In this document: piece after piece, positions 1-34,509 of the stretch | How positions within the stretch are numbered: the first letter of the stretch is position 1 | Layout of the letters: every line of letters starts with the position of its first letter | Assembly: GCA_947088675.1 (NCBI GenBank) | Contig: CAMUHN010000035.1 | Location: 1-34,509, forward strand | DNA: 34,509 nt | Source of the DNA: an uncultured Roseburia sp. | GTDB taxonomy: Bacteria; Bacillota; Clostridia; Lachnospirales; Lachnospiraceae | Reading direction: 5' to 3' | Made by a program: the position numbers and the translations under genes | Notes under the pieces: model-generated | What the model saw: only the letters and a program-made list of their open reading frames with translations | What the model was told of the DNA's origin: nothing | Databases searched by the model: none

Positions 1-7
1 CTTGTTT

Positions 8-36
8 ATATTACCACCTAAAATCTGGTATGTCAA
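8..36 (-). promoter_or_regulatory. SigA-type promoter reading out of the window
   Basis: On the minus strand, TTGACA (31-36) and TAATAT (8-13) are separated by exactly 17 nt, so a strong promoter points towards a gene beyond the left edge. TACCA and TGGTA form a short inverted repeat filling the spacer, which could be a repressor site. The gene it serves is not in the window. Confidence 0.6.
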
Positions 37-82
37 CACTTTTTTTCATTTTTTTACAATTTTTTTCTAACAGATGACACGC

Positions 83-1282
83 CTAAATTACGCGTATCAT
101 CTGCACGATTTCTGACAGCTGTTTTGATTTCTCCTCGTAGGTTTCTTCGGTCATCGCATCGGTAAAAAATCCAATTTCCTCGGACAGGTCATGTACTTCC
201 AAATACTCTACGTCGCCAAATACGGCTTCTATGGACTCTTTCTGATCTGTTGTACGAACAAAATAGCGGTTTTTCATTTTTCCGGGATCTGACAGAATTA
301 ATTTCTCTGATTTCCATTCCACTGGCAGATTCTTTCCGACATTTTTTGCAATTTCTACCATATCGGCAACCACTGCGCTCGCAGTCGGCAGTTTTCCCGC
401 TCCGCTCCCATAGAACATCGCATCTCCCAAAACATTGCCATGTACAAAAATTGCATTAAATACGTCGTTAACGGCATAAAGCGGATGGGACGGCTCTAAA
501 AGGTAAGGCGCTACTCTGACTGCATATCCGTCATCTGTTTTTTTACTTACTGCAAGAAGTTTAATTGCCCGGCCCGCCATCTTTGCATACTTCATATCTT
601 CGGCTGAAATTTTTGTAATTCCCTCTGTCGGAATATCCTCGTAATCAACCTGCTGTCCGCTTACAATCGAAGTCAATATCGCTATTTTACGACAGGCATC
701 GTATCCTTCGATATCGGCTGTCGGATCTTTTTCCGCAAATCCTTTTTCCTGCGCATCTTTTAAAACCTCATCAAATGCCATTCCGTCCTGTGACATTTTT
801 GTCATCATATAGTTTGTCGTCCCGTTCACAATACCCGTAATTTCCTCTATGACATCTGCAGTCAGGCAGGACAATAGAGGACGGATAATCGGAATACCGC
901 CGCCAACGCTTGCCTCAAACATAAAGTTTACGTTCTTTTCTCTTGCAAGTTGAAGCAGTTCCGCTCCTTTCACTGCGACCAGCGCTTTATTGGATGTGGT
1001 AACATGCTTGCCGGCTTTGAGCATTTCTTTTACAAATGTATAAGCAGGTTCCACACCGCCCATTGTCTCCACTACTATTTTTATTTCCGGATCGTCTGCG
1101 ATGATCTTATAATGATCAACAATTTTATCCTGAATCGGTGATCCGGTAAAATCTCTGATATCCAGAATATATTTTACCTCTATCTCTTCTCCAACACGTT
1201 TCGCGATGCTCTTCCGGTTTACTTGCAATACTTCTACTACGCCGGAACCGATTGTGCCGTATCCCATTACTGCTGCTTTCAT
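83..1282 (-). CDS. hom: Homoserine dehydrogenase
   Basis: Reduces aspartate semialdehyde to homoserine with NAD(P)H, the branch point to threonine and methionine. The 399-residue protein opens with a Rossmann nucleotide-binding motif (GYGTIGSG, residues 7-14). It carries the family's catalytic-domain signatures, including VNGTTNYMM and the stretch around GFAEKDPTADIEGYDACRK, and ends in a roughly 80-residue ACT-like tail. The start at 1282 follows AAAGGGAATAAT. An in-frame ATG ten codons upstream has no ribosome binding site and would put extra residues before the Rossmann strand. It lies downstream of an ACT-domain gene on the same strand, separated by a structured repeat (1313-1439). No terminator is visible before the window edge. 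Identity is confident; feedback regulation through the tail is inferred from the family. Confidence 0.96.
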   Translation of the reverse strand: MKAAVMGYGTIGSGVVEVLQVNRKSIAKRVGEEIEVKYILDIRDFTGSPIQDKIVDHYKIIADDPEIKIVVETMGGVEPAYTFVKEMLKAGKHVTTSNKALVAVKGAELLQLAREKNVNFMFEASVGGGIPIIRPLLSCLTADVIEEITGIVNGTTNYMMTKMSQDGMAFDEVLKDAQEKGFAEKDPTADIEGYDACRKIAILTSIVSGQQVDYEDIPTEGITKISAEDMKYAKMAGRAIKLLAVSKKTDDGYAVRVAPYLLEPSHPLYAVNDVFNAIFVHGNVLGDAMFYGSGAGKLPTASAVVADMVEIAKNVGKNLPVEWKSEKLILSDPGKMKNRYFVRTTDQKESIEAVFGDVEYLEVHDLSEEIGFFTDAMTEETYEEKSKQLSEIVQMIRVI

Positions 1283-1312
1283 TATTATTCCCTTTCCTTT
1301 CCTGACTTCCAT

Positions 1313-1439
1313 GTCGCGGCTCTGCCGCGACTCATATCCGCGCGGAGAATTCCCTGTTTTTGGGGATTCTCTGGTGTGAGACTTAGAACTTCTTCGCGAA
1401 ACAGCCTTTGCTGTGAGCGATTAGAAGTTCTTCTCACAC
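1313..1439 (-). repeat. Structured intergenic repeat element, copy 1
   Basis: Read on the minus strand, the element starts in the TAG stop codon of the ACT gene. A long stem pairs GTGTGAG (1374-1380) with CTCACAC (1433-1439) and AGAACTTC (1385-1392) with GAAGTTCT (1424-1431). Its apical part holds a small hairpin (ACAGC-AAAG-GCTGT). A second hairpin follows (about 1344-1372), then the core GCGGATATGAGTCGCGG (1325-1341), whose end forms an 8-bp stem with 1313-1320. The second copy at 29210-29345 has the same core and fold. Family name unknown; it could be a MITE-like repeat or a structured RNA. Confidence 0.7.
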
Positions 1440-1882
1440 TATTCGCTGCCCAGTATTTTCACATAATGAATACCGTCCTGTTCCTCGATATGAGCAACCA
1501 TTTCCTCAATATCCCCGGTCTGCGGCAAAACATCAATGCTAAGCGTCAGCGATGCAATTCCGTTAATCGGGATGCTCTGATGAATTGTTAAAATATTTGC
1601 ATGAACTTCAGCCACTGCCTTTAACACGACCGAGAGTAAACCGGGTTCATCGTCCAGCTGAATCACCATTGTGATCGTCTTGCCTTTCGCCGTCTCATGA
1701 AACGGAAAAATATCGTCTTTGTACTTATAAAAAGAACTTCTGCTGATTCCCATTTTTTCGGCAGCTTCCTGTACGGAAGCTGTTTTGCCGGAATCCAGCA
1801 GTCTCTTTGCTTCTACGACCCTTAACAAAACATCCGGAACCGCCCGTTCTTTTAATACAAAAAAACGTCCTTTTTCCTGCAT
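1439..1882 (-). CDS. ACT domain-containing protein (PheB-like)
   Basis: A 147-residue protein. Residues 1-60 include a helix-turn-helix-like segment (VQEAAEKMGISRSSFYKYKDDIF) and residues 70-147 form an ACT amino-acid-binding domain (TITMVIQLDDEPGLLSVVLKAVAEV...). This is the layout of the PheB/UPF0735 family, found next to homoserine dehydrogenase in many Firmicutes. It is probably an amino-acid-sensing regulator, but its ligand is unknown. The start at 1882 follows AGAGGAAAGG. A longer reading frame to 2089 would overlap the ydjH-like gene and has no ribosome binding site. Its stop codon is the first triplet of the structured repeat. Promoter TTGCGG-17 nt-TATGAT lies at 1947-1975. Confidence 0.9.
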   Translation of the reverse strand: MQEKGRFFVLKERAVPDVLLRVVEAKRLLDSGKTASVQEAAEKMGISRSSFYKYKDDIFPFHETAKGKTITMVIQLDDEPGLLSVVLKAVAEVHANILTIHQSIPINGIASLTLSIDVLPQTGDIEEMVAHIEEQDGIHYVKILGSE

Positions 1883-1946
1883 ACAATTCCAATCCTTTCC
1901 TCTTTCCACTGTCTTTGGGACGCTTACAACTGTTTTCACGAAAAAG

Positions 1947-1975
1947 ATCATAACACAAAGAGGCTGCTGCCGCAA
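1947..1975 (-). promoter_or_regulatory. Promoter of the ACT-hom pair
   Basis: TTGCGG (1970-1975) and TATGAT (1947-1952) are 17 nt apart, with a leader of about 60 nt to the ATG at 1882. The -35 and spacer overlap the terminator-like hairpin at 1957-1982. Confidence 0.55.
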
Positions 1976-1982
1976 CCTCTTT
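1957..1982 (-). terminator. Terminator-like hairpin after the ydjH-like gene
   Basis: AAAGAGG (1976-1982, minus-strand reading) pairs with CCTCTTT (1957-1963), extended by TTGC/GCAG around a GGCA loop. It is followed by GTGTTATGATCTTTTT, a delayed U-rich stretch. It lies 15 nt past the TPM gene stop. Confidence 0.45.
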
Positions 1983-1997
1983 TCCCAAAATTCAATT

Positions 1998-2837
1998 TCA
2001 AAATTTCCTGCTTCCTCCGCCATGACTTCGTCCGCTGCTGCTGTGGTGCGTTGTACTGCGCGTGCCGCTATGGTTTGACGTGGCGCCACCGCCTGATGTC
2101 TGTATCCTGTGATGACTGATATGCTGACCGATCAGAACATCCTCATTTCTGCTGAGACTGACGCTTCCAAACTGACGTGCATCGTATCCGGAAACGCCAA
2201 ATTTCAGTCGATAACTGCCGATAATCGACATAAAGACAATCACCCCGACGATACAGGCAACAAGACCTGCGAGCAGCGCTTCCAATCCTGTAATCTGACG
2301 ATACCTGGAAATCTCCCCGGTCTGCTCATCATAGTTATACTGCCCTTCCGGTACCCCATCCTCATAAGCATTTTCAAGACCGGACAGCATTCGAAGAAAA
2401 CAATCTTTGTACGCGCCGTCACTGACATATGCAAACGCGTCATCCAATGTACGCTCAATCCTCTGATCTGTCATAAAACGAATGACAGCGCCGCAGGTAG
2501 AAATTGTGATTTCGCGGTTGTCAAGATCAATCAGCAGCGCAGCCCCGTCTTCCCCTCCTGCAGTATGCGCGTCAAAAAAGTCGTCTGCGTACTGCCTGGA
2601 TGTCCTGCCTCCTGCATGATCAGTTGTAACTGCATAGATGCTCCATCCCGATTCTTCCGAAAATGCAGAAAGTTTCCCGTTCAACTCGACAATTTCCTCT
2701 TCCGTTAAAATATCTGCATCGTCGTAGACATTACCGATTTGCGCAGCCAGAACTGGCGCAATACAATGTAGAATCAAAAACAACGCAGCCAAAAAACCGG
2801 CTGCCGCCTTTTTGGGATATGCCTGACCTGTCACCAT
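1998..2837 (-). CDS. TPM domain membrane protein (YdjH-like)
   Basis: A 279-residue exported and anchored protein. A signal peptide or anchor occupies residues 1-32 (AAAGFLAALFLILHCIAPVLAAQ). A TPM domain follows, beginning at IGNVYDDADILTEEEIVELNGKL and containing GAALLIDLDNREITIST. A transmembrane helix lies near residues 185-207, and the C-terminus is a Gly/Ser/His-rich tail ending GGGSRKF, as in many TPM proteins. The start at 2837 has GGCAGGAGG at good spacing and overlaps the previous gene by 7 nt (ATGGTGA), so translation is probably coupled. Order and domains match B. subtilis ydjH, which works with ydjG and ydjI in envelope-stress PspA localisation; that role here is inferred. Confidence 0.85.
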   Translation of the reverse strand: MVTGQAYPKKAAAGFLAALFLILHCIAPVLAAQIGNVYDDADILTEEEIVELNGKLSAFSEESGWSIYAVTTDHAGGRTSRQYADDFFDAHTAGGEDGAALLIDLDNREITISTCGAVIRFMTDQRIERTLDDAFAYVSDGAYKDCFLRMLSGLENAYEDGVPEGQYNYDEQTGEISRYRQITGLEALLAGLVACIVGVIVFMSIIGSYRLKFGVSGYDARQFGSVSLSRNEDVLIGQHISHHRIQTSGGGATSNHSGTRSTTHHSSSGRSHGGGSRKF

Positions 2838-3877
2838 AAATAATATCCTCCTGCCAGTCCGATTGCAAAAACCGCCAGTGCAGAAAGAACGCTTACCAGC
2901 AATACTTTCCCATAGTGAATCGGCAATTTCCCGCATACCTTTCCTGTCTGTGCATTCATGGAATAAAAATAGACGTTATTTTCCGCTGCTTTGTATGTAA
3001 TTGTCCAAACCGGAAAAAGGGCATATTTGAATTTCTCATCTGTCTCACGAAATGCGGCATGATGCACCGAAACAGAGCTGTACCCCGCAATGGTATCCGT
3101 CATCAGCGTTTTTGCATGTTGTTTCATCGTACTGCGCACATCTGCCTGCATTTCTTCCCGTTCCACATCACGCCGTTCAGCCAGGAATCCGGACAGATAT
3201 CCCATCCGAAAAGGCTTCATCGTCTCAAACCGGTATGGCAGAATCCCCTGCGCTAACACAGCGTTTGCTTTCTTTAACGCATTTACGGATAAATTTTTCA
3301 GCGTTATCTGCCCGTCGCGCAAAATCCGATACTGTTTTGTCTCCGTGTACTGCACATTCCCGGAACGCCAGGTACGTATATTTTTCGCTTCTCCCTGTAT
3401 GTTTCCATCATATGTTACATCATAGAGCCAATAGGGAAAATACACACCGGAAATGCGCTCAATCTGATCTCTGTTCCAAAAAGAGCGCGGGACAAATTTC
3501 TTCTTTTTTATATATGCAAGAAATCCCTCCACCGCTTTTTCTCTTGTAATCTCAAACGGAATTACAAGATCCGGCAGATACCGTCCCTCCAGCCGGCCGC
3601 CAAGTACGACAGGATTTTGACAGTAGTAACAAAACGTCGCCGCCGTCGTACTGTCGGTGACAATCTGCGCACCGCAGGAGGGACAGTGATAGACAACGGC
3701 CTCGTCCTCTTTTCGCTCGTTTTGCCCGCTCTCGTCCTGCGCCTGTTCCTGGGCCATGTCGTCTAACTGCTGCTGTGTAAAATAAGAAATGCAATATTCG
3801 CATTTATATTGCTGCGACGCAGGGTCAAACAGCAATTCACCGTCACAATTCGGACATTTATAACTGATCGACGCCAT
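2831..3877 (-). CDS. Zinc-ribbon membrane protein (YdjG-like)
   Basis: A 348-residue protein with two zinc ribbons at its N-terminus: CPNC...CEYC (residues 8-29) and CPSC...CYYC (about 65-86). A soluble domain of about 230 residues follows. The C-terminus is a single transmembrane helix (VLLVSVLSALAVFAIGLAGGYYLW), which would tether the protein with its ribbons in the cytosol. The start at 3877 is preceded by GGGAGG and lies 14 nt after the SPFH gene. Layout and neighbours match B. subtilis YdjG. Function is inferred as part of a three-protein membrane complex. Confidence 0.85.
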   Translation of the reverse strand: MASISYKCPNCDGELLFDPASQQYKCEYCISYFTQQQLDDMAQEQAQDESGQNERKEDEAVVYHCPSCGAQIVTDSTTAATFCYYCQNPVVLGGRLEGRYLPDLVIPFEITREKAVEGFLAYIKKKKFVPRSFWNRDQIERISGVYFPYWLYDVTYDGNIQGEAKNIRTWRSGNVQYTETKQYRILRDGQITLKNLSVNALKKANAVLAQGILPYRFETMKPFRMGYLSGFLAERRDVEREEMQADVRSTMKQHAKTLMTDTIAGYSSVSVHHAAFRETDEKFKYALFPVWTITYKAAENNVYFYSMNAQTGKVCGKLPIHYGKVLLVSVLSALAVFAIGLAGGYYLW

Positions 3878-3891
3878 AAAATTCCTCCCGT

Positions 3892-5142
3892 TTAAACGCG
3901 CGCAGCGCCGCAGTTACTGCAGAATTTCCCGCTGTTTTTTGTGCCGCAGGCACATACCCATTCCGCTGCAGGCGCCGGTTTCCCGCAGTTACTGCAGAAT
4001 TTCCCGCTGTTTTTTGTGCCGCAGGCGCATACCCATTCCGCCGCAGGCGCCGGTTTCCCGCAGTTACTGCAGAATTTCCCGCTGTTTTTTGCACCGCAGG
4101 CGCATGCCCATTCATTTTGGGCAGGGGCAGACCGCGCAGCCTGTTGTTGATTCATCTGCATCTGCGCAAGATTTGTCCGGGAAGCCGTTCCCATCATAGC
4201 TCCGCCGGCATTCATGCCGGCGCCCATGCCCATAAATCCTGCCATAGCGCCGTTTGCATTGGAACCTGCCGCTTCCATTCCCCTTGCAAACGCCCCCTGT
4301 ACATAACCCTCCCGGACAGACGGATCGCCCAGCATCGCACCCTGATTGCGCATATTGATCAGCTTTTGTGATTCCTCGTCGTAGGTCAGACTCGCAATCC
4401 CGACTGACTGCACTTCCATACCGCGCATCCTGTTCCACTCTTCGTCAAGCGTATCCGCCATATATTTTCCAAGCTCTCTCGCTTTCGAAGTGACAAAGGA
4501 GATACGTGTCCCGTCTGCCGACATCTGATTGATGGACGACTGCAGCGCTTCCAAAAATTCGGAAAGATACTGCTCATTAATGGAATCAATCTCCACCTGC
4601 TCTTTATTTCTCGGTATCACCTCGGAATAAAACAACAGCGGATTTGTAATTTTCACCGAATATGTGCCGTGTGCACGCAAAAACAGTTCGGCATTATAAA
4701 AATTATCAAAATAATTGATCGGATTTCTTGTTCCGAATTTAATCCCTTTGATTTCCTGCAGATTAATAAAATATACTTTCTGCGCCGACGACGGCGTTCC
4801 GCCGTATCTGATACGACCAAATACCTCTCGCAGCGATTCGCCAAACTCCCCGTTAAACATGGATGGCATAGACGAATTCTGCACTTTGTAATACCCCGGC
4901 TCCGCCGTATAGTCCACAACCCTGCCGCCGTCTGCCAACATCATAAACTGATTGTCATATACATGGATCACAGAACCGTTAGATACCGTATTAGAGGTCT
5001 TTTTTGTATTCTGGCCATTTCGCTTTGCGACACCGGCCGTAAATACCGTATGCCCGCCCATATCAGCAGCCTCGTACACCTCAAGCCACTGGTCCGCAAG
5101 CCCTCCTCCTATCGACTGTGCAACAGCTTTTATAATTCCCAT
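3892..5142 (-). CDS. SPFH domain protein with C-terminal zinc ribbons (YdjI-like)
   Basis: A 416-residue protein. Residues 1-290 form an SPFH/virion-core-like domain (MGIIKAVAQSIGGGLADQWLEVYEA...). It is followed by a Gly/Met-rich linker (GAMAGFMGMGAGMNAGGAMMG) and three near-identical zinc ribbons, each CACG-x8-CSNC. The ribbons are encoded by a 75-bp tandem repeat (3910-4113). The start at 5142 is set by GGAGG and by the conserved MGIIKA N-terminus; the frame is open upstream into prfB but that part is not conserved. It sits 14 nt after prfB and heads the ydjI-ydjG-ydjH-like trio. B. subtilis YdjI recruits PspA to membranes with its partners; no pspA is present here. Confidence 0.87.
   Translation of the reverse strand: MGIIKAVAQSIGGGLADQWLEVYEAADMGGHTVFTAGVAKRNGQNTKKTSNTVSNGSVIHVYDNQFMMLADGGRVVDYTAEPGYYKVQNSSMPSMFNGEFGESLREVFGRIRYGGTPSSAQKVYFINLQEIKGIKFGTRNPINYFDNFYNAELFLRAHGTYSVKITNPLLFYSEVIPRNKEQVEIDSINEQYLSEFLEALQSSINQMSADGTRISFVTSKARELGKYMADTLDEEWNRMRGMEVQSVGIASLTYDEESQKLINMRNQGAMLGDPSVREGYVQGAFARGMEAAGSNANGAMAGFMGMGAGMNAGGAMMGTASRTNLAQMQMNQQQAARSAPAQNEWACACGAKNSGKFCSNCGKPAPAAEWVCACGTKNSGKFCSNCGKPAPAAEWVCACGTKNSGKFCSNCGAARV
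3910..4113 (-). repeat. 75-bp tandem repeat coding for zinc ribbons
   Basis: Units begin at 3910, 3985 and 4060. The first two are full 75-bp copies differing at a handful of bases, and the third is a partial copy of about 54 bp. Each encodes one CACG...CSNC ribbon plus a GKPAPAAEW linker. Near-identity at the DNA level suggests recent duplication, so copy number may vary among strains. Confidence 0.9.
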
Positions 5143-5156
5143 CGTAATCCTCCATT

Positions 5157-6297
5157 TTATGTTTCTTCGTCCTGGCCGGATCTCTTCGGACATCCCAGAG
5201 AAAGCCACTTCAGATAACCGTTCATAAAAATATCTATCCTGCCGTCTAACACACTGTCTACATTTCCGGTTTCCACCCCAGTTCTGTGATCCTTGACCAT
5301 GGTGTATGGCTGCATCACATAGGAGCGTATCTGGTTTCCCCACCCGATCTCCGTCACCTCTCCTCGTATGCCTGCCGCTTTCTCTGCATTTTCCTGTTGT
5401 TTTAAAAGATACAGCTTTGCTTTTAACATCTGCATGGCTTTATCCTTGTTCTGAAACTGCGAGCGCTCATTCTGGCACTGTACGACAATTCCGGTCGGAA
5501 GATGCGTAATTCGTATTGCGGACGATGTCTTATTGATATGCTGGCCGCCGGCCCCGCTGGAACGATAAGTATCAATCCGAAGATCGTCCTCATTAATCAA
5601 TACGTCAACATCCTCCTCTATATCAGGCATCACATCGCAGGAAACAAACGAAGTCTGTCGTTTTCCGGCGGCATTAAACGGTGAAATGCGCACCAGGCGG
5701 TGCACACCCTTTTCCGATTTCAGATATCCGTAAGCATTATCCCCGTTCACCTGAAAGGTAATGGATTTTATTCCCGCCTCGTCCCCATCCAAAAAGTCAA
5801 GCACCTCGGCAGAAAATCCCTTATCGTCGGCCCATCTGGAAAACATACGGTATAACATGGAGGCCCAGTCGCACGATTCTGTTCCGCCGGCGCCCGCATG
5901 CAGCGAGACAATCGCATTGCAGCCGTCGTATTCGCCGGACAGAAGCGTCTTAATCCTGATATTTTCAAAAGATTCGGTAAATGTTTTGAGCAATTCTTCA
6001 ATTTCGGGAATCAATGAGGCGTCGTTCTCTTCATATCCCATCTCAATCAACGTCTCCATATCCTCGAACTGTGTCTTTAAAGCTTTGTAAGCTTCCATAT
6101 CGTCTTTGATGCTTTTTAACTGCTTCATTTTTTTCTGAGATAATTCGGGCTGCTCCCAGAAATCGGGCGCTTCCATCTCACGCTCTAACTCCTCTGCCTG
6201 CTGTTCTTTATTTGGCAGGTCAAAGTGAATCCCTCACTTCCTGCAGCGGCGCCCTGTATGCGTTCAGGGTCACTTTAAATTGATCTAATTCTACCAC
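5157..6297 (-). CDS. prfB: Peptide chain release factor 2, programmed +1 frameshift
   Basis: Terminates translation at UGA and UAA. The gene starts with GTG at 6297 behind AGAGGTGATACT. After 25 codons it meets an in-frame TGA (6220-6222) in CTT TGA C. A +1 shift at CTT continues as DLPNKEQQAEELEREMEAPDFW... to 5157, giving 379 residues. An upstream GAGGG supplies the internal Shine-Dalgarno that stimulates shifting. Counting through the shift puts the SPF stop-recognition tripeptide at residues 205-207 and GGQ at 250-252, the same numbers as E. coli RF2. The autoregulatory shift means low RF2 raises its own synthesis. The ydjI-like gene follows after 14 nt. Confidence 0.97.
6219..6241 (-). 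promoter_or_regulatory. prfB: RF2 programmed frameshift site
   Basis: CTT (6223-6225) is followed by TGA (6220-6222) and C (6219). A Shine-Dalgarno-like GAGGG lies 5 nt before CTT, slightly further than the usual 3-nt spacing. The UGA is codon 26, as in E. coli. Confidence 0.95.
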
Positions 6298-6370
6298 AGT
6301 ATCACCTCTTTCATTTTTTAGTGTCTATTATCAGAAACAAAACTGTTTCAAATAACCGTTTCCACTTTTT

Positions 6371-6862
6371 CTATTTTTCTCTTCTCTGCAGGCTGCGCCG
6401 CCGAATCGCTGCGATACCGGCTGTCAGCGCCACAGCGATCACAGCTCCCGTACCGTCGATCAGAACGTCTTTTACGCTGCCGGACCGTCCCGGCACAAAA
6501 AGCTGATGAAATTCGTCTGATGCGGCATACAAAAGGGACAGCAGGAGACAGAGCATATAACAGCGCCGCTTTGTTACATCCATACAACTGAAAAACAAAA
6601 ACATAAGCGATGCCAGCACTGCATATTCCGTCATATGCGCCGCCTTGCGAAGCGGCGGATTTAACAGCTGTGCATACACTTCTTTCTGCCGGTCGCTCAG
6701 ACGGTTTCCCGTTATTTCATCTGCAATTCTGATCATCCGGTATGCCAGAGTTCCGCTGACTTCTCCAGACTCTTTCGCGGGCTGTGCGGAGAAACAGAAA
6801 ATCAGTATCATCCACGCAAGCAGCAATCCCCCTGTCAAAATTCGGCAAATCGTTTTCTTCAT
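6371..6862 (-). CDS. VanZ family membrane protein
   Basis: A 163-residue protein with four predicted membrane helices. It has family hallmarks: the segment LIFCFSAQPAKES after helix 1, RKAAHMTEYAVLASL, and SDEFHQLFVPGRSGSVKDVLIDGTGA before the last helix. VanZ homologues are linked to teicoplanin resistance in enterococci, but most have no known role. The start at 6862 (MKKTICRIL) follows AAAAGGATCAGGG. An ATG 15 codons upstream (6907) with a weaker AAGG site is possible and lies 16 nt past ctpA. The position between ctpA and prfB suggests cotranscription with the envelope block. Confidence 0.85.
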   Translation of the reverse strand: MKKTICRILTGGLLLAWMILIFCFSAQPAKESGEVSGTLAYRMIRIADEITGNRLSDRQKEVYAQLLNPPLRKAAHMTEYAVLASLMFLFFSCMDVTKRRCYMLCLLLSLLYAASDEFHQLFVPGRSGSVKDVLIDGTGAVIAVALTAGIAAIRRRSLQRREK

Positions 6863-6923
6863 CCTGTACCCTGATCCTTTTTTATGCTTATGCTTACACT
6901 CTGTCATGCCTTAAGAACGCTTC

Positions 6924-8198
6924 TCATTTCCCCTGCAATACTTCGATCGCTTTCTGCAGCTGGTTATCGTATTGTTTTTCGTACTCATCTCCATCGGGAT
7001 TCAGATATTCGTATTCGAGTTCGATATCCGGCTCAATCCCGACACCATGGATATAATTCCCTTTTGGGGTAAAATATTTTGCCGTCGTCAGTTTCACAGC
7101 ATCTCCGTCCTCCAGCGGAAATATATTCTGGACAATTCCCTTGCCAAACGTTTTTGTGCCGATCAAAGTACCATACTCATAATCCTTAATGGCTCCTGCA
7201 AATATTTCGGACGCAGACGCGCTGTCCTGATTGATCAAAACAGCAATTGGCAGATTGATCTGCGTGTCGCCGCTCGACGTATAATCTTTGCGGTTGCCCG
7301 CCTTGTCTTTTACATAGACCAGCAGACCTTCCGGCAGGATATCATCCAAAATTTCCACCACAGAATCCACAAGACCGCCCCCGTTATAGCGCAGATCAAT
7401 AATCAGCGCCCGCACCCCCTGCGACTGCAGGTCCTGATACGCGTCTTTAAACTGTTTTGCGGTATTGCGCTCAAAGCTCTCAATTAAAATATAACCGATA
7501 TGGTCGGAAAGCATTTCATGCGCTACGCTTGGAAGCGTAATGTTTTTGCGCTCGACGTCAAATTCCAGATTTTCCCCCGTGGAAGGACGGTATACAGCAA
7601 GATGAACTGTTGTTCCCTCCTCGCCGCGTATCAGCGTAACCAGATCCGTGACCTCCATCGACGTTCCATCCGTACCGTCCACCGACAAAACAACATCGTC
7701 AACCAAAAGACCGGCCTCCTCGGACGGCGTGCCGTCATATACTTTTGAGATCGTGACAACCATCGTATCCTTATCCTGCTGCAGACCGGCTCCGATCCCA
7801 TAGTATTCCCCGTTTGTACTGATAAGCATCTGCTGATAATCTTCCCTGTTATAGTAGGCGGAATACCGGTCCCCCAGGCCTGCGATCATCCCCTGGCAGA
7901 TTCCGTCCTGCAGTTCTTTTATATCAGATTCATCATAATAATATGCACTGACAAACGCATCCAGCTCTTTAATCTTCCCTTTGACTTCATCACTCAAAAT
8001 CTCTCTGTCAGTTTGATAATTGTTTCGAAATTCAATCTTTTTTCCGGTCAGCGTACAGAGAAAGAACAGACCAATTGACAGTACGGCAAGCGTACCGACA
8101 ACGCCATTGCGTACGCCTCTGCGTAAAATACGCGCATTTTCTTTCTCCTGTTCTCTTTTCGGGTCAAACTCATCCTGCTCTTTTTCCAGTCTTTCCAT
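6924..8198 (-). CDS. ctpA: C-terminal processing protease, S41 family
   Basis: A 424-residue secreted or anchored serine protease. Residues 34-53 form the membrane anchor. A PDZ domain covers about 130-215 (GEYYGIGAGL...PSEEAGLLVDDVVLSVDG), followed by the S41 catalytic domain. The likely dyad is Ser328 in NQDSASASE and Lys353 in TFGKG; their 25-residue spacing equals that of E. coli Prc. Such proteases trim cell-wall enzymes or release signalling proteins. The nearby M23 hydrolase and FtsEX suggest that the substrate is a peptidoglycan hydrolase, which is inference. AGGAGAG precedes the start. A promoter candidate lies at 8229-8259. Confidence 0.93.
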   Translation of the reverse strand: MERLEKEQDEFDPKREQEKENARILRRGVRNGVVGTLAVLSIGLFFLCTLTGKKIEFRNNYQTDREILSDEVKGKIKELDAFVSAYYYDESDIKELQDGICQGMIAGLGDRYSAYYNREDYQQMLISTNGEYYGIGAGLQQDKDTMVVTISKVYDGTPSEEAGLLVDDVVLSVDGTDGTSMEVTDLVTLIRGEEGTTVHLAVYRPSTGENLEFDVERKNITLPSVAHEMLSDHIGYILIESFERNTAKQFKDAYQDLQSQGVRALIIDLRYNGGGLVDSVVEILDDILPEGLLVYVKDKAGNRKDYTSSGDTQINLPIAVLINQDSASASEIFAGAIKDYEYGTLIGTKTFGKGIVQNIFPLEDGDAVKLTTAKYFTPKGNYIHGVGIEPDIELEYEYLNPDGDEYEKQYDNQLQKAIEVLQGK

Positions 8199-8228
8199 TT
8201 TCTCTCCTATCAGGCAGCATTTCTATTT

Positions 8229-8259
8229 ATAATATGTTATCATCCTGCCGATTAGTCAA
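8229..8259 (-). promoter_or_regulatory. Candidate ctpA promoter
   Basis: TTGACT (8254-8259) and TATTAT (8229-8234) stand 19 nt apart, longer than optimal. It lies between the hairpin after the M23 gene and the ctpA ribosome binding site. Confidence 0.4.
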
Positions 8260-8267
8260 ACGATCGG

Positions 8268-8299
8268 CAAAAGAGGATGCCCTGCGCAAAGACATCCTC
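8268..8299 (-). terminator. Intrinsic terminator candidate after the M23 gene
   Basis: GAGGATG (8293-8299) pairs with CATCCTC (8273-8279) around a 13-nt loop, followed by TTTTG on the minus strand. The T run is short, so termination may be partial. Confidence 0.5.
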
Positions 8300-8309
8300 C
8301 CCCCTTTCC

Positions 8310-9521
8310 TCATCCGCCCAGATATGTCCATGGGCTGACATAAACTCCGTTTAAAGAAACGCCAAAATGCAGATGATTTCCGGTTGAAATCCCGGTACTG
8401 CCGACCTTTGCGATCACGGTTCCGGCTTTTACTTCATCTCCGGCCGAAACCAGCAGAGCCGATGCATGCATATAAACCGTATAAAGCCCGCTGCCGTGAT
8501 CTATCATCACATAGTTGCCGGCTGCGCTGCTGTAAGTCGCGGCCCTCACCGTACCGTCCGCCGCCGCTATAATATCTGAACCGCCCGGCGCGCCGATATC
8601 AATTCCCTTGTGATCGGCCGATGCTCCTGTCGTCGGAACTTCCCTTGGCCCATACTCGCTTGTCACACGTGTGCTGCCAGGGCACGGCCATAAAAACGGT
8701 CCGCCGGTATACGTGTGGTTTGCTACGCCCGCCGCCGCCTTTTCTGCTTCTGCCCGCTTGATCGCGGCGATCACTTCCTCCTGGGCCTGAATCTCCGCCT
8801 CAAAATATGCCGCCTCGCTCTGTGCCTGCCCGATATCCACGGAGAGACTTAAAAGCTCGCTTTCCCGTTCCCGCATCATCGCGGCAACCGACGCTTTGTT
8901 ATCCTCAACCGATTGTTTCATCATTTCCAGATCTTCGTAATCCTGTTTGAGCCTCTGCTCCTTTTCGTTGATATCGGCAACGGTCTGCTCGTATTCCGCA
9001 AGCTTTTGCCTGTCATAACTCTGGATCTGAGAGATATAATCGACCATATTCAAAAGATCAACAATATTTTGCGCATTGACAAGCACTTCCATATAAGAAC
9101 GGTGTGAATTTTCATACATATACTGAATCCGCACTTTCATATCCTCATATTGCTGCTCTTCTTTTAATTTTGCTGCCATAAGCGCCTCCCTTGCAGCAAG
9201 AATTTCCTCGTTTTTTTGCGTAAGCTCATTTTCCAGCTCCTCAATGCGCGCCGAAATACCAACAAGCTGCCTGTTTAATTCGACAATTTTGTCCTCCACA
9301 TTTCCTTTCGTCTGTTTCAATTCGGAAATCGTCTGTTGTACCAGAGACAACTCGCTTTCCAATTCTTCTTTTTCTTTTTCAGCATTTTTTAAAGACGCCG
9401 ATTTTTTTGGAGATACATTTTTTTTCGATGATGCCGATGCCGGCGCCGTCATGCAGATCAGCAAAAACAGAATGCTAAGAACTGCCAAACGCTTTTTCCG
9501 TAATTTTGCTTTTTCAGTCAT
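8310..9521 (-). CDS. Coiled-coil M23 peptidoglycan endopeptidase
   Basis: A 403-residue secreted protein. It has a signal peptide at 1-30, a long coiled coil from about 42 to 260 rich in Glu/Lys/Gln heptads, and a LytM/M23 domain at about 285-400. The zinc ligands HxxxD (HKGID) and HxH (HLHFG) are present, so the domain should be catalytically active, unlike the degenerate LytM domains of E. coli EnvC and NlpD. It lies 7 nt after ftsX. The coiled coil plus hydrolase next to ftsEX is the expected layout of a FtsEX-activated septal hydrolase (compare EnvC, PcsB, CwlO). No gene symbol is assigned because orthology is not certain. Confidence 0.92.
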   Translation of the reverse strand: MTEKAKLRKKRLAVLSILFLLICMTAPASASSKKNVSPKKSASLKNAEKEKEELESELSLVQQTISELKQTKGNVEDKIVELNRQLVGISARIEELENELTQKNEEILAAREALMAAKLKEEQQYEDMKVRIQYMYENSHRSYMEVLVNAQNIVDLLNMVDYISQIQSYDRQKLAEYEQTVADINEKEQRLKQDYEDLEMMKQSVEDNKASVAAMMRERESELLSLSVDIGQAQSEAAYFEAEIQAQEEVIAAIKRAEAEKAAAGVANHTYTGGPFLWPCPGSTRVTSEYGPREVPTTGASADHKGIDIGAPGGSDIIAAADGTVRAATYSSAAGNYVMIDHGSGLYTVYMHASALLVSAGDEVKAGTVIAKVGSTGISTGNHLHFGVSLNGVYVSPWTYLGG

Positions 9522-9528
9522 TGCTTTT

Positions 9529-10437
9529 TTATACCTTTAAGTGTTTGCGAATTGTGATACGGCTTCCGAGCAGGCCGATACCCACTCCAAGGATCAATCC
9601 TACGGGGATCAATATATGAAATACTTCCTTTGCACTTAAAAAATTTAACATTCTGCCAATGACACTGAACTCTCCGGAGATATACTGGATGATTTTGTCA
9701 TAGACAAGATATAAAATCCCAAGCGGTATCAGCGCTCCGATAATCCCGATTAATATTCCCTCAACAACAAAAGGCGCCCGCACAAAATAATCCGACGCAC
9801 CGATCAGCTTCATAATTCGTATCTCCTCCTTGCGCGCTGCAACGCCCGCTGCAACGGTTGAACTGATCAAAAAAACTGCCACGCAGAGCAAAACGAGAAT
9901 AATCCCCGCCGATATGTAACCCACCAGACTGTTAAAATCCGTCAGCGTCGCCGCTATTTCCTTGGACTCCTTGACTTCACGCACTCCCTCAACTGATTTT
10001 AAGAATGTCACCAGCGTATTCTGCATCGAAATGTCATTCATGTAAATTGCATAGCTTGCACAGTTTGCCAGCGGATTATCCCCGGCAAAACTTGACGCAG
10101 CCTGTTCATTTCCCTCAAAATAAACATCCTTAAAACTGTCCCAGGCCTCCTGCGCGGAAGTAAATTTATATTCGGAAACTTCCACTCTCTCGTCCAAAAG
10201 TTCTCCGATTTCTTCGATTCGCTGATCGGAAATGCCCGGTTCAAACAAAACTGTAACCGCAACCTGCGACTCCGCATCCTTTACCATGGATTGAAAATTG
10301 ACAACAATCATATAAAAAAGTCCAAAAAGAAAGATACATGCAGTCATTGTAGCAACCGATGCAAGCGAAGATGTCTTTTTTCGCCAGATATTGACGATCC
10401 CCTGCTGAATCGTATAAAAGAAAGTACTAATCCTCAT
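9529..10437 (-). CDS. ftsX: Cell division ABC transporter permease FtsX
   Basis: A 302-residue membrane protein with the FtsX layout: helix 1 at about 22-42, an extracytoplasmic domain at about 45-170, and three C-terminal helices (about 174-196, 226-248 and 272-294). The GVAARKEEIRIMKLIGASDYFVRAPFVVEG segment is the family coupling signature. It overlaps ftsE by 4 nt (ATGA), so translation is coupled. FtsX passes FtsE ATPase movement across the membrane to a hydrolase, most likely the M23 protein encoded just downstream. Confidence 0.96.
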   Translation of the reverse strand: MRISTFFYTIQQGIVNIWRKKTSSLASVATMTACIFLFGLFYMIVVNFQSMVKDAESQVAVTVLFEPGISDQRIEEIGELLDERVEVSEYKFTSAQEAWDSFKDVYFEGNEQAASSFAGDNPLANCASYAIYMNDISMQNTLVTFLKSVEGVREVKESKEIAATLTDFNSLVGYISAGIILVLLCVAVFLISSTVAAGVAARKEEIRIMKLIGASDYFVRAPFVVEGILIGIIGALIPLGILYLVYDKIIQYISGEFSVIGRMLNFLSAKEVFHILIPVGLILGVGIGLLGSRITIRKHLKV

Positions 10438-11198
10438 CGTTCAGCGTCACCTCCGTCATCCGCCCCGCCAAAACTGTTCGAGAAAAATTCATCCTCCTGT
10501 TCATCAAAAATATCAAACGAGACATCGCCGTCCTCATTCCTGCTGTCGCCGACTACCACCCCGCGGTGAATCGTAATCACACGTTTGTCCATTGCCTTAA
10601 CAATTTCCAGATTGTGCGTAACAACGATTACTGTCGTACCTGTTCTGTTGATCTCATCCATCAGATTCATAATTTCCCATGCGTTATTGCTGTCCAGATT
10701 ACCGGTTGGCTCATCGGCAAGCAGAATGCGCGGCTTATTGATCAGTGCTCTTGCAATTGCAACGCGCTGCTGCTCTCCGCCGGAAAGCTGCTGCGGACGC
10801 GAACGGTATTTTGCGGCGAGCCCTACCATCGAGAGCATACTCGGTACGTTTTTTCGAATAGAACGTCCCGATTCCCCGATGACTTTCTGAGCGAATGCAA
10901 CATTGTCATATATATTTCTGTCCTTTAACAGAAGGAAATCCTGAAACACAACGCCGATATTGCGCCGAAATTTCGGAATCTGCCTTCTCTTTATTTTGTT
11001 TAACTTTCTGCCGTTTACCGTAATTACACCGGACGTCGGTTCCAGTTCTTTTAACAGAAGCTTAATCAGCGTTGATTTTCCCGAACCGCTGTCGCCTACA
11101 ATAAATACAAATTCACCCGCGTCTATGCTCAGATTCACGTCATTGAGTGCAGGAACCCCTGCTGAATATGCCTTGCTGACATGTTCCAACTCTATCAT
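10434..11198 (-). CDS. ftsE: Cell division ATP-binding protein FtsE
   Basis: A 254-residue ABC ATPase with Walker A GDSGSGKST (35-43), signature LSGGEQQ (138-144) and Walker B ILLADEP (158-164). It pairs with FtsX to control peptidoglycan hydrolysis at division. It is longer than the usual FtsE of about 228 residues because of an acidic C-terminal tail of about 28 residues (DIFDEQEDEFFSNSFGGADDGG). The start at 11198 follows AGAAAGGC and lies 12 nt after the upstream CdaR-type gene. The tail's role is unknown. Confidence 0.96.
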   Translation of the reverse strand: MIELEHVSKAYSAGVPALNDVNLSIDAGEFVFIVGDSGSGKSTLIKLLLKELEPTSGVITVNGRKLNKIKRRQIPKFRRNIGVVFQDFLLLKDRNIYDNVAFAQKVIGESGRSIRKNVPSMLSMVGLAAKYRSRPQQLSGGEQQRVAIARALINKPRILLADEPTGNLDSNNAWEIMNLMDEINRTGTTVIVVTHNLEIVKAMDKRVITIHRGVVVGDSRNEDGDVSFDIFDEQEDEFFSNSFGGADDGGDAER

Positions 11199-11210
11199 AC
11201 GTCTGCCTTT

Positions 11211-12299
11211 CTAATAATCCATTGACTCCATGTACTTCATATATTTTACAACCATCAGTGCAATTTTAAAAGTGATCGCATCTTCAAAAATCCGCAGATC
11301 AAGACCGGTAAATTTCTGAAGTTTATCCAGACGGTAAACAAGCGTATTTCTGTGAATATAGAGCTGTCTTGACGTCTCTGACACGTTCAGGCTGTTCTCA
11401 AAAAATTTATTGATTGTTACAAGCGTCTCCTCGTCAAAATCATCCGGCGACTTTCCGTCAAAGATCTCCCGGATAAACATCCGGCAAAGCGGAATCGGCA
11501 GCTGATAAATCAGACGTCCGATCCCCAGCGTCGAATAGGCGATAATTTTTTTCTCCTCAAAAAAGATTTTTCCCACGTCAAGCGCCATACGAGCCTCTTT
11601 GTAAGAGCGCGATACTTCTTTGATCTCTCCTACTATAGTTCCGTATGCGACATGAACCTCATTGTCCGCATCTGAATGAAACAGATTTACAATCGCTTCC
11701 GCTGTCTTGTCTAACTCTGCATATCCCTCGTGATCAGCAACCTCTCGTACTACGATAATATTTTTTTCATCTACAGCCGTCACAAAGTCTTTTGTCTTCG
11801 CGCCAAAGATGCTGCGGATTTTCTCCAGCTCGTTTGTCTCCTTTTCCCTGTTTACCTCCACAATAAACACGACCCTGCGCACCTCTGTGTCAATGTGCAG
11901 TTTTTTTGCGCGATTATAGATATCGACCAGCAAAAGGTTATCGAGCAAAAGATTTTTGATAAAATTGTCCTTGTCAAACCTCTCCTTATATGCTACCAGA
12001 AGATTCTGTACCTGAAAACTGGCAATTTTTCCCACCATATAAACATCGTCGCCGTCGCCGCTTGCCAGCAGCACATATTCCAGCTGATGCTCGTCAAATA
12101 CTTTAAAAAATTGAAATCCGTTTACCAGCTGACTGTCTGCGGGAGAATCAACAAACGCCTGCGCAGGCTCTATGTACTGATCCGCCTCGGAAAAAGTTGT
12201 TGCGACAACTTTGCCTTCCGCATCGATCACACACAGATCAATCCTTGTAATTCCTTTCAAACCGTCAATTGTATTCTGAAGTATCTGATTTGAAATCAT
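11211..12299 (-). CDS. CdaR/PucR-type transcriptional regulator
   Basis: A 362-residue cytosolic regulator. The N-terminal part (about 1-130) resembles the sugar-diacid-recognition domain of CdaR, with LQNTIDGLKGITRIDLCVIDAEGKVVATT. The middle (about 140-250) is a GGDEF-like fold common in this family. The C-terminus is the PucR helix-turn-helix (FFENSLNVSETSRQLYIHRNTLVYRLDKLQKFTGLDLRIFEDAITFKIALMV). The start at 12299 follows AAGGAG; an upstream extension to 12392 is hydrophobic, poorly conserved and lacks a ribosome binding site. It lies directly before ftsE, which is unusual for a metabolic regulator and may mean it controls this operon. Its ligand is unknown. Confidence 0.88.
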   Translation of the reverse strand: MISNQILQNTIDGLKGITRIDLCVIDAEGKVVATTFSEADQYIEPAQAFVDSPADSQLVNGFQFFKVFDEHQLEYVLLASGDGDDVYMVGKIASFQVQNLLVAYKERFDKDNFIKNLLLDNLLLVDIYNRAKKLHIDTEVRRVVFIVEVNREKETNELEKIRSIFGAKTKDFVTAVDEKNIIVVREVADHEGYAELDKTAEAIVNLFHSDADNEVHVAYGTIVGEIKEVSRSYKEARMALDVGKIFFEEKKIIAYSTLGIGRLIYQLPIPLCRMFIREIFDGKSPDDFDEETLVTINKFFENSLNVSETSRQLYIHRNTLVYRLDKLQKFTGLDLRIFEDAITFKIALMVVKYMKYMESMDY

Positions 12300-12451
12300 A
12301 TATTCTGCTCCTTCTTGATGCCTGAAAAATAGCTCTGTCACTACGCAATTTATTTTAATGCAAAACAACAAAAAAAGAAAGAGGTAATACATAAAATTCA
12401 GACATTTTTATGCAATTTTGCGACCGTTCACACCGTTTTCCGCATCCCCGT

Positions 12452-13315
12452 TTAAAGCGAGGTAAGAAATCCTTCCCCAAAAACTTCCCTCGCATCCGAA
12501 ACAATGACAAACGCTTTGGAATCGACTTGTGCCACAATCTCTTTTACCCTGATAATTTCTTTTTTGGAGACAACGCAGTAAAGCATACACTTTTTCTCGC
12601 CCGAATACATCCCGGACACGGAAAGCCCTGTGACGCCGCGATTTAACTCCTGCATAATACGCTTTGCCACAAGTTCGTACTGATCGGTTATAATATATGC
12701 GGCTTTGGAGAATTTAAGGCCTTCTAAAATCGTATCGGATACTTTGCTGGTCACAAAAATTGCCACAAGAGCATAGAGCGCTTCATGCAGGCCAAAGAAG
12801 TACAGACCTGTCAATATAATAATTCCGTCCAGCAGAAGCATTATCTGTATGATAGAATATTGTTTCAGATAATGATGCAAAATGGACGCTACCATATCGG
12901 TACCGCCGGTCGTCGCTTTTGCAAGCAGCACAAATCCAAGGCCTGCGCCATAAATCAATCCGCCGAAAATCACCGCAAGCGCAAAATCTCCCTGCGCAAA
13001 ATCGCGCATCGGAATAAAATACAGCCATACCGACAGCAGAACGGTTCCAAAAAAGGCTCTCTGCACAAATTGTTTTCCTTTGATAAAATATCCTGCGACA
13101 AATACAGGAATGTTTAAAACCGCATTTGTAAACCAAAGCGGTATTCCACCCGCATACAATCCCTCGCTGATTTTCTTTACAATAATTGAAATTCCCACAA
13201 AACCGCCCGTGACAAGATTCATCGGATCGTAGATACACTGGATTCCAAATGCCATCATACCGGTCCCCACAACCAAAAGCAGATAATCGAAAAACATTGT
13301 ATGGCGTATCCGCAT
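12452..13315 (-). CDS. YitT family membrane protein (DUF2179)
   Basis: A 287-residue protein with about five membrane helices in residues 1-175 (FDYLLLVVGTGMMAFGIQCIYDPMNLVTGGFVGISII...), including the conserved GGLIYGAGLGFVLLAKATTGGTDMVA. A cytosolic DUF2179 domain follows (GLSVSGMYSGEKKCMLYCVVSKKEIIRVKEIV...). Substrate and function of YitT proteins are not established. It starts 2 nt after the stop of the WecG-like gene, with GAGG inside that gene's end, so the two are cotranscribed. Confidence 0.9.
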   Translation of the reverse strand: MRIRHTMFFDYLLLVVGTGMMAFGIQCIYDPMNLVTGGFVGISIIVKKISEGLYAGGIPLWFTNAVLNIPVFVAGYFIKGKQFVQRAFFGTVLLSVWLYFIPMRDFAQGDFALAVIFGGLIYGAGLGFVLLAKATTGGTDMVASILHHYLKQYSIIQIMLLLDGIIILTGLYFFGLHEALYALVAIFVTSKVSDTILEGLKFSKAAYIITDQYELVAKRIMQELNRGVTGLSVSGMYSGEKKCMLYCVVSKKEIIRVKEIVAQVDSKAFVIVSDAREVFGEGFLTSL

Positions 13316-13317
13316 AG

Positions 13318-13989
13318 CTACCTCATTTCTTCATATTGATTGATCGTGTTTTTAAAACGGCTGATCTGCATTTTCCCCTGGAAAAAAGCTCTGACGCCTG
13401 TCTTCGCATTTCCGATCTCCTTTGACCCCAAACCGCACCAGACGTTTGCATTAATTTTATCTTTGTGTTCAGCCAGAAAATGTTCCTGATACGGACTTGG
13501 AAGAACCGAAAGAACAACATCCGGCGTCGTAACGTTCATATCGTTGATCACCGCTTCCGCATCCCCGCCGCAATGTTCCATTGCATACTCTCCGGCAAAC
13601 AACAGCTTCGGAAATTTCTGCATCATTATATCCCTGCACTCCGCAAGCTGTTCTGACGTCTGCCCAAGTAAAAAAATTCTTTTTTTATTGCGTTCCAGCC
13701 GTTTGAAAAATTCGGACAGAAAGTCGTTGTCCTTAACCTCCCGCAGCCGCTGCGCGTCGTTGATACCCATCGCCTGCAAGATCTGTTTCTCGCCCACCAC
13801 CGTCAGGTTTAACGCTGACAGCGTATCCTTTAAAACGCTGTCCGTCTGTGCATCCATCAACATCTGCATCGTAATGCACTCAATCGTATTCAACGTCTGA
13901 TCTTCCAGAAAAACCTCCACCTGGCGGATTGCTTCCCTGACTGTGTAATTATCAAGTTCAATTCCCAATACTTCAATTCGTTTAATCAT
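13318..13989 (-). CDS. Divergent WecG/TagA/CpsF-family protein
   Basis: A 223-residue protein that fits the WecG/TagA fold family: an N-terminal IEVLGIELDNYTVREAI, a central RIFLLGQTSEQLAECRDIMMQKFP, and a late VVLSVLPSPYQEHFLAEHKDKINANVWCGLGS. Canonical members transfer ManNAc(A) to lipid-linked sugars. Two expected active-site positions look altered. The TxN motif reads TMQ, and the PDG motif carrying the catalytic Asp reads GEK. The C-terminal membrane-binding Arg-rich part is also short. It may therefore have lost or changed activity. Promoter TTGCAA-17 nt-TATACT lies at 14036-14064. YitT follows directly. Confidence 0.75.
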   Translation of the reverse strand: MIKRIEVLGIELDNYTVREAIRQVEVFLEDQTLNTIECITMQMLMDAQTDSVLKDTLSALNLTVVGEKQILQAMGINDAQRLREVKDNDFLSEFFKRLERNKKRIFLLGQTSEQLAECRDIMMQKFPKLLFAGEYAMEHCGGDAEAVINDMNVTTPDVVLSVLPSPYQEHFLAEHKDKINANVWCGLGSKEIGNAKTGVRAFFQGKMQISRFKNTINQYEEMR

Positions 13990-14035
13990 GTTACACCTGT
14001 ATTATTTCTATTGTTCTTCAAAAATATACCCGAAT

Positions 14036-14064
14036 AGTATAGCAAACCGATTGTTTAATTGCAA
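14036..14064 (-). promoter_or_regulatory. Promoter of the WecG-like/YitT operon
   Basis: TTGCAA (14059-14064) and TATACT (14036-14041) are 17 nt apart, with about 40 nt from the predicted start of transcription to the ATG. Confidence 0.6.
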
Positions 14065-14168
14065 GTTTTTCCATATTTAATTCATAAAATATACCAGATT
14101 TTACAAAAATTACCAAAACATTTGTTCTGTTTTTTATTTTTGCTGCATTGCAAAATTTCGTTTTATTT

Positions 14169-14238
14169 TGTGGATAATGTGTATAACTTCGTGTATAACT
14201 CATTTTTTTGCTGTTTTAATGCTGTTCTTTGTGGATAA
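14169..14238 (+). promoter_or_regulatory. DnaA-box cluster
   Basis: Four 9-mers read in the same direction: TGTGGATAA (14169-14177), TGTGTATAA directly abutting (14178-14186), CGTGTATAA (14190-14198, one mismatch) and TGTGGATAA (14230-14238). The first, second and fourth fit the consensus TTATNCACA on the opposite strand. It is not next to dnaA, so a titration or regulatory site is more likely than an origin. Confidence 0.6.
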
Positions 14239-14249
14239 ATATGTGAATA

Positions 14250-14336
14250 CAGGAAGAAAATTTCTGTAGTATTTGTCGATTCGTACAATTTTTTGTGAAC
14301 TGTGTACAAAAAATAATCAGGAAGAAATTTCCTGTA
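14250..14336. repeat. Two copies of a 19-bp palindromic motif
   Basis: CAGGAAGAAAATTTCTGTA (14250-14268) and CAGGAAGAAATTTCCTGTA (14318-14336) differ only in the centre. Both have CAGGAA/TTCCTG-type dyad symmetry. Between them lies TTTTTTGT-9 nt-ACAAAAAA. They may be protein-binding sites. Confidence 0.6.
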
Positions 14337-14381
14337 AAGATTAAGGTACTTCTGACACCCTGATTCTGTAAAACAACAACA

Positions 14382-14446
14382 GACTGCCGGAATATGGCAG
14401 CGTTCTCACAAAATATTCGATACGCTGCTGCCATATTCCGGCAGTC
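14382..14446 (-). terminator. Long terminator hairpin after the NlpC/P60 gene
   Basis: An 18-bp perfect stem (TGCCATATTCCGGCAGTC at 14429-14446 with its complement at 14382-14399) continues through a small bulge into GCG/CGC around a 20-nt loop. On the minus strand it is followed by TGTTGTTGTTTTAC. The stem is much longer than most intrinsic terminators. Confidence 0.6.
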
Positions 14447-14466
14447 CTATTTCTATAAATAGAGAA

Positions 14467-15636
14467 TTAGAAAATTCGTCTTACACAGATTGGTGAACGG
14501 TAATTAACACTGGAATACTTGATACCTGTCGACGGTGTGCTCGCATGTACAATCGTACCGTTTCCTACATAGATTGCCACATGTCCGCTGTAGCAGACGA
14601 TATCGCCCGGCTGCGCATCCCCCAGTCCGACTTCATACCCTACGCCGCGCAGCGCGCTTGAGGAGTGCGGAAGACCGATTCCGAAATTAGCATATACACT
14701 CATAACAAATCCGGAACAATCCGCCCCGTTTGTCAGGCTGGTGCCGCCATATACATATGGATTGCCGACAAACTGACCTGCAAAATTAGCGACTGCCTGT
14801 CCGTTTGATCCGCTCGGCGCATTGTATGTAGCTTTGCTCTTTCCGGAAGAAGCGGATGCGCTTTTTGCTGCATTCTTCGCTGCGCTCTTTCTTCTCGCAG
14901 CCTCTGCTGCTTCTGCCGCCGCTCTTCTCTCCGCCTCTTCTTTTGCAAGCCTTGCTTCTTCCTCGGCTTTTGATTCTGCATGTACATATTCCGTGGACAA
15001 AGAGACATAGTCTTTCGACACATACCCCTCTCCCTCTTCTGTCGTAACTTTTACCCAGCCGTCAATAGACTCGTCCAGCACGACAAGATCGTCCTCAATC
15101 GGAACCATTGTGAGAATGCCGGCTTCCGTTGTCGGCTCTCTTCTGACATATAAGGTTGTCGTATTTACCTTTGCATAACGCGTACTGACTTTCTTCGCCA
15201 GTTCCTCGTCGCCGGTAACGACATATTCACATTTTACATAGCCCTCCACGTTACCGGAGGCAATCTTATACCAGCCGTCGTCTGTAACCTCCAGTACAGT
15301 TGCCGCTGAGTTGTTGTAAAGTTTTCCGACTACCTCGCTCTCCGTATTTGTCTCGGTACGCACATTGACAAAATTGTCTACCTGTGCAATTGCAATATCG
15401 GCATATTCGGATTTTACAATCGGAACACCGTTTGCACTGACCTGTCCGACGCTCGCAAGCATACAGTCTGTCATTGCCATGGAGACGCCGACGGAAGCTC
15501 CCGCTCCCACGCCTGTCTCAATGACATCGGAAACGCCTGCAACCGGCGCTGCGTATGTATGTATCTCCGGATTGCAGAGGAACATCGCCCCTGCCATAAT
15601 ACCGCCCGTTATCCTCAATGCTATTTTTCTGTTCAT
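14467..15636 (-). CDS. SH3b-NlpC/P60 cell-wall hydrolase
   Basis: A 389-residue secreted endopeptidase expected to cut peptidoglycan stem peptides. It has a signal peptide at 1-30, two bacterial SH3 domains (about 80-140 and 150-215), an Ala/Glu/Lys-rich linker (about 220-270) and an NlpC/P60 domain. The domain has Cys in GADCSGFVMSVY and His in GHVAIYVGNG, followed by HAST. The start at 15636 has GGAGGG; an ATG ten codons upstream is weaker. A perfect consensus promoter and a WalR-like box precede it. It is monocistronic, ending in a very long hairpin. The family assignment is firm; bond specificity is inferred. Confidence 0.95.
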   Translation of the reverse strand: MNRKIALRITGGIMAGAMFLCNPEIHTYAAPVAGVSDVIETGVGAGASVGVSMAMTDCMLASVGQVSANGVPIVKSEYADIAIAQVDNFVNVRTETNTESEVVGKLYNNSAATVLEVTDDGWYKIASGNVEGYVKCEYVVTGDEELAKKVSTRYAKVNTTTLYVRREPTTEAGILTMVPIEDDLVVLDESIDGWVKVTTEEGEGYVSKDYVSLSTEYVHAESKAEEEARLAKEEAERRAAAEAAEAARRKSAAKNAAKSASASSGKSKATYNAPSGSNGQAVANFAGQFVGNPYVYGGTSLTNGADCSGFVMSVYANFGIGLPHSSSALRGVGYEVGLGDAQPGDIVCYSGHVAIYVGNGTIVHASTPSTGIKYSSVNYRSPICVRRIF

Positions 15637-15673
15637 AAATCCCTCCGTAGGATATTTCATTCGCATGTGATTT

Positions 15674-15690
15674 GTTACAACTTTGTTACA
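15674..15690 (-). promoter_or_regulatory. WalR (YycF)-like box
   Basis: TGTAAC-AAAGT-TGTAAC on the minus strand exactly fits TGTWAH-N5-TGTWAH, the site of the essential WalRK cell-wall regulator. It lies about 9-25 nt downstream of the predicted transcription start, a position that more often means repression. Confidence 0.6.
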
Positions 15691-15705
15691 ACTTTTTACG
15701 AAGCT

Positions 15706-15734
15706 ATTATAACAAAGCTGTCCTGTTCTGTCAA
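15706..15734 (-). promoter_or_regulatory. Consensus SigA promoter of the NlpC/P60 gene
   Basis: TTGACA (15729-15734), a 17-nt spacer and TATAAT (15706-15711) match the SigA consensus at all twelve positions. Confidence 0.9.
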
Positions 15735-15774
15735 CCGTTATTTTGGGACTAAATCAGATACAATGCGGCAGGCG

Positions 15775-15810
15775 GAAAAAAAGCCCGGGATCGCAGTGCT
15801 CCCGGACTTT
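15775..15810 (-). terminator. Intrinsic terminator of trxB
   Basis: AAGTCCGGGA (minus strand, near 15808) pairs with TCCCGGGCTT across a 9-nt loop, with one G-U pair, followed by a seven-T run. It is about 150 nt past the trxB stop; the stretch between shows no clear gene. Confidence 0.75.
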
Positions 15811-15963
15811 CTGTTCATACTTATTTCACAGTATCTTTACATTTTGGTAAGAAGGTCAGAAGAATTGGAGGGCTTTATGACACGCTCTCCCCGCCGATCT
15901 GTCAATCTTTTCCGGCTCATACTCTGCTTCTCATTTGTCTTTGGCGCTGCATGGAATCATCTG

Positions 15964-16866
15964 TCAGAGCATACGCTCTATGGATGTAATCGCATTTGCT
16001 CCGTCGGCCGCTGCGGTAATCACCTGGCGAAGCCGCTTTGTCCTGACGTCACCCGCCGCAAACACGCCAGTGCAGTCCGTGATGCAATCCTCTCCCGCTA
16101 TAATATAGCCGCCCTCATCCATCCCGACTTTTCCTTTGAACAGCTCCGTATTCGGGTGAAGGCCGACCGCAATAAAGATTCCGCTGACTGCTATGGTACT
16201 GTGTTCTTCTTTTTTTGTGTGAAAAAGCAAAAGTTCGGATACCTGTTCTTCTCCTTTGATCTCCTCCACTATGGTATCCCGGAAAATTTCAATATTTTTC
16301 GTTTTCTCTACCGCTTCCTGCAATATTTTTGCCCCGCGAAATACATCACGTCTGTGCACAAGATAAACTTTGCCGCAACCTCTGGCCAAAAACAGCGCAT
16401 CCTCCAGCGCCACATCGCCCCCGCCGACAACGGCGACATCTTTTCCGTGAAAAAAAGCTCCGTCGCAGGTTGCACAGTAAGAAACGCCTTTGCCCGAAAA
16501 CGCTTCCTCGCCTGCCGCATCCAGTTTCCGGTGCGAAGCTCCGGTTGCGATCAGAACTGTCCTGCTCTCATATGTCTGCTCCGTTGTAGTCACTTTCTTC
16601 ACATCACCAGAAAAATCAACGGAAACGACTTTCTCTGTCACACTCTTCATTCCCATTGCTTGTGCATGGGAACGAAACCTGTCTGCAAGGTCAAATCCTC
16701 CAATCCCGTGCAGGCCAGGATAATTGTCAACTTCACAGGTATTGACAATCTGACCGCCGCTAAACGGCGCCTTTTCAATCACCAGTACATCAAGTTTTGC
16801 CCGGTTTGCGTATATTGCGGCAGAAAGCCCTGCCGGCCCGCTTCCTATTATAATAACATCATACAT
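15964..16866 (-). CDS. trxB: Thioredoxin reductase
   Basis: A 300-residue FAD-dependent enzyme that reduces thioredoxin with NADPH. The FAD-binding GSGPAGLSAAIYA is at 8-20, the redox-active CATC at 131-134, the NAD(P)-binding GGGDVALE at 148-155, and the C-terminal FAD contact GVFAAGDVRTKRLRQVITAAADG is near 265-290. Length is typical. AAGGAG precedes the start. It is transcribed divergently from yjfB and ends in its own terminator. The residues after the second glycine motif do not clearly show NADPH or NADH preference. Confidence 0.96.
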   Translation of the reverse strand: MYDVIIIGSGPAGLSAAIYANRAKLDVLVIEKAPFSGGQIVNTCEVDNYPGLHGIGGFDLADRFRSHAQAMGMKSVTEKVVSVDFSGDVKKVTTTEQTYESRTVLIATGASHRKLDAAGEEAFSGKGVSYCATCDGAFFHGKDVAVVGGGDVALEDALFLARGCGKVYLVHRRDVFRGAKILQEAVEKTKNIEIFRDTIVEEIKGEEQVSELLLFHTKKEEHSTIAVSGIFIAVGLHPNTELFKGKVGMDEGGYIIAGEDCITDCTGVFAAGDVRTKRLRQVITAAADGANAITSIERML

Positions 16867-16895
16867 ATCTTGCTTTCTCCTTTTTTATGTTTGCC

Positions 16896-16924
16896 TTGCA
16901 TTTTAATCAGTGCTGTGCGATAAT
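16896..16924 (+). promoter_or_regulatory. Promoter of yjfB
   Basis: TTGCAT (16896-16901), a 17-nt spacer and GATAAT (16919-16924) with a TGC just upstream fit a SigA promoter. A SigD motility promoter (TAAA...GCCGATAA) is not well matched. Confidence 0.55.
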
Positions 16925-16955
16925 AGAATCAGATGAGAGGAAAGGTGGGATTTCT

Positions 16956-17150
16956 ATGGATATTGGAAATGTCAGTGCGGCACTCAGTTCTTTGTCTTTT
17001 GTGGACTCCGGTAGCCTTGCTGAAGCAGTCGGCACCGCAATGCTTTCAAAAGCGCTTGATTCAAACGAAGCTTACGGGAGCGCACTCACAAAAATGATGG
17101 AACAGTCTGTCACACCGGAACTTGGCGGCAATATTGATGTATATGCTTAA
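16956..17150 (+). CDS. YjfB family putative motility protein
   Basis: A 64-residue protein, MDIGNVSAALSSL...ALTKMMEQSVTPELGGNIDVYA, matching the small YjfB family by its length and the N-terminal segment. The family is named for association with motility genes, but its function is unknown. The start at 16956 follows GGTGGG; the frame is open 23 codons upstream through the promoter, which argues against a longer protein. It has its own promoter and a shared terminator with ridA. No flagellar gene is in this window. Confidence 0.8.
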   Translation: MDIGNVSAALSSLSFVDSGSLAEAVGTAMLSKALDSNEAYGSALTKMMEQSVTPELGGNIDVYA

Positions 17151-17247
17151 AAATCTGCATAAGGAAGCATGCCGCTTTATGGCTGCGTCCGGCTTAACGC
17201 CTGCGACAGATTTCATCGACCTTGCGTATATCATATGCCGCAATATG

Positions 17248-17293
17248 AAATATGTGAGATTACGCCGCCTTTATCAGCGTATCTCACATATTT
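17248..17293. terminator. Bidirectional terminator between yjfB and ridA
   Basis: AAATATGTGAGAT (17248-17260) pairs perfectly with ATCTCACATATTT (17281-17293); ACGC/GCGT extends the stem inside. TTTTAGTTTT follows on the plus strand, and AAAATA precedes the hairpin on the minus side. It probably ends both convergent transcripts. Confidence 0.75.
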
Positions 17294-17303
17294 TAGTTTT
17301 CCT

Positions 17304-17687
17304 CTATTGTTCTTTTTTATACGCGACCGCTTCTACCTCAATCAGTACATCTTTGGGAAGACGCGCCACTTCCACGCAGCTTCTCGCCGGGTAATCCTTT
17401 TCAAAAAATGTTTCGTATACCTCATTTATCAGCGTAAAATCATTCATTTCCTTTATAAATACCGTTGTCTTTACAATATCCGACATCGTACAGCCGGCCG
17501 CCTGCAGCAGATTTGCCAGATTCTCAAGCGCCTGTTTTGCCTGTGCAACAGACCCCTGCGGAATCTCCCCGGTAGCCGGTACAACCGGTATCACGCCGGA
17601 TGTAAAAACCAGATCGCCAATCCTGACTGCCTGCGAATATGGCCCGATTGCCTGGGGCGCTTTGTCTGTACTTATAATCTGTTTCAT
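17304..17687 (-). CDS. RidA family imine/enamine deaminase
   Basis: A 127-residue protein that hydrolyses reactive 2-aminoacrylate-type enamines made by PLP enzymes. Family marks are APQAIGPYSQAVRIGDLVFTSGVIP, GDSVAQAKQALENL-like helix sequence and ARSCVEVARLPKDVLIEVEAVAYK. The substrate-binding Arg is in PARSCVEV. The length is normal for the trimeric family. It starts inside the stop of cvfB (ATGA, 4-nt overlap) with GGAGG in that gene's end, so it is the last gene of the thioesterase-cvfB-ridA operon. Confidence 0.93.
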   Translation of the reverse strand: MKQIISTDKAPQAIGPYSQAVRIGDLVFTSGVIPVVPATGEIPQGSVAQAKQALENLANLLQAAGCTMSDIVKTTVFIKEMNDFTLINEVYETFFEKDYPARSCVEVARLPKDVLIEVEAVAYKKEQ

Positions 17688-18538
17688 AATAAACCTCCGT
17701 TTTCATTTATTTTTGTGATCGCATTCTCTGAAATCTCAATGCGGCGCTCCTTGTAAAGTTTCCCAACCGCACGCTTAAATGCGCTTTTGCTCAGTCCCAT
17801 CTCCCGTTTGATTACTTCCGGCGATGCCTTGTCGTTAAAAGGCAGTCTGCCGTTATATGCTTCCATGCGTCTCATTACTTTTTCTGCGTCCTCATCCATC
17901 TGCAGCCAGGCTTCTTTGCGCAGCGTAAGATCCAGTTTTCCGTCCGGTTTCACATTTGTCACCCTTGCCTGTACGACATCACCGATTTTTCGTTTTCTGC
18001 AGTCCTCATGTGACGGAATCATCGCGGAATAGAGGTCGTCCACCGCTATAAACGTTCCGAAATCATGACCAAACTCATAAATTCTTCCCTGTACGGTATC
18101 CCCCGCATGATACGGAGAATCGCGCTTCAACAAATGATACAGATTCCGCATACTGGCGCCAAGCCGTCTGCTCTTGTCTATATAGAGCGTCACCAGAATT
18201 TCCATTCCCGGCAAAATTTTTGCAGTCATCTCTTTGTATGGAAGAAACAGATCTTTTTCCAGTCCCCAGTCCAAAAATGCGCCGATCTCTCCAACCTCTC
18301 GCACTGTCAATACTGCAATTTTTCCAAGCGTCAGCTTCGGGCTGTTTGTCGTTGCTATCAGTCGGTCTTTGGAATCTCTGTACAGAAACACCTCCAGTTC
18401 ATCCCCGATTTCCGTTCCGTTGGGAACCTGCCGGATCGGAAGAAGCACCCGCTCCTCATCCCCGGGATGTACCGCAAGATAGATTCCGAAATCCAGTTTT
18501 TTTACAACTGTCAGTTTCTGATATTCACCCAGTTTCAT
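17684..18538 (-). CDS. cvfB: CvfB-like S1 RNA-binding protein (YitL-like)
   Basis: A 284-residue protein with tandem S1-type OB folds. The first begins QKLTVVKKLDFGIYLA, the second GKIAVLTVREVGEIGAFLDWGLEKDLFLPYKEM, and the third GDTVQGRIYEFGHDFGTFIAVDDLYSAMIPSHE. A C-terminal winged helix follows (GLSKSAFKRAVGKLYKERRIEI). This is the architecture of Staphylococcus CvfB, which binds RNA and influences virulence gene expression. Here a general post-transcriptional role is inferred. It starts 1 nt after the thioesterase stop, with GGAGG inside that gene. Confidence 0.9.
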   Translation of the reverse strand: MKLGEYQKLTVVKKLDFGIYLAVHPGDEERVLLPIRQVPNGTEIGDELEVFLYRDSKDRLIATTNSPKLTLGKIAVLTVREVGEIGAFLDWGLEKDLFLPYKEMTAKILPGMEILVTLYIDKSRRLGASMRNLYHLLKRDSPYHAGDTVQGRIYEFGHDFGTFIAVDDLYSAMIPSHEDCRKRKIGDVVQARVTNVKPDGKLDLTLRKEAWLQMDEDAEKVMRRMEAYNGRLPFNDKASPEVIKREMGLSKSAFKRAVGKLYKERRIEISENAITKINENGGLL

Positions 18539-18539
18539 C

Positions 18540-19277
18540 TTATCCTCCCGCCGTTTTCCGAATCATTTCTGAAGAAAAAGAAATCACCGCATACGGATTT
18601 TTCTCTCTGTCACTCAAAAGCACTGTCACATTATTGTTCTCTCTGCTGACCGCCGGACAAATCATATCGCCAAGTTTTGCCGCTTTTTTGTACTCGGCGC
18701 GAAGACCGGTGACTTTAAAATCGTCCGGAAGATACTCCATTGCCACCTGGATATATTTGCTGTTATTCATATGGTGGTTGGTATCAATATAATATCCCAC
18801 AACCGGAACCGGCTCCTTTTCGTCGCTGCTTTGCGGTATCGTTATTTTGCGCTCTGCCCACGTTCCCGCAAGCGGCTCACGGAACGCATCATGATATGCA
18901 TCCACCAGCTCCCCGCTGATCCTTTGAGGCCGCATTTTTGCGGTATCCAAAAATACCCAGACAGAATTTGCCTTTGCAATCACAGCTCCGTTTTCCTCGC
19001 AGGCCGCAAAATTGCGATACCCGTAAAAACCCTTAAAACCATACGGCCAGGTGGAAATACGGATTGTCTCATTAAACTGCGGATAGCGCAGAATTTCAAT
19101 CTGCCATGAGGAAAGCACCCAGGCAGCCTGTTTTTTAGCCAGATAATCCACGCCAATTCCTAATTCTTCTGATTCAAACGTACAACAGTCCTGAAAATAA
19201 TCCAGAAGTGAAGATAAAAGCAGCTCTTTGCTGCTGTCAACTTCACTGTAACGTATTCTGTTATTTATTGTATACAT
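18540..19277 (-). CDS. Acyl-ACP thioesterase
   Basis: A 245-residue double hot-dog enzyme that releases free fatty acids from acyl carrier protein. The family start YSEVDSSKELLLSSLLDYFQDC and the segment SSWQIEILRYPQFNETIRISTWPYGFKGFYGYRNF are present. The TNHHMNNSKY motif supplies the Asn and His of the catalytic N-x-H as in plant FatA/FatB. Chain-length preference cannot be read from sequence. AGGAGAG precedes the start, and a promoter with TTGCGG-17 nt-TATAAT lies 21 nt upstream. First gene of an operon with cvfB and ridA. Confidence 0.92.
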   Translation of the reverse strand: MYTINNRIRYSEVDSSKELLLSSLLDYFQDCCTFESEELGIGVDYLAKKQAAWVLSSWQIEILRYPQFNETIRISTWPYGFKGFYGYRNFAACEENGAVIAKANSVWVFLDTAKMRPQRISGELVDAYHDAFREPLAGTWAERKITIPQSSDEKEPVPVVGYYIDTNHHMNNSKYIQVAMEYLPDDFKVTGLRAEYKKAAKLGDMICPAVSRENNNVTVLLSDREKNPYAVISFSSEMIRKTAGG

Positions 19278-19297
19278 ATAACTCTCCTGTCCCCGCC

Positions 19298-19326
19298 ATT
19301 ATAAACCCAATTCTTTTTTCCCGCAA
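19298..19326 (-). promoter_or_regulatory. Promoter of the thioesterase operon
   Basis: TTGCGG (19321-19326), 17 nt, then TATAAT (19298-19303). The leader is short, about 14 nt. Confidence 0.6.
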
Positions 19327-19358
19327 GAAAAATTTTCTTTTTTTGGCGTATCCTGTCA

Positions 19359-19388
19359 GGGAAAGAAAATTTTCCCTTTTTTCTTTTT
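19359..19388 (+). terminator. Terminator-like hairpin between divergent genes
   Basis: GGGAAA (19359-19364) pairs with TTTCCC (19371-19376) and is followed by TTTTTTCTTTTT on the plus strand. It lies before the hlyIII promoter, where no upstream plus-strand gene is known. It could block antisense transcription into hlyIII. Confidence 0.35.
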
Positions 19389-19401
19389 ATAAATATTTTA
19401 T

Positions 19402-19430
19402 TTGACATCCGCACATAATAGGCGTAGTAT
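19402..19430 (+). promoter_or_regulatory. Promoter of hlyIII
   Basis: TTGACA (19402-19407), a 17-nt spacer and TAGTAT (19425-19430). In the leader, GGTATA-ACAAC-TATACC (19466-19482) is a perfect 6-bp inverted repeat that could be an operator or hairpin. Confidence 0.65.
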
Positions 19431-19504
19431 ATTATAACAAGTAGTTTTAAAAACCATATATCAAAGGTATAACAACTATACCAAAAGGAAAGGGCGGGAT
19501 TTCA

Positions 19505-20155
19505 ATGTTAAAAGCAATTCGTGAACCCGGAAGCGCACTCACTCATTTTTGTGCATTGGTACTGGCAGCGCTTGCTACAGCACCTCTTCTTGTGAAAGCA
19601 GGCATGACCAATAATACGCTATGCGTAAACTCTATGGTAATTTTCATGGGTAGCATGCTGCTTCTCTATGGTGCAAGTACGCTCTACCACTCTGTGCGCG
19701 TTCCGCAAAAAATACTGCGCCTGTTCAAAAAAGCGGATCATATGATGATTTTTGTCCTGATCGCCGGCTCCTATACGCCGGTCTGTCTGATTGTACTGGG
19801 CGGTAAGACAGGCTCTGTCCTCTTTTCCGCTGTCTGGGGAATTGCAGCTGCAGGTATGCTGATCAAAGCATTTTGGGTTACCTGTCCGAAATGGTTTTCT
19901 TCTATTATATATATCGCAATGGGATGGGTCTGCGTATTTGTATTCGGCCCTCTGTTACATGTACTCCCGGTTGCGGCTTTTCTCTGGCTTCTGGCAGGCG
20001 GCATCCTCTATACGGCAGGCGGCGTTATCTATGCGCTGAAACTTTCCGTATTTAACGCCAAACACCAATATTTCGGCTCTCATGAGATTTTCCACCTCTT
20101 CGTAATGGGAGGAAGCATCTGCCATTTTATCTTCATGTATTTTTATGTCGCGTAA
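19505..20155 (+). CDS. Hemolysin III family (PAQR) membrane protein
   Basis: A 216-residue protein with seven predicted helices. The metal-site residues of the PAQR/TrhA family are present: REPGSALTH near the N-terminus, STLYHS at the end of helix 2, KKADHMMIF, and SHEIFHLFVM near the C-terminus. Members have been tied to membrane homeostasis; haemolysis is not a safe inference. The start at 19505 follows AAAGGGCGGG. It is one of three plus-strand genes and its TAA directly abuts the metH stop on the other strand, with no terminator between. Confidence 0.93.
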   Translation: MLKAIREPGSALTHFCALVLAALATAPLLVKAGMTNNTLCVNSMVIFMGSMLLLYGASTLYHSVRVPQKILRLFKKADHMMIFVLIAGSYTPVCLIVLGGKTGSVLFSAVWGIAAAGMLIKAFWVTCPKWFSSIIYIAMGWVCVFVFGPLLHVLPVAAFLWLLAGGILYTAGGVIYALKLSVFNAKHQYFGSHEIFHLFVMGGSICHFIFMYFYVA

Positions 20156-22642
20156 TTACGTTGATTCGGAGAGCAGCCGTTCTACCAGACGCACACATTC
20201 GGCCGCGTCCTTAGAATAACCGTCAGCTCCAATCTCTTTCGCAAAGCTCTCGGTTATTGCGGCGCCGCCGATTACGATCCTTGCGGTGCACCCCTTTTCT
20301 TTTGCAACGGCTACCACGTCTTTCATACGCATCATTGTCGTAGTCATCAGTGCGGAAAGTCCGATTACTTTTGCACCCTCCCGCATCGCTGTCTCAACAA
20401 TCACATCAGCCGGAACATCTTTTCCAAGATCTGTCACACGATATCCGTAATTTTTCAGCATCAACACGACAAGATTTTTTCCGATATCGTGAATATCACC
20501 CTCCACGGTTGCAACTACAATCTTTGCTTTCTCCTCCCGGTTGGCCTGTTTTAGCATCGGTTCCAGATATTCGATTGCCAGTTTCATCGTGTTGGCCGAC
20601 GAAATAAGCTGCGGAAGAAAATATTTCTGTTGTTCGAAGAGCGCGCCTACTTCGTTGATCGCGGCAATCAACTGCCCGTTTATCACTTCCTCCGGCTTAC
20701 TCCCACGAGCCAGCTCATCTCTTACCTCGTCAATGATGCTGTTTTTATTTCCCTTTAAGACAGCCTCATAAACGGGCGTATTCTTTGCAGCGGCTTCTGA
20801 AGCGTCCGCACCGCGGCCAATGTCTGTTTTTCCGGCGGCTTTTCCTGCCCCGGACTTTCCTGCCGCAGGCAGACAGACGCGCTCCATCCCCTCATATTTC
20901 TCTGACAGGAAATTCATACGGTCAATATAGCGTATATCGCTTCCTTTTTTTGCGAGCAGCAGATCGGACGCATATGCCGCGTTCATCAAAAGTTCCTGCG
21001 ACGGATTTGCAATTGCCATCGTCAGCCCGTTTGCAATCGCCATCGTCAAAAAGGCTGCGTTGACATAGCTGCGTTCCGGCAGACCGAACGAAATATTGGA
21101 TAACCCGCAGACGGTCGGCAGCCCAAGTTTTTCACTGCAGTACGCAAATGTCCGAAAGCAGTCCAGCGCCGCATTCGGATTCGCCCCGACTGTCGCGACA
21201 AGTCCGTCCACAATGATATCTTCTTTTTTCATGCCGGCTGCAACTGCCCGTTCCATCACATCCCGTATGATCTTATGTTTCTGCTCCGTATCTTCCGGCA
21301 GTCCCTCGTCTGAGAGGGGCAGCAGAATAAACATTGCTCCGTATTTTACGGCAACCGGGAGCAGCTTCTCTATTTTTTCATGCTCCATGGAAATAGAATT
21401 GATCAATGCACGCCCCGGATAAATACGGAGCGCAGCCTCAATTACCTCCGTATAGCTGGAGTCGATACAAAGCGGGCAGTCCGACGCGGATGTAACTTCA
21501 TAAACTGCCTCTAACATCATCTGTTTCTCGTCAATTCCGTTCATACCCATATTAATATCCAGAATTGCGGCTCCGTTTTCCTCCTGCTCCATCGCCATCT
21601 GACGCACAAGGTCAAGTTTTCCGGCGCGAAGCTCTGCCTGCAGTTTCTTTTTTCCGGTCGGGTTAATGCGCTCCCCAATCACAAAAAACCTGTCCCCGGC
21701 TACAATTTCAACGCTTTTGCGCTCCGATGCAAGCACGCGTCTAAAACGCTGCAGCGGCTTTTGGGGCGCTATCCCTTTCACCGCATCTTTTAATGCGCGG
21801 ATATGCGCAGGCGTAGTGCCACAGCAGCCGCCAATGATCGAAACGCCTGCACGGACAAGCTCTCTTCCCGCAGCGGCAAATTCTTCCGGCTCCATGCGGT
21901 AGATCGTAACGCCGTTTTCCAATTCCGGCATTCCTGCATTCGGCTTTGCAAGAATCGGCACTGCCGCATATTCCGCCATTTCTTTCACGGGCCCCAACAT
22001 GTCATACGGCCCGGTCGAGCAGTTCATTCCGACCGCGTCTGCGCCAAGGCTCTGCAGTACAACGACAGCCGTTTTGGGGTCCGTCCCGTATAATGTCCTG
22101 CCGTCCTCATTATAGGTCAGCGAGACAAGTACCGGCAGATCACATGTCTCGCGTACCGCCAGAACTGCCGCCCGGCATTCCTGCAGGCTCATCATTGTCT
22201 CCACAAAAAACAGATCGGCTCCCGCATCTGCAATCACGCGCACCTGCTCTTTGTAAATCTGCACCAGTTCCTCAAAGAGCATCTCTCCGAGCGGATATAG
22301 CTGCCGGCCTGTCATCGTCAGATCCCCGGCTACAAAAGCCTGTTTGCCCGCCGCCTGCTTTGAGAGTGCAACCAGCTGCCTGTTTATCTCTTCCAGTTTA
22401 TTTTCCAGCCCGTATTCCGCCAATTTGATTCGATTCGCCGTAAAAGTCGGCGCCAGCAGGATGTTGGCGCCCGCCTGCACATACTGTCTCTGCAGATCCG
22501 TCAGCACGGCGGGATGTTCTATGATCCACTGCTCCGGACAGACGCCGATTGGCATCCCCGCTTTCTGCAGGTTTGTACCCGTTGCACCGTCGAGTAAGAG
22601 CACGCCTTTTTTCTGTAAATTCTCAAAATCTTTTTTCGTCAT
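20156..22642 (-). CDS. metH: B12-dependent methionine synthase lacking the reactivation domain
   Basis: An 828-residue protein that transfers methyl from methyl-tetrahydrofolate through cobalamin to homocysteine. The homocysteine domain (1-290) has the zinc cysteines Cys208 and Cys273-Cys274. The pterin domain (about 320-590) begins FFVIGERINPTGKKKL. An Ala/Gly-rich linker precedes the cobalamin cap and Rossmann domains (about 610-828), with DIHDIG as the cobalt-binding DxHxxG. The C-terminal S-adenosylmethionine reactivation domain of E. coli MetH (1227 residues) is absent, as in many Clostridia, so a separate reactivase is expected elsewhere. GGAGG sets the start. No B12 or SAM riboswitch is visible upstream. 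Confidence 0.95.
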   Translation of the reverse strand: MTKKDFENLQKKGVLLLDGATGTNLQKAGMPIGVCPEQWIIEHPAVLTDLQRQYVQAGANILLAPTFTANRIKLAEYGLENKLEEINRQLVALSKQAAGKQAFVAGDLTMTGRQLYPLGEMLFEELVQIYKEQVRVIADAGADLFFVETMMSLQECRAAVLAVRETCDLPVLVSLTYNEDGRTLYGTDPKTAVVVLQSLGADAVGMNCSTGPYDMLGPVKEMAEYAAVPILAKPNAGMPELENGVTIYRMEPEEFAAAGRELVRAGVSIIGGCCGTTPAHIRALKDAVKGIAPQKPLQRFRRVLASERKSVEIVAGDRFFVIGERINPTGKKKLQAELRAGKLDLVRQMAMEQEENGAAILDINMGMNGIDEKQMMLEAVYEVTSASDCPLCIDSSYTEVIEAALRIYPGRALINSISMEHEKIEKLLPVAVKYGAMFILLPLSDEGLPEDTEQKHKIIRDVMERAVAAGMKKEDIIVDGLVATVGANPNAALDCFRTFAYCSEKLGLPTVCGLSNISFGLPERSYVNAAFLTMAIANGLTMAIANPSQELLMNAAYASDLLLAKKGSDIRYIDRMNFLSEKYEGMERVCLPAAGKSGAGKAAGKTDIGRGADASEAAAKNTPVYEAVLKGNKNSIIDEVRDELARGSKPEEVINGQLIAAINEVGALFEQQKYFLPQLISSANTMKLAIEYLEPMLKQANREEKAKIVVATVEGDIHDIGKNLVVLMLKNYGYRVTDLGKDVPADVIVETAMREGAKVIGLSALMTTTMMRMKDVVAVAKEKGCTARIVIGGAAITESFAKEIGADGYSKDAAECVRLVERLLSEST

Positions 22643-22699
22643 ATCATATCCTCCGCATCCCGCTATCGCCAGATTTTAATTTGTTTCATTCTGATGTGC

Positions 22700-22728
22700 A
22701 TTTTACCATTTTTGTTTTACGTGTGCAA
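22700..22728 (-). promoter_or_regulatory. Promoter of metH
   Basis: TTGCAC (22723-22728), 17 nt, TAAAAT (22700-22705). The leader of about 50 nt is too short for a typical riboswitch. Confidence 0.6.
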
Positions 22729-22746
22729 CAATATTACGCAGCAGTC

Positions 22747-22775
22747 TTGTCTTTTTCACTCAAACAGGGTATAAT
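22747..22775 (+). promoter_or_regulatory. Promoter of the HAD phosphatase gene
   Basis: TTGTCT (22747-22752), 17 nt, TATAAT (22770-22775), with about 20 nt of leader to the ATG. Divergent from the metH promoter. Confidence 0.7.
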
Positions 22776-22800
22776 TTCTAATCGAAAGAGGTATCTGAAG

Positions 22801-23643
22801 ATGAAGCGTAAGATAAAATTAATCGCCCTTGATATGGACGGAACTTTATTTAATCATGAAAGCGAAATCTCGAAAACAGACAGGGACGCGATACGCGCTG
22901 CCGTACAGCGGAACATTCATGTCGTAATATCCACCGGGCGGCCGTATATCGGGCTGCCGAGAGATCTTTTGCTCGCCCTTGGAATTGAATACGCAATTAC
23001 TACAAACGGCGCTTCTCTCTATCGGCTCTCTGACAATGCCTGCATTTATTCGGACTGTATGGCGCCCTCCCTTGTCTGCCCGCTGATTGCGCAACTGCAG
23101 AAAAAGGAAATCCATATAGATGCTTTTATCGACGGCATCTGCTTCTGCCCGTCCGTCTGCGAACCGAAGATCGACCTGCTCGCAATGCCGGCATCCATAC
23201 GTGCGTACATCCACGCTACTCGTACTTTTGTCGAAGACCTGGCCTCCCATATCGGATCTAACAACCTGTCCGTACAGAAAATGACGCTCAACTTTTACCC
23301 TCTGCCGGACGGTTCCTTTCTGGAGCGAAACGGTGTCTTTGATTTTCTGTCCGCCTGCCCAAAAATCTCTGTTTTATCAGGCGGCTATCATAATCTGGAA
23401 TTTACAAAACGGGGTGTGACCAAGGGGACCGGTCTGCTTCGCCTGTGCGGTTATCTGAATGTGATGCCGGAGGAAACTATGGCCTGCGGCGACACACAAA
23501 ACGATATCCCCATCTTAAAAACCGCGGCGATCGGCGTCGCCATGGGCAACGCAATTTCTGAGGTCAAAAAAATCTGCGACTACACCACGCTGTCAAATGA
23601 AGAAAGCGGTGTGGGCTACGCCATACGGCATTTTATCGGATGA
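22801..23643 (+). CDS. Cof-type HAD-IIB phosphatase
   Basis: A 280-residue hydrolase of the haloacid dehalogenase superfamily. Motif I is DMDGTLF with nucleophile Asp10 and acid Asp12. Motif II is VISTGRP, motif III the Lys in TKGTGL, and motif IV GDTQNDIPIL. The IIB cap lies between motifs II and III. Such enzymes usually dephosphorylate sugar phosphates or cofactor intermediates; the substrate cannot be named. The start at 22801 follows AGAGG; the open frame upstream runs through the promoter and is not coding. Its end overlaps the convergent mnmA by 11 nt. Confidence 0.92.
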   Translation: MKRKIKLIALDMDGTLFNHESEISKTDRDAIRAAVQRNIHVVISTGRPYIGLPRDLLLALGIEYAITTNGASLYRLSDNACIYSDCMAPSLVCPLIAQLQKKEIHIDAFIDGICFCPSVCEPKIDLLAMPASIRAYIHATRTFVEDLASHIGSNNLSVQKMTLNFYPLPDGSFLERNGVFDFLSACPKISVLSGGYHNLEFTKRGVTKGTGLLRLCGYLNVMPEETMACGDTQNDIPILKTAAIGVAMGNAISEVKKICDYTTLSNEESGVGYAIRHFIG

Positions 23644-24709
23644 TCCCGCCGCCGGCCACATAAGGGCCGTCATAAAGTACAAGCGCCTGCCCCGGCGTAA
23701 CTGCGCGCACAGGATTGAAAAATCGGCAGTGTATTTCATCTTCTCCTGTTCTTGTTACTTTACACAGACTGCCGGCATCCGAATAACGTATTTTGGCCCG
23801 CAGCTCAACTTCCCCCTTGATCTCCTCCAGTGCCATAAAATTGAGCCTGTCCGCAAAAAGTTCTTCTGTATAAACGTCACGATCCTCCCCCAATACCACC
23901 TCATTTGTTTCCGGCCGAATCTCCATCACAAATACGGGATGACCGAGCGCAATTCCAAGCCCCTTTCTCTGTCCGACTGTATAATGCATAATTCCTTTAT
24001 GCTTTCCTGCAATTGTGCCATCTTTTAACACAAAATTTCCCGGCGGAGGAACCTGCGCTCTGCTCTCTCTTTCGATAAAGGCGGCATAATCGTGATCCGG
24101 TATAAAACAGATCTCCTGACTGTCGCGTTTGTGCGCCACCGAAAGTCCGATTTGTTCAGCGATCGAACGAATTTCCTCCTTTCGATATGCGCCGATCGGC
24201 ATCCGTGTATGCGCCAGCTGCTGCTGTGTCAGATTATAGAGCGCATATGTCTGATCCTTTTCTGCCGTAACCGAAGTTTTGATTGCATAACGACCGTTCT
24301 CCAGGCGTTCTATATTTGCATAGTGTCCGGTCGCGATGTAATCGGCGCCGATTTCCAGGCTTCTGTGCAGCAGTGCTTCCCATTTGACAAAACGGTTGCA
24401 TGCAATACAGGGATTTGGCGTTCTGCCGTTTACATACTCTTCCATAAAATAATCTATGACTTTTTCCCGGAAAACATCCTTAAAATTCATGACATAATGT
24501 GGAATATTCAGTTTCTGTGCAACTCTTCTTGCATCCTCTATCGCGCTCAACCCACAACAGCCGCCGTTTTCCGCCTGCACCTGCGTATCCTCATCCTGCC
24601 AGATCTGCATGGTCACACCGATTACATCATATCCCTGTTCTTTCAGCAGATATGCTGCTACGGATGAGTCCACGCCTCCTGACATACCGACTACTACTTT
24701 CTTTCCCAT
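23633..24709 (-). CDS. mnmA: tRNA-specific 2-thiouridylase MnmA
   Basis: A 358-residue ATP-dependent enzyme that thiolates U34 of tRNA Lys, Glu and Gln. The PP-loop SGGVDSS is at 10-16. The catalytic cysteines are Cys101 in NPCIAC and Cys201 in EICFIPD, close to Cys102 and Cys199 in E. coli. The start at 24709 has GGAGG; the ATG ten codons upstream has no ribosome binding site. It is convergent with, and overlaps by 11 nt, the HAD gene. No clear promoter hexamers were found upstream. Confidence 0.95.
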   Translation of the reverse strand: MGKKVVVGMSGGVDSSVAAYLLKEQGYDVIGVTMQIWQDEDTQVQAENGGCCGLSAIEDARRVAQKLNIPHYVMNFKDVFREKVIDYFMEEYVNGRTPNPCIACNRFVKWEALLHRSLEIGADYIATGHYANIERLENGRYAIKTSVTAEKDQTYALYNLTQQQLAHTRMPIGAYRKEEIRSIAEQIGLSVAHKRDSQEICFIPDHDYAAFIERESRAQVPPPGNFVLKDGTIAGKHKGIMHYTVGQRKGLGIALGHPVFVMEIRPETNEVVLGEDRDVYTEELFADRLNFMALEEIKGEVELRAKIRYSDAGSLCKVTRTGEDEIHCRFFNPVRAVTPGQALVLYDGPYVAGGGIIR

Positions 24710-24807
24710 CGCTGCCTCCGTCGATTTTTGCTGTTTCATACGTAAGAATTGTACCTGAAATTATGACAATTATCCATTACGCATTTACCTGCTGTTATTA
24801 TAATCAG

Positions 24808-24842
24808 AAAGGAGTGAAAGATATCTGATCTTCCACTCCTTT
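24808..24842 (-). terminator. Terminator candidate after the FliD-C-like gene
   Basis: AAAGGAGTG and CACTCCTTT form a 9-bp stem that continues through one G-U pair into AAGAT/ATCTT, giving 15 bp around a 5-nt loop. TTTCTGATTATAAT follows on the minus strand. It lies about 80 nt past the gene. Confidence 0.55.
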
Positions 24843-24922
24843 GATATTATTTATCTTTGTCTCGATCTTTCTTTCCGGTTAACTGAAAAATCAGCGTTTT
24901 TCATAGATCCCGGTTGTTCCGA

Positions 24923-25732
24923 TCAGATCTTGGAACTGAACATGGAACTATAATCGAAATAGTTGTACTTACCGCTCTGCGTATAAGTATTTGTCACTGC
25001 CGCGGCGCTCTTTGCATATGTGTTCATCAGCGACGCCTGTTTTGACATCTGCTCTCCATAGGAATTTTTCCCGCTGAAAATAGATTTTACAGTCTCCATA
25101 TCCGCATTTTTAAACTTCTCTGCATCAATGGAAAGCTGATTATCAGAGCCGATGGAAATACCGATTGCACTTAAGGAATTGCGGTATGCCTCCGTATAAT
25201 TTGTCATCGCTCTTGTGGTGCGCACTACGTTTGTGGAGCTTGACTGTGCCCCCGTTGTCAGCGTGGCATTGTAATTGTTTACAAACGACTGCGCTGCTTT
25301 ATAGATTGCATCCGTATCATATTCCATTGTGGCAGAACCGTCTTCCTGCTCCTTACTGACTTTGTCATAAATGGAACCTGCGCCGGTCTGGGTCAGCTTA
25401 TCTAAAGACTCTTTCATGGAAGATGCGTTCTTCTGAACCGTAGTGAGCGCTTTCTTTTCGGTATTCTCTTTTCCGTCGGTCTTGTCTGTACTGTCAGTCT
25501 TCTTATCGTCGTCGATTCCATATCTGTCCGCTTTATTTTTTACTTCGTAGCGGTATGAATTTGCCCTGGAACTTGCTGCTGACGAAGCGCTGCTCTTATT
25601 GCCATAAACCGCGCCGACCAATTTACGATAGCTGCCATTCTTAATTGCTGCATAATCGCTTAAGTTAAAACCGACAGACGAACCCGACGAACTGCCAAAC
25701 ATAGAACCGAAGTTGAATGTTGCATTAGCCAT
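24923..25732 (-). CDS. Uncharacterised protein with FliD C-terminal-like segment
   Basis: A 269-residue Ser/Asn/Lys-rich protein without signal peptide or membrane helices. Residues 1-60 are Gly/Ser-rich, and 65-95 is a charged low-complexity linker (DDDKKTDSTDKTDGKENTEKK). Residues 150-255 resemble the C-terminal domain of the flagellar cap protein FliD: AAQSFVNNYNATL...LSAIGISIGSDNQLSIDAEKFKNADMETVKSIFSGKNSYGEQMSKQASLM. It lacks the FliD N-terminal domain and is half the usual length. Start follows GAGGAG. It is monocistronic, with its own promoter and terminator. Function is unknown; the FliD link is read by eye. Confidence 0.7.
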   Translation of the reverse strand: MANATFNFGSMFGSSSGSSVGFNLSDYAAIKNGSYRKLVGAVYGNKSSASSAASSRANSYRYEVKNKADRYGIDDDKKTDSTDKTDGKENTEKKALTTVQKNASSMKESLDKLTQTGAGSIYDKVSKEQEDGSATMEYDTDAIYKAAQSFVNNYNATLTTGAQSSSTNVVRTTRAMTNYTEAYRNSLSAIGISIGSDNQLSIDAEKFKNADMETVKSIFSGKNSYGEQMSKQASLMNTYAKSAAAVTNTYTQSGKYNYFDYSSMFSSKI

Positions 25733-25769
25733 AGTATCTCCTCCTCTTTTCTAATATTTTATTATTTTT

Positions 25770-25798
25770 ATTTTAACCCGTAACCCCTGATTTTTCAA
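25770..25798 (-). promoter_or_regulatory. Promoter of the FliD-C-like gene
   Basis: TTGAAA (25793-25798), 17 nt, TAAAAT (25770-25775). The leader is about 30 nt. Confidence 0.65.
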
Positions 25799-25953
25799 GC
25801 GTTTTTTACAACTATTACCAGCCCGTTCACTACATTAGATGATTTTTACCAAAAATTTTAAATCCTGTTCATAGTCTGTTCATATATAAATGATAGTATA
25901 TTTAATATATAAAAAGATCTTTTGTCAAAATACTTGATAATTTTTTCATACTT

Positions 25954-26139
25954 GCCCGAACACTCCGGTGTTCGGGCCTCCTCGTTTTATCCGAAGATTT
26001 CATCTTTCCCACTCTCTGTTTCCTGTCCCGGAGCATAAACGCTGACAGAACAGAACTGCCGCCGAGCGCTTAGCGGCATACATACAAATTTATTCCGCAC
26101 TTGTATGTTATGCAGGCTGCACTCAAACGACAGTTCTGT
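25954..26139 (-). other. Structured RNA-like region downstream of oadA
   Basis: Starting 8 nt after the oadA stop, ACAGAACTG (26131-26139) closes on CAGTTCTGT (26050-26058). Inside are an 8-bp hairpin ACATACAA/TTGTATGT (26080-26087, 26101-26108) and GCCGC/GCGGC (26058-26077). Downstream come a small AAGAT/ATCTT hairpin and a 10-bp GCCCGAACAC/GTGTTCGGGC stem with a tetraloop (25954-25977). No U tract follows the last stem, so it is not a standard terminator. Confidence 0.5.
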
Positions 26140-26147
26140 TTCTTCTT

Positions 26148-27563
26148 TTAAACCGGGTAAGCTCCGTTTTTTGTATCCGCAATCGTCGCGTCTACTTTTT
26201 TCTGCTGCGCCTCACGATACTTAAAAAATTCGGTGGCAACCTGCGGGAACAGCGCGTAGGACAATACATCCTCGTCCTGCTGCTTCCACTGTTTCATCTC
26301 CGCCTCGATTTTATCAAGCTCCGGCTCAAGCAGATCTGCCGGACGGCAGGTGATTGCGTTTTTCTTTTCCTCTCCGAGTACCTTGTCGACAATCTCCGGA
26401 TTAAACGGTTTTACGGTCTGGCCGTATTTGCCGAGCAGTACATCTTTTGTCTCTTTTGTAGCGACTTTATAGCGCTCGCCCATCAGCACGTTAAATACGG
26501 CCTGTGTGCCGACAATCTGGGACGACGGTGTAACAAGCGGCGGCTCGCCCAGATCTTTCCGTACACGCGGTACTTCCGCAAGCACTTCCTCATATTTGTC
26601 TTCTTTCCCCTGTTCTTTTAACTGGGAGATCAGATTGGAAAGCATTCCTCCCGGTACCTGATACAACAGGGTCTTAATGTTAACGCCAAGTACTTTCGGA
26701 TTCATTAATCCGCTCTCCAGCGCCTTTTCACGCATCGGGCGGAAATAATCCGCGATCTCCGCAAGTTTGTTCTGCTCCAATCCGGTATCATATGCGGAAC
26801 CTTTGAATGCTTCCACCATAACTTCGGTCGCCGGCTGTGAAGTACCCAGTGCAAACGGCGACATTGCCGTATCAATAATATCGCAGCCTGCTTCCACCGC
26901 TTTCATATAAGTCATCGACGCCACGCCGGACGTATAGTGCGTGTGAAGTTCAATCGGAAGTTTCGTCGCTTTCTTTAACGCACGCACAAGTTCGTCCGCC
27001 TGCTGCGGAACAAGAAGACCGGCCATATCTTTGATACAGATAGAATCAGCGCCCATCTCCTCAATCTTTTTGGCCATATCGGTCCAGTATTGTAACGTAT
27101 AGGCATCGCCCAGCGTATAGGATAACGCCACCTGCGCATGCCCCTTTTCTCTGTTGCACGCGGTAACTGCCGTCTGCAGGTTGCGCAGATCGTTTAAACA
27201 GTCAAAAATACGTATGATATCTATTCCGTTTGCAATTGATTTCTGTACAAAATACTCTACCACATCATCCGCATACGGACGATAGCCCAGAATATTCTGT
27301 CCACGAAACAGCATCTGAAGTTTCGTGTTTTTAAAGCCTGCCCTTAATTTGCGCAGACGATCCCACGGATCTTCCTTTAAGAAACGAAGAGATGCATCGA
27401 ATGTAGCGCCGCCCCAGCATTCTACGGCATGAAATCCAACCTGATCCATTTTATCAACGATCGGCAGCATCTGTTCCGTCGTCATTCTTGTCGCAATCAG
27501 TGACTGGTGCGCGTCACGCAGTACAGTCTCTGTGATTTTTAACGGTTTTTTCACATCTGACAT
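26148..27563 (-). CDS. oadA: Oxaloacetate decarboxylase/pyruvate carboxylase-type carboxyltransferase subunit
   Basis: A 471-residue TIM-barrel carboxyltransferase that moves CO2 from oxaloacetate to carrier-bound biotin. Residues 1-300 carry the HMGL-like signatures: VLRDAHQSLIATRM with the metal-binding Asp, LFRGQNILGYRPY, CIKDMAGLL, and LHTHYTSG with the metal-binding His pair. The conserved PYC/OADA domain covers 320-460. It has no biotinyl domain of its own, so it must use the separate carrier encoded two genes upstream. GGAGG sets the start, 41 nt after oadB. Last gene of the operon. Confidence 0.93.
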   Translation of the reverse strand: MSDVKKPLKITETVLRDAHQSLIATRMTTEQMLPIVDKMDQVGFHAVECWGGATFDASLRFLKEDPWDRLRKLRAGFKNTKLQMLFRGQNILGYRPYADDVVEYFVQKSIANGIDIIRIFDCLNDLRNLQTAVTACNREKGHAQVALSYTLGDAYTLQYWTDMAKKIEEMGADSICIKDMAGLLVPQQADELVRALKKATKLPIELHTHYTSGVASMTYMKAVEAGCDIIDTAMSPFALGTSQPATEVMVEAFKGSAYDTGLEQNKLAEIADYFRPMREKALESGLMNPKVLGVNIKTLLYQVPGGMLSNLISQLKEQGKEDKYEEVLAEVPRVRKDLGEPPLVTPSSQIVGTQAVFNVLMGERYKVATKETKDVLLGKYGQTVKPFNPEIVDKVLGEEKKNAITCRPADLLEPELDKIEAEMKQWKQQDEDVLSYALFPQVATEFFKYREAQQKKVDATIADTKNGAYPV

Positions 27564-27604
27564 GAATTATTTTCCTCCTTGACCGCGAACCTTATGTCCG
27601 CTGC

Positions 27605-28753
27605 TTATATACCAAAAATAGCCATAAATACGCCGGCTGCCACTGCCGTACCGATTACGCCGGCAACATTCGGCCCCATCGCATGCATAAGCAGAAAGTT
27701 TGTCGGATCTTCTTCGGCTCCGACTTTCTGTGACACACGTGCGGCCATCGGAACGGCGGAAACCCCGGCCGATCCAATCAGCGGGTTGATCTTTCCCTTT
27801 GTGATAAAACAAAGTAATTTACCAAATAATACGCCAGCCATTGTACCAAACATAAATGCAACCAGACCAAGGATTACAATCTTGCCTGTCGTCCAGTTCA
27901 AAAATGCTTCTGCACTTGTGGACGCGCCAACGGAAGTGCCGAGTAAGATAACGACAATATACATCAGTGCATTGGATGCCGTCTCTGTCAGCTGACGTAC
28001 CACACCGCTCTCACGGAACAGGTTGCCAAGCATCAGCATTCCGACCAGCGGAGCAGTCGTCGGTAAAATCGTACAGACAACGATTGTAACGACGATCGGG
28101 AAGAGAATTTTTTCCAGTTTGGAAACCGGTCTTAAATTCTGCATTTTAATGGCACGCTCTTTTTTCGTCGTAAATAATTTCATAATCGGCGGCTGAATAA
28201 TCGGCACAAGCGCCATATAGGAGTAAGCCGCCACGGCGATTGGCCCCATCAAGCCTGACTGCCCCAGTTTTCCGGCAAGGAAAATCGACGTCGGGCCGTC
28301 CGCGCCGCCGATAATAGATACGGCCGCTGCTCCCTTGTCATTAAAACCGAGCAGGATTGCCAGAAAATACGCGCCGAAAATACCGAACTGCGCTGCCGCC
28401 CCCAGCAAAAAGCTGATCGGATTTGCAATCAGAGGCCCGAAATCCGTCATCGCTCCTACTCCGAGGAAAATTAAGGACGGCAGAATGGACCATTCATCCA
28501 AAAGATAAAAGTAATGTAATAAACCACCCACTCCATTACTTGTCTGTTCCGATGTTGCAAAAATATCCGGATAGATATTTACCAGAAGCATGCCAAATGC
28601 AATCGGAACAAGCAGCAACGGCTCAAACCCTTTTTTAATCGCAAGAAACAGGAACACGCACGCCACGGCAATCATAATATAATTCCCGACCGTGAGATTA
28701 AAAAACGCAGTCTGGTGCAGGAGATTGTTTAAAGTCTCCGTTATATAACTCAT
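27605..28753 (-). CDS. oadB: Na+-translocating decarboxylase beta subunit
   Basis: A 382-residue membrane protein with about nine helices. It decarboxylates carboxybiotin and uses the energy to export Na+. The conserved intramembrane [15 protein letters not shown] supplies the Asp required for Na+ transport. The C-terminal [21 protein letters not shown] is also typical, and the length is close to that of family members. It lies 15 nt after the biotin carrier gene with AGGAGG, as expected for an operon. Confidence 0.95.
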
Positions 28754-28768
28754 TGTTATCCTCCTAAA

Positions 28769-29149
28769 TTAGTTGTTTAATGTAGCCAGCAGTGCGCCTG
28801 CTTCCACCATATCCCCGACATTAACGTTTATGCTTGCCACTGTTCCGTCCTCGCTTGCGACAACCGGCGTTTCCATTTTCATAACTTCAAGAATCAAAAT
28901 CGTATCGCCTCTTTTTACGGAAGCTCCCACACTTGATTCGATCTTAAATACTTTGCCCGCTGCCCCGGCTTCTATCTTAACATTTCCTGCGCCGCCGGCT
29001 GCCGGTGCGCTTGCTGCCGCTTTCGGCGCTGCTGCCGGCGCCGCTGCGCGTCTTGGCGCTGCCGCCGCTGCCGGTGCGCTTCCCGCAGCAGTCTCTTCTA
29101 CCGTTACATCGTAAACATTTCCGTTGACCGTAATTGTATAACTTTTCAT
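28769..29149 (-). CDS. Biotin carboxyl carrier subunit
   Basis: A 126-residue protein. Residues 1-20 form a short beta segment, 21-54 an Ala/Pro-rich flexible arm, and 55-126 a biotinyl domain. EVMKMETP places the biotinylated lysine at Lys91, 35 residues from the C-terminus as is usual. It shuttles carboxyl groups from the carboxyltransferases to OadB. It follows the structured element at 29210-29345 in the oadG-carrier gap and starts after AGGAGG. Confidence 0.95.
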   Translation of the reverse strand: MKSYTITVNGNVYDVTVEETAAGSAPAAAAAPRRAAAPAAAPKAAASAPAAGGAGNVKIEAGAAGKVFKIESSVGASVKRGDTILILEVMKMETPVVASEDGTVASINVNVGDMVEAGALLATLNN

Positions 29150-29209
29150 TTTAAATTCCTCCTAATATTAAATTAACATAGTTCCCTGTGATGTTCCATC
29201 CATTTTCCA

Positions 29210-29345
29210 CCGCGACTCATATCCGCAACGTGAACTTTGTTCACGTGTGAAACTCAGTACATCCCGGCGCGTGAACCTGTTTCGCGTTTTGCCCCCTGGC
29301 AATGAGCAAAAGCTCGTAAACGAGCCTTGGATGTACTGTTCACAC
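29210..29345 (-). repeat. Structured intergenic repeat element, copy 2
   Basis: Starts in the TAG stop codon of oadG. GTGTGAA (29245-29251) pairs with TTCACAC (29339-29345) and CAGTACATCC (29255-29264) with GGATGTACTG (29329-29338). Inside are hairpins GCTCG-TTTA-CGAGC and TTGCC-AGGG-GGCAA. CGTGAAC-AAA-GTTCACG follows, then the 17-nt core GCGGATATGAGTCGCGG (29210-29226) shared exactly with copy 1. Stem bases differ from copy 1 in compensating pairs. Confidence 0.7.
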
Positions 29346-30070
29346 TAACGCCTGCGTATCGACCGCACCACAAATCCGTCTGCCGGTACGCCCTCGCTTG
29401 CTGCAACAGCGGCTGCAATCACTGCTGCCAGCTCCAGATCGTCTGTAAGCGTCTCCTCGACTGCTGGCTGCGGCGCCGCAACCGGTTCCCTTTTCTCCGG
29501 TACAGTTTCTTTTGCTGCCGCTGATTTCTGCTGCACCGAACCGATAAAACGGAAGCAGTAAATAATCAGGCTGATCAGAATCAATACCGCAAATACGGTT
29601 CCCATTCCAAGCAGCGTGTTCATTCCGGCTTTTGACATTTTCTCGCCCATGGTATAAATCAGATCCGCATTGGCGTCTGTCGGCTGCAGCTGCTCCGCCG
29701 CATAATTATATTTGAATACGAATGTCACACAGATATCTCTTTCTTCCATCAGTGCAATCTGCTCGAGTGTGATCGTATCCTGCGCTTTTGTAATTGTAAA
29801 TTCACCGAGTCCCTGGTACTGCCCCTGTTCTCCTGCTACAGCATTCCATGTTGTCACTAAATTTTTTATCACATCATCGTCTATCGTCTCGTAATATGCT
29901 TTCTGCTCTTCTGTCATGCTGGCGAGCACTTCGACATTCTGCTGCGCATAATTCTCAAAATCCGCATATTTCATGCCGTAATATTCGACATCTTTCGGGT
30001 CTGTCCCACATGCCGCCAGGCCAAAGACCATAAATACAAGACAAAGTAAAAGAGATAATTTTTTCTTCAT
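29345..30070 (-). CDS. OadG-like gamma subunit with lipoprotein N-terminus
   Basis: A 241-residue protein. Residues 1-21 form a lipoprotein signal with lipobox LAAC. Residues 22-150 make an extracytoplasmic domain of unknown type. A membrane helix follows (GMGTVFAVLILISLIIYCF, about 155-175), then a Pro/Glu-rich linker and a C-terminal LAAVIAAAVAASEG...FVVRSIRRR tail, which are the conserved OAD-gamma parts. Ordinary OadG is about 80-100 residues and lacks the outside domain. It anchors the soluble subunits to OadB. The stop codon TAG begins the structured repeat. Confidence 0.82.
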   Translation of the reverse strand: MKKKLSLLLCLVFMVFGLAACGTDPKDVEYYGMKYADFENYAQQNVEVLASMTEEQKAYYETIDDDVIKNLVTTWNAVAGEQGQYQGLGEFTITKAQDTITLEQIALMEERDICVTFVFKYNYAAEQLQPTDANADLIYTMGEKMSKAGMNTLLGMGTVFAVLILISLIIYCFRFIGSVQQKSAAAKETVPEKREPVAAPQPAVEETLTDDLELAAVIAAAVAASEGVPADGFVVRSIRRR

Positions 30071-30082
30071 AACTTCACCTTT

Positions 30083-31519
30083 CTATTTTGTTCCATGTTT
30101 CTTATACGGCACGCCGGAGCATTTTGTATACAGCAATTCAAATGCGTTGATCAGATATTTCCTTGTGTCGGCAGGCTCTACGATCAAATCCACATAACCT
30201 CTTTTCGCAGCCGAGAGAACGCTCGACTGCAGCGCATCATATTCTTTGGCTTTTTCAGCCAGAACATCTGCGGAAGCGTCTGCGTACATAATCTTTGCCG
30301 CCTGTTCGGCATCCATCATCCCGACTTTAGCATCCGGCCATGCGTAAACAAAATCTGCGCCGATCGATTTGGAATTCATTGTCACACAGGCGCTGCCGTA
30401 TGCCTCGCCGACGATCAGATTTACTTTCGGGCATTCCGCCGATGCAAATGCGCTTGTGAGGATTGCAGCTGCTTTCGCCATATTTTTCTCCGTGCACATG
30501 GTTGCGCGGTATCCTTTTACATTGGTTAAGGTAAGAACCGGTATTCCGAATGCGTCGCAGTAATTGACAAATTCCGCCGCTTTTCTGCAGCCCCTTGCCG
30601 TAAGCGCTTTTTCAAATTCCTCTGTCTTTTTGCCCTCTTCGTCATAAATTTCGGTACAGTTTGCGACTGCGCCGACTGTCATACCGTTTAATTTAATAAA
30701 TCCGGTAACCATCTCTTTTGCAAAACCTGCTTTTGTCTCAAAAAATGCATGCGCGTCCGAAATCTCAGCGAGCAGATATCTCGGATCGCCTTTCATGCTG
30801 TCCATGCTCTCGCAGGTGCGGTTTAAATCATCCATACAAGCGTCCGTATAGACATCCCCTTCGTTGTTTAACGGCAGAAATGTGACCAGCTCCCGTATTT
30901 TTGCGAGGATCTCGTCCGTTGTGCCAACTGCATCAATACAGCCGTTCTGCTCTCCCTGAAACGATGCCGCAGAAGTATCGCATTTGTCTATGCGGTTCCC
31001 CTCAATTGCATTCGGAGAGTTGATAAACATTTTTCCTTTGGATGATTCAATAAAGGCAAAATCACTCAAAGCCGGAACTACGGCAAGCCCGCCGCCGCAA
31101 GTACCGAAAACGGCAGTAATCTGCGGAACAACACCGGATGCCGCCACTTCCTTTGCAAAAATCGTGCCAAACCCGTCCAGCGCGTCCACCGACTCCTGAA
31201 GCCTCATCCCTGCACAGTCAATCAGACCGATGACCGGCGCTCCCATCTTCATTGCCATATCATAGACTGACGCAATTTTTTTTGCGTGCATCTCGCCGAT
31301 TGTCCCGTTTAACACGGAAGCATCCTGGCTGTAAACAAAAACCAGATTTCCGTCGATCAGACCATGCCCCGTGATAACGCCGTCAGACGGCGTGTCAGCT
31401 GCAGCAAGATTAAAATCCGTGCTTCGTGCGGTCACGAGAGAACCGATTTCCATAAAACTGTTCTCATCGACTAACCCGGTAATGCGCTGCATAGCCGCGC
31501 TACCATTACTACTATTCAT
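30083..31519 (-). CDS. Acyl-CoA carboxyltransferase subunit of a decarboxylase (MmdA-like)
   Basis: A 478-residue protein of the carboxyl transferase family with both crotonase-like halves: GVITGHGLIDGNLVFVYSQDASVLNGTIGEMHAKKI in the first and EAYGSACVTMNSKSIGADFVYAWPDAKVGMMDAEQAAKIMY in the second. Oxyanion-hole glycines are visible in FGTCGGGLAVVPAL and GEAYGSA. It probably takes CO2 from methylmalonyl-CoA or a related acyl-CoA; the substrate is not proven. It is about 30 residues shorter than typical MmdA at the N-terminus. The start at 31519 follows GGAGGGC; an ATG five codons upstream lacks a site. First gene of the five-gene pump operon. Confidence 0.88.
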   Translation of the reverse strand: MNSSNGSAAMQRITGLVDENSFMEIGSLVTARSTDFNLAAADTPSDGVITGHGLIDGNLVFVYSQDASVLNGTIGEMHAKKIASVYDMAMKMGAPVIGLIDCAGMRLQESVDALDGFGTIFAKEVAASGVVPQITAVFGTCGGGLAVVPALSDFAFIESSKGKMFINSPNAIEGNRIDKCDTSAASFQGEQNGCIDAVGTTDEILAKIRELVTFLPLNNEGDVYTDACMDDLNRTCESMDSMKGDPRYLLAEISDAHAFFETKAGFAKEMVTGFIKLNGMTVGAVANCTEIYDEEGKKTEEFEKALTARGCRKAAEFVNYCDAFGIPVLTLTNVKGYRATMCTEKNMAKAAAILTSAFASAECPKVNLIVGEAYGSACVTMNSKSIGADFVYAWPDAKVGMMDAEQAAKIMYADASADVLAEKAKEYDALQSSVLSAAKRGYVDLIVEPADTRKYLINAFELLYTKCSGVPYKKHGTK

Positions 31520-31620
31520 TCCTTTGCCCTCCATCTATAAAATATTTGCCTTATCCTATGATACGGCAGGTGAATAATGTAAGTTTTTCATTACAAAATC
31601 ACAAATTTCTCTATTGTTAG

Positions 31621-31649
31621 ATTATAGAGTTTTTTACACAAGATTTCAA
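31621..31649 (-). promoter_or_regulatory. Promoter of the decarboxylase operon
   Basis: TTGAAA (31644-31649), 17 nt, TATAAT (31621-31626). CTCTA and TAGAG form an inverted repeat across the -10 and start region, a possible repressor site. The leader is about 95 nt and contains TGTAA-8 nt-TTACA. Confidence 0.7.
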
Positions 31650-31687
31650 GTCAAAATGCTTATTTTCTTTCGAAACATAGACAGCAC

Positions 31688-31726
31688 AAAAGCAGCCGTT
31701 CCATATAGTCGGAACAGGCTGCTTTT
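31688..31726 (-). terminator. Intrinsic terminator of the DD-carboxypeptidase gene
   Basis: AAAAGCAGCC (31688-31697) pairs perfectly with GGCTGCTTTT (31717-31726), and GTTCC/GGAAC extends the stem inside. A short TTTTG tail lies on the minus strand. Confidence 0.75.
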
Positions 31727-31757
31727 ACGCTGCGCCGGATCAGCCTTTGGGGCGCCG

Positions 31758-32960
31758 TTAAATCCAGAGCAGTTCTTTCACACGTAAAAAACACCAGTCG
31801 AAATCAATTTCACCGGTTCCCTCCGTAAGCACAACCGGACACTCCTTTAACACTTCGTCCCCAAGATAATATGTAATTTTACCGATACGGCTGCCCTTTT
31901 CGACCGGGGCGGTCAGATGATCCGCAATCTCATACTGTACCGTGATCTCCTCCCAGGCTGCAGCCAGTATCTCCTCCGTTCCCTGTGACTGCTGCAATGC
32001 AGGGGTCAGATAGACCGTCTCACCGATATATTCTCCCTGCCCGTTTTCCACGGCGATCGGTTTTAAAAAGCTTTCGTCAATCTCACAGTCGGCCAGACTC
32101 TTTTTCACATAGTTTTCAATGCCGTAATTCATCAGTTTTTTCGTATCCGCCCACTTATAGGTCTTATTGTTTGGCCAGCCGCAGGCAAGAAGCGCGACAA
32201 TATAAGTTCTGCCGTCCCTTGTAAGCGCACCGACATAACAGTATCCTGCATTTCCGGTAAAACCGGTTTTTCCGGACAGAGCGCCCTCCATCATCTGCAG
32301 AAATGCATTGTGATTGACACAGCTGTAATTTTTTTTCCCATCCAGATCGGTAAAGGAATGCTGCGAAGTCTGTGTCAATGCAATAAATTCATTTGCTTTC
32401 GGCGACTGTTTGATGCAGTAACGCATAATAAGCGCCAGATCAGCTGCCGTTGTATGGTGAAAACCGTTGCTATCCTGCGCGTCAAGCCCGTTTGGCGTAA
32501 TAAAATAACTGTCCTTACAGCCGATTTCCTGCGCTTTGTGATTCATCATCGCGGCAAACCCCTCCACAGTTCCCGCGATATGCTCCGCAATTGCAACCGC
32601 GCAGTCATTAAAGGATTCCAGCATCAGCCCATAGAGCAGATCCATCAGACAAAACTGCTGCCCCTCGCGCATCCCAAGACGAACTTTCGGACGCGAAGCT
32701 GCATACGAAGTCACTGTTACGGAACTGTTCAGATCACCGTTTTCCAGGGCCAGGATGCAGGTCAGTATTTTTGTCGTACTTGCGTTTGCCAGCGCCTCCT
32801 CCCCGTTTTTCGCATAGAGGATGCGGCCGGAATCGGCGTCCATCAGGACCGCTGATTTTGCAAACAATTCGTTTTCTTTCGGTGGATCAGATGCATATGC
32901 TTTACCGCAGTCAGATAAAATCAGAAAAATAACAAGAAATAACCCCAGAACCTGTTTCAT
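31758..32960 (-). CDS. D-alanyl-D-alanine carboxypeptidase (DacF/DacB type)
   Basis: A 400-residue penicillin-binding protein that removes the terminal D-Ala from peptidoglycan stems. Residues 1-23 are a signal peptide. Active-site motifs are STTK at 61-64, SFN at 116-118 and KTG at 231-233, followed by a C-terminal beta domain (about 290-380). The C-terminus (FLRVKELLWI) may be a membrane-binding helix. In B. subtilis scpB is also followed by a DD-carboxypeptidase gene (dacB), so synteny fits. A TTGACA at 32997-33002 lies upstream, but the matching -10 is poor. The ribosome binding site is weak (AGGTA). Confidence 0.92.
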   Translation of the reverse strand: MKQVLGLFLVIFLILSDCGKAYASDPPKENELFAKSAVLMDADSGRILYAKNGEEALANASTTKILTCILALENGDLNSSVTVTSYAASRPKVRLGMREGQQFCLMDLLYGLMLESFNDCAVAIAEHIAGTVEGFAAMMNHKAQEIGCKDSYFITPNGLDAQDSNGFHHTTAADLALIMRYCIKQSPKANEFIALTQTSQHSFTDLDGKKNYSCVNHNAFLQMMEGALSGKTGFTGNAGYCYVGALTRDGRTYIVALLACGWPNNKTYKWADTKKLMNYGIENYVKKSLADCEIDESFLKPIAVENGQGEYIGETVYLTPALQQSQGTEEILAAAWEEITVQYEIADHLTAPVEKGSRIGKITYYLGDEVLKECPVVLTEGTGEIDFDWCFLRVKELLWI

Positions 32961-33031
32961 GTACCGTACCTATAATCCGTTTTTTACGAGATTATATGTC
33001 AATTCAGGTTTTTTATGCAGAAAATGTCATA

Positions 33032-33601
33032 CTAAATGCCAAGCTTCAAATGCATTTCCGCCTCCGCCTCCTGTTTAAACTCCTCCAGCTGAACAGGGTT
33101 TAAGGCTGGAAGATCCTCCACAGACTGAACGCCGAAGCTTCTGAGAAAATCCTCCGTCGTCCCAAAAAGAAGCGGTCTGCCAGGCGCGTCAAGCCTCCCG
33201 AGTTCCATTACAAGGTTATACTCAACTAACTTATTGACCGCATGATCACTGGAAACGCCGCGTATTTTCTCAATTTCAGCTTTTGTGACCGGCTGCTTGT
33301 ATGCGATAATTGAGAGCGTTTCAAGCAGTACATCGGTCAGCACATGTCTTTTGGGCTGTTTTGCAATACGGATCAGGTACTCATACATTTCATTTTTGGT
33401 GCACATCTGGTATGCGCCTTCCAGCTCAATAATCTGAATCCCGCGATTTTCCTGATTGTAATCTGCCATCATACCCTCAATCAACTCTTTGGCCTGCTCT
33501 TTTTCAAGTCCCACAGCCTCTGCAATTTTTTCCAGTTCCACGGATTTGCCCATGGTAAATAAAATCGCCTCTATTGCTGCCTCATACTTTTTCTGTTCCA
33601 T
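33032..33601 (-). CDS. scpB: Segregation and condensation protein B
   Basis: A 189-residue winged-helix protein, the small subunit of the bacterial condensin Smc-ScpAB. It has ILFTMGKSVELEKIAEAVGLE near the N-terminus and the hallmark TLSIIAYKQPVTKAEIEKIRGVSSDHAVNKLVEYNLVMELGRLDAPGRPLLFGTTEDFLRSFG. The start at 33601 follows GAGAGGG; an ATG four codons upstream overlaps that site. It lies 22 nt after scpA and is cotranscribed with it. Confidence 0.96.
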   Translation of the reverse strand: MEQKKYEAAIEAILFTMGKSVELEKIAEAVGLEKEQAKELIEGMMADYNQENRGIQIIELEGAYQMCTKNEMYEYLIRIAKQPKRHVLTDVLLETLSIIAYKQPVTKAEIEKIRGVSSDHAVNKLVEYNLVMELGRLDAPGRPLLFGTTEDFLRSFGVQSVEDLPALNPVQLEEFKQEAEAEMHLKLGI

Positions 33602-33623
33602 TTTCCCTCTCATTTCAAACAGT

Positions 33624-34373
33624 TCACGCTACGATTTTCGACCGGATATCAATATCGTCAAAGGTCTTCTCCTGTGCAATTATAATTTTACCTGTCTTCA
33701 TCAATTCCAAAACGGCCAAAAACATGACAATTACTTCCATTTTTCCCATCTGTGCTTCCAGCAGGCTCCGAAAACTGAATTGACTGTGTACCTGGCAGTA
33801 CGCTTCCAGATATGCCATTTTCTCTTCCAGCGACACTTCCTCTTTCTCGATTTTGCCGAATCCGGAACGGATTGGATCAATCTTGTCCGCCTGTTTTTTC
33901 ATAATCGTTCGGAAAATCCGGTTTAATTTCGCCAGCGTCAAATCGCTCACCAGCTCGGATAAATTAACCGGTTCCTCATATTCCAGCACTTCGGGCGGAA
34001 TGGTAGGCTCTTTAAATAAAACACGCTCCGCATCAATCTGACGATCCTTTAATTCATTGGCCATACATTTATACATTTTATATTCCAATAGCTGACGCAC
34101 CAGCTCGGCCCTTGGATCCTCCGACTCTTCCTCCTCTTTTTCAGGCGCGGGCAAAAGCATGCGAGACTTAATATCAATCAGCGTGGCAGCCATAACCAGA
34201 AATTCACTCATTACATTTAAATCCTGGCGTTGCATTTCAGCTATGTATTCCATATATTGGTTTGTAATTTCTACAATCGGGATATCGTAAATACTGACCT
34301 TATTTTTTTCCAGAAGGTGCAGCAGCAGATCCAGCGGCCCCTCAAACGCCTGTAATTTTACTGTCATTTCCAT
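33624..34373 (-). CDS. scpA: Segregation and condensation protein A
   Basis: A 249-residue kleisin that bridges the Smc heads. The N-terminal signature FEGPLDLLLHLLEKNKVSIYDIPIVEITNQYMEYI is clear. The middle is acidic (EKEEEESEDPRAELV), and the C-terminal winged helix includes FLAVLELMKTGKIIIAQEKTFDDI. The start at 34373 (MEMTVKLQ) follows GAGGAGGGG; a longer frame of eight codons runs through that site. Forms an operon with scpB. Confidence 0.96.
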   Translation of the reverse strand: MEMTVKLQAFEGPLDLLLHLLEKNKVSIYDIPIVEITNQYMEYIAEMQRQDLNVMSEFLVMAATLIDIKSRMLLPAPEKEEEESEDPRAELVRQLLEYKMYKCMANELKDRQIDAERVLFKEPTIPPEVLEYEEPVNLSELVSDLTLAKLNRIFRTIMKKQADKIDPIRSGFGKIEKEEVSLEEKMAYLEAYCQVHSQFSFRSLLEAQMGKMEVIVMFLAVLELMKTGKIIIAQEKTFDDIDIRSKIVA

Positions 34374-34414
34374 CGAGTATCCCCTCCTCTTTTCCAAAGA
34401 ATGCCAGCTTATTT

Positions 34415-34443
34415 ATTCTACCCTGCTTTCCTGTAAAATTCAA
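34415..34443 (-). promoter_or_regulatory. Promoter of scpAB
   Basis: TTGAAT (34438-34443), 17 nt, TAGAAT (34415-34420). Just upstream, TGCACAT-A-ATGTACA (34463-34477) is a near-perfect dyad that could bind a regulator. Confidence 0.6.
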
Positions 34444-34509
34444 GAAAAATTTGGAAGGATCATGCACATAATGTACAGGCATCAAATCTAAATATAGAAT
34501 ATATCATCC

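Follow-up and report, generated by a model that had tools for sequence, protein, structure and literature searches.

The question raised by this locus is what two similar intergenic elements are, and at which level their shared fold is maintained. They lie in the window, by which we mean the whole 34,509-nucleotide stretch of DNA from an uncultured Roseburia sp. that was analysed. An earlier note had described them as sharing a 17-nt core and a branched stem in which bases change in pairs. Both elements were found with the coordinates and sequences it gave; they read on the minus strand, copy 1 from 1441 to 1310 and copy 2 from 29347 to 29201, in the direction of the flanking genes, and in each the first bases are the TAG that stops the upstream ORF. 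The core, GCGGATATGAGTCGCGG, occurs exactly twice (1325-1341 and 29210-29226, both minus strand), against a mean of 0.11 in shuffled sequence when up to three mismatches are allowed. The long branched stem was recovered in copy 1 and copy 2, with z scores against shuffles of -7.86 and -5.18, respectively, on the minus strand. The paired changes within it were verified (GTGTGAG/CTCACAC against GTGTGAA/TTCACAC, and AGAACTTC/GAAGTTCT against AGTACATCC/GGATGTACT), as was a second hairpin, unrelated in sequence between the two, that precedes the core in each copy.

Copy 1 as an entire element (1310-1441, minus strand) matches model positions 1-131 of our model R1 with 154.8 bits, a score to be read with the fact that both window copies are among the 23 sequences that built R1. 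Its first bases, TAG at 1439-1441 (minus strand), are also the stop of the upstream gene, an ORF at 1439-2089 on the minus strand with weak ACT-domain matches; by eye, TAG is likewise the stop at this junction in about 15 of 22 orthologues that have no element. All further parts of copy 1 lie on the same strand. Hairpin 1, the long branched stem, spans 1374-1439 and is supported by its fold, by covariation and by a match of 89.3 bits to a second model, R2, which consists of hairpin 1 only and was built from 59 copies. The fold then gives hairpin 2 (AGAGAATCCC..GGGAATTCTC, 1345-1371). The 17-nt core at 1325-1341 proved to be the single-stranded leader of hairpin 3 (GCGGATATGA) together with its 5' arm, and hairpin 3 itself is complete here (GTCGCGGCAGAGCCGCGAC, 1313-1331), with a predicted fold whose arms covary in other copies. 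The right end, ATGGAAGTCAGG at 1301-1312, is a worn form of the family's ATGGRGGTTAG end, which resembles a ribosome-binding site. Downstream follows the gene for homoserine dehydrogenase (83-1282, minus strand), which starts at 1282 as in its homologues. The longest ORF for this protein begins at an ATG at 1312, at the end of hairpin 3, so automatic annotation may add ten residues to it (window 1282-1312).

Copy 2 (29201-29347, minus strand) matches R1 with 58.0 bits and an E-value of 3.7e-14. Here the TAG at 29345-29347 (minus strand) combines the element's first bases with the stop of the oxaloacetate decarboxylase gamma chain (ORF 29345-30070, minus strand). On the same strand, the fold places hairpin 1, with additional inner stem-loops, at 29245-29345 and hairpin 2 at 29230-29244; the latter has a different sequence, GTGAAC..GTTCAC, and the same module was seen at two further loci (L051 and L056). 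The core at 29210-29226 (minus strand) is intact and the 3' arm of hairpin 3 has been lost. The next gene, beside decarboxylase subunits, encodes a biotin carrier protein (28769-29149, minus strand).

The two copies belong to a sizeable family. In the following, G000 denotes the window's genome, G039 a relative, and L-numbers individual loci. With copy 1 as query, 49 stretches of G000 were returned at E of 10 or less, 41 of them with E below 1e-5, a count that takes in partial copies and tandem units, and 15 nt of the core with at most one mismatch occurred 12 times against zero for the reversed pattern. R1 matched 18 of 116 relatives, G000 included: 17 genomes of the genus (n=62) and one from another genus, G065, which R2 also finds. 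Both G000 and G039 hold at least 29 copies by the number scored. Across the family Lachnospiraceae, R2 found hairpin 1 in 34 of 397 genomes, representing 29 of 334 genera, with at least 13 copies scored in the richest. Seven contigs of G000 (C12, C21, C25, C59, C61, C72 and C106) terminate inside an element copy or a few bases from one. The repeats therefore appear to interrupt the assembly, which makes the copy counts minimum values. A pattern scan of genome contigs gave 15 stretches. Among them L015, in an uncultured Roseburia MAG, proved to be a genuine copy, and inspection of L020 and L024 showed chance matches. The queries used had zero matches in plasmid, phage and viral collections, and the decarboxylase beta subunit as query against viral contigs returned nothing relevant.

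From 184 R1 matches we used 141 distinct copies, some of them orthologous to one another. We excluded duplicates, matches that begin within the model or are truncated at a contig end, and some that were weak or had internal deletions (for example L010; L042 at 564-661 and 840-928; L065; L066; L073 plus strand; L132 minus strand; L148 at 695-804; L050 at 1352-1404). The earlier note had recognised no named family, and none was matched: Rfam 15 had zero matches in the window at the gathering threshold, and permissive searches with seven loci and with window positions 1200-1500 gave three and three matches, all far below gathering scores. A search of the open-access literature found no paper pointing to this repeat family.

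A complete element is approximately 120-160 nt long (untruncated aligned rows span 117-162 nt) and contains three hairpins. An element opens with a stop codon, either TAG or a TGA at +5; then come, in order, hairpins 1 and 2, GGATWTGA, hairpin 3, ATGGRGG and TTAGYGTG. TAG precedes hairpin 1 in 91 of the 141 copies, and hairpin 1 itself is bounded by YGTGARAAG..stem..CTAAGTYTCACRC. Hairpin 2 comes in unrelated kinds, such as AGAGAATCCC..GGGATTCTC or GTGAAC..GTTCAC; GGATWTGA, between hairpins 2 and 3, is single-stranded; and the arms of hairpin 3 vary (GTCGCGGC/GCCGCGAC, GTCACAGC/GCTGTGAC, GATTCCGC/GCGGAATC). Modules are swapped, truncated and tandemly repeated among copies. In tandem arrays the terminal TTAGYGTG doubles as the start of the next unit, and the units keep the same register. 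Many copies in relatives keep hairpins 1 and 2 and have a different 3' part; in some copies from other genera the whole order is preserved, hairpin 3 and the GRGG end included (e.g. L286, L289, L295 and L327). No terminal inverted repeat of the whole element was apparent: by eye, the left end (TAGYGTGAG) and the right end (GGTTAG) are not inverted copies of each other. A TA precedes GYGTGAG in many copies; the clean pair of sites L058/L268 has no second TA at the right end.

The note had read its paired changes as what selection on RNA or cruciform structure would leave, and had named the lack of further copies, or stem changes that do not compensate, as grounds for giving the idea up. Further copies are plentiful, and conserved pairing extends far beyond the first two. 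In 59 hand-picked hairpin 1 sequences, 92.8% of 1,411 cells are standard pairs, compared with 34-44% for slid versions of the structure, and 20 of the 24 pairs have changed on both sides (206 cells); the cells come from related sequences and are not independent events. None of 500 shuffles attained the observed values of pairing or covariation. The ends of hairpin 1 were set by outer-stem pairing, so helix 1 leans towards being paired; helices 2, 3 and 4, which played no part in choosing the sequences, are paired in 92.4, 78.4 and 95.3% of cells. When 109 distinct copies were aligned by fitting them to the model, which biases the result towards the modelled structure, 96.2% of cells were paired, with two-sided changes at 21 of 24 pairs. 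RNAalifold, run on the first alignment, returned 14 pairs only, and these are the structure inside R1. The evidence for compensatory changes in hairpin 1 is very strong.

To see at which level selection acts, G-U and A-C cells were also counted. In hairpin 1, 27 cells held G-U and 26 held A-C (over 21 of the 24 pairs), and a smaller set gave 22 against 31. G-U is thus no commoner than A-C, and hairpin 1 gives no support for a function of the sense RNA. In hairpin 3, represented by 32 distinct arms, G-U was found in 22 cells and A-C in 11.

The position of the element relative to genes was examined using the longest open frame ending near the element start, frames of at least 100 codons being counted. 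In the genus set, 101 of the 141 copies had such a frame, and in 68 of these the stop lay at -6 to +18 of the element start. The 68 anchored stops comprise 36 cases of the element's TAG, 13 of TGA at +5, two of TAA at +5, three of TAA at +18, and 14 stops at -2 to -4. A second set, from other genera, contained 58 copies out of 60 matches (the antisense L307 and L314 were left out) and was collected after the stop pattern had been noticed; here, the stop fell within the same interval in 35 of 50 copies. At random same-strand positions in the same loci it did so in 98 of 616. When later tandem units with a far stop (10 and 5) are set aside, the proportions become 68/91 and 35/45, and we prefer the unfiltered figures. 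The orientation is also strongly one-sided: among the 122 of 141 genus copies with 350 bases on each side, both neighbours are on the element strand in 72 and both are reversed in 4, and in the other genera the corresponding numbers are 43 and 1 of 57.

At the right, a CRTGGNGG-type end was present in 62 copies, 11 of which were recognised as running into another unit, leaving 51 that are non-tandem (the motif may catch a few ends inside genes, and the tandem filter misses some units). An ORF of at least 60 codons starts 3-12 nt past the right end in 24 of these 51, in 20 cases at 5-6 nt, compared with 603 of 3,980 random positions in a control that includes intragenic positions; in the remaining 27 a well-placed downstream ORF is absent. 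In about half of these copies, then, the element looks like the supplier of a ribosome-binding site to the next gene.

Orthologous junctions with and without the element were compared, largely by eye. Among 59 matched genomes, 25 orthologous homoserine dehydrogenase junctions were compared; the family is present in G000, in G039 and, as a remnant at the stop, in G020, and no copy was seen in the others. Of 30 orthologous decarboxylase junctions, those in G000, G039 and G049 carry copies, those in G020 and G053 carry them behind another hairpin, and in most of the remainder no copy was seen. The cleanest presence/absence pairs between G000 and G039 are L058/L268, L040/L281 and L129/L030. The empty L058/L268 site in G039 reads GGGGAATAG A ATGGGAAAAAG, a gap of a single nucleotide (TAG A ATG), and the filled site in G000 reads TAG-element-GGAGGTTGGC-ATG, the element bringing its own GGAGG. 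At L129/L030, TAGTGTGA flanks the element on both sides in G039, and a single TAGTGTGA stands at the stop codon in G000. This 8-bp direct repeat was seen in one site pair only, and no recurrent target duplication was found. In L032/L272 and L044/L274 the upstream protein differs in its final one or two residues; these pairs are not clean, as the G039 site continues into other sequence or the contig of G000 stops. The filled and empty pairs show that the element was either gained or lost between a stop and the next start.

Many of the junctions are otherwise occupied. In approximately 10 of 15 displayed G000/G039 pairs, a different or worn hairpin repeat was seen by eye in G039 at or near the same stop, so the junctions appear to be long-lived sites of turnover, and a slowly changing old occupation is also possible. 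At the stop of the decarboxylase gamma chain (window 29347), other hairpins are found in G004 (L215), G019 (L214) and G047 (L218), so that different species have unrelated repeats in this one place. The hairpin TAGCAGCATGAAAATC..GATTTTCATGC follows this stop in G019 and G047, and GAAGTTTGC..GCAAACTTC was observed in G004, G019 and G047. A second repeat family was noticed in G039 (L139, L145, L148 and L099), with the form TAGCGTGAAATTAAAAATTTCACAATCCTGATTTGTATGCCCGCC..GCGGGC and also beginning with TAGCGTGA; it occupies similar stops as well as gaps between units of the first family.

Two readings of the left-end motif were tried and rejected. The first took TAGCGTGA (TAGYGTGA) at the ScpA stop (window 33624-33631, minus strand) as the footprint of a lost copy; since 22 orthologues end alike, mostly in ...IVA and a stop, it is taken as chance. 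The second held that TAGYGTGA is a widespread target motif that pre-existed at stops. Counts of TTAGYGTGAR in 62 genomes were 33 in G000, 59 in G039, 18 in G052, 17 in G059, 16 in G023 and at most 11 in the others, and because they are high in few genomes the motif appears to be carried mainly by the elements. G052 and G059 are rich in the motif, yet R1 has a single match in G059, and the list of genomes it matches does not include G052.

Taken together, these elements are probably non-autonomous mobile repeats of the ERIC/BOX kind that have become adapted to operon gene junctions in Lachnospiraceae. They are non-coding, multi-copy, dispersed and intergenic, and they differ in presence and absence at orthologous sites. 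Copy number, structure, anchoring, orientation and presence/absence were all observed directly, and the high copy number, patchy spread, tandem units, filled and empty sites, stop anchoring, orientation bias, well-placed ORFs at the right end and covariation speak for this reading; counted against it are the lack of a transposase partner, where Y1_Tnp was searched, of an apparent inverted repeat at the two ends and of a recurring target duplication, together with the different or worn repeats at the same stops and the 27 right ends that have no well-placed ORF. Y1_Tnp (PF01797, IS200/IS605-type) is absent from G000 (87.6% complete) and from G039. It is absent from 10 of the 17 carriers in the genus, these two included, and present in 7, compared with 22 of all 62 genus members, and the carriers in other genera are evenly split (present in 7 of 14, absent in 7). 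Y1 transposases are thus missing from many carriers and are not an obligate partner, and mobilisation of the REP/RAYT type is not supported by their distribution.

On whether the structure is selected as RNA or as DNA, the evidence is divided. The orientation on the gene strand and the anchoring at stop codons favour the transcript, while in hairpin 1 G-U does not exceed A-C, as would be seen under a strand-symmetric (DNA) constraint or if single copies decayed neutrally. The transcript-level evidence could be carried further, to an intercistronic regulatory RNA kept by the host, whose copies, having spread a single time, are now retained for their function, the hairpin after the stop sensing terminating ribosomes and setting the processing or expression of the next gene. 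Strong conservation of structure and anchoring in two sets agree with this, as do the same-strand orientation and the fact that the oxaloacetate decarboxylase and homoserine dehydrogenase positions are common to several species. We nevertheless consider it unlikely: the same junctions are without the element in most relatives compared, modules are exchanged, shortened and repeated in tandem, and, with G-U not above A-C in hairpin 1, an individual copy does not appear to be under constraint as sense RNA.

That the element acts at the level of DNA, through cruciform or single-stranded hairpins or as a REP/BIME-like protein site, with its place after stops reflecting nothing but tolerated insertions, strikes us as distinctly unlikely. 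The covariation is nearly pure Watson-Crick, with G-U equal to A-C in hairpin 1, and one precise empty site retains a single TAGTGTGA, both in line with this account; hairpin 3, however, has twice as many G-U as A-C cells, an orientation bias of 72 against 4 and 43 against 1 is unexpected for a symmetric DNA site, and the placement is narrower than one would expect from tolerance alone. Transcription terminators or attenuators duplicated around the genome are a very improbable explanation, for despite the stable hairpins immediately after genes, T-runs are rare (after hairpin 1 in 3 of 183 copies and after hairpin 3 in 10 of 112), copy 1 has zero terminator-like sites, and most copies lie between same-strand genes.

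Returning to mobile repeats adapted to gene junctions, the ends of the element can be recognised in the sequence as apparent translation adapters. The left end offers a stop TAG and, five bases on, a TGA in a second frame, and the right end offers GGRGG and often a start within TTAGYRTG. With a stop-bearing left end and a Shine-Dalgarno-like right end, a sense copy placed on a stop codon would still terminate the upstream gene and could start the downstream one. We infer that copies spread by transposition in trans through a separate enzyme, and that the inverted repeats may be retained for spreading, for folding in mRNA, or for both. By analogy with reports on ERIC and REP, the hairpins of an inserted copy would lie in the message between two cistrons and might be expected to alter ribosome release, mRNA cleavage or decay. 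A bolder version, possible but doubtful in our view, is that this is a class of element specialised for cistron boundaries, inserted at, or mainly retained at, stop codons in the sense direction, with its ends serving as translation adapters. If so, such elements could enter operons with gaps of one base and leave neither gene broken, and insertion may be coupled to translation or to the recognition of single-stranded hairpins.

The pairs of the same junction with and without the element are natural comparisons, and they make the question of a tolerated parasite versus a working part of the mRNA directly testable. There is also a practical consequence for annotation, as false start codons can arise from the elements, and the assembly has several contigs that end in one.

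Among the known systems, the BOX elements of Streptococcus pneumoniae are likewise modular, dispersed small repeats that supply stop codons: in one strain, 36 of 58 BOX-overlapping CDSs take their stop from the element (PMC3049150). The supply of stop codons is therefore not new. Modules and host differ, and BOX has terminal inverted repeats resembling ISSpn2; ORFs formed by BOX are reported to be without good Shine-Dalgarno candidates (PMC3049150). Set beside BOX, the Lachnospiraceae elements show stop anchoring in 68 of 101 and 35 of 50 copies.

ERIC elements carry long terminal inverted repeats and duplicate a TA target, features not established in the elements described here, and unlike these they are enterobacterial. 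De Gregorio and colleagues are said to have reported in 2005 that ERIC sequences overlapping or adjoining stop codons prefer one orientation. ERIC (also called IRU) is 127 bp long, is co-transcribed and destabilises upstream mRNA in an orientation-dependent manner (PMC2229807; ERIC also in PMC3049150).

REP and BIME are, like our elements, extragenic palindromes; they are shorter, at 20-40 bp (PMC3733652), and their Y1 transposase is absent from G000. Our rows did not resemble short palindromes of 20-40 bp with a GTAG-type tag, as they span 117-162 nt and fold into three hairpins. In E. coli, 446 of 4,072 REPs are found no more than 15 nt from a stop codon (PMC12306157), and those at that distance are reported to stall ribosomes (PMC12306157, citing Liang 2015). 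More generally, stem-loops are enriched just after stop codons, with families such as Ype and Efa (PMC1590033). NEMIS/Correia and RUP are small non-autonomous repeats as well, and NEMIS RNA stem-loops have been proposed as RNase III targets; hosts, sequences and ends are different, and the extract of that paper mentions for them no arrangement of three modules with a ribosome-binding end (PMC2229807). The TAACTGA repeats of Beggiatoaceae are intergenic, place stops in all forward frames and in some cases overlap the stop of the upstream gene; unlike the present elements they are 7-nt direct repeats, lying for the most part close to start codons and seldom accompanied by a Shine-Dalgarno sequence, and are not hairpin modules (PMC4679880).

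Stop-overlapping small repeats have been known from a few model bacteria (BOX, ERIC, REP), and the present set spans a major family of gut bacteria patchily. What is new here is the family itself, how tightly it is anchored in each of two sets, the layout that joins a stop to a ribosome-binding site, and the patchy spread over Lachnospiraceae.
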